Part shown: piece after piece, positions 1 through 64,000 of the stretch | Layout of the letters: each line of letters begins with the position of its first letter | How positions within the stretch are numbered: position 1 is the first letter of the stretch | Source: Haladaptatus halobius | GTDB lineage: Archaea > Halobacteriota > Halobacteria > Halobacteriales > Haladaptataceae | Reading direction: 5' to 3' | Length of the DNA stretch: 64,000 nt | NCBI RefSeq assembly: GCF_020618475.1 | Contig: NZ_CP085335.1 | Coordinates: 310,001 to 374,000, forward strand | The notes under the pieces: model-generated | What the model was told of the DNA's origin: nothing | What the model saw: only the letters and a program-made list of their open reading frames with translations | Databases searched by the model: none | Program-made: the position numbers and the translations under genes

Positions 1-84
1 CGATTTTGGCGCAGTTTCCGCGTCGAACGCAGACGTTACGACTCCTCGACAAAAACTATATGCTATCGAAGCTGACTATCAGCT

Positions 85-657
85 ATGTCTCTCGCCTCGC
101 TTGCTCGGCCTCGCCGAAGGATGGTGTTCCCGTTTGCCACCGTACTCTCCCCATGTCTGTGGTTCATCTATCGGGATGCGACGGTTACCGCAAGCGGTCG
201 CTCCGCGGCGAACGTTTTTCCGCAAGCGATCGCGTTCGCTGCTGGCGCAGTGATTCTGAGTTACGTCATTGCGACGGCGATAGCCGCGATAGCGGCCACG
301 GAGGAGCAGCCATTACCGAGGTGGAAACGATGGTTGTTTGCGCCGTCAAATCAGGTGATCGGGCTGTTCGCTTCGGTTGCGTTAGCGTTCGATATCTACA
401 TCGTCGCTGGAACGGTTCCACGGTGGTTCGACGTCGTGGCGGTTCCAGTGGGTGTCATCGTCGGGTGGCCACTGATGCTACTCGTCGTCGGTTCGATAGC
501 CGTCGTGAACGCGTTCGGACAGCAGTTCGCGGTGATCGAGTTCGTCGCGGTTGCGGTCGGCGTCGCCCTCTCGGTCGCGTGGTTGTTCCTCCTGTTCGGC
601 TGGCTCACGGATGCCGTCGGGCGGTTCGTCGGAACCGCGGTTTCGACGGACGAGTGA
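85..657 (+). CDS. Hypothetical multi-pass membrane protein
   Basis: I do not recognise the family. The 190-residue product is strongly hydrophobic, with about four or five likely membrane segments (roughly residues 13-30, 45-70, 88-108, 115-142 and 147-175) and a basic stretch near residues 78-84. An internal ATG at 121 (Met13) is an equally plausible start, because the first 12 residues are basic and atypical. It lies directly upstream of rps12, on the same strand, with a gap of about 200 bp that holds the rps12 promoter, so it is probably not co-transcribed. In many archaea nusA sits in this place; it is absent here. Confidence 0.6.
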   Translation: MSLASLARPRRRMVFPFATVLSPCLWFIYRDATVTASGRSAANVFPQAIAFAAGAVILSYVIATAIAAIAATEEQPLPRWKRWLFAPSNQVIGLFASVALAFDIYIVAGTVPRWFDVVAVPVGVIVGWPLMLLVVGSIAVVNAFGQQFAVIEFVAVAVGVALSVAWLFLLFGWLTDAVGRFVGTAVSTDE

Positions 658-826
658 CGACGGCCCACCGCTCGTTCGTCACAACGCCGAACGTTTCGGA
701 CGGAGACGAACGAGAACCGACGAACGAATCCATTGGCTCGGCTTAGAATCACTGCAACGCTCTCAAATCGCTTTATCGATCCCTTTCGAGCGACCTGCGG
801 GCGTTTCACCGAAATCAAAAGAGGAC

Positions 827-837
827 GCTTAAGTAGC
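827..837 (+). promoter_or_regulatory. Putative TATA box of rps12-rps7
   Basis: The AT-rich stretch CGCTTAAGTAG lies about 25-33 bp before the rps12 ATG, within GC-rich sequence. That spacing fits a short-leadered or leaderless haloarchaeal transcript. Assigned by position and composition only. Confidence 0.4.
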
Positions 838-859
838 TCCATCGGATAGTCCACGTCAT

Positions 860-1288
860 ATGGCGAACGGCAAGTATGCAGCTCGAAAGCTGAAGAAAGA
901 CCGCCAGAACCATCGGTGGTCTGACTCCGATTACGCCCGACGCGAGCGCGGTCTCGGGGAGAAATCCGATCCCCTCGAAGGCGCGCCACAGGGTCGAGGT
1001 ATCGTGCTGGAGAAAGTGGGCGTCGAAGCGAAACAGCCCAACTCCGCGATTCGAAAGTGCGTCCGCGTCCAGCTCATCAAGAACGGAAAGCAGGTCACGG
1101 CGTTCCTTCCCGGTGACGGTGCAATCTCGTTCATCGACGAGCACGACGAGGTCACCATCGCGGGAATCGGCGGTGCGAAGGGTCGCGCGATGGGCGACCT
1201 CTCCGCCGTCAACTACAAGGTAGAGAAAGTCAACGGCGTGAGCCTGCAGGAACTGGTTCGCGGGAACGCGGAGAAACCGGTGCGATAA
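860..1288 (+). CDS. rps12: Small ribosomal subunit protein S12 (uS12)
   Basis: Component of the 30S decoding centre. The 142-residue product has the archaeal/eukaryal form of S12: a basic N-terminus ([12 protein letters not shown]), then the highly conserved [20 protein letters not shown] block around residues 56-75 that includes the residues near the decoding site, followed by the conserved AFLPGDGA segment. Length is normal for archaeal S12. rps7 follows with a 2-bp gap, so the two are translationally close and very likely one operon. The start is fixed by the [11 protein letters not shown] beginning, typical of haloarchaea. Confidence 0.98.
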
Positions 1289-1290
1289 CC

Positions 1291-1908
1291 ATGTCGGCAG
1301 ACGAAGAACAACCGGAACCCGACTCGCACGTCGGCACGGAAGGCGAAGGCGCAGCGGCGAAGCTGTTCGGCACGTGGGACGTGACGGAAATAGAGTTCCG
1401 CGACCCGAGCACGGAGCGGTATATCTCGGTCACGCCCGTCGCGCACACGATGGGTCGCCACGCCGGAAAGCAGTTCCAGAAGAGCGAGGTCAGCATCGTC
1501 GAGCGCCTCATCAACCGTCTCATGCAGACGGAGGAGAACACGGGCAAGAAACAGCAGACGATGAAGATCGTCCGCGCTTCGTTCGACATCATCCACGACC
1601 GCACCGAGGAGAACCCGATACAGGTGCTCGTCCGCGCAGTCGAGAACGCCGCCCCGCGCGAGGAGACGGTTCGCCTGAAGTATGGCGGCATCTCCGTCCC
1701 GAAGGCGGTCGACGTCGCACCGCAGCGTCGCGTCGACCAGTCGCTCAAGTTCATCGCCGAGGGTGCCTACAGTGCCTCGTTCAAGTCCCCCACGGACGCC
1801 GAGGACGCGCTGGCCTCCCAGCTCATCGGCGCGGCGAACTACGACGTGCAGACCTACGCTATCAACCAGAAAGAAGAGAAAGAGCGCGTCGCCGCCGCGG
1901 CTCGCTAA
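1291..1908 (+). CDS. rps7: Small ribosomal subunit protein S7 (uS7)
   Basis: Head protein of the 30S subunit that nucleates assembly on the 3' domain of 16S rRNA. The 205-residue product has a haloarchaeal acidic N-terminal extension (about 20 residues), then the archaeal S7 body with [51 protein letters not shown] and a basic C-terminal helix. Starts 2 bp after rps12, in the universal S12-S7 order. Unlike the classical str operon, fusA does not follow directly: a 490-bp spacer and an opposite-strand gene intervene. Confidence 0.98.
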
Positions 1909-2406
1909 CGTCACCGACTCGAATCTCTCTGGGTTAGATTCATTCTTCTCTCGTTTGTCGGTCTCGTGGAGAGCGACTGGTTCGACAAGGGTTGGTTTCG
2001 GAAGGTTTCCAGGCGGTATCGTTCAGTACGACTCGGTAGAGAACGGTGGAAATCAGTACGTTTTGTCGAGGACGTTCTCGACCGCTCTGCTTGTGCCGAG
2101 TGAACCACTGTTGTCGTCTCGTCACGGAAAGCCCCGGACACTCACCCCGCCGGGCCAGACTCATTGCGCTCATCCACCGTCGGAGCTCGTCTCTTTGGTG
2201 GACTGAAAGGGCGAGGCGCGCGAGTCATGCGAACGAGGTGAGCGTGCCGCACGCCCGCGCAGCGACCGACGTGAGCGAGCAGGAACGGCTTCCGGTGGCG
2301 TAACCCACGAGGGCTTTCGGAGACGATTCCACTGTGGTTGCTTGTTCGTCACGTAGAAAACGCTAGCGAGTATTCCCAAATCCTCGAACCACCGCCGACA
2401 AAACCG
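1909..2406. other. Non-coding spacer after rps7 with a GC-rich dispersed-element-like block
   Basis: No credible gene is present; open frames here lack family features. The part near 2186-2335 has a composition I associate with recurring haloarchaeal intergenic elements: GGTGGACTGAAAGGGCGAGG at its left side, many CGAGCG/GAGCGAGC tracts, and GGGCTTTCGGAGACGATTCC at its right side. The remainder shows nothing recognisable. Recognition of the element is by memory of pattern and not by alignment. Confidence 0.35.
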
Positions 2407-3162
2407 CTAGTCCGCTGCTTGTCTTTCGTCGCCACCATCGAGGACGTACTCGCGCGCCGCACCGACCAACTCCTTCCGGTACTCGCTCTCGTCGGGGTCG
2501 TCGGCCAGCGAGAGGAACCGATACTTGAACCCCTGTACGTCCACCGTCGGCGCGTCGCGGGCCGCGGTGCGGGCGAGGTCGTAGAGGCGGTGGTCGCGTC
2601 CCACGAGGTCGTGGCGCTCGACCAGTGCGAGGGCGAAGGCGGCGTTGACGGCGGTCATCTCGGGGTCGGCGGTGGCGGTCGTTCGCCGACCGCGGGGGAA
2701 GGCCGGCCGATCCGCGACCGCGGCGGCGAGTTCGGATTCGAGGAAGGCGACGAGTTTATCGGTCGGGCCGACGCGCAGCGTGATGTCGTCGGCGTAGATG
2801 TCCTTCATGTGGTTGGCGATCTGGTAGCAGTGGGTGAGCTTTCGGCGCTCGACCGACCGTCCGGAGAACGCGAGGAACAGCGCCTCGGCGGTCGACTGCA
2901 TGTGCGAGGGGTGCGCCTGCTCGTGGCGGGCCATGTGCGAATACTCGTGGAGCGCGAGTTCGCGGGCCATCGCGCTGGTCGCTGCCTGTTCGGAGATGTT
3001 GAGGACGTGGTAGTCGCCGGGGTGGGCGGTCCACGTGCGCTCGTCCGGGTCGGAGCGAACGCGCACGCGGACGGGGCGGTCTAAGTCGTGCTCGGTTTCG
3101 AAGAGGTCGGATGCGCTGAGAAACGGGGTCGTCGGTGCGGCTCCTTGCACACGAATATCCAT
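2407..3162 (-). CDS. DUF5781 family protein, metalloprotease-like HExxH relative
   Basis: A conserved haloarchaeal protein of unknown biochemical role. The product, 251 residues from the ATG at 3162, begins MDIRVQGAAPTTPFLSASD, the usual start of this family; an upstream ATG at 3177 adds only five residues. Around residues 70-95 it carries LHEYSHMARHEQAHPSH. The H-E-x-x-H spacing matches the zinc-binding helix of metallopeptidases, with further His and Glu residues downstream that could be ligands. No signal peptide is visible, so any activity would be cytosolic. It lies between rps7 and fusA on the opposite strand, interrupting the str gene order. Confidence 0.8.
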   Translation of the reverse strand: MDIRVQGAAPTTPFLSASDLFETEHDLDRPVRVRVRSDPDERTWTAHPGDYHVLNISEQAATSAMARELALHEYSHMARHEQAHPSHMQSTAEALFLAFSGRSVERRKLTHCYQIANHMKDIYADDITLRVGPTDKLVAFLESELAAAVADRPAFPRGRRTTATADPEMTAVNAAFALALVERHDLVGRDHRLYDLARTAARDAPTVDVQGFKYRFLSLADDPDESEYRKELVGAAREYVLDGGDERQAAD

Positions 3163-3269
3163 GCGTGATGTTGTCACGGGTTGGACGGCTATTAGATTGC
3201 CGGTTGGAGCAATTCACCCGAGGTCGCTAACGGTCGGACGAACGGTGCAACGACCGCCAACCGACGAGG

Positions 3270-3277
3270 TTTTTATG
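3270..3277 (+). promoter_or_regulatory. Candidate TATA box for fusA
   Basis: TTTTTATG, about 105 bp before the fusA ATG, implies a leader of roughly 75-80 nt. A second weaker candidate, CTTTTCAA near 3343-3350, would give an almost leaderless transcript. I cannot decide between them. Confidence 0.35.
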
Positions 3278-3379
3278 CTCTATGTGACCGATTCGCAGGG
3301 AAACGCGGCGTTTCTCGACCGTTCGTGGGCGGGCAAAACACTACGCTTTTCAACCTCGTACAGGTAGGGATACCCATAT

Positions 3380-5569
3380 ATGGGCAGACGAAAGAAGATC
3401 GTCGAACAGTGCGAGCGGCTCATGGACAAGCCGGAACAGATCCGGAATATTGCCATCGCCGCACACATCGACCACGGTAAAACGACACTTACGGACAACC
3501 TCCTCGCTGGTGCCGGAATGATCTCCTCGGAGACTGCTGGTCACCAGCGCGCGATGGACACGGAAGAGGACGAGCAGGAACGCGGTATCACCATCGACGC
3601 CGCGAACGTCTCGATGACGCACAATTACGAGGACACCGACTACCTCATCAACCTCATCGACACCCCTGGCCACGTGGACTTCGGCGGGGACGTGACCCGC
3701 GCGATGCGCGCCGTCGACGGTGCGCTCGTGGTGGTCGACGCCGTCGAAGGGACGATGCCACAGACGGAGACCGTCCTGCGTCAGGCGCTCCGTGAGGGCG
3801 TCAAGCCGACCCTGTTCATCAACAAGGTCGACCGCCTCATCAACGAGCTACAGGAAGGACCGCAGGAGATGCAAGAGCGTCTCCAGAAGGTCATCCGCGA
3901 GGTGAACGAACTCATCCGCGGCATGGAAGAGGAGAAGTACGAGCAGGGCTGGAAGGTGTCCGTCGAGGACGGCACTGTCGCGTTCGGCTCCGCGCTGTAC
4001 AACTGGGCGGTGAGCCTCCCGTCGATGCAACAGACTGGCATCGACTTCGGCGATATCATCGAGCTGAACCGCCAGGGCGAGGAGGGAATCGAAGAGCTGA
4101 AAGATCGAACCCCGCTCTCGGACGTCGTGCTCGACATGGTCGCGGAGCACTTCCCGAACCCGCTCAACGCGCAGCCCGAGCGTATTCCGACCGTTTGGCG
4201 CGGTGACGACAGCACGCAGCTCGCGGAGGACATGCGACTCGTGAACGCGGACGGCGAGGTCGTCTTCATGGTCACGGACATCGGCATGGATCCGCACGCG
4301 GGCGAGATCGCCACGGGTCGGCTGTTCTCCGGCACCCTCGAAAAGGGCCAAGAGCTGTACGTCTCCGGTACGGCGGGCAAAAACCGCATCCAGAACGTCG
4401 GTATCTTCATGGGCGGCGAGCGCGAGGACGTGGAGCGCGTCCCCGCGGGGAACATCGCGTCCGTCACCGGCCTCCGAGATGCCATCGCCGGTTCCACCGT
4501 CTCCTCGGTCGAGATGACGCCGTTCGAGTCCATCGAACATATCTCGGAACCCGTCATCACGAAGTCCGTCGAGGCGAAGAGCATGGACGACCTGCCGAAG
4601 CTCATCGAGACGCTCCGACAGGTGTCCAAGGAAGACCCGACCATCCAGATCACCATCAACGAGGACACGGGCGAACACCTCATCAGCGGTCAGGGCGAAC
4701 TCCACCTCGAAGTCATCACCCAGCGTATCGAGCGCAATCAAGGTATCCCGGTGACGACCGGTGAACCCATCGTCGTCTACCGCGAGCAGGTTCAGGGCGG
4801 CACGGAGACCGTCGAAGGTATCTCGCCGAACCGCCACAACCGGTTCTACCTGACGGTCGAACCGCTCAACGACGAGATCGTCGAGAAGGTACGACTCGGC
4901 GACGTGTCGATGGACATGCCCGAGCAGGAGCGCCGCGAGGCCCTGCAGGAAGCCGGCATGGACAAAGACACCAGCCAGAACGTGGAACACATCCACGGGA
5001 CGAACATCCTCATCGACGACACGAAGGGTATCCAACACCTGAACGAGACGATGGAGCTCGTCATCGAGGGGTTAGAAGAGGCGCTCGACGACGGACCGCT
5101 CGCGGCCGAACCCGTGCAGGGGACGCTCATCCGCCTCAACGACGCCCGCCTCCACGAGGACACCATCCACCGTGGTCCGGCGCAGGTCATCCCCGCAGTT
5201 CGTCAGGCGGTTCACAGCGCGCTCATCCACGGTCACGTCAAACTCCTCGAACCGATCCAGAACGTCCGCATCGACGTGCCGAACGAGCACATGGGTGCCG
5301 CGTCTGGCGAGATTCAGGGCCGACGTGGTCGCGTGGACGACATGTATCAGGAGGGCGACCTCATGGTCGTCGAGGGTATCGCGCCGGTCGACGAGATGAT
5401 CGGATTCGCCAGCGACATCCGCTCCGCGACCGAGGGTCGCGCCTCGTGGAACACGGAGAACGCAGGCTTTCAGGTCATGGCCGACAATCTCCAGCGGGAG
5501 AAGATCATGGAGATCCGCGAACGCAAGGGTATGAAGCTGGAACTGCCGCAGGCCGTGGACTACTTCTAA
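3380..5569 (+). CDS. fusA: Translation elongation factor EF-2
   Basis: GTPase that translocates tRNA and mRNA on the ribosome. The 729-residue length is normal for archaeal EF-2. The G domain shows [10 protein letters not shown] near residues 29-38, the switch segment [24 protein letters not shown] and NKVDR. Domain IV carries [12 protein letters not shown]; the His in IHRG (about residue 597) is the position modified to diphthamide in archaea and eukaryotes. The start codon sits inside a perfect 12-bp palindrome, CCCATATATGGG (3373-3384). The gene is separated from rps7 and from tef1a by unrelated genes, so it has its own promoter. Confidence 0.98.
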
Positions 5570-5675
5570 GCGACACCGGTTGCTTTCTTTGCGGTTTCTT
5601 CCGCTAGAAGCGCCCGAGACGAGTCGCTCCGTTTCGATTCGGCACGACCGGAACAGTGACTGCTACGGATGTGTT

Positions 5676-5846
5676 TTATCGTTCACCCCGATGGACGATT
5701 CTTGCGTCGCACATCGGGCAGACCTCCTCTCGGCTGTCGAAGGCCGTCTGGCAGAACGCACAGACGTGGTTCGTCTCCGCACCGGTACTTCCCGCGCCGA
5801 CCGCATCAGTGAATCGCATCTCTGTCACCTGACTTCCCGGTTCCAT
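5676..5846 (-). CDS. Small zinc-finger protein (CPxC-type), 56 residues
   Basis: A short minus-strand gene in the gap between fusA and the ACT-protein gene. From the ATG at 5846 the product begins MEPGSQVTEMRFTDAVGAGS; a second in-frame ATG at 5819 gives 47 residues. The body carries CAFC, then 11 residues, then CPMC, followed by a short basic tail ending at TAA. Two C-x2-C knuckles in under 60 residues is the layout of the very small zinc-finger proteins that are abundant in haloarchaea. The two knuckles are ideally spaced to bind one zinc ion. Function unknown; some haloarchaeal members affect motility, biofilm or stress, but nothing here assigns a role. It is opposite in direction to both neighbours. 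Confidence 0.7.
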   Translation of the reverse strand: MEPGSQVTEMRFTDAVGAGSTGAETNHVCAFCQTAFDSREEVCPMCDARIVHRGER

Positions 5847-5903
5847 CTCCAGCGGTATTACTACGCGCTCGTTAACACACCGTGTAGTGTCTGACTAACT
5901 CTC

Positions 5904-5940
5904 GTTGCAGACGGTTGTGCTCCCGTTGCATCACGTTGCA
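5904..5940. promoter_or_regulatory. Three direct GTTGCA repeats upstream of ACT-hom operon
   Basis: Identical hexamers GTTGCA start at 5904, 5925 and 5935, that is 21 and 10 bp apart, so all three face the same side of the helix. They end 36 bp before the TTTATT box of the operon. This looks like an operator or activator array; the binding protein is unknown. Confidence 0.45.
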
Positions 5941-5976
5941 ACCTCCGGAACGGAGAATTTTGTAACCGACTGAAGC

Positions 5977-5982
5977 TTTATT
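5977..5982 (+). promoter_or_regulatory. TATA box of ACT-hom operon
   Basis: TTTATT within GAAGCTTTATTGTCG, 27-32 bp before the ATG at 6009, consistent with a leaderless or nearly leaderless haloarchaeal transcript. Confidence 0.55.
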
Positions 5983-6008
5983 GTCGCCCGCGCTCGAATC
6001 CTGCTACC

Positions 6009-6548
6009 ATGACCGACCACGGCGACGGACGGGTGCAGGCGTACACGGTTCGGCTGGAACTGGCCGACGAACCGGGTGAACTGCTCCGCGCCCTCGAACC
6101 CATCGCCGATTCCGGTGGAAATCTGCTCAGCGTCTTCCACGAACGCGGGTCACTCACGCCGCGCGGCCACATCCCGGTCGAGGTGGACTTGGAGTGTCCC
6201 CCGGATCGCTTCGACACCATCGTCTCCGCACTCCGCGAGGGGAGCGTGAACGTCGTCCGCGCCGGGGCAGAGCGATACGACGAGGAGATAACCGTCATCC
6301 TCACCGGCCACATCATCGACACCGACATCTCCGATACTCTCTCGCGGATCACGACCGAGGCGCGCACGTCGGTCGTCGACATCTCGCTTTCGGCTCCGGA
6401 AGGGACGAGCGACGTGTCCAGCGCGCGACTCCGACTCGCCACCGATTCGACGGAGACGGTTCACGTCATCGACACCGTGAACGGCATCGCCGACGAGAAA
6501 GGATTGACGGTCATCGAACCGCTGACCGACAGGGAGGGCGGCGTATGA
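6009..6548 (+). CDS. ACT-domain amino-acid-binding regulatory protein
   Basis: The 179-residue product starts with a typical ACT ligand-binding fold: YTVRLELADEPGELLRALEPIADSGGNLLSVFHERG (the beta strand-Pro-Gly-helix signature around residues 10-45), and a second half that may form a second ACT-like unit (VILTGHIIDTDISDTLSRITTEA). It has no catalytic domain. Its stop overlaps the start of hom (ATGA at 6545-6548), so the pair is translationally coupled. In haloarchaea this ACT protein habitually accompanies homoserine dehydrogenase, so it probably senses threonine, methionine or another end product and controls the branch point; the ligand is inference. Confidence 0.88.
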   Translation: MTDHGDGRVQAYTVRLELADEPGELLRALEPIADSGGNLLSVFHERGSLTPRGHIPVEVDLECPPDRFDTIVSALREGSVNVVRAGAERYDEEITVILTGHIIDTDISDTLSRITTEARTSVVDISLSAPEGTSDVSSARLRLATDSTETVHVIDTVNGIADEKGLTVIEPLTDREGGV

Positions 6549-7495
6549 GGCTCGCAGTGCTCGGCGCGGGTGCCGTCGGCCGCTCGGTCGCCGAACTCGC
6601 CGGGGAGTACGGCCACACGGTGACGGCTCTCGCCGATTCCGAAAGCGCAGTCGTAGACGCCGCAGGAATCGATATCGAATCCGTTTTCGCCCGCAAGAAC
6701 AGCGAGGGTCGCGTCGGTTCGCTCGACCCGGACGCCGCGCTCGTAAGCGAGTACGACGCGTTGGTCGAGGCGACCCCGACGACGCTCGGCGACGCGCGAC
6801 CGGGGTTCGAGCACGCGCGCGAGGCACTCCGCGCCGACCGGCACGTCGTACTGGCGAACAAGGGGCCGGTCGCCGAACGCTACCGGGAGTTGCGAGCGCT
6901 CGAACGGGAGAGCGAGGGTCGCGTGCAGTTCGAAGCGACCGTCGGCGGCGCGATACCCGTGCTCTCGACTATCACGGACATCGGCGCGAAAAACGTCACC
7001 GCGGTTCGTGGCGTGCTGAACGGCACCGCGAACTTCGTCCTCTCGCGGATGGCCGCGGAGGGGCTCAGCTACGAGCACGTGCTCGCGGAGGCCCAAGATC
7101 TCGGCGTGGCGGAGGCCGACCCGTCGTTCGACGTGGACGGGACCGACGCCGCGCTGAAGTGCGTCATCCTCGCCAACGTCCTCTTCGACGGCGAGTACAC
7201 CCTCGCCGACGCCGAGGTCGCCGGTATCCGGGACCTCCCGGGGAGCGCACTCGAACTGGCCGCCGAGGACGGCCGAACGATTCGCCTCGTCGGCGAAGTC
7301 GCGCGCGACGGCGTCCGGGTCGGTCCGCGTCTCGTCCCCGAACACGGCACGCTCGCGGTGTCCGGCACGCGAAACATCGTCCAGTTCGAGACGGAGCACG
7401 CCGGACGACTCAACATCAGCGGGCGCGGTGCGGGCGGCCCCGAGACGGCGACCGCCGTGCTGTCGGACGTGACGCGATTGGAACGCGAGGAGTAG
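6545..7495 (+). CDS. hom: Homoserine dehydrogenase
   Basis: Reduces aspartate semialdehyde to homoserine with NAD(P)H, the branch step to threonine and methionine. The 316-residue product begins MRLAVLGAGAVGRSVAELA (Rossmann G-x-G-x-x-G, residues 6-11), continues with ANKGPVAERY, the catalytic-domain motif GGAIPVLSTI, the GVLNGTANFVLSRM segment and DVDGTDAALK (Asp and Lys of the active site). The length is short because the regulatory ACT domain that many homologues carry at the C-terminus is missing; it is supplied by the separate upstream gene, with which it overlaps by 4 bp. The ATG at 6545 was chosen because an earlier in-frame start would run through the upstream gene. Confidence 0.93.
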   Translation: MRLAVLGAGAVGRSVAELAGEYGHTVTALADSESAVVDAAGIDIESVFARKNSEGRVGSLDPDAALVSEYDALVEATPTTLGDARPGFEHAREALRADRHVVLANKGPVAERYRELRALERESEGRVQFEATVGGAIPVLSTITDIGAKNVTAVRGVLNGTANFVLSRMAAEGLSYEHVLAEAQDLGVAEADPSFDVDGTDAALKCVILANVLFDGEYTLADAEVAGIRDLPGSALELAAEDGRTIRLVGEVARDGVRVGPRLVPEHGTLAVSGTRNIVQFETEHAGRLNISGRGAGGPETATAVLSDVTRLEREE

Positions 7496-7575
7496 CCCGC
7501 CACCAGACACGCCATAGCGTGTCACGTGTTCCCACTAACCGCCAGACGGCGGCGAGATAGCCTGCATGACGTATC

Positions 7576-7588
7576 GAAATGGTTTTAA
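7576..7588 (+). promoter_or_regulatory. BRE/TATA promoter of tef1a-rps10
   Basis: CGAAAT-GGTTTTAA resembles a B-recognition element plus TATA box. It is about 51 bp before the tef1a ATG, predicting a leader of roughly 25 nt. This shows tef1a has its own promoter after hom. Confidence 0.5.
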
Positions 7589-7638
7589 CCGCTTCTGCCA
7601 AATAAATCCGACAGAGCGCATCTGCGCGTGAGATACCA

Positions 7639-8904
7639 ATGAGCGACAAACCACACCAGAACTTGGCCGTCATCGGCCACGTCGACCACGGCAAGAGTAC
7701 GATGGTCGGGCGACTCCTCTTCGAGACGGGGAGCGTCCCGGAGCACGTCATCGAACAGCACCGCGAAGAAGCGGAAGAGAAGGGTAAGGGCGGCTTCGAG
7801 TTCGCCTACGTGATGGACAACCTCGCCGAGGAGCGCGAGCGCGGCGTCACCATCGACATCGCCCACCAGGAGTTCGACACCGACGAGTACTACTTCACCA
7901 TCGTCGACTGTCCGGGCCACCGCGACTTCGTGAAGAACATGATCACGGGCGCGAGCCAAGCCGACAACGCGGTGCTCGTCGTCGCCGCCGACGACGGTGT
8001 CGCGCCGCAGACCCAGGAGCACGTCTTCCTCTCGAAGACACTGGGCATCAACGAGCTCATCATCGCGGTCAACAAGATGGACGTCGTCGACTACGACGAA
8101 GAGAAGTACAACGACGTGAAAGAGCAGGTCTCGAAGCTCCTGAAGCAGGTCAACTTCAAGTCCGACGACGCGACGTTCGTCCCCACCTCGGCGTTCGAGG
8201 GCGACAACGTCTCCGAGCGCTCGGACAACACGTCCTGGTACGACGGACCGACGCTGCTCGAGGCTCTCAACAACCTCGAAGCGCCGGAACCGCCGACGGA
8301 CGCAGACCTCCGCCTGCCGATTCAGGACGTCTATACCATCTCCGGTATCGGAACCGTCCCGGTCGGACGTATCGAGACGGGGACCCTGAATACGGGCGAC
8401 AACGTCTCCTTCCAACCGAGCGACGTCGGTGGCGAGGTCAAGACCATCGAGATGCACCACGAAGAGGTACCGAAGGCGGAACCCGGCGACAACGTCGGTT
8501 TCAACGTTCGCGGAATCGGTAAGGATGACATCCGTCGCGGTGACGTCTGTGGTCCGGCGGACGACCCGCCGAAGGTCGCCGACACGTTCACGGCCCGGAT
8601 CGTCGTGATGCAACACCCCAGCGTGATCACGGCGGGCTACACGCCGGTCTTCCACGCCCACACCGCGCAGGTCGCCTGCACCATCGAATCCATCGACGCG
8701 AAGATCAACCCGTCCACCGGTGAGGTCTCCGAGGAGAACCCGGACTTCATCAAGTCCGGCGACGCAGCGAAGGTTACGGTTCGACCGCAAAAGCCGCTCA
8801 GCATCGAGCCGGCTGGCGAAATTCCGGAACTCGGATCCTTCGCTATTCGTGACATGGGCCAGACCGTCGCGGCCGGTCAAGTCCTCGAAGTCAACGAGAA
8901 GTAA
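7639..8904 (+). CDS. tef1a: Translation elongation factor EF-1-alpha
   Basis: GTPase that delivers aminoacyl-tRNA to the ribosomal A site. The 421-residue product has GHVDHGKST (residues 14-22), the switch segment [36 protein letters not shown], and the C-terminal beta-barrels with [15 protein letters not shown] and [22 protein letters not shown]. Length matches archaeal EF-1-alpha. rps10 follows after a 3-bp gap, the standard archaeal tuf-S10 pair. Confidence 0.98.
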
Positions 8905-8907
8905 ACG

Positions 8908-9216
8908 ATGCAGCAAGCACGAGTCCGACTCGCAGGAGCCAACCCCGGCGACCTTGACGATATCTGCGACGATGTCCGAGAGATTGCCGAGAAGACCGGC
9001 GTCTCCCTGAGTGGTCCGATTCCGCTCCCGACAAAGACGCTGGAGATTCCCACACGCAAGTCGCCCGACGGAGAGGGCACCGCAACGTGGGAGCACTGGG
9101 AGATGCGCGTCCACAAGCGCCTCATCGACCTCGACGCGGACGAGCGCGCGCTTCGACAGCTGATGCGCATCCAGGTTCCGAACGACGTGAGCATCGAAAT
9201 CGTTCTCGAAGACTAA
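8908..9216 (+). CDS. rps10: Small ribosomal subunit protein S10 (uS10)
   Basis: Protein of the 30S head. 102 residues, normal length. Recognisable blocks are [20 protein letters not shown] at the N-terminus, [46 protein letters not shown] in the middle, and [19 protein letters not shown] at the end. Co-transcribed with tef1a (3-bp gap). A T5 run at 9287-9291 may end the transcript. Confidence 0.98.
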
Positions 9217-9316
9217 GCGACGAACATCGTCTGCCGCCACTTATCTATCCGTTTTCTCGCCTCAACCAGCGACGGCGTCGGGTCGATTTTTGTAGCTCCG
9301 GCGAACAGTAGTTAGT

Positions 9317-9931
9317 ATGCGACTCTCGCGCTCCCCGACGATACAGACGCTCGCCGTCTTCCTCGTCGTGTTCGCCCTCCAGTCGGCGTTGCGGTTCGTC
9401 AGCCCGCTTCTCGCGGCGAGTCTGTTCGTTCTCGCTCCGCCCGTGGCGGTGCGCCCGTGGACGCTTCCGCTGAGCGTCTACGCCCACGCCAACGTCCCGC
9501 ACCTCATCTCGAACGCCATCGCCCTGCTGTTCGCCGGGCTGTTGGTCGAGCGCGTGACGACGACCCTCCGATTCCATGCCTACTTCCTGGCGATCGGGAT
9601 GCTGGCCGGGGTGGCGCAGGTGTGGGTGACGGGGCTGTTCTCGCCAACAGCTCCGGCCGTCCTCGGAGCCAGCGGCGCCGTGTTTGGCCTGTTCGGCTAC
9701 CTGCTCGCGGGCAATCCGGTCGCCGACGCGGTGCTCGGTCGCCTCCGCCTCTCCCGCCGGGCGCAGATCGCGGTGGTGTTCGTCCTCGCCTTCCTCGCGA
9801 CCGCGACGACCGCCGCCCCAGGCGTGGCGCTCGTCGCCCATTTCACCGGCTTCGCCGTCGGGCTTTTCGCGGGACGACTTCACATCCTCCGCACCGAAAC
9901 ACAAGCTACAAATAACGACCGTCCGGTATAA
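9317..9931 (+). CDS. Rhomboid-family intramembrane serine protease
   Basis: Cleaves transmembrane substrates within the lipid bilayer. The 204-residue product has about six membrane segments. The nucleophile motif is GASGAVFGLFGY with Ser at about residue 119; the partner His (about residue 175) is in VAHFTGFAVGLFAGR, followed by the helix-packing G-x-x-x-G. HANVPHLISNAIALLF matches the rhomboid segment whose His and Asn form the oxyanion hole. All active-site residues are present, so it should be active. Substrate unknown. It is followed within 10 bp by tRNA-Ala on the same strand. Confidence 0.88.
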   Translation: MRLSRSPTIQTLAVFLVVFALQSALRFVSPLLAASLFVLAPPVAVRPWTLPLSVYAHANVPHLISNAIALLFAGLLVERVTTTLRFHAYFLAIGMLAGVAQVWVTGLFSPTAPAVLGASGAVFGLFGYLLAGNPVADAVLGRLRLSRRAQIAVVFVLAFLATATTAAPGVALVAHFTGFAVGLFAGRLHILRTETQATNNDRPV

Positions 9932-9939
9932 TAGACCGA

Positions 9940-10011
9940 GGGCTCGTAGATCAGTGGCAGATCGCTTCCTTCGCAAGGAAGAGGCCCCGGGTTCAAATCC
10001 CGGCGAGTCCA
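9940..10011 (+). tRNA. tRNA-Ala (anticodon CGC)
   Basis: A 72-nt cloverleaf without intron. The acceptor stem GGGCTCG pairs with CGAGTCC and contains the G3-U70 wobble that specifies alanine; the discriminator base is A. The D arm starts TAGATCAGTGGCAGA, the anticodon stem is CTTCC/GGAAG around loop TTCGCAA, giving anticodon CGC (codon GCG), and the T arm is CCGGGTTCAAATCCCGG. CCA is not encoded. Confidence 0.97.
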
Positions 10012-10046
10012 CTTTCTTCCGCTTCGTTTCACTTCGCTCCAGTCAG

Positions 10047-10100
10047 TGGACTCGCCTACCTTCGCAAACGAACCGCGTTTGCTCAATCCCGGCGAGTCCA
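10047..10100 (+). repeat. Hairpin element repeating the tRNA-Ala 3' end
   Basis: The last 16 nt of the tRNA, AATCCCGGCGAGTCCA (9996-10011), recur exactly at 10085-10100. The copy closes a nested hairpin: TGGACTCGCC (10047-10056) pairs with GGCGAGTCCA (10091-10100), and GCAAACG (10064-10070) pairs with CGTTTGC (10076-10082). It may be a remnant of a tRNA-targeted integration, or a processing or regulatory structure of the tRNA trailer. No integrase gene is nearby. Confidence 0.6.
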
Positions 10101-10101
10101 T

Positions 10102-10321
10102 TCAACCTTTTACGACGGTCAGCGACGGCGTCGGCAGCTGACGCCGTCGCTGACGCTTCCCTATGAAAGGTTGATCAAAAGCACTCCTTACCTCCTTCCG
10201 TCGCTCACTCGGAAGAGCTTCGCTCTTCCTCGCTCGCTTCGTCGGGGGTTCGTCGCCCCGGAAAATCTTCGATTTTCCGAAGAGTAAACTAGCCTCCGCC
10301 GGTTGTGCCACCTGCCTATCG
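10102..10321. repeat. Dispersed hairpin element, copy A
   Basis: A block of stacked inverted repeats. Outer arms TCAACCTTT (10102-10110) and AAAGGTTGA (10166-10174) enclose a perfect 15-bp stem (10118-10132 with 10140-10154, loop GGCAGCT). Further perfect hairpins follow: GGAAGAGC/GCTCTTCC (10211-10229) and CGGAAAATC/GATTTTCCG (10259-10279). The right end resembles TAGCCTCCGCCGGTTGTGCC. A second diverged copy is at 31206-31370. No coding function is evident; open frames across it are by-products of the repeats. Confidence 0.7.
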
Positions 10322-10758
10322 TTCACTCCGTTCGCTTCTAGTGTGAAACGACTCCACCTTCTCACACCCCCGTTCTCGAACCCTTCCATCGACCCAAAAC
10401 CTGTCAGCTATCTTCCTCTCTACCACCGTTTCAGAGACCGAAACCCGACTCACACCCGTTTGAACCGCAACCCCCACGGAATTCCAGCACTGACAAAGAC
10501 CACCGTTTCACACAGTTTTACCCGTCTTCGGCTCAATTATTCGGAATATAATGAAGGGGGTAGCAGTGTTTTGACCAAGTACGCCCGGAGCCCGGGTGTG
10601 ACAGACCTGGCAGTGTTCGACGTTGCCGGAGGCTCTGGTGGCGAGCTGGCCTCTCGCCGAGTTTCGGCCAAGCCTCCCACGAAAGTTTGTCGTCTCGGAC
10701 GACTGCCGACTTTTTCGAATGGAATCGCGCCGGAGAATCGTAGTTTCGATAAAGAGCC
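10322..10758. other. Spacer before Lrp gene; candidate structured RNA region
   Basis: No convincing protein gene. Positions 10322-10540 show nothing recognisable. From about 10541 an AT-rich stretch (AATTATTCGGAATATAATG) could serve as a promoter, followed by GC-rich sequence rich in short inverted repeats, for example GTCGTC-TCG-GACGAC near 10693, and CCGGAGCCCGGG near 10589. It lacks the signature motifs of SRP RNA and RNase P RNA. It may be the leader of the Lrp gene or an independent small RNA. Confidence 0.3.
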
Positions 10759-11235
10759 ATGAGCCAGGATACACTCGATGAGGTTGACCGCGGCATCCTT
10801 CACTTGCTCCAGCAGGACGCTCGCAACACGACGACGACCGAGATGGGCGAGGCAGTCGGCGTCTCCGCTAGCACGGTCGGAAATCGGCTCCAGCGACTGG
10901 AGAACGAGGGAATCGTTAAGGGGTATCACCCGCAAATCGACTACCACGAGGCGGACTTCCCGCTCCGCGTTCTCTTCGTCTGTACCGCGCCGATTCCGGA
11001 GCGCGAGGAACTCGCGGAACGTGCGCTCGAAGCGAACGGCGTGGTGAACGTCAAGGAGATTATGGCGGGCGTCGAAAACGTCCACGTCGAGGCGGTGGCG
11101 AGGGATCGAGACAACATGGTCGCCATCGGGAGATCGCTCGACGACGCCGGATTAGACGTGATGAACGAGATGTTGGTGAAGGACGAACACGTACAACCGT
11201 TTGACCACTTCGGAGACGGAGCGACCGACGAGTAG
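10759..11235 (+). CDS. Lrp/AsnC family transcriptional regulator
   Basis: DNA-binding regulator responding to amino acids. The 158-residue product begins with the Lrp winged-helix domain, DEVDRGILHLLQQDARNTTTTEMGEAVGVSASTVGNRLQRLENEGIVKGYHPQIDY (residues 5-60), followed by a ligand-binding ACT-like (RAM) domain, with VFVCTAPIPEREELAERALEANGVVNVKEIMAGVENVHVEAVARD and a C-terminal MLVKDEHVQPFDHF. Length is typical. It stands alone after a long repeat-rich spacer, so targets cannot be read from context; autoregulation is common in the family. Confidence 0.92.
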   Translation: MSQDTLDEVDRGILHLLQQDARNTTTTEMGEAVGVSASTVGNRLQRLENEGIVKGYHPQIDYHEADFPLRVLFVCTAPIPEREELAERALEANGVVNVKEIMAGVENVHVEAVARDRDNMVAIGRSLDDAGLDVMNEMLVKDEHVQPFDHFGDGATDE

Positions 11236-11311
11236 TCTCCTCGTAGGAATTCATTCGAAATCCGGAAAATACTAGGTTCAGAATCGGATTCGGACATATT
11301 TATCCGGTATG

Positions 11312-11316
11312 TTTAT
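11312..11316 (+). promoter_or_regulatory. TATA-like element upstream of HalOD1 gene
   Basis: TTTAT about 32-36 bp before the ATG at 11348, with a second similar stretch (CATATTTATCC) at 11295-11305. Either could be the promoter. Confidence 0.35.
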
Positions 11317-11347
11317 CAATTGTTGAATCCATTGGGTCGATACCGTA

Positions 11348-11653
11348 ATGGAACGCACTTCCTACTGTCTGCAGGACAGCGAAACCCCGTCTATCGCCGT
11401 CGTCAATGCGATTGCAGAGCACGAGGAGGCGTCGCCCGACGACATCGGGCAACAGTTGTACGATGTTATCGATCCGGATGCGCTCGATGCGCTCTTTCGC
11501 CCGCGAACGGACGGAAAATCGCGGAGCGATGGCAACGCGGTCTTCACCTACCACGGCCACCGCATAACGTACCGGAGCGACGGTTGGGTGTACGTGACCG
11601 ACGACACAGACGCTCCCTCGGGAGCGTCCGAAAAGAAGCCCGCAGACGAGTGA
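11348..11653 (+). CDS. HalOD1 output-domain protein
   Basis: A 101-residue protein consisting almost entirely of the halobacterial output domain 1. Diagnostic features are AVVNAIAEHEEASPDDIGQQLYDVIDPDALDALF (residues 17-50), then a beta-rich half with VFTYHGHRITYRSDGWVYV. The domain is widespread in haloarchaea, sometimes fused to sensor kinases or response regulators and often single as here; its molecular function is not established. Convergent with the next gene, the two stops being adjacent. Confidence 0.85.
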   Translation: MERTSYCLQDSETPSIAVVNAIAEHEEASPDDIGQQLYDVIDPDALDALFRPRTDGKSRSDGNAVFTYHGHRITYRSDGWVYVTDDTDAPSGASEKKPADE

Positions 11654-12295
11654 TCACGCGAGTGCTGTGAGTTCAGCATCGATAGCGGCGACGTACTCCG
11701 CCCGGTCGTAGCCGAGTCGTTCTCGCCAGATGTTCTCGTACGACGGGTGTAAGAGCGGAAGAAGCGTCACGTCGAGCCGCTCGCACTCGACGGGCGAGAG
11801 AACCCGGTCGAGAAACCCGTCGAGCGGAATCGACTCGAAATCGAGAATGGCCTCCGTGGCGTGTTTCCCCGTCGAAACGACGACGGCGGGACGCACCCGT
11901 TCTATCTCCGTTCGCAAATGGGAGAAACATCGGTCGAGTTCCTCGCGTCGAGGCTCCCGGTTCGACCCGTCGTCGCCCTCCGGAAAGCACTTTACGGCGT
12001 TCGTGAAGTAGGCGTCGTACCCCAGTTCGTCGAACAGCGCGCGAACCTTCCGCCCCGAGTGACGAGACGTGTACGCCATCCCCGTCCAGTTGCCGCCCCG
12101 CCACCGCTCCGCGTCGGGATTTCCCGCGCTGGGCGCTTCGCCGACGACCATCACGTCTGCATTCGACGACCCGTTTCCCCACGAGATGCGGTTCCTGCAC
12201 GCGGCGAGGTCGGGACAGCGCGAGCAGTCCGGTTCGAGGACGTTCCGCGAGTCGGGGTCTGGAAAGCTGGGCATTCGTCCGTTAGACACGCTCAC
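11654..12295 (-). CDS. Uracil-DNA glycosylase superfamily protein
   Basis: The 213-residue product resembles the iron-sulfur-type uracil-DNA glycosylases (families 4/5) that remove uracil from DNA. Near the N-terminus is DCSRCPDLAACRNR (C-x2-C-x5-C), consistent with cluster ligands. It is followed by motif A, VVGEAPSAGNPDAERWRGGNWTG, the conserved NAVKCFP segment, and the C-terminal HPSYENIWRERLGY, whose His corresponds to the second active-site motif. The exact family and whether it acts on uracil cannot be settled by eye. It overlaps the upstream exoribonuclease gene by 4 bp, suggesting co-transcription. Confidence 0.82.
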   Translation of the reverse strand: MSVSNGRMPSFPDPDSRNVLEPDCSRCPDLAACRNRISWGNGSSNADVMVVGEAPSAGNPDAERWRGGNWTGMAYTSRHSGRKVRALFDELGYDAYFTNAVKCFPEGDDGSNREPRREELDRCFSHLRTEIERVRPAVVVSTGKHATEAILDFESIPLDGFLDRVLSPVECERLDVTLLPLLHPSYENIWRERLGYDRAEYVAAIDAELTALA

Positions 12296-13572
12296 TCCTC
12301 TTCGACTACTTCGATACCGCGGTTGTTGACCGCGTTCGGGTCGAGTCCGACCTCCTCCAAAAACTGCTTGTACTCGCGCTCGCAGGCCTCGGCGTCCGCC
12401 TGCTTGTCGCTGGCGCGGTCACAGAGCGCCACGAGGTCTTCCGGCACGTCGTTCGTGTAGACGATCCAGTGGTTGATGAGGTCGGAGAGCCGCCGAATCG
12501 GGCTGGTGAAGTGACCGTAGATCTCGAAGTTCAGCGCGTGGTGACCGCCGAACGGGTCGCTCATGTACCGGGCGCGGGGCATCACCTTCATCACGGCCCA
12601 CTGGATCTTGTCGAGTTGGCGCGGCGGTGCCTCTTCGAGCGTGGCGTTGACCGCCTTTCGGGGGTCGTCCCACGTACTCCCCGGAATCGAGACGCCGTCC
12701 AAATCCTGAATCTCCTGTAAGGCTTCGCCCCACTCGTCGGGCGTCGGTTGCGGGTGGACGCGGTACATCGCCTCGACGCCGCGACCCCACATCAGTTCGT
12801 GCGTGACCGCCTTGTTCGCCTTCAGCATCGACTCCTCGATGATGGTGTGCGCGCGGTCGCGCCGGGGGTTCAGGACGAGACTGCCGTCTTCCTTGCGCTG
12901 TTCGTGCATCCGGTCGGCGAGTTCGAAGGAGAGTTGGCACTCCTCGTGGAGCGGCGCGTCCTCGTCGTCGATACGGTTCTCCGCCTGCGAGTAGGTGAGT
13001 CGCTCGTCGCTCCGGATGACGGATTTGTAGATGTCGATGGTCTCGTAGGAGAGGTTCTCCTTGTCCAGATGCATCTCGACGGTGTGAGCGAGGCGGTCTT
13101 CGTTGGGCACGAGAGAACAGACCGTCTCGGCCAGCATCGGGGGGAGCATGTGAATCGTGTAGGCGGGCAGATACACCGTGTTCCCCCGCTTCACGGCTTC
13201 CTCCCACATGTTCGACTCGGGGTGGACGTAATGGGTCACGTCGGCGATGTGAACCCAGAGGACGTACTCGTCGTCGCGCTCTTCGACGGAGATGGCGTCG
13301 TCGAAGTCCTGCGCGTCGACGGGGTCGGTCGTCCACGTCGTCATATCGCGCAGGTCTTCGCGCTCGTCGACTTCATCCTGGATCTCCTGTTGGATGTTCT
13401 CAGTTCGTTTCTCCGCCTCGGTCATCACGGCCTGCGGAAACTCGTCCCGAATTTCGAACTTCTCGAATAGCTGTTCGCGCTTCTCGTCGAGTCGCTGGGC
13501 GAGTTCCGGCGATATCTCGACCGGCCCTTGTCCCTCGGCCGTTCCGGCCTCGGCCTGTGCGTCGCTCGTCAT
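12292..13572 (-). CDS. RNB-domain exoribonuclease (RNase II/R-like)
   Basis: 3'-5' exoribonuclease of the RNase II superfamily. The 426-residue product, from the ATG at 13572, has the RNB catalytic core: TTWTTDPVDAQDFDDAISVE (acidic magnesium ligands in DxxxxQDFDDA, about residues 78-97), WVHIADVTHYV, RGNTVYLPAYTIHMLPP, and later YMSDPFGGHHALNFEIYGHFTSPIRRLSDLINHW, the RNase II signature. It lacks the flanking cold-shock and S1 domains of bacterial RNase R, as is common in haloarchaea. An upstream TTG in frame is less likely as a start. The downstream UDG-like gene overlaps by 4 bp. Confidence 0.92.
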   Translation of the reverse strand: MTSDAQAEAGTAEGQGPVEISPELAQRLDEKREQLFEKFEIRDEFPQAVMTEAEKRTENIQQEIQDEVDEREDLRDMTTWTTDPVDAQDFDDAISVEERDDEYVLWVHIADVTHYVHPESNMWEEAVKRGNTVYLPAYTIHMLPPMLAETVCSLVPNEDRLAHTVEMHLDKENLSYETIDIYKSVIRSDERLTYSQAENRIDDEDAPLHEECQLSFELADRMHEQRKEDGSLVLNPRRDRAHTIIEESMLKANKAVTHELMWGRGVEAMYRVHPQPTPDEWGEALQEIQDLDGVSIPGSTWDDPRKAVNATLEEAPPRQLDKIQWAVMKVMPRARYMSDPFGGHHALNFEIYGHFTSPIRRLSDLINHWIVYTNDVPEDLVALCDRASDKQADAEACEREYKQFLEEVGLDPNAVNNRGIEVVEEE

Positions 13573-13614
13573 GGCCGTCGGTAGGGGAGTCGGCAAGTTA
13601 GTCGTATCGACTGG

Positions 13615-13917
13615 TCAGCCTTCTCGCTCTTCCAGCGGTCCGTAGCGGTCGCGGACGGCGGTTTCGTACCGGGTGAAAAATTCGCCCTGATCGACACCTC
13701 CCGCGTCGATCTCCACGAGGATGGTTTCCAGTTCGTCGCGCGGTTGGTGGCAGAGGTCGCGGTGGCACGCCTTGCAGAGATGTTCGAAGGTTTTCCCGTT
13801 CCGCTCCCAGCGGTTACCCTCCTTGTCGTACTCGCGGGCCGCAGAGCGGTTGACGGCGTCGCCACACGCGATGCAGACGACTGACTTTCTCTCCCGGTTC
13901 CGCCGGGAACCCCACAT
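13615..13917 (-). CDS. DUF7562 family small zinc-binding protein
   Basis: A 100-residue conserved haloarchaeal protein of unknown function. Starting at MWGSRRNRERKSVVC, it has a C-x2-C pair (CIACGD), AAREYDKEGNRWERNGKTFEHLC and a second C-x2-C followed by His (CKACHRDLCHQ), which together form a plausible treble-clef or HNH-like zinc site. True HNH catalytic residues are not evident. The start at 13917 was chosen because upstream frame sequence is non-conserved in character. Minus strand, 42 bp before the exonuclease gene. Confidence 0.75.
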   Translation of the reverse strand: MWGSRRNRERKSVVCIACGDAVNRSAAREYDKEGNRWERNGKTFEHLCKACHRDLCHQPRDELETILVEIDAGGVDQGEFFTRYETAVRDRYGPLEEREG

Positions 13918-13966
13918 ACCCCTCCCTTCGACGTCCTCCCACTTCGCCCTTTCCCCGGCGGGGCGA

Positions 13967-14473
13967 CTACACCGTGAACTCGTAGAGGTCGTCGCCGACG
14001 TAGTGAACCGATGCGACCACCTTTCCGGAGTCGCCGACCATGTCATCGCCGGTCGTCTTCGCGCGACCGATGGCGAGCACCTTGCCGTGGGTCTCCTCCG
14101 CGATGGCGACGAGATCACCCGGTTCGATATCCTCGTCGGCCTCGACGATGCCCGGACGCATCACGTCGGCCCCGTCGCTGACGAACGACACGGCCCCTGC
14201 GTCCACCGTGACGACCCGACTCGTCGGCGGATACGTGTTCGCGCCCTGTACTGTGAGGAACGGTTGGTCGTCCACGTACACGACGACAGGGTCGCCGTTG
14301 ACCAGCACGATGTCGAACTCGGTTCCGTCCAACTCGACGAGTTCGTAGGTGTCCGCGTCCAGTTCGACGCCGAGCGAGTCCGTGAGCGCGTCTTCTATTT
14401 CTCTGACCTCGTCGCTTCGGAGGTGATGACGAGATTTGACTTCCATATCCGCAGGTGTGTCGTTTTCGGCCAT
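13967..14473 (-). CDS. PUA-domain RNA-binding protein
   Basis: 168 residues. The N-terminal half (KSRHHLRSDEVREIEDALTDSLGVELDADTYELVELDG) is a pre-PUA module. The C-terminal half (QPFLTVQGANTYPPTSRVVTVDAGAVSFVSDGADVMRPGIVEADEDIEPGDLVAIAEETHGKVLAIGRA) is a PUA domain, with the diagnostic D-x-GA-x-x-x-V-x-x-GADVMRPGI pattern. This arrangement matches the archaeal MCT-1/Tma20-like family, thought to act at the ribosome, and is also found in tRNA-modifying proteins. No catalytic domain is present. Confidence 0.85.
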   Translation of the reverse strand: MAENDTPADMEVKSRHHLRSDEVREIEDALTDSLGVELDADTYELVELDGTEFDIVLVNGDPVVVYVDDQPFLTVQGANTYPPTSRVVTVDAGAVSFVSDGADVMRPGIVEADEDIEPGDLVAIAEETHGKVLAIGRAKTTGDDMVGDSGKVVASVHYVGDDLYEFTV

Positions 14474-14532
14474 AAACCCACCCGTTTCAGTCGAAAGAAC
14501 TGCGGGACGTGCTGTCAGTTGCTCGCGGCCGC

Positions 14533-14736
14533 TCAGAAGGCGTACGCGTCGGCGTCATCGTCGTAGTCGAGTAACCCTGCCCGTGCCGCTGCTTCTAACA
14601 TGTACAACTCGTCCCACATCAATCCGGAAAGGGTAGCATCGAACGTCCCCGCTTCCGACATTCCCTGCCAATCGGTCGCGTTCGTTAGCCCGTCACCGTA
14701 CTTCCCCTCATACGGAGCTATCCTGGATATTCTCAT
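14533..14736 (-). CDS. Small hypothetical protein, possibly a gene remnant
   Basis: A 67-residue acidic frame starting MRISRIAPYEGKYGDG and ending GLLDYDDDADAYAF. The C-terminal part (LMWDELYMLEAAARAGLLDY) looks like a real haloarchaeal helix, so this is either a small gene or the tail of a longer gene that has lost its N-terminus. It lies next to a pseudogene in a region of decay. I do not recognise a family. Confidence 0.4.
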   Translation of the reverse strand: MRISRIAPYEGKYGDGLTNATDWQGMSEAGTFDATLSGLMWDELYMLEAAARAGLLDYDDDADAYAF

Positions 14737-14836
14737 CCCAAATACGCATATCTCCGTTTCCGTGGGCGGCCTATTGACTACGTTTCGTCATCGCCTCCGC
14801 GAACGTCGTCACCACCATCTTCGATATCGTCTTCCT

Positions 14837-15513
14837 CTACGCATCCGCGTATCGTTCGACGGCCATCTCGAACCCTTCGCGGGCGCGTTCGTAGATCGCC
14901 CGGAGGTCCTCGATAGGCGTTTCGCTCGCGTCGACTCAGAGGTCGTCGTAGTACGGTTCCATCTCGCGGTCTTCCGTCGTCTCGACCAGCAGGGCAGCAC
15001 TCTGGACGTGGAGTTCCTCTCGCTTGTCGCCACCCTCCGCCTGTCCCGCCGCTAAGGCGTCGATGAGCCGTTCCGCGAGCGGAGCGTCACGGTCGCCGTT
15101 TTCGTACGCGCTGGCGGTTTCGTCGACGACGGACTCGCCGACCAGCAGATTTCCTGAAACGGTGTAGTTCTCCCCTTCGACGTGCCCATACCATCCGTTG
15201 CACTCCTCGCCGGAGAACGCGAAGGTTCCGTCGGCGTCCACGCCGTGCAGTTGGCGCTGTTCCGCGTCGTCGTCGGCGTTGAGGAGCGCTCGCAGGGCGT
15301 CGTCCACTGCGATGCCGTCGTCCAGATACTCGACGCCCTTTCGTCCCAGTTCGACGTTGACGAGGCTCTGGGTGGTGACCGCGCCGTTCTCGCTGGGGAA
15401 CGGACACACCGTCCCGACCGCCGCGCGGCGGTCGGGACGGCGACGCCGAACCGATACCGGTCGTTCCCGTCTTCGTCGACGTACTCCTCCCTGACACAGA
15501 TGCTGAACGTCAC
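14837..15513 (-). pseudogene. DUF1028 (Ntn-hydrolase-like) gene, frameshifted and with premature stop
   Basis: Reading from a GTG at 15513, one frame encodes VTFSICVREEYVDEDGNDRYRFGVAV and then goes off register. A second frame continues with VGTVCPFPSENGAVTTQSLVNVELG and the rest of the family: DGIAVDDALRALLNADDD, QRQLHGVDADGTFAFSGEEC, GDKREELHVQSAALLV. The break lies in 15409-15440, a perfect 32-bp palindrome, and comparison with the expected codons suggests one lost base. In addition, a TGA at 14936-14938 interrupts the end of the protein; in-frame sequence continues beyond it (VDASETPIEDLRAIYERARE) to a TAG at 14837. Two independent lesions argue for a true pseudogene. The intact family is a putative Ntn hydrolase of unknown substrate. 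Confidence 0.85.
15409..15440. repeat. Perfect 32-bp palindrome at the DUF1028 frameshift
   Basis: The left half reads CCGTCCCGACCGCCGC and the right half is its exact reverse complement, with no loop. It replaces the codons expected for the TRLAG-like segment of the protein. Perfecting of an imperfect palindrome by template switching would explain both the symmetry and the lost base. Confidence 0.9.
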
Positions 15514-15623
15514 GCGTCGGAACGGGGTGTGTATCGTCAAAAAAGTCTGTTTCGCGGCGAAGCGCTTTCGAATTCCGAACGTCTGACGTAAGAACTATAC
15601 TCGTTCGATGACCCCATCTTCCT

Positions 15624-15983
15624 ATGGGCTTCATGAACAAGATTCTCGGCGATGGACCGTCCGGAAGCGTCGGCGATTACGTCGAACTCGACCTGGACGA
15701 CTTCGAGACAGCGTCGGACGAAGCGGGAATGAGCATCCACATCGCGGAAATCGGCGGCCAGCAGGACGTTATCGCTATCAAAGACGCGGTGTACGACGGA
15801 GACCTCGTCGTCGCCGACATCACCCGCCTTCGAACTGAGGATACGACCGTCGAACGGATCACCGACGAACTACAGCAGGTCGCCCGCGAGGTCGACGGCG
15901 ACATCGTCCAGAAGGGTGACGACCAACTCATCGTGACGCCGTCGGGCGTCCACATCAGTCGGCAAAAACTCGGACGTAACTAA
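15624..15983 (+). CDS. sepF: Cell-division protein SepF
   Basis: Membrane anchor for FtsZ at the division site in archaea. The 119-residue product begins MGFMNKILGDG, a short amphipathic membrane-binding segment, followed by an acidic linker (DYVELDLDDFE) and the SepF core: MSIHIAEIGGQQDVIAIKDAVYDGDLVVADITRLR, ERITDELQQVAREVDGDIVQKGDDQLIVTPSGVHISRQKL. Length fits archaeal SepF. Convergent with the DUF5611 gene, overlapping by 4 bp at the 3' ends. Confidence 0.95.
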   Translation: MGFMNKILGDGPSGSVGDYVELDLDDFETASDEAGMSIHIAEIGGQQDVIAIKDAVYDGDLVVADITRLRTEDTTVERITDELQQVAREVDGDIVQKGDDQLIVTPSGVHISRQKLGRN

Positions 15984-16372
15984 ACGTTGTCCGGCGTGTC
16001 GGCTTCATCTTCGACGGTGCGCTTCAACGAGTCGCGGCGGGCTTTGGCGTCGCGCCCAGTCGCTTTGAGGAGGAACTCGTTTTTCTTGCTGACGGCGTCC
16101 GCGGCTGCGTCGGCGTTCCCTTCCGCGATAACGTCTTCGGCGGGGCGCTCTTCGAAGTGGACGGCGAGCTTGTCCTTCTTACCGCTGTACGACGCAGCAC
16201 CCGCGATGATCTTCTCGAACACCGGGTTATCGGGCTCCTCGACCACGTAGAGTTCGTGTCCGTTGAACTCGTCCGTGCCAGTTACCGGCCCGAAGTACTC
16301 CTCGATACTCGCTTTCAGGTCTGGCATGCGGTCTTCGAGGTGCTCGCCGCGTCGCATCTTGTACTCCTTCAT
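15980..16372 (-). CDS. DUF5611 family protein
   Basis: 130-residue archaeal protein of unknown function. Recognisable blocks are MKEYKMRRGEHLEDRMPDLKASIEEYFG at the N-terminus, HELYVVEEPDNPVFEKIIAGAASYSGKKDKLAVHFEERPAEDVI in the centre, and a charged C-terminal helix with KKNEFLLKATGRDAKARRDSLKRTVEDEA. No motif for catalysis or membrane insertion is visible. Its 3' end overlaps sepF convergently. Confidence 0.8.
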   Translation of the reverse strand: MKEYKMRRGEHLEDRMPDLKASIEEYFGPVTGTDEFNGHELYVVEEPDNPVFEKIIAGAASYSGKKDKLAVHFEERPAEDVIAEGNADAAADAVSKKNEFLLKATGRDAKARRDSLKRTVEDEADTPDNV

Positions 16373-16574
16373 GCGTTGGCACCAGATTGGAGGGGTGGAT
16401 GTTTACTCTTTTCGCGTCACGTTCGCGGTGCTGCAAGCAGAGCGAGCCCTGCTTTAAAAGAGAGCGCCGGACGACTTTCCGCGACCGCCATCGAGAAAAC
16501 GTCGTTCCGGCGACTGAATGAAATTCCACCCCCGACGCGTCGAACGCTGTGCGAGCCGAATGTTTCGAGACGCG

Positions 16575-17381
16575 TCACTCCCGTTCGCTGAGATACCCGC
16601 GGCGACACTCCGGACAGATGTCGCCCGCGCGGAGCGACGACCCGGCCGCGTCGTCGATGTGCCCGCACTCGGGGCAGACGAGTTCGGCGTCCGGTTTCGA
16701 TTCAGAGGCTTGGTCGGGGCTGGGCGCTTCGCGCGCCCGGGTGAACCCCGTGTCGGTCTGCGGCTCCGGTCGCGTCGTTCTGACGAATCCTGTCTCCTCA
16801 CGCGGTTCCGCTTCGACGTACTCCGTCTCATCGCTCGCCTCGGGTGCGCTCTCCGGGGTGAGACTCCCGCCGAAGCTCACGTCGGCACCGCCGCCGTCGC
16901 CCGGATCGGCGTTGAACCCTTCGTCTTCGAATCCCGTGTCCGGCCACTCGGTCGGTGCGCGTTCGGAATCGTCCACGTTCGTATCCTCCGGGTCGGGCCA
17001 CTCCCCGCGCTCGCGCCCGTCGGGTTCGTCGTCCTCCTCGTCTTCGAGGATGATGCCGTCGTCCTCTTCCGCGCTCTCCGGCGGTTCGAAACCGTCGTCG
17101 TTGAATCTGACTGGCGCCGGTTCCGGTTCCTGCACTTCGGTCGGTTCGGGTGTCGACTCCGGCTCGTCCGGTTCTCGACTCTCTATCAGTTCGGGCGCTG
17201 GCTCCGGTTCTTCAAGCGCGGTCACTTCCTTGTTCTCGCTGACGACCTGTTGGTCGCCACAGCGCGCACACTCTTGGAACTCTCGAACCGTCACCACCAC
17301 TTCGTTGCCTTGTTCTTCTCGCTCGCGCTCGATTTCGGACTCGCCGTAATCGTGCCCCAGCAGCGAACACCTGAGACCCAT
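16575..17381 (-). CDS. DUF7093 family acidic protein with zinc ribbons at both ends
   Basis: 268 residues, haloarchaea-specific. The N-terminus MGLRCSLLGHDYGES with ECARCGDQQVV (C-x2-C) and the C-terminus LVCPECGH...DICPECRRGYLSERE (two C-x2-C knuckles) look like zinc-binding ends. Between them lies about 170 residues of low-complexity Glu/Asp/Pro/Thr sequence that is probably disordered. This layout suggests an adaptor or RNA/DNA-associated protein, but no function is known. Confidence 0.7.
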   Translation of the reverse strand: MGLRCSLLGHDYGESEIEREREEQGNEVVVTVREFQECARCGDQQVVSENKEVTALEEPEPAPELIESREPDEPESTPEPTEVQEPEPAPVRFNDDGFEPPESAEEDDGIILEDEEDDEPDGRERGEWPDPEDTNVDDSERAPTEWPDTGFEDEGFNADPGDGGGADVSFGGSLTPESAPEASDETEYVEAEPREETGFVRTTRPEPQTDTGFTRAREAPSPDQASESKPDAELVCPECGHIDDAAGSSLRAGDICPECRRGYLSERE

Positions 17382-17433
17382 TGAGTGTGGGTTATTTTCA
17401 CGGGACGATAAAAGGGTACTGCTTTTCGCGGCG

Positions 17434-18072
17434 CTATCCGAAGTTTTCGACCTTCGCGTCGTCGGGGTCGTGCCCGGTCGCCGCCAGCGCGTCGTTCGCG
17501 TCGTCGAGGAAATCGGCGAACCCGTAGACGAATACCTGACCCGTCGCTTCCGACAGCACGTCCAGCGCGTCGTCGCTGTCGGCCAGCGGTTCGTCGGTCA
17601 CGAGTACCGTCGCGCCCGCGGCTTCGAGTCCCCGTAAGCGATCTTCGTGCGCCGGTTCGTCGTCCCGGTAGACGACGACCGCCTCGCCTCCGTCCGCCAT
17701 CGCGCGCTCCGCGATGCCGACCGCCGGGCCGACGCCCGGCCCGCCCGCGAGAACGACGACTCGCGGCTCGTCCTCATAGTACGAGCGTCCGAACGGTCCC
17801 GCTACTTCGAGCGTGTCGCCCTGCTCGCGCTCCCCGAGCCACGGACTGAGGTCTCCGTCCGGGTCGATGCCGACCGTCATCTCGAACGTCTCGTCGGCGC
17901 CCGGCGACGACAGCGTGTAGTGGCGGGCTATCTCCTCGCCGTCGACCTCGCCCGCGACCTGAAGGAACTGCCCCGGGCGGGCGTCGAACTCCGGCGGCGA
18001 TTCCAGAATCAGTGCGACCGTGTCCGGGCCGACGGTTCGTACCGACCGAACGACGACTTCGGTGCTGTCCAT
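17434..18072 (-). CDS. Ferredoxin-NADP reductase-like flavoprotein
   Basis: 212 residues from the ATG at 18072. The FAD domain contains RPGQFLQVAGEVDGEEIARHYTLSSPG, with RHYTLSS being the R-x-Y-T/S-x-S flavin motif. The nucleotide domain contains VVLAGGPGVGPAVGIAERAM, the glycine-rich NAD(P) motif, and the ending FVYGFADFLDDANDALAATGHDPDDAKVENFG, typical of the family. No iron-sulfur ligands are seen, so it is a stand-alone reductase. It is divergent from korA, about 105 bp apart, which suggests a link with reduced ferredoxin made by KorAB; that link is inference. Confidence 0.87.
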   Translation of the reverse strand: MDSTEVVVRSVRTVGPDTVALILESPPEFDARPGQFLQVAGEVDGEEIARHYTLSSPGADETFEMTVGIDPDGDLSPWLGEREQGDTLEVAGPFGRSYYEDEPRVVVLAGGPGVGPAVGIAERAMADGGEAVVVYRDDEPAHEDRLRGLEAAGATVLVTDEPLADSDDALDVLSEATGQVFVYGFADFLDDANDALAATGHDPDDAKVENFG

Positions 18073-18177
18073 GGTGGTCTGTTTGGCCGTCCGGCACAAA
18101 TCCCTTCTTGTCCTTTCCCCCGCTCGCCGAACCTGCTTCAGAAGGCTTTTGATTTGTCACCGGTTAGCTTAGCAACG

Positions 18178-19932
18178 ATGCAAGACCTGAACTGGGCCAT
18201 CGGCGGGGAAGCCGGCGATGGAATCGATTCGACCGGGAAAATCTTCGCAACGGCCCTTTCCCGCGCGGGGCGACACGTCTTCACGTCAAAGGACTTCGCC
18301 TCTCGCATCCGGGGTGGGTACACTGCGTACAAGATCCGGTCGTCTACCGACCGAGTCGAGAGCGTCGTCGACCGACTGGATATCCTCGTTGCGCTGACCC
18401 AGCGAACCATCGACGAGAACCTCGACGAACTTCACGAGGACAGCGTCATCATCTACGACGGGGAGCGCACCGAGATGGAGGACGTGGACATTCCCGAAGA
18501 GATGTTCGGGCTGTCCGTTCCGCTCAAGCGTCTCGCAGAGGACGCTGGCGGAGCCATCATGCAGAACATTGTCGCGCTCGGCGCGGCCTGCGAGGTGGCG
18601 AACTTCCCGATAGAGAATCTCGACAGCGCGCTCGATAAGAAGTTCGGAGCCAAAGGCGAGGCCATCGTCGAGAACAACAAGGAAGCCGCGCGCCTCGGAC
18701 AGGAACACGTTCAAGAGGAGTACGACCACGACTTCGCCTACGACATCGAGACGACGGACGAAGACTACGTTCTACTCAACGGCGACGAGGCCATCGGTAT
18801 GGGCGCTATCGCCGCCGGATGCCGGTTCTACTCCGGCTACCCCATCACGCCCGCGACCAACGTGATGGAGTATCTCACCGGCCGCATCGAGCACTTCGGC
18901 GGCACCGTGATGCAGGCCGAGGACGAACTGTCGGCCATCAACATGGCGCTCGGCGCGGCACGCGCGGGCGCCCGAGCGATGACGGCAACGTCAGGTCCGG
19001 GTATCGACCTTATGACCGAGACGTTCGGTCTCGTCGCACAGAGCGAGACGCCGCTGGTCATCTGCGACGTGATGCGTTCCGGTCCCTCGACCGGGATGCC
19101 GACGAAGCAGGAGCAGGGCGACTTGAACATGACGCTGTACGGCGGCCACGGCGAGATTCCGCGGTTCGTCGTCGCGCCGACGACCGTCTCCGAGTGTTTC
19201 CACAAGACGGTCGAGGCGTTCAACTTGGCCGAGAAGTACCAAACGCCGGTCTTCCTACTGTCTGACCTGGCGATGGCGGTCACCGAACAGACGTTCTCGC
19301 CGGAGGAGTTCAACATGGACGCCGTCGAGGTCGAGCGCGGTAACATCGTGGACGAGAACGATATCGAGGCGTGGACCGACGAGCAGGGTCGCTTCCAACC
19401 GCACTTCCCGACCGCGGACGGCGTCAGCCCTCGGGCATTCCCCGGCACGAAGGGCGGCGCGCACATGTCCACCGGTCTTGAACACAACGCGCTCGGTCGC
19501 CGGACGGAGGACACCGAGATTCGCGTCGAGCAGGTGGACAAGCGAAACCGCAAGGTCGAGACGGCGAGAGAGGAAGAGGACTGGGAGCCCCGCGAGTTCG
19601 GCGACCCGGATTCGGACACGCTCGTCATCTCGTGGGGGTCGAACGAGGGGGCGCTGCGCGAAGCGTTCACCTACCTCGAAGAGGACGACGTGAGCGTCCG
19701 GTTCCTCTCGGTACCCTACATCTACCCGCGTCCCGACCTCACCGAGGACGTCGAGGCCGCGGACGAGGTCATCGTGGTGGAGTGTAATGCGACGGGACAG
19801 TTCGCCAACCTCATCGAACACGACGCCCTTACCCGTGTCGAGCGGATAAACAAATACAACGGCGTGCGGTTCAAGGCGGACGAACTGGCGGACGAAATCA
19901 AGGCGAAACTCGGACAGGAGGTAACAGCATGA
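18178..19932 (+). CDS. korA: 2-oxoacid:ferredoxin oxidoreductase, alpha subunit
   Basis: Oxidatively decarboxylates a 2-oxoacid (2-oxoglutarate is most likely; pyruvate is possible) to the acyl-CoA, reducing ferredoxin. The 584-residue product is the fused gamma-alpha type: residues 1-190 are the gamma domain (NWAIGGEAGDGIDSTGKIFATALSRAG) and the rest the alpha domain with GYPITPATNVMEYL, ATSGPGIDLMTETFGLV and SGPSTGMPTKQEQGDL. The start MQDLNWAIGGEAGDG follows a TATA-like CTTTTGATTT about 30 bp upstream. The stop overlaps korB (ATGA). Confidence 0.93.
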   Translation: MQDLNWAIGGEAGDGIDSTGKIFATALSRAGRHVFTSKDFASRIRGGYTAYKIRSSTDRVESVVDRLDILVALTQRTIDENLDELHEDSVIIYDGERTEMEDVDIPEEMFGLSVPLKRLAEDAGGAIMQNIVALGAACEVANFPIENLDSALDKKFGAKGEAIVENNKEAARLGQEHVQEEYDHDFAYDIETTDEDYVLLNGDEAIGMGAIAAGCRFYSGYPITPATNVMEYLTGRIEHFGGTVMQAEDELSAINMALGAARAGARAMTATSGPGIDLMTETFGLVAQSETPLVICDVMRSGPSTGMPTKQEQGDLNMTLYGGHGEIPRFVVAPTTVSECFHKTVEAFNLAEKYQTPVFLLSDLAMAVTEQTFSPEEFNMDAVEVERGNIVDENDIEAWTDEQGRFQPHFPTADGVSPRAFPGTKGGAHMSTGLEHNALGRRTEDTEIRVEQVDKRNRKVETAREEEDWEPREFGDPDSDTLVISWGSNEGALREAFTYLEEDDVSVRFLSVPYIYPRPDLTEDVEAADEVIVVECNATGQFANLIEHDALTRVERINKYNGVRFKADELADEIKAKLGQEVTA

Positions 19933-20792
19933 GCTCGGACGTGAGATTCACCGACTTCAAGTCGGACAAGCAACCGACGTGGTGTCCCGGCTGCGGGGAC
20001 TTCGGGACGATGAACGGAATGATGAAAGCACTCGCCGAAACCGGAAACAGCCCCGACGACACGTTCATCGTAGCGGGTATCGGCTGTTCCGGGAAGATCG
20101 GGACGTTCATGCACTCGTACGCCATCCACGGCGTTCACGGGCGCGCGCTCCCGGTCGGCACCGGCGTCAAGCTCGCCAACCCCGACCTCGAAGTGATGGT
20201 CGCGGGCGGCGACGGGGACGGCTACTCCATCGGCGTCGGCCACTTCATCCACGCGGTTCGCCGGAACGTGGATATGAGCTACATCGTCATGGACAACCGC
20301 ATCTACGGGCTGACGAAGGGTCAGGCCTCGCCGACCAGCCGCGAGGACTTCGAGACGAGCACGACGCCGGAAGGGCCGAAACAGCCCCCGGTGAACCCCC
20401 TCGCGCTCGCGCTGTCGGCGGGCGGAACCTTCATCGCGCAGTCGTTCTCGACCGACGCACAGCGCCACGCGGAAATCGTCCAGAAGGCCATCGAGCACGA
20501 CGGCTTCGGCTTCGTGAACGTCTTCTCACCCTGCGTGACGTTCAACGACGTGGACACCTACGACTACTGGCGCGACTCCATCGTCGACCTCGCGGACGAA
20601 GACCACGACCCGACCGACTACGGCGCGGCCAAGGACAAGATCCTCGACGCGAGCAAGGAGTATCAGGGAATCATCTACCAGGACGAAGACAGCGCCCCGT
20701 ACCACGAACTTCACGGCGTCGAGGGGAACATGGCCGAGATTCCCGATGGTGCACCCGAGGGTGCGATGGACTTGGTGCGCGAGTTCTACTGA
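19929..20792 (+). CDS. korB: 2-oxoacid:ferredoxin oxidoreductase, beta subunit
   Basis: Thiamine-diphosphate-binding subunit of the KorAB enzyme. The 287-residue product has WCPGCGDFGTMNGMMKALAE and GIGCSGKIGTFMHSY (cluster and cofactor Cys), and the ThDP motif GGDGDGYSIGVGHFIHAVRRNVDMSYIVMDNRIYGLTKGQASPTS. No extra ferredoxin domain is present, as in other archaeal two-subunit enzymes. It overlaps korA by 4 bp. A T6 run at 20806-20811 just after the stop is a likely terminator. Confidence 0.93.
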   Translation: MSSDVRFTDFKSDKQPTWCPGCGDFGTMNGMMKALAETGNSPDDTFIVAGIGCSGKIGTFMHSYAIHGVHGRALPVGTGVKLANPDLEVMVAGGDGDGYSIGVGHFIHAVRRNVDMSYIVMDNRIYGLTKGQASPTSREDFETSTTPEGPKQPPVNPLALALSAGGTFIAQSFSTDAQRHAEIVQKAIEHDGFGFVNVFSPCVTFNDVDTYDYWRDSIVDLADEDHDPTDYGAAKDKILDASKEYQGIIYQDEDSAPYHELHGVEGNMAEIPDGAPEGAMDLVREFY

Positions 20793-20805
20793 CGACGCGA
20801 TTTCG

Positions 20806-20811
20806 TTTTTT
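20806..20811 (+). terminator. T-run terminator after korAB
   Basis: Six T residues start 13 bp after the korB stop in otherwise GC-rich sequence. Archaeal RNA polymerase terminates at such runs. Confidence 0.4.
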
Positions 20812-20987
20812 CCGGTGCGACGATTTCCCCGACCAGAGCGGTCGGAGTGACCGAAACGTCCGTCCTCGCCTTCGTCGGAAACGAGGCGTTTCCGGACTGT
20901 AATCGCCGTAGAAGGGCCGATGACGGAGGTTTCGGTCGAACACCGTTTTCCCCAACTGTTTACTCTTTAGACCTCCCCTCTCGTCCC

Positions 20988-21767
20988 GTGCAAGACTGCC
21001 ACATCCACTCGAACTACTCGGACGGGCACTTCCTCAACGCGATGGTTCGCGCCGCCGAGGAGACGGAACTCACGGGCGTCGGATTCGCGGATCACTGTAA
21101 CGTTTCGCCTCGTGAGGCCATGGCGGACACGCGCGCCTTGCAGGGGTTCAACCTCGACGTCACCTACGAACGCCGCCGCCGCGCCATCCGGCGGCTTCGA
21201 GAGGACGCCGACATCGAGATATACGACGCGGTCGAGTTAGATTATGAGCCCCGCGACGAGACACGGATTCGAAACTTCCTCGACGAGAGCGAGTTCGACT
21301 ATGCCATCGGGAGCGTCCACTGGATCGACGACACGAATATCCAAGTCGACTCGAACTTCGCCGGAAAGACGGCCGACGAACTGGACGTTATCGTCGACCG
21401 GTACTTCGAGAAGCTCGTGGCGCTCATCGAATCGGAGTTATTCGATATCGCCGCTCACGTCGACCTCGTGGAGCGTACGGGGGCGCTCCGCGGTCGCGCC
21501 ACTCGGGAGCACTACTACCGGACCGCACGGGCGCTCGTCGACTCCCGGACGATTCCCGAAATCAACGCCGGGCGCGCGCTGACGGACGCGGGCATCGTCC
21601 ACCCCGATTCCGCGTTCCTCGACGTTCTGCGCGAGTACGACATCCCGGTTACCGTCGGAACCGATTCACACCGCCCAGACGAGTTAGGCCGACGAGCCGA
21701 GTTCATCGCTGAACTTCTAGCGGAACGCGACCTCGAACCGGTCGCTCCGTCCGAATTTCGGCCGTAA
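20988..21767 (+). CDS. PHP-domain phosphoesterase, histidinol-phosphatase-like
   Basis: 259 residues from a GTG start, VQDCHIHSNYSDGH. An upstream ATG at 20847 is in frame but adds 47 non-conserved residues, and a TTTAGA box lies about 25 bp before the GTG. The PHP metal site is visible: DCHIHSNYSDG (H-x-H), GVGFADHCN, YDAVELDYEP, AIGSVHWID, and the C-terminal VTVGTDSHRPDELG. It resembles HisJ-type histidinol phosphatases, so it may complete histidine synthesis; other phosphomonoester substrates are possible. Confidence 0.82.
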   Translation: MQDCHIHSNYSDGHFLNAMVRAAEETELTGVGFADHCNVSPREAMADTRALQGFNLDVTYERRRRAIRRLREDADIEIYDAVELDYEPRDETRIRNFLDESEFDYAIGSVHWIDDTNIQVDSNFAGKTADELDVIVDRYFEKLVALIESELFDIAAHVDLVERTGALRGRATREHYYRTARALVDSRTIPEINAGRALTDAGIVHPDSAFLDVLREYDIPVTVGTDSHRPDELGRRAEFIAELLAERDLEPVAPSEFRP

Positions 21768-21903
21768 TCGAGCTGCTCCGCGATGAATCCGATCCGAAAC
21801 GACACATTTCGTCCGGAGCCGAACCAAACGGCGAACCGAAAATAGCCGATTTCTGACCTACCTATCCCGACGAAATCGAGTCGCTCGGGCGCGTTTGCGT
21901 CTG

Positions 21904-21912
21904 TTTTTTATG
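21904..21912 (+). promoter_or_regulatory. TATA box of geranylgeranyl reductase gene
   Basis: TTTTTTATG about 26-34 bp before the ATG at 21938, suggesting a leaderless transcript. Confidence 0.5.
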
Positions 21913-21937
21913 ATATGACCAGTAACACCGTATAGAG

Positions 21938-23314
21938 ATGACTGCGGAAACATATGACATCGTCGTCGTCGGAGGGGGCACCGCCGGAGCGTTCGCTGCG
22001 GCGACGGCCGCCGGCGAGGGTACCGATGTCGTCCTGCTAGAGCGCAAGTCCCCCGAGGAGGCGGGCCACATCGCCTGCGGCGACGCTATCAAGGGGAAGA
22101 GCACGTTCCCGAACGTGCTCGACCGCGACCGACTGCGCGAGGAGGCCTTTAGCAACCAGAACATCCGACGGGCGGTGTTCGAGAACCCCCTCTCGGGCGA
22201 GAGCATTGATATCCCGTTCGGCGATATCAACGGGTCGGTGCTCGACCGCAAGCGCTACGGCGAGGTCATCCTCGACGAGGCCCAGCGGGCGGGCGCGAAC
22301 ATCCACTACGACACCGTCGTGCAGGACGTGATTCAGGACAGCGATGGACGAGCCACGGGCGTACGTGCGACTCGGAAAGGAAAACCGCTCGCCTACGAGT
22401 CGACGGTCGTCATCGACGCCGCCGGGGCGCTGTCGCTGTTGCAGGACAAGGCCGACCTGCGCGAGTCAACGTTCGACACGAACGTCAACTACTCGCAGTT
22501 CTGTTCGGCCTACCGCGAAATCGTGGAAGTGAAAGAACCCGTCGAGTGGGACGACGCCATCGTCTTCAAGCCGACCGAGGAACTCGGCTACCTCTGGTAC
22601 TTCCCGCGCTCGGGCACGGAGATAAACGCGGGTCTCGGCTTCCAGATGAACAAAGAGCCAATGGAACTCGTGGAGATCCTCAAACGCGACCTGCGAAATC
22701 GTGCGGAGTTCGCGGGCGCGAAGGTGAAGGACAAACTCGGCGCGGCCCTGCCGACCCGGCGACCGTACGATTCCGCCGTCGCGCCCGGCTTCGTGGCGGT
22801 GGGCGACGCTGCGGGGCACGTCAACCCGACGACCGGTGGCGGAATTCCGGGCGCGGCGAAGTCCGGCGCGTGGGCGGCCCGACGCGCAGTGGAAGCCGTC
22901 ACCGAAGACGACCCGAGCGAGGAACGCTTTTGGGGGTACAACCACGAGGTGATGACCGACTTCGGCAAGAAGTTCGCCGCGATGGACGTGTACAACATCT
23001 TCGGCGGCGCGCACGACGTGGAGGAACTCACCGGTCTTATCACGACGCTTCCCAGCCAGCAGCTCGTGGACGCGCTCGGGTCGAAAGGGACGACTTCGAT
23101 GGGGCTGGGGCTGAAAATCAAGACGCTGTTCAAGACGTTCGGCCACTGGGACTTGCTCTGGGAGATGTCGCGCGTCCAGAAGAAGGCGGGCGAACTCAAA
23201 GACCACTACGACGCCTACCCGACCTCGCCCGACGGACTCGAAACGTGGCAGGAACAGCGCGACAGCATCATGGACGACATCTATAGCATCACCGGTGCGG
23301 AGCCGAAATACTAG
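21938..23314 (+). CDS. Geranylgeranyl reductase family protein (digeranylgeranylglycerophospholipid reductase-like)
   Basis: FAD enzyme that saturates the isoprenoid double bonds of archaeal lipids. The 458-residue product starts with the dinucleotide motif DIVVVGGGTAGAFAAATAAGEG, followed by VLLERKSPEEAGHIACGDAIKG. The second FAD motif is GFVAVGDAAGHVNPTTGGGIPGAAKSGAWAARRA. Length and both motifs match the archaeal family. Other haloarchaeal paralogues act on quinone tails or carotenoids, so the precise substrate is inferred. The window also encodes GGGP synthase (30432-31154), the first committed step of the same pathway, but the genes are not linked. Confidence 0.9.
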   Translation: MTAETYDIVVVGGGTAGAFAAATAAGEGTDVVLLERKSPEEAGHIACGDAIKGKSTFPNVLDRDRLREEAFSNQNIRRAVFENPLSGESIDIPFGDINGSVLDRKRYGEVILDEAQRAGANIHYDTVVQDVIQDSDGRATGVRATRKGKPLAYESTVVIDAAGALSLLQDKADLRESTFDTNVNYSQFCSAYREIVEVKEPVEWDDAIVFKPTEELGYLWYFPRSGTEINAGLGFQMNKEPMELVEILKRDLRNRAEFAGAKVKDKLGAALPTRRPYDSAVAPGFVAVGDAAGHVNPTTGGGIPGAAKSGAWAARRAVEAVTEDDPSEERFWGYNHEVMTDFGKKFAAMDVYNIFGGAHDVEELTGLITTLPSQQLVDALGSKGTTSMGLGLKIKTLFKTFGHWDLLWEMSRVQKKAGELKDHYDAYPTSPDGLETWQEQRDSIMDDIYSITGAEPKY

Positions 23315-23333
23315 CTGCTATCGAACGCGACCA

Positions 23334-23954
23334 TTAGTCTCGCGTCGGTCGAAACGCCCGAAGCGTGTTCCGTTCGACCGGTTCGGAATCGACTTCGACG
23401 AAGCCTCGCTCGGCGAAGACGCGGTTCCAGTTCCGGTAGTACAGCGGGAAGTCATCGTTGACGTAGTTCACCGTCGGCTCGGCGGACTGGCGGTCGTCCT
23501 CCCCCTCGTTTTCCACCGTGACGAGCAGGTCGTCCGTGATTCGGGACACCTCCTCGAACACCCAGTCATTGTCGGGGTGGAGGTGCTGGAGCGTCTCCAC
23601 CGAGTACACGACGTCGAAGCGCCCGTCGTCGAAGTCCGTGATGGTGTTCTCGATGGCGTCGATGTAGAACGTTCCGCGGGCGAAAAGATCGGGGTAGGCG
23701 TCCTCCATCACGTCGAGCGCTTCGTCGTTGATCTCGATGCCATGCAGATTCTCGTAGCCGTGGTCATGGAGGTGAGAGAGATGGCGACCCGAACTGCATC
23801 CGAGTTCCAAGACGGTCGCGTTCGAACCCACGAGCGAGTCAAGACGGGCGCGTATCGACTCGCTTGCTTCGTTCGGGCCGTAGTAGGCGTAGTAGTCCGG
23901 AGAGAACTCTCCCGACCGGTCCGCCCATCGCCGAAGAACTTCGTTGGTATCCAC
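23334..23954 (-). CDS. Class I SAM-dependent methyltransferase
   Basis: 206 residues with a Rossmann methyltransferase fold. Motif I is ATVLELGCSSGRHLSHLHDHGYENLHGIEIND (residues 44-75), then FYIDAIENTITDFDDGRFDVVYSVETLQHLHPDNDWVFEEVSRI as the acidic loop and motif IV. No substrate-specific domain is seen; small-molecule substrates are common for proteins of this layout. Convergent with the geranylgeranyl reductase gene, 19 bp apart. Confidence 0.85.
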   Translation of the reverse strand: MDTNEVLRRWADRSGEFSPDYYAYYGPNEASESIRARLDSLVGSNATVLELGCSSGRHLSHLHDHGYENLHGIEINDEALDVMEDAYPDLFARGTFYIDAIENTITDFDDGRFDVVYSVETLQHLHPDNDWVFEEVSRITDDLLVTVENEGEDDRQSAEPTVNYVNDDFPLYYRNWNRVFAERGFVEVDSEPVERNTLRAFRPTRD

Positions 23955-24050
23955 GGGTATCTACTCACCGTCCATCCGTAAAGCCCCGGCGAACTCCTCC
24001 GAGATTCGAAGCGTTCGCGGAGATACCGTGCGATTTCTCCGTTCGATTCC

Positions 24051-24245
24051 TTACAGCCGAGTGAGGTTCGTCGCTCGCGGCCCTTTGTCGGCCTGTTCGA
24101 TGTCGAACTCCACTTCTTGGCCCTCCTCCAAATCGGGGCCGTCGACGTCTTCCATGTGGAAGAACACGTCCTCGTCCGCGTCTTCGGTGTCGATGAAGCC
24201 GTACCGTCCGCTGTCGTTGAAGAAGTCTACCGTACCGGTTGCCAT
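24051..24245 (-). CDS. cspA: Cold-shock domain protein
   Basis: A 64-residue single-domain RNA/DNA-binding protein. Starting at MATGTVDFFNDSGRYGFIDTEDADEDVFFHMEDVDG, it has both RNA-binding motifs, GRYGFI and DVFFH, and ends KGPRATNLTRL. It is much more acidic than bacterial CspA, as expected for a halophile. A longer frame from 24260 adds only MELVT and is less likely. Monocistronic. Confidence 0.95.
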   Translation of the reverse strand: MATGTVDFFNDSGRYGFIDTEDADEDVFFHMEDVDGPDLEEGQEVEFDIEQADKGPRATNLTRL

Positions 24246-24327
24246 TGTAACTAGCTCCACTGTCCTTTAACAGCGCTGGTCGAATATATCTGTTGGCGGA
24301 TGAACCGGTCGCAACGTCTACCGAGCG

Positions 24328-25071
24328 CTAGATATCTCGAATCGCGCGCTCGGCGTCTCGGAGCGCCTCTTCCCGGTCGAACTCCGCGACGATGGCTTCA
24401 AGTTCCGCACGCGGTGCGTCCGCCAACTCTCGCGCGTGAGCCGTCACGTTCGGCACGGCCCGAACGATGTTGTCGACGATGGGTATCGCGGCGGTTCGCG
24501 GCGAGCGCGAGAGCGGGTTGAGGTCGATGACGATTTCGGTCTTTCCCATCGCGGCGAGTGCCTCGGCCCGGTCGCCGTCTTCCAAGGGGACGAGTACCAC
24601 GTCAGCGACGTATATTCCGTCTTCGTCCACCTTGCCGCGCTCGTGCTCCAATCCCGGAATCCGAGCGTCCGCGTCGAGTCCCTTCACCTCCTCGGCACCG
24701 TGCTCGCGCAGGTGGTCGACGATGGCCCCCATTCGCTCGTCCGTGCGATTGAACAGGTTGACTTCGATGTCCGCGCCGGTCACCTCGGCGAGCGCGACGA
24801 TCTCGTTGGGCACGAGCGCTGCGACGTTCCCGTTGACGGAAAGAACGGCGTGCTCCGCGAGCAGCAGTTGGGCCGCCGCGACCCGCTCCGCATCGTCCGC
24901 GCTCGGAATCGTCTCCTCGCCGAGCAGGTAATCGAACGCCTCGCCCCGCCCTTCGGCGATGAGGCCCTGTTTGCTCGTGACGCCTCTCTCGACGCCGTCC
25001 TCGATTCGGTGGCGCGTGAGCAGCGACTGGTAGCGGGGATGGTCTTCGGGAATCTCCCCTACGTCGGTCAT
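24328..25071 (-). CDS. 4-phosphopantoate--beta-alanine ligase (phosphopantothenate synthetase)
   Basis: Joins 4-phosphopantoate and beta-alanine with ATP hydrolysis, the archaeal replacement for bacterial PanC/CoaA chemistry. The 247-residue product matches the COG1701 family: IPEDHPRYQSLLTRHRIEDGVERGVTSKQGLIAEGRGEAFDYLLGE at the N-terminus, AAQLLLAEHAVLSVNGNVAAL, EVNLFNRTDERM and the C-terminal VIDLNPLSRSPRTAAIPIVDNIVRAVPNV. It lies 45 bp downstream of the pantoate kinase gene, same strand, so the two probably form an operon performing consecutive steps. Confidence 0.92.
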   Translation of the reverse strand: MTDVGEIPEDHPRYQSLLTRHRIEDGVERGVTSKQGLIAEGRGEAFDYLLGEETIPSADDAERVAAAQLLLAEHAVLSVNGNVAALVPNEIVALAEVTGADIEVNLFNRTDERMGAIVDHLREHGAEEVKGLDADARIPGLEHERGKVDEDGIYVADVVLVPLEDGDRAEALAAMGKTEIVIDLNPLSRSPRTAAIPIVDNIVRAVPNVTAHARELADAPRAELEAIVAEFDREEALRDAERAIRDI

Positions 25072-25116
25072 GGTCGTCCTTCGGAAGAAGCGGTAAAAAA
25101 TCGGTACGGTTTCGCG

Positions 25117-25947
25117 TCAGTCGAGCAGCGTCGCCCCGGCGTGGTGCGATCGACAGGCGTTCGCGTCGTACCCCGCGTTACTGAGGCCGCCGTCGAGTGC
25201 GAACACCGTCCGGCCGAGCATCGCCATCGACGCTCGGCCGCCCACGTCGTGTACGTCTTCGATTACGTCACTGACTTCGTCGGTCAGCAGCCCCGTCCTC
25301 TCGGCGAACCTCCGCGATTCGCTCATGAACGTCTCCAGCGTCGGTTCGTTCACGAGCGCCACGAGAGCTTCGACGCCCGCCTGCGAAATCCTCTCCGTGC
25401 TCCCCGAGAGCACCTCGGCGGTCGAGAGTTCGCCGAGCGAACGATACTCGATACGCGCTCGTTTCGGGACGCCGTCGAGGCGGTTGTACTCGGGTGCGCC
25501 CGGTTCGAGTCGAATTGGAATCCCGCCACGCGCCTGCGCGACCACGTCGCCGAGTCCGGTACCAGCCTCGACCTCCGCGACGTGGGCGACGGTGACGAGT
25601 TCGTTCTCCGAACGTCCGCAGTCGAACCGTTCGTTCGCGGCGAGCGCCGTTCCGAGGGCGAGCGCTCCGGAGACACCGAATCCCGCCCCGAGCGGAAGGT
25701 CGGTTTCCGCCGTCACCCGCGCCGTCACGCCGAGCACGTCGAGCACGCGCCGCCCGGATTCGACGGATGACTCGCCGTTCAACGCGATACTCGTCTCCTC
25801 GGAGGGTTCGACCGTGACGGTCACCCCTTCCGAGAGCGTCACGCCCGCTCCCCGAGACCCGGCCCGCTCGCTGTCGTCGGCTTCGTGGATGCTGAAGAAC
25901 CCGGTGACGTGTCCGGGGACGAACGCGCGACCTGCCTCGTCACTCAT
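25117..25947 (-). CDS. Pantoate kinase (GHMP superfamily)
   Basis: Phosphorylates pantoate to 4-phosphopantoate in archaeal CoA synthesis. The 276-residue product has the GHMP kinase layout: AFVPGHVTGFFSIHEADD near the N-terminus, the ATP loop ETDLPLGAGFGVSGALALGTALA around residues 84-106 (P-x-G-x-G-x-x-S-x-A), and the C-terminal motif ASMAMLGRTVFAL. Its identity is supported by the neighbouring phosphopantothenate synthetase gene 45 bp downstream. The third required activity, beta-alanine supply, is encoded at 56717-57769. Confidence 0.9.
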   Translation of the reverse strand: MSDEAGRAFVPGHVTGFFSIHEADDSERAGSRGAGVTLSEGVTVTVEPSEETSIALNGESSVESGRRVLDVLGVTARVTAETDLPLGAGFGVSGALALGTALAANERFDCGRSENELVTVAHVAEVEAGTGLGDVVAQARGGIPIRLEPGAPEYNRLDGVPKRARIEYRSLGELSTAEVLSGSTERISQAGVEALVALVNEPTLETFMSESRRFAERTGLLTDEVSDVIEDVHDVGGRASMAMLGRTVFALDGGLSNAGYDANACRSHHAGATLLD

Positions 25948-26050
25948 ACCCGCCAGTTTCGGGCGACGGCGTATAACCCTTAAAATTCGGCGTCGTCACT
26001 CGGAGTCCTATGCTCGAAAGGTCGAGGGGTCGTCCTCAGTTACCGAGCTC

Positions 26051-26263
26051 TCAACAGTCGCCGAAGTATTCGCCCGTGTTGGGGTCGTACCTGCAGTCGC
26101 AGTCGTCGTCGACGCAGTACGCGTTCGGCGTGACGGTGGCGTCGTTCGTGACGACGCTGTCACCGGCATCGCTGGCGGTGATGGGCGCGGCTATCCCCGG
26201 GCCGGCGAACGTTGCGACGAGCAATACGGCGATGATCAGGCTGAACAGTATTGCTTTCTTCAT
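26051..26263 (-). CDS. Small secreted cysteine-rich peptide, unknown
   Basis: 70 residues from the ATG at 26263 (an earlier in-frame ATG at 26287 is less likely). Residues 1-28 form a Sec-type signal (MKKAILFSLIIAVLLVATFAGPGIAA) with an A-x-A-like cleavage site, leaving a mature peptide of about 40 residues that is rich in Asp/Thr and ends in a tetracysteine cluster, CVDDDCDCRY...GDC. The cluster could form disulfides or bind a metal. I know no family; a halocin, pheromone or surface peptide are possibilities without evidence. Its upstream region (26288-26400) is unusually AT-rich. Confidence 0.6.
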   Translation of the reverse strand: MKKAILFSLIIAVLLVATFAGPGIAAPITASDAGDSVVTNDATVTPNAYCVDDDCDCRYDPNTGEYFGDC

Positions 26264-26287
26264 CGTTTCTCTGGGTGTTACTCGCAC

Positions 26288-26604
26288 CCACCTTCTCTAT
26301 CTCGCAGACAGTATATGATTGCCAAATTAAAAAACATAAGTAATATTCGAACAGGTGCAATTTTCTTCGATAACGATAAAATCCTGCGGAATTTAATCGA
26401 ACCGAAGGCGTCGAATCTGACCCACGACCAATGTCTCTCCATTCTTCCCGTGCGAAGGACGTCGGCGAGGAGAGGTTGCTTTGGTCGCTTCGGGGAAACG
26501 TTCGATACGTCTGGTCGGCGACTTCGCCTACGAACTCAGTCGCTGACGATCTCGCGGGAACACGTTCGTTCCGTTTTGCTCCACTCTCTGCTCCCGCTCG
26601 CCGA
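26288..26604. other. AT-rich spacer between the Cys-rich peptide gene and aspS
   Basis: Positions 26310-26400 are strikingly AT-rich (e.g. CAAATTAAAAAACATAAGTA) and probably hold the promoter of the minus-strand Cys-rich peptide gene. The rest returns to GC-rich sequence with no recognisable gene. Confidence 0.4.
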
Positions 26605-27900
26605 CTACGGCGAGAGCCGTTGTCGGTCTCGCGGGAACAGTACGGCCTCGCGGATGTTGTCGAGCCCGAGCATCGTCATGACCAGTCGCTCGCCGCCGAG
26701 TCCCCAACCGGCATGGGGCGGCATGCCGTACTTGAACATCTTCGTGTAGTAGTCGAAGGCTTCGGGGTCGAGACCTTGCTGCTCGAAGCCTTCGACGAGG
26801 CGGTCGAAGCGGTGTTCGCGTTGGCCGCCCGAGACGAGTTCCATCCGCGGGTGCATCATGTCGAAGCCCGTCGAGAGTTCCTCGTCGTCGTGGTCTTTGA
26901 TGTAGAACGGTTTTATCTCGCTGGGCCAGTCGGTGATGAAGTAGTGACTGCCCACGTCCTCGCCGAGCGCCTTCTCGCCCTCGGTCGGCAGGTCGTCGCC
27001 CCAGACGAGCATCTCGTCCAGTTCGCCGGTGGCGTTGATTCGCTCGATGGCCTCCTCGTAGGTGAGTCGCGGGAAGTCGCCCTCTGGCACTTCGAAGTCG
27101 ACGTCGAGCGCGTCGAGTTCGTCCTGGCAGTTCTCGGCGACGCCCTCGTAGGCGGCTTTGACGACCGACTCGCAGGCGTCCATCGCTTCGGTGTGGTCGA
27201 TGAACGCGCTCTCGAAGTCGATGCTCGTCGCCTCGTTCAGGTGTCGCGGCGTGTTGTGCTCCTCGGCGCGGAAGATGGGGCCGATCTCGAACACGCGCTC
27301 CAGCCCGGAGCCGACCATCAACTGCTTGAACAGCTGCGGCGACTGGTTCATGAACGCCTCGCGTCCAAAGTAGGTGATGGGGAACAGCTCGGTTCCGCCT
27401 TCGGTGCCCGTCGCCACGATCTTCGGCGTGTTGATCTCCGAACAGCCGAGTTCGCGGAACTGCTCGCGCACGGAGCGGAGCACTTCGCCGCGAATCTTGA
27501 ACACCGCCTCCACGTCCTCCTTTCGCGCGTCGAGCGTCCGGTTGTCGAGGCGCGTCGAGAGGTCGGCGTCCACCTTTCCGCTGGGGTCGAGCGGAAGTTC
27601 CGGCTCCGCCGACGCGACGACCTCGACCTCCGTCGGGACGATTTCCACGTCCGTCGGCGCGCGTGGCTCCTCCTTCACGTCGCCCGAGATCTTCACGACG
27701 CTCTCGCGGTTAACGCTGAGTCCCGTCTCTACGAGGTCGTCGTCCATCTCGTCCTTCTCGAACTTGACCTGAATCTTGCCGGTCGTGTCGCGGACAATGA
27801 GGAATGCGATACCGCCGAGGTCGCGGATCTCGTGCACCCAGCCAGCGACGGTAACGCTATCGCCGGGTTCGGCGTCCGCGGTGTAGGTTCGGTTCTGCAT
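26605..27900 (-). CDS. aspS: Aspartate--tRNA(Asp/Asn) ligase
   Basis: Class IIb aminoacyl-tRNA synthetase. The 431-residue product begins with an OB-fold anticodon-binding domain ([33 protein letters not shown]) followed by the catalytic core: motif 1 around [26 protein letters not shown], motif 2 [30 protein letters not shown] and motif 3 [28 protein letters not shown]. It is the short archaeal form without the bacterial GAD domain. Because gatB is present in the same window, it is probably non-discriminating, also charging tRNA-Asn for later amidation; this is inference. Confidence 0.95.
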
Positions 27901-27955
27901 ACGGCGCAGTTCTTCCGGGGCGGCCTTAAACGCGTTCGTTTCCGCCCGCCGGGGT

Positions 27956-28567
27956 TCACTCCGTCGGCCGCGTCAGTCCCGCCGCGATGGTCTCGATGAG
28001 CGTGTCGCGGACGGTGGGGTAGTACTCTCCGAACTGCTCTCGATACAGGGGGAGGAACTTCACGACGCCCATCGTTCCCACGATGGCGTACGGGTCGCCG
28101 TCGCGGATCGTCCCCTCCGCCTGCCACCGTTCGACGTACGGGAGCACGTAGGCGAACGAGGCCGCCCTCCGCGCTTCGAGTTCTTCGTCCGAGAGGTCGT
28201 CCATCGTCCGCATCATCCGCGCGAGTTCGTCGCCGTCGAGCAACTGCTGGAACAGTTTGTTTTCTTCCATCGTCTCGACCAGTAGGCGAAGGAATCGCCG
28301 AATCGCTCGCTCGGGGTCGTCTTCCGCCGCCAGCGAGTTTGCGACGAGTTCGTCGGCGAGTTCGTGGCCTTCCCGTTGAACGACCTCGAAGTACAGTTCT
28401 TCCTTCGAGTCGAAGAACCGGTAGAACGTCCCGTTGGCGATACCCACCGCGTCGGTGAGGTCGGCGATGGTCGTCTTCCGCGGTCCGTACTGCGCGAACA
28501 GGTCGCGGCCCGCCGCCATCAGTTCCTCTTGAATCCGTTCCCGTTCTTCCTCGTCGAAGCCCCTCAT
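27956..28567 (-). CDS. TetR/AcrR family transcriptional regulator
   Basis: 203 residues. The N-terminal helix-turn-helix is typical: [59 protein letters not shown] (residues 9-68). The remaining helical part is the ligand-binding domain. It is the last gene of a minus-strand group ATPase-permease-TetR, so it probably represses that group. An inverted repeat before the ATPase gene (30327-30347) is a likely operator. The inducer is unknown. Confidence 0.9.
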
Positions 28568-28610
28568 GCGATGTCCTCCGTTGTCCGATCTCTCCTCATT
28601 CGATATCTCC

Positions 28611-29414
28611 TCACGCGATATCCTTCCGTCGGAAAATGGCGCGGCTCACGAGCACTAGCGCGACGGTTCCGACGAGCAGTACGGCGGCGCCCATCCAGTC
28701 GTATTCCCCGGAGACGAGAATCGCCGTGGGGTCGTAGTAACGCGTCGGGCTGATCGCGCCGAGCCAATCGACGTCCGCCGACTCGCTGACGGAGTCGAGC
28801 AGGAACAGGGCGAACACCGCACCGAGACCGCCGCGCTGGGCGAGGTCGGCCCGGTTGAATATCACCGACAGCAGGAGCCCGATAGCCCCGCAGGCGAGCA
28901 GATACGGGATCGACAGCAGGTGAACCATCGCCACGTCGGCGGCCGAGATCGATTCGCCGATGGCGACGATGCTCCCGTACACGACCACCCCCACGACGAC
29001 GTTGAGGACGAGTATCGTCGACAGCAACGAGACGAACTTCTCGACCAGCACCTTCGAGCGCGAGATGGGTGCGGCGAGTAGGATGTCCAGTCGGTCGCGC
29101 TCCACGTCGCCCGCGATGAGGTTCCCGGCCACGTAGGCGACGTAGATGCCGAGCATGAGGAGCCAGAAGAACTGGTATATTTCGACTGCGAGGAATCCCT
29201 CTAACGTGGATATCGAGAAGCCGCCGCCCGACACTCCGAACGCCGCCTTCATCGCGGGCGGAAGGCTCTCCCAGTATTCGTCGATAGCTGCACCGGAGGA
29301 TTCGATGGATGGGAACAGGGCGACCATCAGCACCGACAGTATGCCGAGCAGCACGGAGAGCACGACCGCGCCCTTGTACCGCCGGGAGGCCTCGTAGCGC
29401 ACGATTTCAAGCAT
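28611..29414 (-). CDS. ABC-2 type transporter permease
   Basis: 267 residues with about six membrane segments: VVLSVLLGILSVLMVALF, FFWLLMLGIYVAYVAGNLIAGDVERDRLDILLAAPISR, LLSTILVLNVVVGVVVYG, VHLLSIPYLLACGAIGLLLSVIF, and a C-terminal pair. The segment DVERDRLDILLAAPISRSKVLVEKF is the characteristic cytoplasmic loop of ABC-2 exporters. It overlaps the ATPase gene by 8 bp, so both are translated from one message. Substrate unknown; drugs or hydrophobic compounds are plausible because of the TetR neighbour. Confidence 0.85.
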   Translation of the reverse strand: MLEIVRYEASRRYKGAVVLSVLLGILSVLMVALFPSIESSGAAIDEYWESLPPAMKAAFGVSGGGFSISTLEGFLAVEIYQFFWLLMLGIYVAYVAGNLIAGDVERDRLDILLAAPISRSKVLVEKFVSLLSTILVLNVVVGVVVYGSIVAIGESISAADVAMVHLLSIPYLLACGAIGLLLSVIFNRADLAQRGGLGAVFALFLLDSVSESADVDWLGAISPTRYYDPTAILVSGEYDWMGAAVLLVGTVALVLVSRAIFRRKDIA

Positions 29415-30291
29415 GTGCCTCGCCTCCGTAGAACCGCATAAACACCTCGTCCAGCGGTGCTTCCTCCACGTCCAAATCGACGACGTGGAACGCCGCCAAG
29501 TGGTCGATGAGCGCGTCGTACTCGCCCGTGAACGTGAACCGCACTTCGCCGTCCAGCGAGAGATTGTGAACGCCCGCGATATCGAAATCAGCCGGGTCGA
29601 CCTGCTCTTCGACGTTCACCCGGACGCGCTTGCCGCTCCGGTCGAGCAGCGTTTCCACGTCCTCGGTCGTGACGAGTCGCCCGTCGCGGATGATGCCGAC
29701 CCGGTCGCACACCTTCCGAACCTCGCTCAGGATGTGACTGGAGAAGAAGACGGTCTTCCCGCACTCCTGTTCGGCTTGGATAAAGTCGTAGAAACGCTCC
29801 TGCATCAGGGGGTCGAGACCCGAGGTCGGTTCGTCCATGACGACGAGATCGGGGTCGTGCATGAACGCCTGTACGATGGCGAGTTTCTGCTTGTTCCCGC
29901 GGGAGTACGCGCCGATCTTCCGGTCGGCCGGGGCGTCGAACAGGTCGAGCAGTTCGTCGCGTCGCGCATCGCCCTTCAGCGACGCTTGATAGTCGAGGAA
30001 CTGCTCGCCGGTCGTATCCTCGTCGAAGCCGGGGTCGCTCGGCAGGTAGCCGACGTGACGTTTGGCGTCGATGAGGTCGCGCTCGTCGCGCACGTCGCGT
30101 CCGAGCACCGTCGCTTCTCCCTCCGTGGGTGCGATGAAGCCGAGCAGGGTTCGAATCGTCGTCGTCTTTCCGGCTCCGTTCGGGCCGAGGAAGCCGAACA
30201 CTTCGCCTTCCTCGACGGCGAGGTTCAGGTCTTCGATACCCCGCGTCTCGCCGTAGAACTTCGTGAGGTCGCGCGTCTCGATGGTCGACAT
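29407..30291 (-). CDS. ABC transporter ATP-binding protein
   Basis: 294 residues from the ATG at 30291 (MSTIETRDLTKFYGE). Walker A is GFLGPNGAGKTTTIRTLLGF, the signature motif is the variant YSRGNKQKL, Walker B is LVVMDEPTSGLDPLMQ and the switch His is in FFSSHILSEVRKVCDRVGIIRDGRLV. A C-terminal extension of about 80 residues is typical of the drug/bacitracin exporter subclass. First gene of the ATPase-permease-TetR operon. Confidence 0.92.
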   Translation of the reverse strand: MSTIETRDLTKFYGETRGIEDLNLAVEEGEVFGFLGPNGAGKTTTIRTLLGFIAPTEGEATVLGRDVRDERDLIDAKRHVGYLPSDPGFDEDTTGEQFLDYQASLKGDARRDELLDLFDAPADRKIGAYSRGNKQKLAIVQAFMHDPDLVVMDEPTSGLDPLMQERFYDFIQAEQECGKTVFFSSHILSEVRKVCDRVGIIRDGRLVTTEDVETLLDRSGKRVRVNVEEQVDPADFDIAGVHNLSLDGEVRFTFTGEYDALIDHLAAFHVVDLDVEEAPLDEVFMRFYGGEAHA

Positions 30292-30326
30292 TGGTCTCTC
30301 ACCGTGAATCTCGGAGCTATGAATAC

Positions 30327-30347
30327 ATGAATGCATCGTTCATTCAT
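30327..30347. promoter_or_regulatory. Inverted-repeat operator before the ABC-TetR operon
   Basis: ATGAATG (30327-30333) and CATTCAT (30341-30347) form a perfect inverted repeat with a 7-bp spacer; an additional ATGAAT half lies at 30319-30324. The site lies 36 bp upstream of the ATPase start, where it would overlap the promoter. It is a natural candidate for binding by the TetR protein of the same operon. Confidence 0.6.
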
Positions 30348-30431
30348 TTTCGAAGCGCGAAATCGACCGCGCCCGTCGGAGACGAATCTGGGCATCGTCA
30401 CTGACTGAAACCTCGCGGAGAGAAAGTAGCT

Positions 30432-31154
30432 CTACGCCGATTCGGCGCGCGTCTTCTTTGCGTCGCTCGCTCCTTCGACCGTCTCTCGGACGGCGTCAAC
30501 GCCTTCGTCGTGGACGAGATTACCGACGACGACGACGTCCGCGTGTTGAGTCATCGCGTACGCGGAGTCGTAGTCGTGGATGCCGCCGCCGTAGAAAAGC
30601 GCCGCCTCGTCCAGCGCGTCCTGCGCCGCCGCGATGATCTCGGGATCGCCGAACGTGCCGGAGTACTCGACGTAGATTATCTGCTGGCCGAGCATGTGCT
30701 CCGCCAGTTCGGCGTAGGCCGCGACGTCGTCGGGGGTCTGGTCGCAGTTTGCCTCGGTGTACTCGGCGACGCTCGAATCGGGATTGAGGACGATGTACCC
30801 CTCGGTGAACGTCCTCGACCAGTCTACCTCCGTGATGCGCACCCACTCTTTATGAAGGCCGGCGATCCACGCGACGTCGCGCGTGTTCAGGACAGTCGGC
30901 ACGAGGTAGCCGTCGAGCGCGTCGTTCTTCACGACGACCGCCGGATTGCTCGGTTCCTGATACAGCGGCACGTCGTGTTCGGCGCACGCTTCGATTACCC
31001 GCGTCATCTTCTCCTCGGTCATCCCCAGCGTCCCCCCGATTTCGAGGGCGTCCGTCCCCGTCGAACACACGTCGGCGAAGGTGTCGTCGCCCGCGAGGGT
31101 CTTGTCTGGGTCGATTTTGGTGATATGGCTCCAGTCGTCCCACGGCGCAGTCAT
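30432..31154 (-). CDS. Geranylgeranylglyceryl phosphate synthase
   Basis: Forms the first ether bond of archaeal lipids, joining glycerol-1-phosphate and geranylgeranyl diphosphate. The 240-residue TIM-barrel protein shows [38 protein letters not shown] at the N-terminus, [36 protein letters not shown], and the phosphate-binding [15 protein letters not shown] and [14 protein letters not shown] segments typical of the family. Length and motifs fit the haloarchaeal group I enzyme. It stands alone; a dispersed hairpin element sits just upstream. Confidence 0.93.
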
Positions 31155-31205
31155 AGGCCCCTCTTCAAAATTGCGGGCTAAAACAGCTTCGAAACGACCA
31201 CCACG

Positions 31206-31370
31206 ACCTTTTTCTGCGGTCGAGAATCAGCGCCTGCGTCGCAGCGACGCGGGCACTGATAGTCTCCCTGGAAGACGCTCGACCAAAAGCGCTCCTCCCT
31301 CACTTCGCTGCGCTCCGTTCAGTCGTTCGCGGTGAATGTCACTAGCCTCTGGCAGTTGCGTCACCTGTCG
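31206..31370. repeat. Dispersed hairpin element, copy B
   Basis: Diverged copy of the element at 10102-10321. Matching landmarks are ACCTTTT, the stem (31226-31240 with 31246-31260, loop GCAGC), CTCGACCAAAAGCGCTCCT and ACTAGCCTCTGGCAGTTGCG. The stem differs from copy A at several positions, and at two of them both partners changed so that pairing is kept. No gene lies in the 315-bp gap from 31155 to 31469. Confidence 0.7.
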
Positions 31371-31469
31371 ATTTGTGGTGTATTTGTCGTCTGCTATACC
31401 ACGGCGGTAGGTTAGAAAGCCGATTTCAGAAACAGAACGACGGGAACTGGATCGGACTGGTGACGACCT

Positions 31470-33953
31470 CTAATCCGCTTTCGCCTGCCAACTCCGCAAC
31501 CGGTCTTCGCTCACGCCGCTGACCCGCTCCGCGACGGTCTCGACCTCCGCGCTCTTCAGGTCGTCGACGTTCTGGATACCGGCTTCGGCGAGCTTCTCGA
31601 CGGTCTTCGAGCCGATTCCCTCGATGGCTTCGAGGCCGCTCTCGGATTCGCGCTCCTTGAACTCCCGGTAGTTACAGATGGGACAGCCGAGTTCCCACGG
31701 CTCGTCGCCGCCGTGGACGACGAGTTCAGGCAACCCGTGTTCCTCGCAGTGCTCGTCCGTCACCTCGATGTCGCCCCGGCGAGGGAGGGGGAGCGAGTAA
31801 TCGCAGTCGGGGTAGCGTGTACAGCCGACCAGCCGCGAGCCGGTCTGGAGTCGTTTGATGGCGAGTTCGCCGCCGTGCTCTTCGCCGCACTCCGGACAGT
31901 CGCCGATGACGCGGTCTTCTTCCTCCTCGGCCGCTTCCGCCTTGCACAGCGGACAGCCGTGGACGAAGGTGCCCCGCCCGGCGAGCATCTTCACCTCGCG
32001 CAGGTCGTGTTTCTCGCACGTCTCGTCCAAGAGGAGCGGTTTTCCCTTGTTCGGCAGCGGAAGCGTGTAGGTACAGTCGGGGTAACCGTCACAGCCGACG
32101 AAGTACGACCCCCGCCTGCTCTGGCGGATGAGCAGGTTCTCGCCGCAGTCGGGACACGGACCGAGCGTCTTGTCCTCCTTCAACGACTGCTGGAGGTGTT
32201 TGCCGATCTCCTCGCGCGATTCCTCCAAGTCGTCGAACACCTCGGCCAGAATCTCGCGCGAGGAGTCGGCCACGTCGCCCAACTCGGCGTCGCCCTCGGC
32301 GATGGCGGTCATGTCCTCTTCGAGTTGGCGGGTCATCGTCTCGCTCACCACGAGGTTGGCGTAGTCTTCCGCGGCCTCCACGACCGCCTGCGCGAGACGC
32401 GTCGGTCTTGGCGGGTCGCTTTCGAGGTACCCCCGGTCGTAGAGCTTCTGGATGGTGTTGTGTCGGGTCGATTTCGTTCCGATGCCCATCTTCTCCATCG
32501 TCTCGATGAGCCGCGACTGGCCGTACCGACGGGGGGGTTGGGTCTCCTTCTCCTCGATTCGCGTGTCGGTCACGTCGAGCGTTTCGCCCTCTTCGACGTT
32601 TGGCACATAGTTCTCGCTGGTGTTGAAGTAGGGATAGACCCCGTGGTAGCCCTCTTCGAGCAGTCGCTTTCCGTTCGCCTTGAGCGAGAGGTCGGACACC
32701 ACGGCGACCACCTTGAGGTGTTCCCACTTCGCCGAATTCGCGACGGTGGCGAAGAAGCGTCGAACGACGAGTTCGTACACCTCCCACTCGTCGTCGCCCA
32801 ACTCGCCTTTCGTCGGGATATCCTCGGTCGGGTGAATCGGCGGGTGGTCGGTCGTCTCCTCGTCGCCCTCCGTCGGCTGGATGTCGTCTCGCTCCAGCAG
32901 GCTCTCCGCGTCCTCGCCGAAGTGGTAGTCCCCGACGAAGGTGTCGAGCAGTTCTTCGGGGTCTAAATCGTCCGGATACACCGTGTTGTCGGTACGGGGG
33001 TAGGTGATGTATCCGGCGGTGTAGAGGTCTTCCGCGATGCTCATCGCGCGCTGGGCGGAGTAGCCGAGACTGCCCGCCGCGCGGATGAACTGCGTCGTGT
33101 TGAACGGCGCCGGCGGGTCGTCGGTTCGCGTGCGCCGCGAGACGCGCTCGACGGTCGCCTGCGTCGCCTCCCGGAGCGTTTCGTACGCTTTCTCGGCGGC
33201 GTCCCCGTCCCAGACGCGCTCGGCCTCGTTGCCGTCCTCGTCGCGGTAGAAGTACTGGGCTTCGAACTCCTCGCTTGCTTTTCGGAGGTCGGCGAACAGC
33301 TCCCAGTAGTCCTCGGGGTCGAACGCCTGAATTTCGCGCTCGCGATCGACGATGAGTTTGAGCGTCGGACTCTGCACTCGCCCGACGCTGATGAAGTCGT
33401 TGCCGAGCTGTCTCGCCGAGAGCGAGAGGAATCGGGTCAGCGCGGCACCCCAGATGAGGTCGATTATCTGGCGCGCTTCGCCCGCCGCCGCGAGGTCGAA
33501 ATCGAGTTCATCGGGGTTCTCGAAGGCGGAGACGACTTCGTTCTCGGTGATCGAGGAGAACCGTACTCGATTGACCGGAACGTCCTCGTTCACCTCGCGG
33601 ACGAGTTCCCACGCTTCTTTTCCGATGAGTTCGCCCTCGCGGTCGTAGTCGGTCGCGATGGTCACGAGCGTCGATTTGCGCGCGAGCAACCGTAGGGTGC
33701 GGACGATGTTTTCTTTGGTCGGTTGTTTCTCGATGTCGGCGTCGATGAGTTCGACCGGTTCCACGTCGCGCCAGTCGTTGTACTCGGGGGGGAAGTCTAC
33801 CCCGACGACGTGACCCGATAGGCCGATGCATCGCTTGCCGCCCCACTTGTAGACGTTGACGCCGTTCTGTCGGTCGGCGTCGGCGCTCCCGCCGGAAAGA
33901 ATGTCGGCGATCCGGCGCGCAGCGTTGTCCTTCTCGGTGATGATGAGTTCCAC
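31470..33953 (-). CDS. topA: DNA topoisomerase I (type IA)
   Basis: Relaxes negative supercoils. The 827-residue product has an N-terminal TOPRIM domain (MELIITEKDNAARRIADILSG... TIATDYDREGELIGKEAW, with the D-x-D-x-E metal site), SVGRVQSPTLKLIVDREREIQAF, and the active-site Tyr in GYITYPRTDNTVYP (about residue 330). The C-terminal 250 residues hold several C4 zinc ribbons (CPDCGENLLIRQSRRGSYFVGC, CEKHDL, CPLCKAEA, CPECGEEH, GCTRYPDC, CPICNYREF), followed by a helix-hairpin-helix end (LEAIEGIGSKTVEKLAEAGI). The HhH tail is a common haloarchaeal feature. Confidence 0.96.
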   Translation of the reverse strand: MELIITEKDNAARRIADILSGGSADADRQNGVNVYKWGGKRCIGLSGHVVGVDFPPEYNDWRDVEPVELIDADIEKQPTKENIVRTLRLLARKSTLVTIATDYDREGELIGKEAWELVREVNEDVPVNRVRFSSITENEVVSAFENPDELDFDLAAAGEARQIIDLIWGAALTRFLSLSARQLGNDFISVGRVQSPTLKLIVDREREIQAFDPEDYWELFADLRKASEEFEAQYFYRDEDGNEAERVWDGDAAEKAYETLREATQATVERVSRRTRTDDPPAPFNTTQFIRAAGSLGYSAQRAMSIAEDLYTAGYITYPRTDNTVYPDDLDPEELLDTFVGDYHFGEDAESLLERDDIQPTEGDEETTDHPPIHPTEDIPTKGELGDDEWEVYELVVRRFFATVANSAKWEHLKVVAVVSDLSLKANGKRLLEEGYHGVYPYFNTSENYVPNVEEGETLDVTDTRIEEKETQPPRRYGQSRLIETMEKMGIGTKSTRHNTIQKLYDRGYLESDPPRPTRLAQAVVEAAEDYANLVVSETMTRQLEEDMTAIAEGDAELGDVADSSREILAEVFDDLEESREEIGKHLQQSLKEDKTLGPCPDCGENLLIRQSRRGSYFVGCDGYPDCTYTLPLPNKGKPLLLDETCEKHDLREVKMLAGRGTFVHGCPLCKAEAAEEEEDRVIGDCPECGEEHGGELAIKRLQTGSRLVGCTRYPDCDYSLPLPRRGDIEVTDEHCEEHGLPELVVHGGDEPWELGCPICNYREFKERESESGLEAIEGIGSKTVEKLAEAGIQNVDDLKSAEVETVAERVSGVSEDRLRSWQAKAD

Positions 33954-34150
33954 TTACCCATCACCCCGGTTCGTGTCGGTCATCGCCCTCGGCTACGGTC
34001 ATCGTGCTGGTAAACGTTTCGCCAGCGAAAATCGTGTGCAAACGACGGGGTCGGGCTCCTGCCGTCTCCCGACGCTGTCTTCCGATTATCTGGCCTGATA
34101 ATGGAAGAAACGGCTATATCGCGTCTCACCGTATCGAAGAGTATTCTGAC

Positions 34151-35685
34151 ATGTCCGAAGCCATCACGTTCCCCCGCTGGTGTCGTACTCGCGGGAACCG
34201 CGGTCGGATGCGGTGTCGGGTTCGTACTCGCACGGTACGCGTGGTCGACCGGGACGTCCCGGGTGCGAGGTCGTTCTCGACACTGACGCTTGCCATCGCG
34301 GGCTGGCGTCTCCTCTCGTTGCTCCTCACGAGTTCGACGCGCTCCCGCGCCGCCCTCTGGGCAACGCTCGTCGGCGTGTGCGTGACCGTCGTCCCGTTCT
34401 TCTGGCTGACCTTCGCGCTCAAATACGTCGGTCGGGACGACTGGCTGACCGCGAAGACGGTTCCGCTCATCTGGGCGGAACCGGTCATCTACGGCCTCTT
34501 CGAACTCGCCACCTCCGGATACGGGTTCACGAACGAGAGCGCTCGCGTGGCGTCGATGGGGGGTCTGACCGTCGTATCCGCCGCCCACTCTCCGTCGTTC
34601 TACTTCCACCTCGCGTATCTGTTCGTGGTCATCGTGACCGGGTTCGCGTTCCTCATGCGAGTCGACCACCTCTATCGAAAACAGACGGCTGCCATCGTCT
34701 TCGCGGGGCTGTTCCCGCTCACCGGTGCTATCTTTTTCACCTTCGTCGTCCCGCGCTACGTGCTCACCCTGACGCCGGTCTTCTTCGCGGGAGGCGGCAT
34801 CCTCGTCGGTTTTGCACTCTTCCAGTACGATTTTCTCGACGTCGCTCCCCTCGCCGCGGAAGTCGTGCTGGACGAGATGGATGACCCAGTTATCGTTGCC
34901 GACGACCGTTGAATCCTCGAATACAACGCGGCGGCGGAGGCGCTGTTCGAGTCGTCGGACGTCGTTGGCTGCGACCTCGAATCGGTCGTTCTGGGGCTGC
35001 TCGAAGCGGTTTATGCGGACGAACCGTTCTCACCCCCTCCCGTCTAGGCGGACGGCGGCACTGTCTTGGAGAACTCGGTGTACGACCCGCAACGAACCAC
35101 GATACGCGACCACCACGGCATCCACCGAGGCGAAATCCTCGTCCTTCGGGAAATAACCGTCCAGAAGCGTCGAGAAGAGTCGCTCCGGGCGCTTCAGTCC
35201 GCGAGTCGTCGGTTCATGGACGCAAAGCGATCACGACGCTCGACCGACTCACGGAGCGTATCGACGTGGCGCTTCTCGACCGAAAGATGCCGGTGTTGGG
35301 CGGCGAGACCGTTCTCGAAACAATTCGTGACCGCGGGCACGACTGTCGGGTCGCCATGATGACGGCGGTCGCGCCCGACTACGATATCATCGACATGGAG
35401 TTCGACGAGTACGTCACGAAACCCGTCGACGGCGAAACCCTCCGAGAGACGGTGACGTCGCTCCACTCTCGGGCGGAGTACGCGGACAGGCTGACGCACT
35501 ACTACTCCCTCGTCACAACCCACGCGAGCCTCGTGGCCGAACGCCCCCGCGACAAACTCCGTCGAAACGAGGAGTTCGTCTCCCTCGAATTCGAAATTGA
35601 GACCGTCCGTCGCGCCCTCGACGACTCGGTCGATCTCGGCGACCACCGCGAGTTTCAGCACGTTCTCCGCGAATTTCGGCAGTGA
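34151..35685 (+). pseudogene. Sensor histidine kinase / HalX response regulator remnant, fused by deletion
   Basis: Starts MSEAITFP, shifts frame to give AGVVLAGTAVGCGVGFVLARYAWS, then shifts back to RDVPGARSF and continues through a seven-helix sensor domain (WATLVGVCVTVVPFFWLTFALKYVGRDDW, HLAYLFVVIVTGFAFLMRVDHLYRK, FALFQYDFLDVAPLAAEVVLDEMDDPVIVADDR). A PAS-like segment follows (ILEYNAAAEALFE), interrupted by TGA at 34910 and TAG near 35045. At about 35220 the kinase linker (SRRFMDA) is joined, in another frame, to the second half of a receiver (VALLDRKMPVLGGETVLETI... DEYVTKPVDGETLRETV) and a HalX domain (HYYSLVTTHASLVAERPRD). The kinase core and the first half of the receiver are missing. 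Confidence 0.85.
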
Positions 35686-35798
35686 ATCGGCGCTTCGACG
35701 CCTACCACCGAACGTTTCCATCCTCGGTCGAAAATCCGGCAGCGAGGGGCCGGAACACGTGCGTTTAAGAACCGGTCGACCAATGTGGCGATAGATAC

Positions 35799-37226
35799 GT
35801 GTCCCGACGAGCCGAGAGCCGCGTCGATATGACCGACGGCCCCGTCACGCCGAAACTGATGAGCCTCGCGTGGCCGTTAGTCGTCGGAAACCTCCTCCAG
35901 ACGTTCTACAATATCACAGACATGTTCTGGGTTGGGCAGGTTAACACCGCCGCCGTCGCCGCCGTCTCGCTCATGTTTCCGACGTCGTGGCTGTTCGTCT
36001 CGCTGGCGATGGGACTCACTGCGTCGTCGGTCGCGCTCGTCTCACAGCACGTCGGCGCTGGCGACGACCGGGCCGCGGACAACATCGTCGCGCAGACGAC
36101 GCTGCTCACCGTTCTCGTCGGCGTCGTCCTCGCGTCGCTCGGCTACGCCTTTCGGCACCCACTACTCTCGCTCGTCGGCGCTGAGGGTGCGGTGTACCGC
36201 GAGGCGCTCCAGTACATCGAGGTGCTCTTCTTTTCCATCCCGTTCACGTTCCTCTTCTTCGTCTTCCGCGCCGTCCTCCGCGGCGCGGGCGACACCAAAA
36301 CCGCGATGTGGCTGATGGTGCTCTCGGCGGGTTTGAACGTCGTTCTCGATCCACTTCTCATCCTCGGATACGGCCCGTTCACCGCCATGGGAACTCGCGG
36401 CGCGGCGGTCGCCACGCTCGTCGCTCGCGTGTTCGCGGCCGCCGTCGGCGTCTACGTGCTCCTACGCGGCGATTGGGGTATCCAACTTCGGCTCGACGAT
36501 TTGCGCCCGGACTGGCCGGTATTGAAGAAACTCGTCACCGTCGGCTCCCCGGCGACCGTCGACGGCGCGGCCCGGAGTTTCGCCGCCGTGGCGATGGCCG
36601 CGCTGGTCGCCCGATTCGGACCGGTTCCCACCGCCGCGTACGGTATCGGCGTCCGGATGATGTCCGTCTCGTGGACCATCTCGGGCGCGGTCGGACAGGC
36701 CGCCGCGACGGGCGTCGGCCAGAACCTCGGCGCGGAGACGCCCGAGAGGGCCGCCGAAGTGACGTGGAAAGCGACCGTCGGCACGCTGGGCGTGCTCTTC
36801 GCCGCCGGCGGGTTGATGGTCGCGTTCCCCGCCGCGGGGGTACGGGTGTTCACGAACGATCCGGCGGTGGTCGCGGAAGGCGTCGACTTCCTCTACGTCA
36901 TCGGCCCGTTTCTGGCCTTCTTCGGCGGTCTGATGGTGATTCAGGGCGGTTTCCGCGGTGCTGGCGACACCGGCGTCGCGATGTCGCTTTCGTTCCTCTC
37001 GCGCTGGGTGCTCCGCATCCCCATCGCGCTCCTGCTCGCCTACCAGTGGACTCTGTCGCTCGGGCCGGTCGTCGTCTCGGGGCTTGCGTGGGGCGTCGGC
37101 GGTCTCTGGTGGGCGTGGTCGATTTCGGCCATCGGATCGTTCGTCGTGGGCGCGCTCTGGTTCAGCCTCGGTCGCTGGCGACGGGGCGTGTTGGACGAAG
37201 AACGCAAACCGACGACCGCGGACTGA
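35799..37226 (+). CDS. MATE family multidrug efflux transporter (first copy)
   Basis: 475 residues from a GTG start at 35799; an ATG at 35829 (MTDGPVTPKLMSLAWPLVVGN) is an equally good start. Twelve membrane segments are visible, with the internal two-fold repeat of MATE proteins: LAWPLVVGNLLQTFYNITDMFWVGQV in the first half and TVGSPATVDGAARSFAAVAMAALVARFGPVPTAAYGIGVRM in the second, plus FRAVLRGAGDTKTA and QGGFRGAGDTGVAM at equivalent positions. Exports cationic or lipophilic compounds using an ion gradient, probably Na+ in this host. A paralogue lies at 47314-48726. Confidence 0.9.
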   Translation: MSRRAESRVDMTDGPVTPKLMSLAWPLVVGNLLQTFYNITDMFWVGQVNTAAVAAVSLMFPTSWLFVSLAMGLTASSVALVSQHVGAGDDRAADNIVAQTTLLTVLVGVVLASLGYAFRHPLLSLVGAEGAVYREALQYIEVLFFSIPFTFLFFVFRAVLRGAGDTKTAMWLMVLSAGLNVVLDPLLILGYGPFTAMGTRGAAVATLVARVFAAAVGVYVLLRGDWGIQLRLDDLRPDWPVLKKLVTVGSPATVDGAARSFAAVAMAALVARFGPVPTAAYGIGVRMMSVSWTISGAVGQAAATGVGQNLGAETPERAAEVTWKATVGTLGVLFAAGGLMVAFPAAGVRVFTNDPAVVAEGVDFLYVIGPFLAFFGGLMVIQGGFRGAGDTGVAMSLSFLSRWVLRIPIALLLAYQWTLSLGPVVVSGLAWGVGGLWWAWSISAIGSFVVGALWFSLGRWRRGVLDEERKPTTAD

Positions 37227-37292
37227 CCGCGAGGTGGACGAGCGTCTCGTTCGGTCCGCGGCCAAAAACGGTCGAGCGAGTGCGTCGGGCGT

Positions 37293-38003
37293 CTACGCGT
37301 AGGTGAGGTACCGCTCAACCGACCAGCCCCAGACGTTGCGGTCGAGCCAGTGGACGCCCCACCACGTGTAGCCGTCCTCGGTCGTCGGCCCGTTCATGAT
37401 CTCGCCGACCTCACCGGGGGAGACCGTGGCGACGACCGGCGACTCCGTCCCGGGCTGTTCCCGCGTGTTCAGATTGGCGGTCGGCGTGACTCGGTCGCCA
37501 TCGACGAAGCCCCCACCGCCGCCACCGCCGTAGGCATCGCGGTAGTACGCCGCGGCGTTCTTCACGTCGTTGACGTACGCCCAACTGTGGTTGTAGGCGT
37601 ACAGCGCACTATCCCAGTCCTCGGGCGCGCCCGAGGCCGTGAGGTAGTTGGCGGCGGACGGAATCGCGTCCTGGTAGTCGCAGATGTTCGCGTACCCGTC
37701 GCCGTCGCCGTCGAGACCGTAGGCGTCCCACGTCGAGGGCATGAACTGCATCGGCCCTTTTGCTCCCGCCGACGACGTGTCACAGCCTGCCTCGTACTGG
37801 CCGTGTTGGGTCTCTATCCAGCCGATGCCGGCGAGATATGTCCAGTCCAGTCCCCAGTTCGAACCCGTGTCGCGGTACTCTGCGAGGTAGTGTGACGGGA
37901 TGGAACCGGGCGCGGCGGCGGCGGAGCCCGACAGCCCCGAAACCGCAACCGCCGTCGTTCCTGCCGCACCGAGCTTCTTGAGCATGTCGCGTCTTGATTG
38001 CAT
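37293..38003 (-). CDS. Tat-exported lytic-transglycosylase-like protein with SH3b-type tail
   Basis: 236 residues. A twin-arginine signal, MQSRRDMLKKLGAAGTTAVA..., ends near the AAAAP at 29-32. Residues 34-155 form a transglycosylase-like lysozyme domain: YLAGIGWIETQHGQYEAG with the probable catalytic Glu at about 64, SSAGAKGPMQFMPSTWDAYG, a DGDGDGYANICDYQDAI loop that looks calcium-binding, SAANYLTASG and DSALYAYNHSWAYVNDV. All these are standard for bacterial murein lytic transglycosylases. A Gly-run linker (159-165) leads to an SH3b-like wall-binding domain (NLNTREQPGTESPVVATVSPGEVGEI). Haloarchaea have no murein, so the target is probably bacterial. An AT-rich promoter region lies at 38027-38065. 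Confidence 0.85.
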   Translation of the reverse strand: MQSRRDMLKKLGAAGTTAVAVSGLSGSAAAAPGSIPSHYLAEYRDTGSNWGLDWTYLAGIGWIETQHGQYEAGCDTSSAGAKGPMQFMPSTWDAYGLDGDGDGYANICDYQDAIPSAANYLTASGAPEDWDSALYAYNHSWAYVNDVKNAAAYYRDAYGGGGGGGFVDGDRVTPTANLNTREQPGTESPVVATVSPGEVGEIMNGPTTEDGYTWWGVHWLDRNVWGWSVERYLTYA

Positions 38004-38221
38004 GATACATTTATCACGACATAGCACGCGTTAATATAATTTTCTACAAATAATATTAATAAATCAACCACTGCTGTCGGTCGAACCCCGTCTTGAAGAC
38101 GGATGAGAGTGCTTCGGCTATTAGACGGGAGAAGGCACGCTTCTGAGCACGCAATCGGGAACGGAGCGCATCTTCGAGTGGGTCGCGGTGCCGTTGGGTG
38201 CCGACCTTCAGGCGACGCTGA
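38004..38221. other. AT-rich promoter region and GC-rich spacer before gatB 3' end
   Basis: The stretch 38027-38065 (TTAATATAATTTTC and ATAATATTAATAAATC) is far more AT-rich than the surroundings and probably carries the promoter of the minus-strand transglycosylase-like gene. CCGTCTTGAAGACGG at 38088-38102 is a perfect short inverted repeat; it could be a terminator hairpin or a trace of an insertion-sequence end. No gene recognised. Confidence 0.4.
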
Positions 38222-39739
38222 TCACTCGTCCAATCGCTCGCGGAGCATCCCGTTCACGCTACCGGGATCTGCGCTTCCGCCGGTCTTCTGCATGACCTGC
38301 CCGACGAGGAAGTTGATGGCACCGCCCTCTCCGGCGTGGTAGTCCTCGACCGTGTCCGGGTTTTCGTCGATGGCCGCCTCGACCGCCCGCTCGACTTCGC
38401 CCGTGTCGGCCTTGCCGAGGCCCTCGCGCTCGATGACGGTTTCGGGGTCGTCGCTCTCGTCCAACATCTGGCGGAGAACCGTCTCTTCCGCGTTCTTGAC
38501 CGTGATATCGTCCTCGGCGACGAGACGGATGAGGGTCGTGAATTCGCCCAGTCGACCCTCCACGTCCGTGATCTCCATGTCGCGGTAGTTGAGTTCGCCA
38601 AGCAGGTTGTCGGCAACCCACGTCGCGGCGAGGTCGGAGTCGAACTCCTCGGCAACGTCCTCGTAGAAGTCCGCGACCTGCTTGCTCGACGTGAGTTTGC
38701 TCGCGGCTTCCGCGCTCAGCCCGTACTCCTCGCGGAAGCGTTCGCGGCGGGCGTCCGGCAGTTCTGGAATTGCCACCGTCTCCTTCCAGTCGCTCACCCG
38801 TAGCGGCGGGATGTCCGCCTCGGCGAAGTACCGGTAGTCCTTCTCCGCCTCCTTCGAGCGCATCGAGACTGTCGAACCGTGCGTCTCGTTGAAGTGGCGC
38901 GTCTCTTGTTCGACCGCCTTCCCCCGCCTGATGAGGTTGCGCTGGCGGCTCTCCTCGTAGGCGAGCGCGCTCTCCGCGCCCTTGTGACTGGAGATGTTCT
39001 TCACCTCCGTTCGGTTCGCGTCCGCGCGCACGTCCTCCGAGATGGTGCCGTCCTCGTCCACGTCCTCGGCGGGGACGATGGAGAGATTCGCGTCCACACG
39101 CAGGCTGCCGTCCCGCGTCGAGTCGAAGACGCCGAGGTACTCCAGCACCTCCTCGAGTTTCTCCAGGAAGGAGACCACCTCGCCGGGTTCGCGAAAGTCG
39201 GGTTCCGTGACGATCTCCATCAGGGGCGTCCCGGCGCGGTTGTAGTTGACGAGCGTATAATCCGCGCGGTCGATGCCGACGGTTCGCGTCTCGATGTCGC
39301 CGCTCCCGTCGCGGACGTGGCGGAGGCTGCCGGGGTCTTCTTCGAGGTGGGCGCGGTGGATGCCGACGGTTCGCGTCTCGCCCTCGTGGCGGAACTCCAA
39401 CTCCCCGTCCTGACAGATGGGGGCGTCGTACTGGGTTATCTGGAATCCCTTCGGCAGGTCGGGGTAGAAGTAGTTCTTCCGGTGGAAGCGCGTCTCCTCG
39501 GGGATGTTGGCGTCGATGGCCTTCCCGACCTTGACGGCGTACTCGACGGCGGCCTCGTTCAGCACCGGGAGCGACCCCGGAAGCCCGAGACAGACCGGGC
39601 AGGTGTAGGTGTTCGGCTCCGCGTCGTCTTGCTCCGTCGAACAGCCGCAGAAGATCTTCGTGTCCGTCTCCAGTTGGACGTGTATCTCGAGGCCGATGAC
39701 GGCCACGAGTTCGCCCTCCTGAACAGCCTGAGCGGTCAT
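38222..39739 (-). CDS. gatB: Aspartyl/glutamyl-tRNA amidotransferase subunit B
   Basis: Part of the GatCAB complex that converts Asp-tRNA(Asn) (or Glu-tRNA(Gln)) to the amide form. The 505-residue product has IGLEIHVQLETDTKIFCGCS, YTCPVCLGLPGSLPVLN (the C-x-C...C-x2-C zinc site), FHRKNYFYPDLPKGFQITQYD, and YTLVNYNRAGTPLMEIVTEPD. The C-terminal helical tail (QVMQKTGGSADPGSVNGMLRERL) is the YqeY-like tRNA-binding part. A phrase of about ten residues, ETRTVGI-x-RA, occurs twice near residues 121 and 150. GatA and GatC are not in the window. Confidence 0.95.
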   Translation of the reverse strand: MTAQAVQEGELVAVIGLEIHVQLETDTKIFCGCSTEQDDAEPNTYTCPVCLGLPGSLPVLNEAAVEYAVKVGKAIDANIPEETRFHRKNYFYPDLPKGFQITQYDAPICQDGELEFRHEGETRTVGIHRAHLEEDPGSLRHVRDGSGDIETRTVGIDRADYTLVNYNRAGTPLMEIVTEPDFREPGEVVSFLEKLEEVLEYLGVFDSTRDGSLRVDANLSIVPAEDVDEDGTISEDVRADANRTEVKNISSHKGAESALAYEESRQRNLIRRGKAVEQETRHFNETHGSTVSMRSKEAEKDYRYFAEADIPPLRVSDWKETVAIPELPDARRERFREEYGLSAEAASKLTSSKQVADFYEDVAEEFDSDLAATWVADNLLGELNYRDMEITDVEGRLGEFTTLIRLVAEDDITVKNAEETVLRQMLDESDDPETVIEREGLGKADTGEVERAVEAAIDENPDTVEDYHAGEGGAINFLVGQVMQKTGGSADPGSVNGMLRERLDE

Positions 39740-39803
39740 TGTCCGTTGGTTGGTGCGGTACGCGTTAAAAGCCTACGGAGACGGCCCGAACGGCGCTGCT
39801 CTC

Positions 39804-40371
39804 CTATTTGGAGTACCGACGCGCTATCGCCGCGAGTTCCCCGTCCGCGAACCGCGCTTCGTAGACGTCCGGCGTCGTCAGTTCCTCCTCCCAGAAGTCG
39901 AAGCGGTCGTCGTAGCTGTTCAGAACGAGCGTCAGGAGGTTGCCGTGGGGTGCCGACCACGACCGATTCGCCTTCGTAGCGTTCCAACGTTCGTTCTACG
40001 GCCGCTACGCCGTGCTCCTGCGCCGCGAAGTTCGACTCGCCGCCCGGCCACGCGAACGCCCAATCTTCCCAGACGCCGGCGATGGCACTCTCGAACGTCT
40101 CGCCGATGGTCTCGACCGGGCCGTCGGTCAACCGACGCTCGTGGAAATCGTCCTCGACGGTCACTTCTAGTCCGTGGCGGTCGGCGACTGGCCGAACCGT
40201 CTCGGCCGCGCGGGCGTAGGGGCTGGAGACGACGGCGTCGACGTCGCGGTCGGCGAGCAGGTCGGCGACGCGAGCGGCGTTTCTCCGACTGCGTTCCGAG
40301 AGGGGACGTTCCGCTTCGCGGTCGGGTACCCACGAGGAGTGGGCGTGTCGGACGAAGTAGACGGTGGTCAC
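39804..40371 (-). pseudogene. Histidine phosphatase family gene with a one-base frameshift
   Basis: Begins MTTVYFVRHAHSSWVPDREAERPLSERSRRNAARVADLLADRD with the RHxHS phosphohistidine motif, then VSSPYARAAETVRPVADRHG and FAWPGGESN. Coding runs normally to ERYEGESVVVGT, after which a run of four C residues (GGGG at 39947-39950 on the plus strand) shifts the frame. Removing one base restores the expected HGNLLTLVLNSYDDRFDFWEEEL...ADGELAAIARRYSK ending at a TAG (39804). The unshifted frame runs on to 39736, overlapping gatB. The single homopolymer lesion could be a real mutation or a sequencing error. Confidence 0.75.
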
Positions 40372-40518
40372 GTCCCGTGTCGTCGCTTTTTTCGGCCGAT
40401 AACGGTTCCGATTCGCTCCGGTCGACGCTCAGGTCGGAATCGTTTCGGCGCTCGACGGGCGGCCCGTCTGCCGAGCGTCTGACGCACCTTTATGAGGAAA
40501 CCGTGACGCATACGTGAT

Positions 40519-40749
40519 ATGACGAGCCAGCGCGACCGAATCGAGTCGCTCGAATCGCGGGTGGAAGAGTTAGAAGCGACGATTCGTGGCTTGACGGAGG
40601 AACTCGTGGACGCCAACCAGCGACTCCGGGAGTTAGAGGCAGACCAGGAATCGACTCAGGCCGAAGAGGCTAAAACCGACGAGTCCAAGGAAGAAATAGA
40701 AGAAGACGAGGGCGGATCCGACCCTAGCGACGATATCATCGTGGCGTAG
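40519..40749 (+). CDS. DUF7518 small coiled-coil protein upstream of smc
   Basis: 76 residues. Residues 6-45 form a heptad-repeat coiled coil (RIESLESRVEELEATIRGLTEELVDANQRLRELEAD), followed by an acidic, probably disordered tail. The gene is 22 bp before smc on the same strand. This small gene is habitually next to smc in haloarchaea, so an accessory role with SMC is plausible but not shown. Confidence 0.8.
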   Translation: MTSQRDRIESLESRVEELEATIRGLTEELVDANQRLRELEADQESTQAEEAKTDESKEEIEEDEGGSDPSDDIIVA

Positions 40750-40771
40750 GTTCGCCCTCTACGAGCAACCC

Positions 40772-43700
40772 ATGCACATCAAATCGCTCGTCCTCGACAA
40801 GTTCAAGAGCTTCGGCAGGAAGACCGAAATCCCCTTCTACGAGGATTTCACCGTAGTCACGGGGCCGAACGGCTCCGGTAAGAGCAACATCATCGACAGC
40901 GTCCTCTTCGCGCTCGGCCTCGCTCGAACGCGAGGCATCCGCGCCGAGAAGCTGACCGACCTCATCTACAATCCCGGCTACGACGAGGGTGAGGCCGAGC
41001 GAAACGGCCCGCTCGAAGCTTCCGTCGAAGTCGTGCTCGACAACTCCGACGGCACGCTGGACCGGTCGCAGATCGTCAACGCCGCGGGGACGGACAACGT
41101 CGGAGACGCGGACGAGATCACCATCAAGCGCCGGGTCAAGGAGACCGAGGACAACTACTACTCCTACTACTATCTGAACGGTCGCTCGGTCAACCTCTCC
41201 GACATCCAGGACTTGCTTGCGCAGGCGGGCGTGACCCCGGAAGGCTACAACGTCGTCATGCAGGGCGACGTGACCGGCATTATCAACATGACGCCATACG
41301 AGCGCCGCGAGATCATCGACGAAATCGCGGGCGTCGCGGAGTTCGACGCGAAAAAAGAGGACGCCTTGGAAGAGCTCGAAGTCGTCAAAGACCGCGTCGA
41401 GGAAGCCGAACTCCGCATCGAGGAGAAAGAAGACCGACTCGACCAACTCCAGGATGAGCGCGAGACGGCGCTGGAGTACCAGGGCCTCCGCGACGAGAAA
41501 GAGGAGTACGAGGGCTACCTGAAGGCGGCCGAACTCGAAGAGAAGCGGGCGGACCTGGAGGCGACCCGGGACGACATCGAATCCCGCAAGGAAGAACTCG
41601 TCTCCCTCCAGCGGGAGTTGGACGAGCGACAGGGTCGCGTCGTCCGCCTCGAAGACCAGTTGGAGGAACTCAACACCGAGATCGAGCGCAAGGGCGAGGA
41701 TGAACAGCTCGCTATCAAGAGCGAGATAGAGGAGGTGAAAGGCGAGATCGCTCGCCTCGAAGACCGCACCGAGACGGCGAAAGAGAAGATTCAGGACGCC
41801 GAAAATCGCAGACGGCAGGCGTTCGTCGAGATCGACCGCAAGCAGGAGACGGTCGACGAGTTGGACGGCGACATCCGCGACATCAAGATCGAGAAAGCCT
41901 CGGTCAAGGGCGAGATCGGCACGAAAGAGGCCGAATTCGCGGAGATAGAGGAGGAGATCGAGAGCGTCGACACCGAGTACGACGAGGTGAAAACCGACCT
42001 CGAGGAGAAAAAGGAGGTGCTGGAGGAAGAAAAGAGCGCGAAGAACGAGCGCCAGCGCGAGAAAGACCGCCTGCTCGACGAGGCCCGGCGACGCTCGAAC
42101 GCGGTGAACGAGAAGCAGACGGAGCTCGATTCGACCCGCCAGCAGATTCCGGAACTCGAAACTGAACTGCAGGACCTCGCGGACGAACTGCTGAAGGCGG
42201 AACGGAACGCCGAGCAGATAGCGGACGTGGTCGCCGACCTGAAATCGGAGAAGCGCGAACTCCAGTCCGACCTCGATTCGGTCGAAGACCGCTTGCAGGC
42301 GAAACAGCAGGAGTACGCCGAACTCGACGCTCGCGCGCAGGAGAGCGGCGATTCCTCCTACGGGCGTGCGGTTTCGACCATCCAGAACGCGGAGATGGAC
42401 GGCGTGCACGGCACCGTCGCCCAGATCGGAAGCGTCGGCCAGCAGTACGCGACCGCCTGCGAGACGGCGGCGGGCGGACGGATGGCGCACGTCGTGGTCG
42501 ACGACGACAACGTGGGCCAGCAGTGTATCGAGTACCTGAAGCGGCAGAACGCGGGGCGTGCGACCTTCCTACCCATCACGAAGATGCGCGACCGCGGTCT
42601 CCCGTCCCCGCCGAGTATGCCCGGCGTGGTCGATTTCGCCTACAACCTGATTGACTTCGATTCGGAGTATTCGGCGGTGTTCTCCTACATCGTCGGCGAC
42701 ACACTCGTCGTCGAGGACATGGAGACGGCCCGCGAACTGATGGGCGATTTCCGCCTCGTCACGCTGTCGGGCGAACTGGTCGAGAAGAGCGGCGCGATGA
42801 CCGGCGGTTCGACCAGCGGGTCGCGCTACTCCTTCTCGGCGTCCGGCAAGGGCCAACTGGAGCGCGTCGCACGGCAGATAAACGAGTTGGAGGACGAACG
42901 CCAGTCGGTTCGTGAGTCCATCCGCGGCGTCGAAGAGCGGTTGGACGACGCCCGCGACCGCCAGAGCGACGCGGCGGATCAAGTTCGATCCATCGAGAAC
43001 GACATCGAGCGCAAGGAGGACGAACTCGAATCGGTTGAGACCCAAATCGACTCGCTCGGGGACGAAATCGAGGAGTTGCAGGCCGAGCGCGAGTCGGTCA
43101 ACGACCGAATGCAGGAGCTCGAATCCGACATCGCGGCGCACGAGGAGACCATCGCGGACATCGAGAGCGCCGTCGCGGAACTCGAAGCCGAACTCGCGGA
43201 TTCGAAGATTCCCGAACTGTCGAGCAAGGCAGACGACGTGAACGAGGAGATCGACGCCCTCGAAGACCGGATGGACGAGCTAGACGGTCAGCTGAACGAA
43301 CTGCAGCTCGAAAAGCAGTACGCCGAGGACGCGATCGACGACCTCCACGACGACATCGAATCCGCGCAGAACCGCAAGGCCGAGCAGGAAGAACTCATTG
43401 AGGAACTGGATGCGGAGATCGAAGACCGCGAAGGACGCCTCGAAGCGAAACGCGAGGCGGTCGAAGAACTCGAAGACGAACTCGCGGAACTCAAAGACGA
43501 GCGGAGCGAGCTGAAAGAGGAGCTACAAGACGCGAAGTCAGAACGCGACGACCAACAGCAGCAGGTCGAAGCGGTCGAGAATCGGCTGGAGAGTCTCAGG
43601 CGAAGCGCGAATCGACTCGAAGCCGACGTGGCCGAACTCCGGCAGGAAGTCGGCAAGTACGACCCCGAGGAAGTGCCTGACCACGACGAGGTGCGCGAGA

Positions 43701-44350
43701 ACATCGACCGCCTCAAACGCCGGATGGAGGCGCTCGAACCCGTCAACATGCTCGCCATCGACGAATACGACGACGTCGAGAGCGACTTAGACGACTTGAA
43801 AGAGCGCAAGGCAACGCTGGTGGAGGAGCGCGACGGCATCCGGGAACGCATCGACTCCTACGAGTCCCAGAAGAGAGCGACGTTCATGGACGCGTTCGAC
43901 GCCATCGACGACCACTTTCAGGACATCTTCACGCGTCTCTCGGCCGGGTCGGGCGAACTGTTCCTCGAAAACGAGGACGACCCCTTCGACGGCGGCCTGA
44001 CGATGAAAGCCCAACCCGGCGACAAGCCGGTGCAGCGTCTCGACGCGATGAGCGGCGGTGAGAAGTCGCTGACCGCGCTCGCGTTCATCTTCGCCATCCA
44101 GCGGTACAACCCCGCGCCGTTCTACGCGCTGGACGAGGTGGACGCCTTCCTAGACGCGGTGAACGCCGAGCGCGTCGGCGAGATGGTGGACGAACTCGCG
44201 GGCGACGCCCAGTTCGTCGTCGTCTCGCACCGCTCGGCCATGCTCGACCGCTCGGAGCGCGCCATCGGCGTGACGATGCAGGGCGACAACGTGAGCAGCG
44301 TGACGGGCATTCGACTGGACGGGGAACAGGAGGTGGCCGCCGGTGACTGA
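40772..44350 (+). CDS. smc: Chromosome segregation protein SMC
   Basis: Condensin ATPase that organises and segregates the chromosome. The 1192-residue product has the complete architecture: N-terminal Walker A GPNGSGKSN (residues 31-39) and QGDVTGIINMTPYERREIIDEIAG; a first coiled-coil arm to about 520; a hinge (about 540-670) with GVHGTVAQIGSVGQQYATACETAAGGRMAHVVVDDDN; the second coiled coil; and the C-terminal head with the ABC signature MSGGEKSLTALAFIFA (about 1093) and Walker B PFYALDEVDAFLD. Its stop overlaps scpA by 8 bp, so the pair is co-translated. Confidence 0.97.
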   Translation: MHIKSLVLDKFKSFGRKTEIPFYEDFTVVTGPNGSGKSNIIDSVLFALGLARTRGIRAEKLTDLIYNPGYDEGEAERNGPLEASVEVVLDNSDGTLDRSQIVNAAGTDNVGDADEITIKRRVKETEDNYYSYYYLNGRSVNLSDIQDLLAQAGVTPEGYNVVMQGDVTGIINMTPYERREIIDEIAGVAEFDAKKEDALEELEVVKDRVEEAELRIEEKEDRLDQLQDERETALEYQGLRDEKEEYEGYLKAAELEEKRADLEATRDDIESRKEELVSLQRELDERQGRVVRLEDQLEELNTEIERKGEDEQLAIKSEIEEVKGEIARLEDRTETAKEKIQDAENRRRQAFVEIDRKQETVDELDGDIRDIKIEKASVKGEIGTKEAEFAEIEEEIESVDTEYDEVKTDLEEKKEVLEEEKSAKNERQREKDRLLDEARRRSNAVNEKQTELDSTRQQIPELETELQDLADELLKAERNAEQIADVVADLKSEKRELQSDLDSVEDRLQAKQQEYAELDARAQESGDSSYGRAVSTIQNAEMDGVHGTVAQIGSVGQQYATACETAAGGRMAHVVVDDDNVGQQCIEYLKRQNAGRATFLPITKMRDRGLPSPPSMPGVVDFAYNLIDFDSEYSAVFSYIVGDTLVVEDMETARELMGDFRLVTLSGELVEKSGAMTGGSTSGSRYSFSASGKGQLERVARQINELEDERQSVRESIRGVEERLDDARDRQSDAADQVRSIENDIERKEDELESVETQIDSLGDEIEELQAERESVNDRMQELESDIAAHEETIADIESAVAELEAELADSKIPELSSKADDVNEEIDALEDRMDELDGQLNELQLEKQYAEDAIDDLHDDIESAQNRKAEQEELIEELDAEIEDREGRLEAKREAVEELEDELAELKDERSELKEELQDAKSERDDQQQQVEAVENRLESLRRSANRLEADVAELRQEVGKYDPEEVPDHDEVRENIDRLKRRMEALEPVNMLAIDEYDDVESDLDDLKERKATLVEERDGIRERIDSYESQKRATFMDAFDAIDDHFQDIFTRLSAGSGELFLENEDDPFDGGLTMKAQPGDKPVQRLDAMSGGEKSLTALAFIFAIQRYNPAPFYALDEVDAFLDAVNAERVGEMVDELAGDAQFVVVSHRSAMLDRSERAIGVTMQGDNVSSVTGIRLDGEQEVAAGD

Positions 44351-45221
44351 CGAATCGCCGCTGGACATCACCGGCCACGAGAAACGCAGGCGAGAGGGGA
44401 CCGACCTCGGAGACGAGCGACCCGACGAAAACGGCGAGGAGGTCGAACCGGTCGAACTGCTCGTCCAACTCGCGGAGGACGGCGAGATAGAACCCTGGGA
44501 CATCAACATCGTGGAGGTGACGGACAAGTTCCTCGCGCGACTGGACGAAGCCGACCTCCGAACGTCGGGGCGGGCACTCTTCTACGCCAGCGTCCTCCTG
44601 CGGATGAAGAGCGACGCGCTCCTCGCGGACGACGAACCCGAGGAAGAAGAACTCGAACCGTGGGAAGCCCCGATGGCGATGGACGACGCGGGCGGCTTCG
44701 ACCCTGTGGCGTCGCTCGAAGACGAGATGGAGCGCCGACTGGAGCGCAAGCACGCCCGCGGAAACCCGGAGACGCTGGACGAACTCGTCCGCGACCTGCG
44801 CGAGCGAGAGAGCGGGTCATGGTGGAAGGAATCCCGCACCTACGACACCAGCGACTCACCAAAGGGGTTCCGCCGGGGGACGCAGACCCTGGACTACCAC
44901 GCGGGCGACGACATGCGGTTTGACGACGAACCGACCGAGTCCGAGGTGACCGGCACAACCCACGACGAGGACATCGAGGCGGTTATCGACGACGTGGAGG
45001 CCGCGCTCGTCACCCAGTACGAGGCGGGGCGAACCGAAGTGTTGTACGCCGAGATCGACGGCGTCGGCCCGACACGGGTCGAAACGTATCTCGCGCTGCT
45101 GTTTCTCGCGCACCGCAACGCCATCACGCTCGAACAAGACGACCTGTTCGGCGACCTCTGGGTGCAGGACGCTCGCAGCGCGGAGAAAGAAGAGGAACCG
45201 GCGGAGCTACTCGCGGATTAG
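44343..45221 (+). CDS. scpA: Segregation and condensation protein A (kleisin)
   Basis: Kleisin subunit that bridges the SMC heads. The 292-residue product has an N-terminal kleisin domain (EPVELLVQLAEDGEIEPWDINIVEVTDKFLARLDEADLRTSGRALFYASVLLRMKSDALL, residues 37-100) and a C-terminal winged helix (VLYAEIDGVGPTRVETYLALLFLAHRNAITLEQDDLFGDLWV). The middle is acidic and longer than in bacterial ScpA. It overlaps smc by 8 bp. No scpB follows; the next gene is on the other strand. Confidence 0.93.
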   Translation: MTDESPLDITGHEKRRREGTDLGDERPDENGEEVEPVELLVQLAEDGEIEPWDINIVEVTDKFLARLDEADLRTSGRALFYASVLLRMKSDALLADDEPEEEELEPWEAPMAMDDAGGFDPVASLEDEMERRLERKHARGNPETLDELVRDLRERESGSWWKESRTYDTSDSPKGFRRGTQTLDYHAGDDMRFDDEPTESEVTGTTHDEDIEAVIDDVEAALVTQYEAGRTEVLYAEIDGVGPTRVETYLALLFLAHRNAITLEQDDLFGDLWVQDARSAEKEEEPAELLAD

Positions 45222-45230
45222 TCCGGCCGA

Positions 45231-46298
45231 CTAACCGAGAACCTTCTCCAGCGCGTCCATCGTCTTCTCGACGCGCGGTTCCTGCGCGTTGTACCCCATA
45301 TGGCCGACGCGCAGTATGTCGTCGGCCATCTCCCCGAGTCCGGTGGCGACGAGGATATCGTGGTCGTCGTGGAGTCGCTGCTGAACGTCTTTCGCTCGCC
45401 CCTCCATCTCGAAGGCCGTGACGGTCGGCGAGCAGAGCGAGTTGGAATCGGGGAACGGTCCCAGTCCCAACTCGCGGCCGCGCTCTCGGCAGCGTTCCGC
45501 CGCGCGCCGGTGACGGTCGAACACCGATTCCAGCCCTTCGTCCAGAATTCGGTCGAGAGAGGCTTCCAGCGCGTACAGGTTCGAGACGAGGTGGGTGTAG
45601 GGGAGGAAGGAGAAGTCCGGCTCTCGCCACGGTTCCAAACTGGTGTAGAAGGAATCCTGTTCGGTCGTCGCGACTTTCTCCCACGCCGAATCGCTCACCG
45701 ACAGCGTCGTCAGACCGGGCGGCGAGCTGAAACACTTCTGGGAGGCTCCGAGACAGACGTCGATGCGTTCGACCGGAATCGGCGTCCCGCCGAGCGACGA
45801 GACGGCATCGACGACGGTGAGCACGCCCGCGTCCCGCAACGTCGTCAGTGTCTCGTCGAAGTCGTTCAGCAGGCCGGTCGGCGTCTCGCAGTGAACCATC
45901 GTCGCGGCGGTGAACTCCCTCTCCTCGACCAGCGACGCAATCTCGTCGGCGTCGAATCCCTCGGTGTACTCGATACTGTGGGCGACCACTTCGCCGCCAG
46001 CCATCTCCACGAAGTCCGAAAAGCCGTCGCCGTACAACCCGTTCGCGAGACAGAGCACCTTTTCGCCGGGCGCGACGAGCGAATCGACGGCGGTTTCGAG
46101 GCCGAGGATTCCTTCGCCGCCGAGAATCACCACATCGTCGTCGGTGTCGTAGACGGTCGCCAGTTTGTCGAGGAGCGTTTCGTAGTACGACGCGAACTCG
46201 GGGTCTACGTCCGGGTTGACGGCGGGGCGGGCCATCGCCTCCCGCACGTCGTCCGGAACCGCGGTCGGTCCCGGCGTCATCGTGAGCGTTTCGTCCAT
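45231..46298 (-). CDS. Class V aminotransferase (serine/alanine--glyoxylate type)
   Basis: PLP enzyme of 355 residues. It begins LTMTPGPTAVPDDVREAMARPAVNPDVDPEFASYYETLLDKL, the typical start of alanine-glyoxylate/serine-pyruvate aminotransferases. The cofactor region is VVDAVSSLGGTPIPVERIDVCLGASQKCFSSPPGL, with the PLP Lys in SQKCF. The C-terminal half has LRVGHMGYNAQEPRVEKTMDALE. Whether it serves glyoxylate detoxification, serine metabolism or purine/taurine catabolism cannot be told. Convergent with scpA. Confidence 0.88.
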   Translation of the reverse strand: MDETLTMTPGPTAVPDDVREAMARPAVNPDVDPEFASYYETLLDKLATVYDTDDDVVILGGEGILGLETAVDSLVAPGEKVLCLANGLYGDGFSDFVEMAGGEVVAHSIEYTEGFDADEIASLVEEREFTAATMVHCETPTGLLNDFDETLTTLRDAGVLTVVDAVSSLGGTPIPVERIDVCLGASQKCFSSPPGLTTLSVSDSAWEKVATTEQDSFYTSLEPWREPDFSFLPYTHLVSNLYALEASLDRILDEGLESVFDRHRRAAERCRERGRELGLGPFPDSNSLCSPTVTAFEMEGRAKDVQQRLHDDHDILVATGLGEMADDILRVGHMGYNAQEPRVEKTMDALEKVLG

Positions 46299-46357
46299 AG
46301 GAGGTAGCTCTCGTGACTGAAGCTAAAATCCTGCGCAAGCGGGAACCGGAACCGAAG

Positions 46358-47206
46358 TTAGAGATACTCGCCGACCAGCAGTTCGACGCGCTCCCGCGTC
46401 TCGTCCGAAATCGCTTCCGTCGGCGTGTTGATGGTGCCTTCCAGCGCGTGTCCGCAGTCGCAGTCGCGCTCGTCGGGCATCGTCCGAATCGCGTGCTCGA
46501 CCACGTCTTTGATGGATTTCTCGTTCTTCGCGGCGTTTTCGAGCACTTCCTGCAGGGTGACTTCGCTGTCCGACTTCCACACGTCGTAGTCGGTGACGCC
46601 CGCCACCGTCGCGTAGCACATCTCGGCTTCGCGGGCGAGTTTCGCTTCCGGAATGGCGGTCATCCCGATTATCTCGAAGCCCTGTGCGCAGTAGAACTCG
46701 CTCTCGGCGCGCGTCGAATACTGCGGCCCTTCGATACAGACGTAGGTGCCGCCCGATTGGTGGTTCGCGTCGGTCGCCTTGTCGCTGGCGTCCGAGAGGT
46801 GCGAGACCATGTGCGGGCAGTAGGGATCCGCGAAGGGCATGTGGACGACCATCCCGTCGCCGAAGAACGTCGGCGTCCGATGTTTCGTCCGGTCGAAGAT
46901 CTGGTCGGGGATTACAAGCGTTTGAGGCGGTAGTTCCTCGCGGAGACTGCCGACCGCGTTGCTGGCGAGAATCCGCTTTACGCCGAGTTGTTTCAGCGCG
47001 TGGACGTTCGCCCGGTAGGGGGCTTCCGTGGGCGTGTGCCGGTGATTCGGTCCATGACGGGGCATGAACGCCACTTCCTTTCCGGCCAGTTTGCCGATGG
47101 TGACCGGCGCGCTCGGGTCGCCGAACGGGGTCGTCACGCGCTCTTCGCGGGTGTTTTCGAGCGGCAGTGCGTCATAGATTCCGCTTCCGCCGATGAAGCC
47201 GATCAT
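46358..47206 (-). CDS. mtnP: S-methyl-5'-thioadenosine phosphorylase
   Basis: Phosphorolyses methylthioadenosine from polyamine and related metabolism into adenine and methylthioribose-1-phosphate. The 282-residue product (ATG at 47206; another ATG three codons earlier) starts MIGFIGGSGIYDAL (phosphate loop GGSG), then VAFMPRHGPNHRHTPTEAPYRANVHALKQLGVKRILASNAVGSL, CIEGPQYSTRAES, EIIGMTAIPEAKLAREAEMCYATVAGVTDYDVW. The Asp residues of TDYDVW favour 6-aminopurine (adenine) substrates over inosine types, although haloarchaeal enzymes have not been compared here. An unusual C-D-C-G near residue 252 is a known feature of some archaeal MTAPs. Confidence 0.93.
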   Translation of the reverse strand: MIGFIGGSGIYDALPLENTREERVTTPFGDPSAPVTIGKLAGKEVAFMPRHGPNHRHTPTEAPYRANVHALKQLGVKRILASNAVGSLREELPPQTLVIPDQIFDRTKHRTPTFFGDGMVVHMPFADPYCPHMVSHLSDASDKATDANHQSGGTYVCIEGPQYSTRAESEFYCAQGFEIIGMTAIPEAKLAREAEMCYATVAGVTDYDVWKSDSEVTLQEVLENAAKNEKSIKDVVEHAIRTMPDERDCDCGHALEGTINTPTEAISDETRERVELLVGEYL

Positions 47207-47313
47207 GGCGGGCACTGCGTTCGGCGGTCACCTAAACGACTCGGGTTCGATTCGTGTCGAGTGATATCACATCGTACGAGAGTTGAAATACCAGCGATGG
47301 GTCGTAACGCTCC

Positions 47314-48726
47314 ATGTCCCCTTCCCTCCCTTCCGGCGAACTCACCGACGGGCCGCTCGTCGGCCCGATGGTGCGGCTCGCGTGGCCCATCGTCGTCATC
47401 CAACTCCTACAGGTCGCGTACAACGTCGCCGACACCTTCTGGCTCGGCGCACTCTCCTCGGACGCGGTCGGTGCGCTCTCGCTGGCGTTCCCGCTCATCT
47501 TCTTCCTCATCTCCATCGGCGGCGGGTTCACCGCGGCGGGGAGCATCCTCGTCGCACAGTACATCGGCGCGGGGAGCGAGGACGAAGCGAGCGCGGTGGC
47601 CGGACAGACGCTCTCGTTCGTCTCCATCGTCGCGGTCGCCATCAGTCTCGTCGGTTTCCTGCTCGTCGACCCGATGCTCGGTCTCTTCCCCGCCGACGAT
47701 CGAACCGCCGCGTTCGTCGTTCCGATGGCCGCCGACTACATGCGGGTGTTCTTCCTCGGCTCGCCGTTTCTCTTCGGTTTCTTCGTCTTCGTCTCGCTGA
47801 TGCGCGGCTACGGCAACACCCGGACGCCGATGCGGATTATGGCCGTCAGCGTCCTCGTGAACGTCGTGCTCGACCCGATTTTCATTTTCGGCTGGGGGCC
47901 GATAACGGGGATGAAAATCGAGGGTGCGGCGATAGCGACCGTCCTCTCGCGCGCGTTGGCGACCGTCATGGGGCTGTACGTCATCTTCGGCACCGACGCC
48001 GGCCCGGAAGTGCGACTGAACCATCTCACGCCCGACTTCGCTCGAATCCGCGAAATCGTTCGACTCGGCGTGCCGACCGCCGCCGAGCAGTCCACGAGTT
48101 CGCTGGCGATGGTCGTGCTCACCGGAATGGTGGCGACGTTCCCGCCCGCGGTCGTCGCGGCCTACGGCCTCGGCAATCGCCTCTCGTCGCTGGTCTTCCT
48201 ACCTGCGATGGGACTCGGACAGGCGACGAACACGATGGTCGGGCAGAATCTCGGGGGCGAGCGACCGGACAGGGCGGAGCGTGCGGTTCGACTGGCCGTC
48301 GCGCTGGTCGCGGGCGTGATGCTCGCTGTGTCGCTCGTCGCCGTCCTGTTCCCCGAACCGCTAGTGTCGGTCTTCCTCAGCGCCGACACGCCCCGCGTCG
48401 CCGAAACCATCGACCACGGGAGCGACTATCTCAGGATCATGGCCGTCATGTTCATCTTCATGGGCGTCCTGCAGGTCGTCCTCGGCGCGTTCCGCGGCGC
48501 GGGTAACACCAGAACCGCGCTCGTCTTCTCGATGGTGACGCTGTGGGTCGCCCGCGTCCCCGCGACTTACTACCTCGTCTTCGTCGAGGGCTGGGGGCCG
48601 ACCGGAATCTGGGTGGCCGTCGCGCTCGGCGACATCGTGGGGGCGATCGCCGCGGTCGCGTGGTTCCTCCGGGGAACATGGAAGCGGACGGTGGTCTCGG
48701 CGAGCGACCCGGCGCTCGCGGATTGA
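47314..48726 (+). CDS. MATE family multidrug efflux transporter (second copy)
   Basis: 470 residues with twelve membrane segments and the MATE two-fold repeat: LVGPMVRLAWPIVVIQLLQVAYNVADTFWLGALSSDAVGALSLAFP and IVRLGVPTAAEQSTSSLAMVVLTGMVATFPPAVVAAYGLGNRL. FVSLMRGYGNTRTPM and LGAFRGAGNTRTAL occupy equivalent positions. It is clearly paralogous to the transporter at 35799-37226 but diverged, for example using GNT in place of GDT in both of these loops. Divergent from mtnP. Confidence 0.9.
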   Translation: MSPSLPSGELTDGPLVGPMVRLAWPIVVIQLLQVAYNVADTFWLGALSSDAVGALSLAFPLIFFLISIGGGFTAAGSILVAQYIGAGSEDEASAVAGQTLSFVSIVAVAISLVGFLLVDPMLGLFPADDRTAAFVVPMAADYMRVFFLGSPFLFGFFVFVSLMRGYGNTRTPMRIMAVSVLVNVVLDPIFIFGWGPITGMKIEGAAIATVLSRALATVMGLYVIFGTDAGPEVRLNHLTPDFARIREIVRLGVPTAAEQSTSSLAMVVLTGMVATFPPAVVAAYGLGNRLSSLVFLPAMGLGQATNTMVGQNLGGERPDRAERAVRLAVALVAGVMLAVSLVAVLFPEPLVSVFLSADTPRVAETIDHGSDYLRIMAVMFIFMGVLQVVLGAFRGAGNTRTALVFSMVTLWVARVPATYYLVFVEGWGPTGIWVAVALGDIVGAIAAVAWFLRGTWKRTVVSASDPALAD

Positions 48727-48764
48727 ACCGGAGAAATATCGCCGCGAAAAGACCGTACCGCTGC

Positions 48765-49487
48765 TTACTGCACGCCACTTGCGTTTTCGAGCAGTCGCCA
48801 GCCCCCATCTTCGCCCGTCTCCTCGCGTGCGAGCACGTCCCGGCGCTCCATTTCGGCGAGCACTTCGTCCAGTCGGTCGGGTTGCGCGATCTCCATCTGA
48901 ATGCGCTCGATGTCGTGGTACTCGTTCAGATAGTGGCGGATATCGTCCTTCGAGAACACCTCGGCGTCGGCTCTATCCATCGTGCCACTGGCGATGTCTA
49001 TCATGTCCTCGATGAAGTTCCACGGGTAGACGATCCAAGCCCATTCTTCGAGGCGCTCGCCGATGTAGTTGGGCTCAAACTCGCTCGTCTGGAGCAGTTG
49101 GAGCGTCCCCGTCCTGACCTCCCCGGCCTCGCGGTCGGTCACGTACTCGTGGGCGCGTTCGATGGAACCGCCGGTGTCCGCGATGTCGTCGATGATGAGC
49201 ACGTCCTTACCCTCGACGCTCCCTTCGGGCATCGGATAGCGAACTTCGGGTTCGCCCGATTTCTGGGCCGTGCCGACGTAATGTTCCATCTTGAGGCTCG
49301 TGAGATCGTCCAGTCCGAGAAAATCGCAGATGCAGCGCCCGGCGAACCAGCCCCCTCGTGCGAGCGCGACGACGACGTCGGGTTCGAACTCCGAGCCCTT
49401 CACTTGGTCGCTTACGTCCCGACAGAGGCCGTAGATGTAGTCCCAGTTGGTTATCGTGCATTTGAAATCGTCCGGGAGGTCGCTCAT
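48765..49487 (-). CDS. Phosphoribosyltransferase
   Basis: 240 residues from MSDLPDDFKCTITNWDYIYGLCRDV. The type I PRTase fold is shown by EPDVVVALARGGWFAGRCICDFLGLDDLTSLKMEHY and the PRPP loop DVLIIDDIADTGGSIERA. The C-terminal 80 residues (YLNEYHDIERIQMEIAQPDRLDEVLAEMERRDVL) form a winged-helix-like addition. The family includes xanthine/guanine and hypoxanthine salvage enzymes; the base used is not evident. The start was chosen because the longer frame upstream is non-conserved. Confidence 0.85.
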   Translation of the reverse strand: MSDLPDDFKCTITNWDYIYGLCRDVSDQVKGSEFEPDVVVALARGGWFAGRCICDFLGLDDLTSLKMEHYVGTAQKSGEPEVRYPMPEGSVEGKDVLIIDDIADTGGSIERAHEYVTDREAGEVRTGTLQLLQTSEFEPNYIGERLEEWAWIVYPWNFIEDMIDIASGTMDRADAEVFSKDDIRHYLNEYHDIERIQMEIAQPDRLDEVLAEMERRDVLAREETGEDGGWRLLENASGVQ

Positions 49488-49608
49488 ACCAAATCGAGAG
49501 TCGCGCGCCATGCCACTTAACGGTTTACAGGTGGGCGCTGTATCCGTCCTAGTCGTGGAACGCGAGACGGAACGACCTCGAACGACGAGCATCCACTTCT
49601 ATCATTTT

Positions 49609-49631
49609 ATTCGAATAATTTTCGTTCGAAT
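49609..49631. promoter_or_regulatory. AT-rich inverted repeat before the protease gene
   Basis: ATTCGAA (49609-49615) and TTCGAAT (49625-49631) form a perfect inverted repeat within an AT-rich block, 41-63 bp before the ATG at 49672. Possible operator or promoter structure. Confidence 0.35.
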
Positions 49632-49671
49632 TAGTATTTGTGGCTGGATAACCATTCCGTAAGTACGCCCT

Positions 49672-51012
49672 ATGACCCACACTCAAGATTTCGAAGACCT
49701 CCTCGACTGCAAGAACGTGCTCGGCGTCGAATACGACGAGGAGACAAACACGGTCACGGTCTTCGTCTCCCAAAAGCTTCCCGACAGCGAACTCGCCGAC
49801 GAGGACAACGTGAAAAAGCGCGTCTCCGGCGTCAACGTCGTCGTGGAAGACGCGGGATTCGGGGAAGAGCGCGATGGGTTCGACGCCCTCGCGCTCGTCG
49901 AACCGATTCCCGAGGCCGAGAAAGGCCGAAAAGAACGCCACCGCCCGGTCGTCGCGGGCGTCAGCGAGATCAACGCGAAATCGACCGCCGCGACCGCTGG
50001 TCCGTACCCCGCCCGCGTGACCGACACCTCGAGGGCGAACTGGAGCGACGCCGTGTCGACGGGCGACCTCGTTCGCCTCTCGAACAACCACGTCTACGCT
50101 CGCGTCAATAAGGCCCAGTTCGGCGAACCCGTCATCCAACCCTCCCCGCGCGACGGCGGTAGTCTTCCCGACGACAAGACCGGCGAACTCCGAGGGTACG
50201 TCACCGTCGAAGACGGCTCGCTGGTGGACGTGGCGGCGCGGTCTGCCGACCCCAAACGGGAGTCGCCGGAGTACCACGAACTGGACGACACGTGGCCCAC
50301 GGGCGTCCGGCGCAAGAAGTACCGCTCGCTCAAAGGGAAGACGGTCACGAAGACGGGGCGAACGACCGGCGTCACGAAAAGCCAAGTGAAGGCCGTCGGC
50401 GCGAGCGTTCGCGTGAACTTCGGCGAGGCCGGAACCCTGACGCTCCGCGATCAACTCATCGCTGGCGCGATGTCGAAGGGCGGCGACAGCGGTTCGCCCG
50501 TCTTCGACGATTCGTCCGGCGAACTCGTCGGCTTGCTCTTCGCTGGATCGAAACAGCAGACCATCCTCAACAAAATCGGCAACGTCGAGTCCGAACTCGG
50601 CGTCGAACTGCTGACCGCGGAATCCGGTGGTGGCGGTGGCGGCGGTAAGGGCGGCGGCGGTGGAGATGGTGGCGGTAAGGGAGGTGGCGGCATGTCGCCC
50701 ACCTACCGCGAGACGCTAGATACGACCGTCACCGTCTCGATGAATAGTCCGGAACTCTCGCTGAAGTCGTTCTCGGTTCGGGGGTCGCCCTCCCCCGGCG
50801 GACGGGTCGACGCCACCGCGGCGGTGTCCGGCACCGCGCCGGGAACCGGGTGGTTGGAGGTGCAGGGGACGCGCACCACCTTCGAACTGACCGAGGAGCA
50901 CGCCCGAGGCGAGCAGTACGTCCGCGACGTGGCGGTGACGGTTACCGTCCCGGAGTCGCCGGGTGACTCGTTCGAGGTTCACGTCGAAGGCGGGTACGTC
51001 GATTCGGCGTAG
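49672..51012 (+). CDS. Intracellular trypsin-like serine protease with glycine-rich linker and beta-sandwich tail
   Basis: 446 residues, without signal peptide. After about 85 residues similar to a fold-specific prodomain, the chymotrypsin-like triad is visible: His140 in LSNNHVYA, probable Asp186 in SLVDVAARS and Ser273 in KGGDSGSPVF. Residues about 318-342 are a Gly/Lys run. The last 100 residues (TVTVSMNSPELSLKSFSVRGSPSPGGRVDATAAV...) look like an Ig/CARDB-type beta-sandwich. It resembles the NNHV-type S1 peptidase-like proteins seen scattered in bacteria and archaea, whose role is unknown. The AT-rich upstream region sets it apart from its neighbours. Confidence 0.75.
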   Translation: MTHTQDFEDLLDCKNVLGVEYDEETNTVTVFVSQKLPDSELADEDNVKKRVSGVNVVVEDAGFGEERDGFDALALVEPIPEAEKGRKERHRPVVAGVSEINAKSTAATAGPYPARVTDTSRANWSDAVSTGDLVRLSNNHVYARVNKAQFGEPVIQPSPRDGGSLPDDKTGELRGYVTVEDGSLVDVAARSADPKRESPEYHELDDTWPTGVRRKKYRSLKGKTVTKTGRTTGVTKSQVKAVGASVRVNFGEAGTLTLRDQLIAGAMSKGGDSGSPVFDDSSGELVGLLFAGSKQQTILNKIGNVESELGVELLTAESGGGGGGGKGGGGGDGGGKGGGGMSPTYRETLDTTVTVSMNSPELSLKSFSVRGSPSPGGRVDATAAVSGTAPGTGWLEVQGTRTTFELTEEHARGEQYVRDVAVTVTVPESPGDSFEVHVEGGYVDSA

Positions 51013-51390
51013 GCGGCGGTCGTCGTGAGCCGCTGGACGAATTTTTCGAGTTGTCGCTGGAGATTCAGCGACTGCGTTTTCGAAAGCTTCCAGACGCTCT
51101 CGTTTAAACGATTCTGACAACGAGGTAACCACGTCCCACCCCACCGCCACGCCAGCGCACCACTCCCTCCCGGTCAATTCCTTCCGTTCGTTGCACTCTC
51201 TCCAGTCGTCCCTCACACGAAGTCTGGCGGTGGCGGCGAGGACAATTCGTCCGAGCCGCCACGCCAGCGCGCGCCACGCGGATAGTTCCGATTTTCGATG
51301 CGACGAAAACGAGAGAGCTTCAAATCCTCCATCAACCCCAACCCGACGGAGAACCGAGAATTAAACCCTCCCCCGACTCACACTTCGAGT
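51013..51390. other. Spacer after protease gene with a 15-bp direct repeat
   Basis: No gene recognised in 378 bp. CCGCCACGCCAGCGC occurs exactly at 51144-51158 and 51256-51270, 112 bp apart. The last 60 bp presumably hold the promoter of the PhzF-like gene (GAGAATTAAACCC near 51355-51367). Confidence 0.45.
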
Positions 51391-52290
51391 ATGCCAACCG
51401 TCCGTGCGCTCCTCGTAGACGCCTTCACCGACGAATCGCTGGCCGGAAACGCGGCGGGCGTCGTGCCGGAAGCCGACGAGTTAACCGACGACCAGATGCA
51501 GGCCATCGCCCGCGAACTCGCGGTGAGCGAGACGGCCTTCCTCCGGACGAGCGAGGGGGCAGACCGCCGCGTGCGCTACTTCACCCCGGCGACTGAGGTC
51601 GACCTCTGCGGCCACGCCACCATCGCGTCGCACGTCCACCTGCTCGAAGACGGTGTCGTGGAGTCGGGCACGCACACCCTCGAAACGAACGTCGGCGTGC
51701 TCGACATCGAAGTCGGCGACAACGGCACGGTCTGGATGACGCAGGAGGACCCCCACATCGAGCCCGTCGAACTGGACTACGACCGAGTGGGGGGCGCGCT
51801 CGGCATCGACTCGGCGGCACTCCGCGACGTGGGAGCCGACCTCCCGCTCGCGGTGGCCTCCACGGGTCTTCCGTTTCTCGTCGTGCCCGTCAACTTCCTC
51901 GAACACGTCGGCGGCGCGGAGCCGGACATGGCAGCCATCGAAGCTCTCTGTGAGGAGGTCGATGCGGTCGGCGTCTACGCGTTCACCTTCGACGCCATCG
52001 ACGCCGACTCGACGCTCCACGGGCGGATGTTCGCACCGCTCGCGGGCGTCCCCGAAGACCCCGTGACCGGGACGGCCAGCGGGGCGGTCGGCGCGTATCT
52101 CCGCGATTCCGAAGCGTTCGAAGATTTCCCGGACGAGATGCGCTTCGAGCAGGGTCACTTCGTGGACAGACCTGGCCATGTTCGCGTGCGCGTGGACGAC
52201 GAAGTGCGGGTCGGCGGACGGGCGATCACCGTACTGGACGGCCAATTGGTCGTTCCCGAGGCGGATGACGACGGCATCATCGAACTCTAA
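51391..52290 (+). CDS. PhzF family isomerase/epimerase-like protein
   Basis: 299 residues from MPTVRALLVDAFTDESLAGNAAGVVPEADELTDDQMQAIARELAVSETAFL, the canonical PhzF N-terminus with the conserved Glu in SETAF. Other hallmarks are RYFTPATEVDLCGHATIASHVHLL and the C-terminal ARGVPEDPVTGTASGAVGAYL-like segment (here PLAGVPEDPVTGTASGAVGAYL). PhzF proteins are cofactor-free diaminopimelate-epimerase-fold enzymes; most are of unknown substrate, and no phenazine genes are present. Convergent with the KTSC gene (4-bp overlap). Confidence 0.9.
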   Translation: MPTVRALLVDAFTDESLAGNAAGVVPEADELTDDQMQAIARELAVSETAFLRTSEGADRRVRYFTPATEVDLCGHATIASHVHLLEDGVVESGTHTLETNVGVLDIEVGDNGTVWMTQEDPHIEPVELDYDRVGGALGIDSAALRDVGADLPLAVASTGLPFLVVPVNFLEHVGGAEPDMAAIEALCEEVDAVGVYAFTFDAIDADSTLHGRMFAPLAGVPEDPVTGTASGAVGAYLRDSEAFEDFPDEMRFEQGHFVDRPGHVRVRVDDEVRVGGRAITVLDGQLVVPEADDDGIIEL

Positions 52291-52634
52291 CGAATCCGCC
52301 GATACTCGTACTCGCCCCTGATGTTCTCGTGGAAGTACGACCCGTGCGATCCAGCGCTTAGCAGTTCTTGATACACCGACTGCGGGACGTTCGCGTACCG
52401 ATAAACCCCACCGCTGTGGAATTCGATTTCCAACGCTTCCTCGTTCGGATCATAGCCGATACTCGCTAGATTGGACGAGGTCACCGGCGTTCGCGTCCGC
52501 GTCACGTACTCCAATTTCTCGTACGGCACGTACCCCACCACACCCTGCTCTCGGTCTCTGAGTACGATTCCTCGCTGCGCTTCCTCGAACTCGTCGCACT
52601 CGACCGTCTCGCCCCCTGCGATGTGTGCTTTCAT
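52287..52634 (-). CDS. KTSC-domain protein
   Basis: 115 residues from the ATG at 52634 (MKAHIAGGETVECDEFEE); an earlier in-frame ATG at 52688 would add 18 residues. The N-terminal half is a small beta domain with GIVLRDREQGVVGYVPYEKLEYVT. The C-terminal half is a KTSC domain: SSNLASIGYDPNEEALEIEFHSGGVYRYANVPQSVYQELLSAGSHGSYFHENIRGEYEYRRI. KTSC is found mostly in bacteria and phages, often fused to nucleic-acid enzymes, and has no settled function. Confidence 0.8.
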   Translation of the reverse strand: MKAHIAGGETVECDEFEEAQRGIVLRDREQGVVGYVPYEKLEYVTRTRTPVTSSNLASIGYDPNEEALEIEFHSGGVYRYANVPQSVYQELLSAGSHGSYFHENIRGEYEYRRIR

Positions 52635-52774
52635 CGTCTGACGGACGACGGCATATCGCCTCAAATCATCGGCCCTCGAAGTGGCCACCTCCGAATCAGT
52701 GCTGTCGTCGGCTATCGACTTACAGTGTACTCGACTGCGAGTTAATTATCTTCGGCGTTTTGGTCGGAACATTC

Positions 52775-52780
52775 TTTATG
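52775..52780 (+). promoter_or_regulatory. TATA box of ppsA
   Basis: TTTATG in CATTCTTTATGTG, 28-33 bp before the ATG at 52808, consistent with a nearly leaderless transcript. Confidence 0.5.
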
Positions 52781-52807
52781 TGCCTGCTTGTTCCCACCCA
52801 TACGCAC

Positions 52808-55108
52808 ATGGTTGTACTCTGGCTGGAAGATCTCAGTGCAGACGACCTCGAACTGGTCGGTGGCAAGGGTGCGTCGCTCGGTGAACTCACGGGCGCGAAC
52901 CTCCCCGTCCCGCCGGGATTCGTCGTGTCCGCCGAAAGCTATCGGCGGTTCATCGAGGAGACCGGCATCGCGGACGAATTATTCGAGGCTGTCGACGTCG
53001 ATACCGAGGATTCTGCGGCACTGGCAGAAGCCGAGTCCCGGGCGGAGGAACTCATCCTCGGAACCGAGATTCCCGACGATATTCGAGAGGGAATCCTCGC
53101 CGCTTACGACGATCTAGACGACGGGAAGGCGTTCGTCGCGGTTCGCTCGTCCGCGACGGCGGAAGACCTCCCCGACGCCTCGTTCGCGGGCCAACAGGAG
53201 ACGTTTCTCAATATCACCCGCGACGACCTCGTCGAGCGCGTGAAAGAGTGCTGGGCGTCGCTTTTCACGCAGCGAGCTATCTACTACCGACAGGAGAAGG
53301 ACTTCGACCACGAGAAGGTGGATATCGCGGTCGTCGTCCAGCGCATGGTGGACGCGGAGAAGAGCGGCGTCATGTTCACCAGCCACCCTTCGACCGGCGA
53401 GAAGAAGATCATCATCGAGTCCGCGTGGGGTCTCGGCGAGGCGGTCGTGTCGGGGTCCGTCTCCCCGGACAACTACGTCGTCGACCGATCCTCCGGTGAA
53501 ACGGAGGACGTTACCATCGCCGACAAGAAGGTGATGCACGAGAAAGACCCCGAGACCGGCGAAACCGTCGAGAAGGACGTCCCCGAGGAGAAGCGAAACG
53601 CCCGCGTCCTCTCCGAGGACGACATCGACCGACTCGTGGAACTCGGCGAGGAGGTCGAAGACCACTACGGAACCCCGCAGGACGTGGAGTGGGCCATCGT
53701 CGCCGGCGAGGTTTACATGCTCCAGTCGCGTCCTATCACGACCATCAAGGAGGGCGGCGACATCGAATCCGAAGCCGACACGATGGAGGGCGTCGCCGAC
53801 GGGAGCGGTGCGGTCGAGACGACGAGCGCCGACAAACAGGAAATCGTCGTGAGCGGGCTGGGCGCGAGTCCGGGCATCGCCAGCGGCGCGGTGCGGATCG
53901 TGACGAAACTCGACCAACTCGACAAGGTCGAGGAGGGCGACATCATCGTCACCGAGATGACGACCCCGGACATGGTGCCCGCGATGAAGCGCGCGGCGGG
54001 CATCGTCACGGACGAGGGCGGTATGACCAGTCACGCCGCCATCGTCTCGCGCGAACTCGGCGTCCCGGCGGTCGTCGGCTGTGGTAACGCGACCGACTCG
54101 CTCGAAGACGGCCAAGTCATCACGCTGGACGGCGACAAAGGAACCGTTCGGGAAGGTAAAACCGAGCGGGAACAGGAGCGCGAACCCATCGAGGAAGCCC
54201 GCCCGAAGACTCCCGTCAAACCGATGACGGCGACGGAGGTCAAGGTGAACGTCTCCATCCCGGAGGCCGCCGAACGCGCCGCCGCCACGGGTGCCGACGG
54301 CGTCGGCCTGCTCCGGATGGAGCATATGATTCTCTCGACCAACAAGACGCCCGAGCGATACATCGAAGACCACGGCGTCGACGCCTACGTGGACGAGATC
54401 GTCGAAGGTGTCCGCGGCGTCGCGGAGGAGTTCTATCCGCGACCGGTTCGCGTTCGCACGCTCGACGCGCCGACCGACGAGTTCCGACAGTTACAGGGCG
54501 GCGAGAACGAACCGGACGAGCACAATCCGATGCTCGGCTGGCGCGGCATCCGCCGCAGTCTCGACAAGCAGGACGTGTTCCAGCACGAACTCGACGCCTT
54601 CCGCGAACTGTACGGGATGGGCTACGACAACGTCGAGATCATGTTCCCGCTCGTCAACGACGCGGAGGACGTGTACCGCTCCCGCCGCCTGCTCTCCGAG
54701 ACGGGCATCGACCCCGACAAGCGCACGTGGGGCGTGATGATCGAAACGCCGGCGAGTGCGCTCCAGATAGAGGAGATGGCCGACGCGGGCATCAAGTTCG
54801 CCAGTTTCGGGACGAACGACCTTACCCAGTACACGCTCGCGGTCGACCGAAACAACGAGAACGTTGCCGGGCGGTTCGACGAACTCCACCCCGCTGTGCT
54901 CGAACTTATCGGACAGACCATCAACTGCTGCCGAGAGCATGACATCAACACGAGCATCTGCGGACAGGCCGGGTCGAAACCGGAGATGGTTCGGTTCCTC
55001 GTCAACCGCGGCGTCTCGTCCATTTCGGCGAACATCGACGCCGTGCGCGACGTACAACACGAAGTGAAGCGCGTCGAGCAGAAACTGATGCTCGATTCGG
55101 TCAGATAG
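52808..55108 (+). CDS. ppsA: Phosphoenolpyruvate synthase
   Basis: Makes PEP from pyruvate and ATP for gluconeogenesis. The 766-residue product starts MVVLWLEDLSADDLELVGGKGASLGEL, followed by the nucleotide-binding domain (VAVRSSATAEDLPDASFAGQQETFLNI, SRPITTI). The swivelling domain has GGMTSHAAIVSRELGVPAVVGC with the phosphohistidine at about residue 409. The C-terminal TIM barrel carries GADGVGLLRMEHMI, MIETPASALQI and TSICGQAGSK with the catalytic Cys at about residue 718. The ATG at 52808 is preferred over an upstream in-frame start because the TATA box lies between them. Confidence 0.96.
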   Translation: MVVLWLEDLSADDLELVGGKGASLGELTGANLPVPPGFVVSAESYRRFIEETGIADELFEAVDVDTEDSAALAEAESRAEELILGTEIPDDIREGILAAYDDLDDGKAFVAVRSSATAEDLPDASFAGQQETFLNITRDDLVERVKECWASLFTQRAIYYRQEKDFDHEKVDIAVVVQRMVDAEKSGVMFTSHPSTGEKKIIIESAWGLGEAVVSGSVSPDNYVVDRSSGETEDVTIADKKVMHEKDPETGETVEKDVPEEKRNARVLSEDDIDRLVELGEEVEDHYGTPQDVEWAIVAGEVYMLQSRPITTIKEGGDIESEADTMEGVADGSGAVETTSADKQEIVVSGLGASPGIASGAVRIVTKLDQLDKVEEGDIIVTEMTTPDMVPAMKRAAGIVTDEGGMTSHAAIVSRELGVPAVVGCGNATDSLEDGQVITLDGDKGTVREGKTEREQEREPIEEARPKTPVKPMTATEVKVNVSIPEAAERAAATGADGVGLLRMEHMILSTNKTPERYIEDHGVDAYVDEIVEGVRGVAEEFYPRPVRVRTLDAPTDEFRQLQGGENEPDEHNPMLGWRGIRRSLDKQDVFQHELDAFRELYGMGYDNVEIMFPLVNDAEDVYRSRRLLSETGIDPDKRTWGVMIETPASALQIEEMADAGIKFASFGTNDLTQYTLAVDRNNENVAGRFDELHPAVLELIGQTINCCREHDINTSICGQAGSKPEMVRFLVNRGVSSISANIDAVRDVQHEVKRVEQKLMLDSVR

Positions 55109-55241
55109 ACGGAATCGCTACCGACGCTCGGACATCCCATCGAGATCACTTTTTGTCACGTCTTGTTTCGTAGCGACGTGTCTGCCGACCGCCAGACGAC
55201 TATAACCGTATCCGTAATCTCTAGCGTGTGAGGTGAACGAG

Positions 55242-56656
55242 ATGGGGAGAAACGACGCGAACTCGGTTTCCCGCCGCGCCTTCCTGCGGACGACGGGCGC
55301 GATGGGAACGGCGGCGATCACGAGTCAGACGGCCAGTGCGCGACAGACCGGGACGACGATGGTGCCGTGAGGTGCCGACGCGGACTTTGCGTCCGTGAGG
55401 GGAGCGCTTCAGCAACTGTTATGGGACATCGGACTGCCCCGAAACATCGAAATCATCGCCGGAACCGAGGAGACCGACATCCGCGAGGACCAGTACACGC
55501 GGTGGATGTCGGCAAACCTTTCGGAGCCGGATCTGATGCTCACCGACAGCGGTTGGACGTTGAACTTCGTCATCCGCGACGAACTGCTGAACCTCGACCG
55601 GAACCTGTCGAAGTCGGTGCTCGACCGGGTGAAGAACGGATACTTCGAAGCGAGCGTCTCGACGGCGATGGGGCCCGACGGTAGCCTCTACGCGGTTCCG
55701 CTGTATCCGGACTTCGGGATGATGCTGTACCGCAAAGATCTCGTCGAGAAAGCTGGATACGACCCGGACGGCGAGAACTGGGCGCGGAACTCGATCACGT
55801 GGGAGAAGTTCTCCCGAGTCACGAAGGACGCGATGGAGCGGTCGGGCGTTCCGTACGGCTTTACGTTTCAGGCCGACCTCTACGAGGGACTCCCGTGTTG
55901 CGATTTCAACGAATTCATCTCCACGTGGGGAGGGGCGTACTTCGGCGGACGGAACTACCTCTTCGGCCCGGTCGGCGAACGCCCGGTCACCGTCGCCGAC
56001 CCCGCCGTCGTGAACTCGATACGGATGGTTCGAACGTTCGTCCGGGGAGCGGACGACCCGTCCGCGCTCGACGGCTACGCCGGGCCGATAGCTCCGACCG
56101 GCGTCTCCAGTGGACGGAGGACACCTCCTTCGGGCCGTTCGGCGCGGGCGATGCGGTGATGCACCGAAACTGGCCGTACGCCATCGCCAGCGCGGGAGCC
56201 GAGAGCGCGCTCGGAACGAACCTCGGGGTGATGCCGATTCCCTACGCGGTCACGGAACGACAGTCTGAGTACGCGGGCGTGGACGGTTCGACGTCCGCGC
56301 TCGGCGGGTGGCACATGGCCATCAACCCGAACTCCACGAAGATCGACGCCGCGGTTCGGGTGCTCGAAGCCATGACGGACTGGCGGATTCAGCTGATGCT
56401 GTTCGAGGAACTCGGTTTGCTTCCGCCCGAGATTTCCGTCCTTGAATCGCGCGCGGCGAGGCGGGTGCCGATAATGGGGTCACACGTCGACACGCTCCGT
56501 ACGGCGGGGGAGAATGCGATGCCGCGTCCGGTCACGATCGCTTGGTCGCAGGAGTCGACGAAAATCGCGGAACTCGTTCACGCGACGTATTCCGGGGACG
56601 TGGCACCGGAACCGGCGATGCGGGAACTGCGGTCGCAGCTCGAAAAGATAGAGTAG
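55242..56656 (+). pseudogene. Extracellular solute-binding protein (sugar ABC type), nonsense and frameshift
   Basis: Starts MGRNDANSVSRRAFLRTTGAMG with a Tat motif (SRRAFLR), as in haloarchaeal sugar-binding lipoproteins. A TGA at 55368-55370 interrupts after QTGTTMVP, then the same frame continues (GADADFASVRGALQQLLWDI...ETDIREDQYTRWMSANLSEPDLMLTD, VPLYPDFGMMLYRKDLVEKAGYDPDG). Near 56105 one base is missing: expected GVLQWTED is read as GVSSGRRT, and the correct sequence (WTEDTSFGPFGAGDAVMHRNW... to QLEKIE) continues in another frame. Neither permease nor ATPase genes are nearby, so it is an orphan relic. Confidence 0.85.
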
Positions 56657-56716
56657 TTCAACAGGTTGTGACGCGGAGAACGGAACCGATAAACCCGACG
56701 TACCGAATCTGAGGGT

Positions 56717-57769
56717 ATGCAGGTGGCCGCGCCGCAGTCGTTCCGCCGGGTGCTCTCGTCGATGTGTACCGAACCTCATCCGGCGGCCCGTGATGCAGCC
56801 GCGCGATTTTTGGCGTCGAACCCGGGCGACCCGACGACGTATCCGACCGTCTCCGCGCTCGAAGACGATGCGGTGGCGCTGTTGGGCGAGATAACCGGTC
56901 TTCGAGAGCCGCATGGCTACGTCGCCAGCGGTGGCACCGAGGCGAACGTTCAAGCGGTTCGGGCGGCGCGCAATCTCGCGGAGACGGACGCGCCGAACAT
57001 CGTCGCTCCCGAGAGCGCCCACTTCAGTTTCCAGAAGGCGGCCGAAGTGCTCGGCGTCGAACTGCGACTCACGGCGGTCGGCGCGGAATACCGCACCGAC
57101 CCGGAGGCGGTGGACGAACAGGTGGACGACGACACCGTCCTCGTCGTCGGTATCGCTGGAACGACCGAGTACGGGCGCGTCGACCCGATTCCGGCGCTCG
57201 CCGAGATCGCCCACGATGCCGGGGCGCTGTTCCACGTCGACGCGGCGTGGGGCGGGTTCGTACTCCCGTTCACCGACCGCGAGTGGCACTTCGGGCACGC
57301 GGGTGTGGACACGATGACCATCGACCCGCACAAGATGGGGCAGGCGGCGGTTCCGGCAGGCGGATTTCTAGCTCGGGAGAAGCGGGTACTGGACGCGCTG
57401 GCGGTCGAGACGCCGTATCTCGAATCGACCTCGCAGGCGACCCTGACGGGAACGCGAAGCGGTGCGGGCGTCGCCAGCGCGTGGGCCGCGATGGACGCAC
57501 TCTGGCCGGACGGCTACCGCGAACAGTACGAACGTTCCCAAGCCAACGCCGAGTGGATCGCCGAGGCGTTCGAATCGAACGGCTACGACGTGGTCGAACC
57601 TGTGTTACCGCTGGTCGCGGCCGACGTCCCTCGGGAGACGGTCGAGGAACTTCAGGCCGAAGGGTGGCGCGTCTCGTCGACGGGGTCGGGCGAACTCAGA
57701 ATTGTCTGTATGCCCCACGTCACCCGTTCGATGCTGGAGGAGTTCGCCGCCGACCTCGATTCGCTATAG
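56717..57769 (+). CDS. mfnA: L-tyrosine/L-aspartate decarboxylase (MfnA)
   Basis: PLP-dependent decarboxylase of 350 residues. The archaeal homologues decarboxylate tyrosine (for methanofuran, absent here) or aspartate to beta-alanine for CoA; the second is the likely role in this organism. Features are [59 protein letters not shown] and the PLP Lys at about residue 206 in [18 protein letters not shown]. Its product would be a substrate of the phosphopantothenate synthetase at 24328-25071. The 3' end overlaps the next gene convergently by 6 bp. Confidence 0.92.
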
Positions 57770-58294
57770 CTCTTCGACGGGCGCGCCGAGCGCGTTCCGC
57801 TTGACGCTTCTGATGCCCTTCTTCACAGCCTGTTTCGAGGAGTACCCCCCGCCGCCGTCGGCGATGATGTTCCCGTTCCGGTGGACGAGTCGCCAGCGCC
57901 AATCGCCGGTCTTGTCTTCGTACACTTCGAAGGACGCCTGCGCGGGCGGGCGAAGTGCCTCGACGACGCTTCCGTCATTCTGCGTCACCGCGACGGGCCA
58001 CGATTCGGGCTCCGCGGGCCCGGTTCGGTCGGTGAGTCGACGGGCGAAGCGGGCGAGCGTCGTCCCGTAACGTTCGAGCAATTCCAGCGAAACGTCGCGT
58101 TCTAAGAGCGATTCGCCGTCCGAGGTGATGCTGATTCGCCGCCCTCTGAGCTCGAGACCGCCGGAGGGTTCGTCCCACTCGCCGTCGCGTCGGTAGTCGA
58201 CGGTGAGACGGATCGCCCCGTCGTCGGCATCGTAGGTCACCTTCGCCCGGAGGTTCGGGTGGACGGCGACGCGGTATTCACTGTCCGAGTTCAC
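57764..58294 (-). CDS. HVO_2922-type protein with YegP/DUF1508 domain
   Basis: 176 residues. The C-terminal 58 residues, [49 protein letters not shown], are a clear YegP-like (DUF1508) domain with the W-R-W-R-L...NG-x-I-I-A-x-GG-x-GY pattern. The N-terminal part ([31 protein letters not shown]) is a haloarchaeal addition. Function unknown. Convergent with mfnA. Confidence 0.82.
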
Positions 58295-58402
58295 ACCGGT
58301 TCATTCGTACCGACTCCGTATGAGTCTGTTCGCCAATGGTAATTTCCGCAGACAGGTTCGCCGATGTTAAAGTTTACATCGGTCGGCCACCGAAGGACTC
58401 TC

Positions 58403-58978
58403 GTGTCTGAGATTCTCGCCTTGTTCGTCGATTCAGTCGTGAACTCGGTCTCGTTCGGGTCGTTCGGTTGGTTGGAGGATGCGGTCAGGGGTGCGACGGG
58501 GTGGGCCGGACTAGTACTCATCGCCATCTACTCGTTTCTCATCTCTTTTATCCTCCCGCTTCCCAGCGAAGTCGTGTTACTCGCACCTCTCAGCCTCGGT
58601 GTCGGCGAAGTGGCGCAGTATTCCCTCATCGTTCTCGTCAGCGGACTCGGCAAGGCCGCCGGAAGCGTGTTCGCGTTCCACATCGGACAGGAAGCGAAGC
58701 AGTCCGGGCCGGTCATCAAGGCGCTCCGGCGCTCGCGGTTCGACGTGGTGGAACGGTCGGAGAAGAAGACAGTCGCGCTCGCCCGGAAGTGGGGGTACGT
58801 TGGATTGGCGCTGGCGCTCTGCGTTCCGTTTTTCCCGGACACGATTTCGATCTACGCGTTCTCGATTCTGGAGGAGGATTACGCGAAATTCGCGGCGGCC
58901 ACCTTCGCGGGGAGCGTCGGCCGATTGCTACTGACCTTGGGTCTCGGTGCCGGTGTCATCGCCCTATCTGTTCCCTGA
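58403..58978 (+). CDS. VTT-domain (DedA/YqaA-like) membrane protein
   Basis: 191 residues from a GTG start (VSEILALFVDSVVNSVSFG). An in-frame ATG at 58364 exists, but it overlaps a likely TATA element (GTTTACA, 58370-58376) that is placed correctly for a leaderless transcript starting at the GTG. There are four or five membrane segments. The VTT hallmarks are IYSFLISFILPLPSEVVLLAPLSLG (re-entrant loop with a conserved Pro/Glu), SGLGKAAGSVFAFHIG and CVPFFPDTISIYAFSILEEDYAKFAAATFAGSVGRLL. Related proteins act as lipid flippases or scramblases. Confidence 0.8.
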   Translation: MSEILALFVDSVVNSVSFGSFGWLEDAVRGATGWAGLVLIAIYSFLISFILPLPSEVVLLAPLSLGVGEVAQYSLIVLVSGLGKAAGSVFAFHIGQEAKQSGPVIKALRRSRFDVVERSEKKTVALARKWGYVGLALALCVPFFPDTISIYAFSILEEDYAKFAAATFAGSVGRLLLTLGLGAGVIALSVP

Positions 58979-59034
58979 CCTGTCACCCGAAGGGACGGTG
59001 CGATTCGAGAAGCGTCCCCGTTCGCGGCCGAGGG

Positions 59035-59042
59035 TTTATATA
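59035..59042 (+). promoter_or_regulatory. Strong TATA box of metG leader
   Basis: TTTATATA is a near-consensus haloarchaeal TATA box. A start 25-27 bp downstream falls at about 59062-59068, on the ATG of the mini-ORF. Confidence 0.6.
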
Positions 59043-59065
59043 CTGTCACGAACATATCAGACACC

Positions 59066-59116
59066 ATGCGTCGGACGGCCAACCCCGTCGCCCTGCCTAT
59101 GCGCGGCCAGCAGTAG
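59066..59116 (+). CDS. Candidate 16-residue leader peptide of metG
   Basis: ATG to TAG encoding MRRTANPVALPMRGQQ. The ATG sits where the TATA box at 59035-59042 should start the transcript, which would make it a leaderless gene. It has two Met codons, at positions 1 and 12. A structured leader and metG, with its own Shine-Dalgarno, follow. Translation is not proven; the argument is position only. Confidence 0.45.
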   Translation: MRRTANPVALPMRGQQ

Positions 59117-59288
59117 CGTCGGGTGAATCCTTCTGGGCCGGGTGGCGGTCGGTTCTCCGGGGGTGAAACCCGGCAGTTCGAGTATCGCTCGCGAGCCACA
59201 GCTGTACCCACCAACAAATCACGCGAAATCCACATGACGAGGCAGCGAAACCGGCGGGTTTTACACCCGCACCGAAGGAGATGCTAGT
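59117..59288 (+). promoter_or_regulatory. Structured 5' leader of metG
   Basis: Between the mini-ORF and metG the RNA could form GCCGGGT/ACCCGGC (59137-59143 with 59168-59174) and GCGGGT/ACCCGC (59254-59259 with 59265-59270). The second hairpin ends just before the Shine-Dalgarno AGGAG (59276-59280), 9 bp before the metG ATG. The two stems share GGGT/ACCC sequence, so alternative pairing is possible. I do not recognise a known riboswitch class. Confidence 0.4.
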
Positions 59289-61394
59289 ATGAGCCACGAC
59301 GACTACCCAACTGACAACCCCGCGGTGGTGACGTGCGGTCTCCCCTACGCGAACGGGGACTTACACATCGGTCACCTGCGGACGTACGTTAGCGGCGACG
59401 TTCTGGCACGGGCGTTCGGAAAACTCGACCAACGGACGGCCTTCGTCTCCGGGTCGGATATGCACGGAACGCCGGTCGCCGTCAACGCCGAGAAGGAGGG
59501 CGTCTCGCCGCGCGAGTTCGCGCTCCGCCACCACGAGAAGTACGAAGCGACGTTCCCGAAGTTCGGTATCGAGTTCGACAATTACGGCCACACCGACGAC
59601 GAGACGAACACTGAACTCACCCGCGAAATCGTCCGCAAACTGGACGAGGAGGGGTACGTATACGAGAAGGAGATCATGGTCGCGTGGGACCCCGTCGAGG
59701 ACGACCCGCTTCCCGACCGTTACGTCGAGGGAACCTGTCCCTACTGCGGCGCGCACGCCCGCGGCGATGAGTGTGACGAGGGTTGCGGTCGCCACCTCGA
59801 ACCCGGCGAGATCGAAGACCCGACGAGCACTCTGACCGGCAATCCTGCGGAGTACCGCGAGCGGACGCACAAGTTCTTCCGCGTCTCGGAGTTGCAGGAG
59901 TACCTGAAGGGGTTCATCGACCGCCTCGAAGGGACGGACAACGCGAAGAACCAGCCCCGCGAGTGGATAGAGGGCGAACTCAAGGACTGGTGTATCACAC
60001 GCGACATGGACTGGGGTATCGACTACCCGGAGAGTAGCGTTGCTCCTCGGGAGCAACGAGACAGAGACGGTGAAACCGTCGAAGATAGCGAAGACCTCGT
60101 GCTCTACGTCTGGGTGGATGCACCGATAGAGTACATCGCCAGCACGAAACAGTACACCGAGCGCGTCGGCGCGGACATCTTCGACTGGGAAGACGTGTGG
60201 AAGGATGACGGGGAGATCGTTCACATCATCGGACGCGACATCATCCAGCACCACACCGTCTTCTGGCCCGCGATGCTCCGTGTCGCGGGGTTCAACGAAC
60301 CGCGCGCGGTCATGGCAAGCGGCTTTGTCAATCTCGACGGCGAGGGGTTCTCGACCAGTCGCAACCGCGCGGTCTGGGCCGACGATTATCTGGTCGAAGG
60401 CTTCGACCCCGACCTCCTGCGCTACTATCTCACCACGACCGGCGGCTTCGAGCGCGACGTGAACTTCTCGTGGAACCAGTTCCAAGAGCGCGTCAACGGC
60501 GAACTGGTCGGCACGGTCGGCAACTTCGTCTACCGGAGTCTGCTCTTCGCGGCGCGGAACTACGACGGCGCGCCAGACGCCGAAGCGAGCGACGAGGTTC
60601 GCCACCGCATCGAATCGGCCGTCGACGACTTCGCGGCGGCCATCAACGACTACTCGCTCAAACGACTCGGCGACGCCGCGACCGCGCTCGCCGCCTTCGG
60701 CAACGAGTACATCCAGCGCAACGAACCGTGGAAACTGACCGACGACGACCCCGACCGGGCCGAACAGGTCATCTACGACTGTGTGCAGTTGTCGAAGGCG
60801 CTCGCCGTGCTGTTCGCCCCCGTCCTCCCCGACGCGGCGGCGACCCTCTGGTCGCAACTCGGCGAGGATGGTTCCGTTCACGATGCCGCGCTGGACGACG
60901 CGCTCGCCGCACCTCGCGGCGACTTCGGCGAACCGAACGAACTGTTCGAGAAGATAGAGGACGAGCGCGTCGAGGAGCTGAACGAGAAGTTACGGGAGCG
61001 CATCGAAGCGGCTACGTCGGACGACGAGGAAGCGGAAGACGAAACCGTGAACGACGACTTCCAACCCGTCTCGGACGACCGCATCAGCTTCGACGAGTTC
61101 CAAGACCTCGACCTCCGGGTCGGGCGCATCGAGACCGCGGAGCCGATAGAGGGCGCCGATGCTCTCGTCCGCCTCGAAGTCGACATCGGCGTCGAAACGC
61201 GCCAGATCGTCGCGGGGCTGAAACAGCTTCACGACGTGGACGACCTTCCGGGGACGAAGATAGTCGTGGTGGTGAACCTCGAAAAAGCCGAACTGTTCGG
61301 CGTCGAGAGTAACGGAATGTTGCTGGCTGCGGGCGAGCAGGCCGACCTACTGACGACCTACGGCGACGCCGAGCCGGGAACGAAGATACAGTAA
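59289..61394 (+). CDS. metG: Methionine--tRNA ligase with C-terminal tRNA-binding domain
   Basis: Class I synthetase charging initiator and elongator tRNA-Met. The 701-residue product has CGLPYANGDLHIGHLRTYVSGDVLARA (HIGH motif), a zinc knuckle CPYCGAHARGDECDEGC, YVWVDAPIEYI, and in place of KMSKS the variant GEGFSTSRN, common in haloarchaea. Anticodon-binding helices follow. The last 110 residues are an OB-fold tRNA-binding domain (FDEFQDLDLRVGRIETAEPIEGADALVRLEVDIG), preceded by an acidic linker. It has a Shine-Dalgarno and a 220-nt leader, unusual for haloarchaeal genes. Confidence 0.96.
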   Translation: MSHDDYPTDNPAVVTCGLPYANGDLHIGHLRTYVSGDVLARAFGKLDQRTAFVSGSDMHGTPVAVNAEKEGVSPREFALRHHEKYEATFPKFGIEFDNYGHTDDETNTELTREIVRKLDEEGYVYEKEIMVAWDPVEDDPLPDRYVEGTCPYCGAHARGDECDEGCGRHLEPGEIEDPTSTLTGNPAEYRERTHKFFRVSELQEYLKGFIDRLEGTDNAKNQPREWIEGELKDWCITRDMDWGIDYPESSVAPREQRDRDGETVEDSEDLVLYVWVDAPIEYIASTKQYTERVGADIFDWEDVWKDDGEIVHIIGRDIIQHHTVFWPAMLRVAGFNEPRAVMASGFVNLDGEGFSTSRNRAVWADDYLVEGFDPDLLRYYLTTTGGFERDVNFSWNQFQERVNGELVGTVGNFVYRSLLFAARNYDGAPDAEASDEVRHRIESAVDDFAAAINDYSLKRLGDAATALAAFGNEYIQRNEPWKLTDDDPDRAEQVIYDCVQLSKALAVLFAPVLPDAAATLWSQLGEDGSVHDAALDDALAAPRGDFGEPNELFEKIEDERVEELNEKLRERIEAATSDDEEAEDETVNDDFQPVSDDRISFDEFQDLDLRVGRIETAEPIEGADALVRLEVDIGVETRQIVAGLKQLHDVDDLPGTKIVVVVNLEKAELFGVESNGMLLAAGEQADLLTTYGDAEPGTKIQ

Positions 61395-61679
61395 TCAGAG
61401 GTCGTCGACGAGACCCGCGAACTCCGCCATCGGGATTATCTCCATCGTCTGCATGTCGAGACCGTAGCGTTCGATACACAGCGACGCTTGGTAGGCCGTG
61501 TCACGACTCTCGGCGTCGATGAGGAGGAGGAAATCGTACTCCCCTAAAATCGCGTACGTCTCTTCCAACGCCGCGTCGTGCTGCTCCAGCTCCGTCCGGA
61601 CGTCGCCCCAGATAGACGCGAGCTCTTGGACGTTCTGATAGTTCTGTTCGACGTTGACGAGCGACGCGTATTTGGACAT
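61395..61679 (-). CDS. GYD-domain protein
   Basis: 94 residues from MSKYASLVNVEQNYQNVQELASIWGDVRTELEQHDAALEETYAILGEYDFLLLIDAESRDTAYQASLCIERYGLDMQTMEIIPMAEFAGLVDDL. The G-E-Y-D at about residues 50-53 gives the family its name, and the fold is a ferredoxin-like stress/ligand domain. Function unknown. A longer frame beginning MSPSKPEN adds eight residues. Its stop codon abuts the metG stop codon (61394/61395), convergent. Confidence 0.8.
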   Translation of the reverse strand: MSKYASLVNVEQNYQNVQELASIWGDVRTELEQHDAALEETYAILGEYDFLLLIDAESRDTAYQASLCIERYGLDMQTMEIIPMAEFAGLVDDL

Positions 61680-61818
61680 ATTTTCCGGTTTTGAAGGGGA
61701 CACAAATAGCGGTTGTGGCTAGTTTTCATACCTTCGCCTGCTTTCGTTTTCGCCCGCAGTGGACTCGACCGTGAGTTAACTGCGAGGTTTTTTTGCACAA
61801 TCACACCAATCTACGGCC

Positions 61819-63567
61819 ATGAGAAATGTGAAGATCGTCTGCACCCTCGGACCTGCGTCCGCTTCGCAGAGTCGGGTTCGAGAGCTCGCGGACGCCGGAA
61901 TGACGGTCGCCCGGGTCAACGCTAGTCACGGGTCGTGCGACGACAGAGCCGAACTCGTCGAGACGATTCGCCGAGCGGACGAAGCCACCGAAAGTCCGCT
62001 AGCCGCGATGCTCGACCTCCAAGGCCCCGAGATTCGAACCGCGGAGGTCGAGGAGCCGATCACGCTCGAAACCGGTTCGACCGTCCAGTTCGTGGAGGGC
62101 GACGACGCGACGCCGGAGGAGGTCGGTCTGTCGGTCGGCATCACCGGCGCCGAACCGGGTGACGCCATCCTCTTAGACGACGGACGAATCGAGACGAGGG
62201 TTGAGCGAGTCGAGGACGACGCCGTCGTCACCCGCGTCGTCAGCGGCGGCGAACTCCGCAGTCGGAAAGGCGTCAACGTCCCCGGCGTCGAACTCGGTCT
62301 GGACACCGTTACCGAGAAAGACCGCGGCGACCTCGCGCTCGCCGCCGAGAAAGAGGTCGATTTCGTCGCCGCGAGCTTCGTCCGCGACGCGGACGACGTG
62401 TACGAGGTGAGCAAGGTGCTCGAAGAGGCCGGTGCCGATATCCCCATCATCGCCAAGATAGAGCGCCGCGGCGCGGTCGAGAACTTAAACGAGATAGTCG
62501 ACGCGGCCTACGGCGTGATGGTCGCCCGCGGCGACCTCGGCGTCGAGTGTCCGATGGAGGACGTGCCGATGATTCAGAAGCGCATCATTCGCACCTGCCA
62601 GCGGGAGGGCGTCCCCGTCATTACCGCGACGGAGATGCTCGATTCGATGGTTCACTCGCGCAGACCGACGCGCGCGGAAGCCTCCGACGTGGCGAACGCA
62701 GTGCTCGACGGAACCGACGCCGTGATGCTCTCCGGTGAAACCGCGGTCGGCGACCACCCCGTCCGCGTCGTCGAGACGATGGACAGAATCGTCCGCGAGG
62801 TCGAAGGGAGCGAGGAATACGCCGAAACACTCGAACAGCGCGTCCCGGCTGGTGACGACACCCGAACCGACGCGCTGGCTCGGTCGGCGCGCTACCTCGC
62901 CCGCGACATCGGCGCGAGCGCGGTCGTCGCGGCCAGCGAGTCCGGCTACACCGCGCTGAAGGTGGCGAAGTTTCGCCCCGGCGTCCCGGTCGTGGCGACG
63001 ACGCCGAACGACCGCGTCCGACGAAAGCTCACGCTCTCGTGGGGTGTCAACGCCCAGTACATCGACCTCGGTCGGAGCGTCGAGACTATCATCGAGGACG
63101 GCGTGCAGGCCGCCCTCGACGCGGACGTCGCGGAGAGCGGGGACACCGTGGTCGTGCTCACGGGGATGATGAGCGAACTCGAAGGCTCCGACACGGCGAA
63201 CATGCTCAAAGTCCACGTCGCCGCCCAGACCATCGCCACCGGGCGGAGCGTCGTGCGAGGGCAGACCGCCGGGCCGGTCGCGCGCAGTACGACGGGCGAT
63301 CTCTCCGACGTTCCAGGCGGAACCGTGCTCGTGCTCGAACCGGAGTTCGACGGGGAGTTCACCGGCGATACGTCGCGCCTCGCGGGCATCGTCGACGCCC
63401 GCCCCGGGATGACGGGATACCCGGCGCTGGTCGCCCGCGAACTCGACATTCCGATGGTCAGCGGCGCGCCGCTCGGCCCAGAAGTGGATGACGGCGACGT
63501 CGTGACGATGGACGCCGAGCGCGGCGTCGTCTACGAGGGCGACGTTCGTTCGCGCGACCGCTCGTAG
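61819..63567 (+). CDS. pyk: Pyruvate kinase with C-terminal PEP-utiliser-like domain
   Basis: Converts PEP and ADP to pyruvate and ATP. The 582-residue product begins MRNVKIVCTLGPASASQSRVRELADAGMTVARVNASHG; IAKIERRGAVENLNEIVDAAYGVMVARGDLGVECPMEDVPMIQKRIIRTC is the active-site region; TEMLDSMVHSRRPTRAEASDVANAVLDGTDAVMLSGETAVGDHPV follows. Beyond the usual ending there is an extra domain of about 110 residues like the swivelling domain of PpsA, as in some Bacillus enzymes. In it the His of the T-S-H-A motif is replaced (PGMTGYPALVARELDIPMVSG), so it cannot carry phosphate and is probably structural. A T7 run precedes the gene at 61788-61794. Confidence 0.95.
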   Translation: MRNVKIVCTLGPASASQSRVRELADAGMTVARVNASHGSCDDRAELVETIRRADEATESPLAAMLDLQGPEIRTAEVEEPITLETGSTVQFVEGDDATPEEVGLSVGITGAEPGDAILLDDGRIETRVERVEDDAVVTRVVSGGELRSRKGVNVPGVELGLDTVTEKDRGDLALAAEKEVDFVAASFVRDADDVYEVSKVLEEAGADIPIIAKIERRGAVENLNEIVDAAYGVMVARGDLGVECPMEDVPMIQKRIIRTCQREGVPVITATEMLDSMVHSRRPTRAEASDVANAVLDGTDAVMLSGETAVGDHPVRVVETMDRIVREVEGSEEYAETLEQRVPAGDDTRTDALARSARYLARDIGASAVVAASESGYTALKVAKFRPGVPVVATTPNDRVRRKLTLSWGVNAQYIDLGRSVETIIEDGVQAALDADVAESGDTVVVLTGMMSELEGSDTANMLKVHVAAQTIATGRSVVRGQTAGPVARSTTGDLSDVPGGTVLVLEPEFDGEFTGDTSRLAGIVDARPGMTGYPALVARELDIPMVSGAPLGPEVDDGDVVTMDAERGVVYEGDVRSRDRS

Positions 63568-63599
63568 GTCTTTTGTCGCCGCGCGCCGTATCGCGTCGC

Positions 63600-63779
63600 A
63601 TGTCCGATTGGAAGTTCGACACGGACGAAGTCGGCGACGACGACGCTCCGAAGCGAGAGATTTCGCCGGAGGACGAGACCCTCGAACCGGGGTCTCCATC
63701 GGCCGAGAACGTGTTTTTCGTCCTGCTCGGCGTCTTCATGACCGTCTTCATCTTCCTCCGCCTGCTCGGCTTGGCGTAA
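63600..63779 (+). CDS. DUF7312-like small membrane-anchored protein
   Basis: 59 residues starting MSDWKFDTDEVGDDDAPKREISPEDETLEPGSPSAEN. The N-terminal 37 residues are acidic and probably disordered; residues 38-58 (VFFVLLGVFMTVFIFLRLLGL) form one membrane helix. Conserved small proteins of this layout occur in haloarchaea, with no known function. It lies between pyk and an NfeD-like gene on the same strand. Confidence 0.65.
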   Translation: MSDWKFDTDEVGDDDAPKREISPEDETLEPGSPSAENVFFVLLGVFMTVFIFLRLLGLA

Positions 63780-63817
63780 CCCACAAACCCTTAATCGTTC
63801 GACACCAAGACCACGAC

Positions 63818-64000
63818 ATGGCATCGCCCCTCGATTCGCTCCCGCTCTTGCTCGTCCTCGCGGGTGCGGGGCTCACGCTCGTGGAGGCGCTCATCCCCGG
63901 CGCTCACTTCATCGTCCTCGGCGTCGCGCTCTTGCTCGCGGGGCTGATAGCGGTCGCGTTTCCGCCGCTGGCACAGCCGTTCGTGCTCGCGGCGCTCGTG
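63818..64000 (+). CDS. NfeD-like membrane protein (partial, runs off the window)
   Basis: The first 61 residues are visible: MASPLDSLPLLLVLAGAGLTLVEALIPGAHFIVLGVALLLAGLIAVAF... The pattern of a first helix ending in E-x-x-x-PG, then a second helix with G-x-x-x-L-x-x-G, matches the short NfeD family of membrane-anchored OB-fold proteins, usually encoded next to a stomatin/prohibitin-like protein. The remaining C-terminus is outside the window. Confidence 0.65.
   Translation, partial: MASPLDSLPLLLVLAGAGLTLVEALIPGAHFIVLGVALLLAGLIAVAFPPLAQPFVLAALV

Follow-up and report, generated by a model that had tools for sequence, protein, structure and literature searches.

A putative Tat-exported lytic transglycosylase with an SH3b tail in Haladaptatus halobius, and its possible role in a haloarchaeal peptidoglycan-utilisation system

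The stretch of Haladaptatus halobius DNA analysed here (64,000 nucleotides, hereafter the window) encodes a protein that is very likely a secreted lytic transglycosylase (LT) acting on bacterial murein; its activity, the formation of anhydro ends and its export are inferred from its sequence. We suggest that it belongs to a whole haloarchaeal peptidoglycan-utilisation system devoted to feeding, a reading that we favour by a modest margin and in which activity, substrate, uptake and feeding are all inferred. In this proposal, the LT would be exported via Tat, anchored to the bacterial wall by its SH3b tail, and would cut the glycan strands with release of 1,6-anhydro-muropeptides. Together with a secreted amidase and an M23 peptidase (and, in relatives, a glucosaminidase), which have one SH3b module in common, it would dissolve murein outside the cell. 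The fragments would then be brought in by an oligopeptide-type ABC importer and processed inside the cell by NagZ, NamZ, an AmiE-like hydrolase and AnmK, a type of kinase acting on the product typical of LTs. The same activity may also lyse live bacteria. What has been shown by computation are the domains, the conserved catalytic residues, the shared tail, the operon and fusion links, and the AnmK cluster with its conservation.

The open reading frame occupies positions 37293-38003 on the minus strand, with the ATG start at 38003, and encodes 236 aa. A preliminary description, made from the letters of the window, had claimed this frame, without its strand, as an exported murein LT-like enzyme with a Tat signal, a complete LT-type domain with probable catalytic Glu64, a DGDGDG loop and an SH3b-like tail; the frame was confirmed exactly, and the four parts held with the reservations given below. 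The Tat-type signal peptide (residues 1-31, 37911-38003) shows the layout SRRDMLKK, a hydrophobic stretch and then AAA-AP, with cutting after AAA predicted by eye. The claim rests on this motif and on the RR pair, invariant in 12 orthologs, while the profile score is borderline (TIGR01409, 16.2 bits, just under the 16.7 cut-off). There follow, on the same strand, a minimal SLT/LT catalytic domain (residues 33-158, 37530-37907), a poly-Gly linker (37509-37529) and the SH3b tail (residues 166-234, 37302-37508). A TATA-like element, TTATATTAA (38031-38039, minus strand), was inferred by eye, its centre ~31 nt upstream of the ATG. The gene is flanked by one for a MATE-type efflux protein (35799-37226, plus strand) and by gatB (38222-39739, minus strand), both named by eye and conserved in position.

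The identity of the catalytic domain was supported by profile matches, alignment and a fold model. Two Pfam cut-offs were met (SLT_2, 52.5 bits against 24.3; SLT, 27.5 against 21.3), and the top phmmer match to the protein was E. coli Slt35 (1.4e-7). In an alignment of archaeal and bacterial domains, Glu64 (codon 37812-37814), the Gln of QFMP and the Asn of YN were each invariant in 93/93 sequences. The EF-hand-like, calcium-type loop D98-D109 (DGDGDGYANICD, 37677-37712), which contains DGDGDG, aligns with 'DFSGDGHINLWD' of Slt35, in which a structure has shown an EF-hand-type site. The protein shares this loop and the GA-GQFMPS motif with MltB/Slt35 (GH103), but covers only profile positions 147-200 of 292, and membership of MltB (TIGR02282/GH103) was rejected at an equivalog score of 42.7 bits against a cut-off of 281.4. 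An AlphaFold model built on a 54-row diverse alignment reached a pLDDT of 82, with block values mostly of 84-98 in both domains, whereas an alignment of 12 near-identical orthologs gave only 36. The preliminary description had proposed structure prediction with a fold search as a check and a mutated catalytic Glu as a refutation: lytic transglycosylases made up 47 of the 50 PDB fold matches listed for the predicted model (the exceptions were a T7 core protein, a complex of goose-type lysozyme and a YrvJ-YacD model), and the Glu, as seen above, is intact. It could still be argued that the protein is catalytically dead and merely binds the wall. Nothing speaks in favour of this beyond the absence of an assay, and the invariance of Glu64 and of the motif residues, with a dN/dS of about 0.14, makes it very unlikely.

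The tail is less easily recognised by profiles. Measured against the definition of modular archaeal peptidoglycan hydrolases (PGHs) in PMC12352652, the protein meets the catalytic part, and its tail scores 15.8 bits with SH3_3, below the gathering score of 27 bits; the tail of a relative (L021), 37% identical to it, scores 55 bits. In a fold comparison with viral proteins, the matches included LTs to the N-terminal domain of the model and SH3b proteins to its tail (1.8-2.9 A), and we conclude that the tail is predicted to have the SH3b fold; its binding to murein is an inference. Another explanation is that the gene is an endolysin or a prophage remnant; in its favour, virion-associated LTs and endolysins are among the PHROG matches. 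Against it, no sequence relative was found among the viral contigs or phage records searched, and the chromosomal flanks are conserved, so that this origin can be all but discarded.

A secreted LT in an archaeon without a wall of the bacterial type poses the question of its target. No PBP transpeptidase gene was found in the H. halobius genome by a search in which 10 bacterial controls were positive and, therefore, the target is not the organism's own wall. Near-copies of the tail occur in the same genome on a Tat-Amidase_2-SH3b protein (94% aa identity) and on a Tat-SH3b-M23 protein (85%), and in relatives the tail is also fused to a glucosaminidase. Moreover, the genes themselves are linked. 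A Halocatena genome (G297) carries in tandem, on one strand and with gaps of 37 and 17 bp, genes for Tat-SLT-SH3b, Tat-SH3b-M23 and Tat-SH3b-Amidase_2 proteins; the SLT-M23 gene pair recurs in two other Halocatena genomes, and in one genome of another family SLT, SH3b and M23 are fused in a single 412-aa frame. In a further genome (G230) a parallel operon has a glucosaminidase in first place instead of the SLT. Murein would be the common target of the LT, M23, amidase and glucosaminidase chemistries, an inference made from sequence alone.

Alternatively, the substrate could be another beta-1,4-linked amino-sugar polymer, such as chitin or a bacterial or archaeal exopolysaccharide. The tail family is in fact not confined to murein enzymes, since a Halorussus GH18-type chitinase, named by eye (L022), bears two related SH3b copies, and a GH18 gene lies within the AnmK cluster of H. 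halobius. On the other hand, the same tail is common to Amidase_2, M23 and LT proteins, and the first two cut peptide parts that are absent from chitin; we thus consider a non-murein substrate unlikely. The bacterial murein target named in the preliminary description is supported, as far as an inferred activity can be, by the lack of a transpeptidase and by the fusion and operon links to amidase and M23.

Another 11 genomes of the family have full-length orthologs with 80-93% identity, the carriers being 8/9 Haladaptatus genomes (its own included) and 4 Halorussus genomes. These orthologs, together with a dN/dS of 0.13-0.15 in the LT catalytic domain, which indicates purifying selection, show that the frame is not due to chance. 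In each of the five genomes of Haladaptatus and Halorussus set against the window, the LT gene is flanked by gatB and MATE. Across the class, the focal type of LT occurs in 8/392 sampled members, with Halocatena and one further genus among the carriers; there it lacks the neighbour genes seen in the window, and one copy is plasmid-borne.

The nearest bacterial relatives found were from Actinomycetota, beside which the archaeal LT domains form one group in the tree (99/95). The donor phylogeny proposed in the preliminary description could thus be taken up to this point; the exact donor was not resolved, as the bacterial side of the tree came from a motif scan of limited coverage and is motif-biased. 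The SLT proteins of Rubrobacter and Streptosporangiales have the same minimal LT domain, 46-59% identical and with the same motifs, but those examined bear other N- or C-terminal parts. By contrast, the archaeal LTs are distinguished by an acidic composition (D+E 14.3% and K+R 3.6% in the catalytic domains, against 8.4% and 9.5% in the bacterial relatives), the Tat signal, the SH3b tail and two conserved Cys. The view that the gene is not a recent unaltered import, also advanced in the preliminary description, is supported by synteny, acidic composition and purifying selection. As to the two Cys, C74 (37782-37784) lies in a short insertion and C108 (37680-37682) within the calcium-type loop; both are invariant in the archaeal LT orthologs compared, and a disulfide between them is possible.

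The intracellular part of the proposed system is a gene cluster on contig C3 of H. halobius (802000-816114, L191), which is conserved and runs AnmK, HAD, AmiE-like, an unknown protein, NamZ, NagZ, creatininase, GH18 and IclR, and continues at 1-12000 (L200) with an SDR and an SBP_bac_5 (oligopeptide-type) ABC importer. Since the cluster spans the contig ends, C3 is perhaps a circular replicon. AnmK met the equivalog cut-off (NF007148, 448 bits against 387), as did NagZ (231 against 207); the N and C domains of NamZ scored 266 and 165 bits, and the AmiE-like member is a beta-lactamase-fold hydrolase. Haladaptatus, Halorussus, Halocatena and a further genus share the order of the cluster, with SDR and importer. 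By eye, no signal peptide was seen on NamZ, NagZ and AnmK, which suggests an imported substrate. The genome is, at 7.28 Mb and with an estimated contamination of 9.5%, unusually large for a haloarchaeon.

The link between secreted enzymes and cluster is physical only through the partners of the LT, as the LT gene was never adjacent to the cluster in the genomes examined. In G297 a gene for a secreted glucosaminidase-SH3b protein lies beside the cluster (L201), and in two other genomes (G027 and G099) a Tat-Amidase_2 gene is inside or beside it. AnmK and the LT also co-occur, AnmK being found in 4/8 genomes with the LT against 12/384 of the others (p = 1e-4; genus level, p = 0.006; family, p = 0.009). 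Within Halorussus alone the association is not significant (p = 0.57) and is thus partly due to shared ancestry, and AnmK clusters are also present in haloarchaea without the LT.

Two features of the cluster call for caution. Compared with solved structures, the haloarchaeal AnmK matched levoglucosan kinase (279 bits) better than AnmK (202 bits). Furthermore, a search of the H. halobius genome for MurQ, the MurNAc-6P etherase, returned only partial matches under the cut-off, which leaves a gap in the pathway. In Bacillus subtilis there is an operon murQ-murR-murP-amiE-nagZ-namZ; as in the archaeal cluster, it brings together NagZ, NamZ and a beta-lactamase-fold hydrolase, whereas the archaeal one additionally has AnmK, HAD, SDR and the SBP_bac_5 ABC importer, without a MurQ having been found. 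A bolder reading, that the peptidoglycan-eating system is complete with an unidentified enzyme in the place of MurQ, leaves us evenly divided. The unknown member of the cluster, a 400-aa protein without Pfam or NCBIfam match (L191:8722-9924, minus strand), is present in nearly every AnmK cluster examined and could be a candidate new enzyme of MurNAc metabolism.

Antibacterial murein hydrolases of Archaea have been described (PMC12352652, 2025), namely Woldo (M23-PG_binding_1) and Danwoldo (glucosaminidase-PG_binding_1) of Halogranum salarium. The preliminary description had asked for a comparison of domain combinations with such enzymes. Like these, the LT is, as predicted from its sequence, a Tat-exported murein hydrolase of a haloarchaeon with a putative wall-binding module, and in both groups the catalytic domains are swapped around a shared binder. 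It differs in that its catalytic domain is of the lytic transglycosylase type, rather than M23 or glucosaminidase, that its binder is a divergent SH3b scoring under the Pfam gathering value, and that operon and fusion links and an AnmK cluster come in addition. The main text of PMC12352652 does not contain the word 'transglycosylase', and no account of an archaeon feeding on murein turned up in the open-licence literature searched. Within that literature, both an LT among such hydrolases and the catabolic cluster seem to be new.

These precedents make it possible that the enzyme set is only a weapon, killing competing bacteria in the brine, and that the AnmK cluster serves scavenging independently of it. 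In favour of this, the Tat-signal PGHs of Halogranum kill Halalkalibacterium halodurans (PMC12352652), and the patchy presence of the LT (8/392 genomes), the plasmid copy and the breakage of 5/10 of the M23 and Amidase_2 genes of H. halobius resemble the gain-and-loss pattern reported there. Against it, the AnmK/NamZ/NagZ cluster has comparable secreted murein hydrolases among or next to its genes, and the focal gene is held stably at one chromosomal locus across the family. The preliminary description had left attack and nutrition as alternatives; the AnmK, NamZ, NagZ and ABC importer cluster tilts the choice toward nutrition, without excluding attack, and the killing of bacteria could be the chief function or come in addition.

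If the feeding system is real, Archaea devoid of murein would be consumers of bacterial walls, beyond occasional poisoners, and a secreted enzyme set would be linked to an intracellular catabolic route. The purpose of archaeal murein hydrolases becomes directly testable in culturable genera, with salt-tolerant wall-degrading enzymes and an alternative to MurQ as possible gains.

The SH3b module itself was found on various proteins in 47/392 genomes and 19/86 genera. When ten SH3b proteins were scanned with SH3_3, all but one long multi-SH3b protein were below the gathering value or unscored, and a search at that value would thus miss the group; the threshold of the 2025 survey is not stated in the relevant section of PMC12352652. 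Tails group by enzyme type in several genomes, above all in Halorussus, but a single tail clade per enzyme type was rejected by AU tests for SLT (p 3e-5), M23 (5e-4) and amidase (4e-5). Moreover, at third positions the focal tail has more in common with the paralogs of its own genome (0.84 and 0.88) than with the ortholog of the sister species (0.78), in a comparison that is small (67 sites per pair). These two results suggest tail exchange or gene conversion among these genes, at least in some lineages. In H. halobius, six M23 and four Amidase_2 matches were over the cut-off; five such genes, on contig C1 (L141-L145), are interrupted by stops or frameshifts, due to decay or assembly error, and one interrupted paralog resembles Woldo (M23-PG_binding_1) and has just one TAG in frame. 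Finally, in another genome (G204) an 871-aa frame (L189:3699-6314, minus strand) combines an alpha/beta hydrolase (DUF900), Amidase_2 and several SH3b copies.
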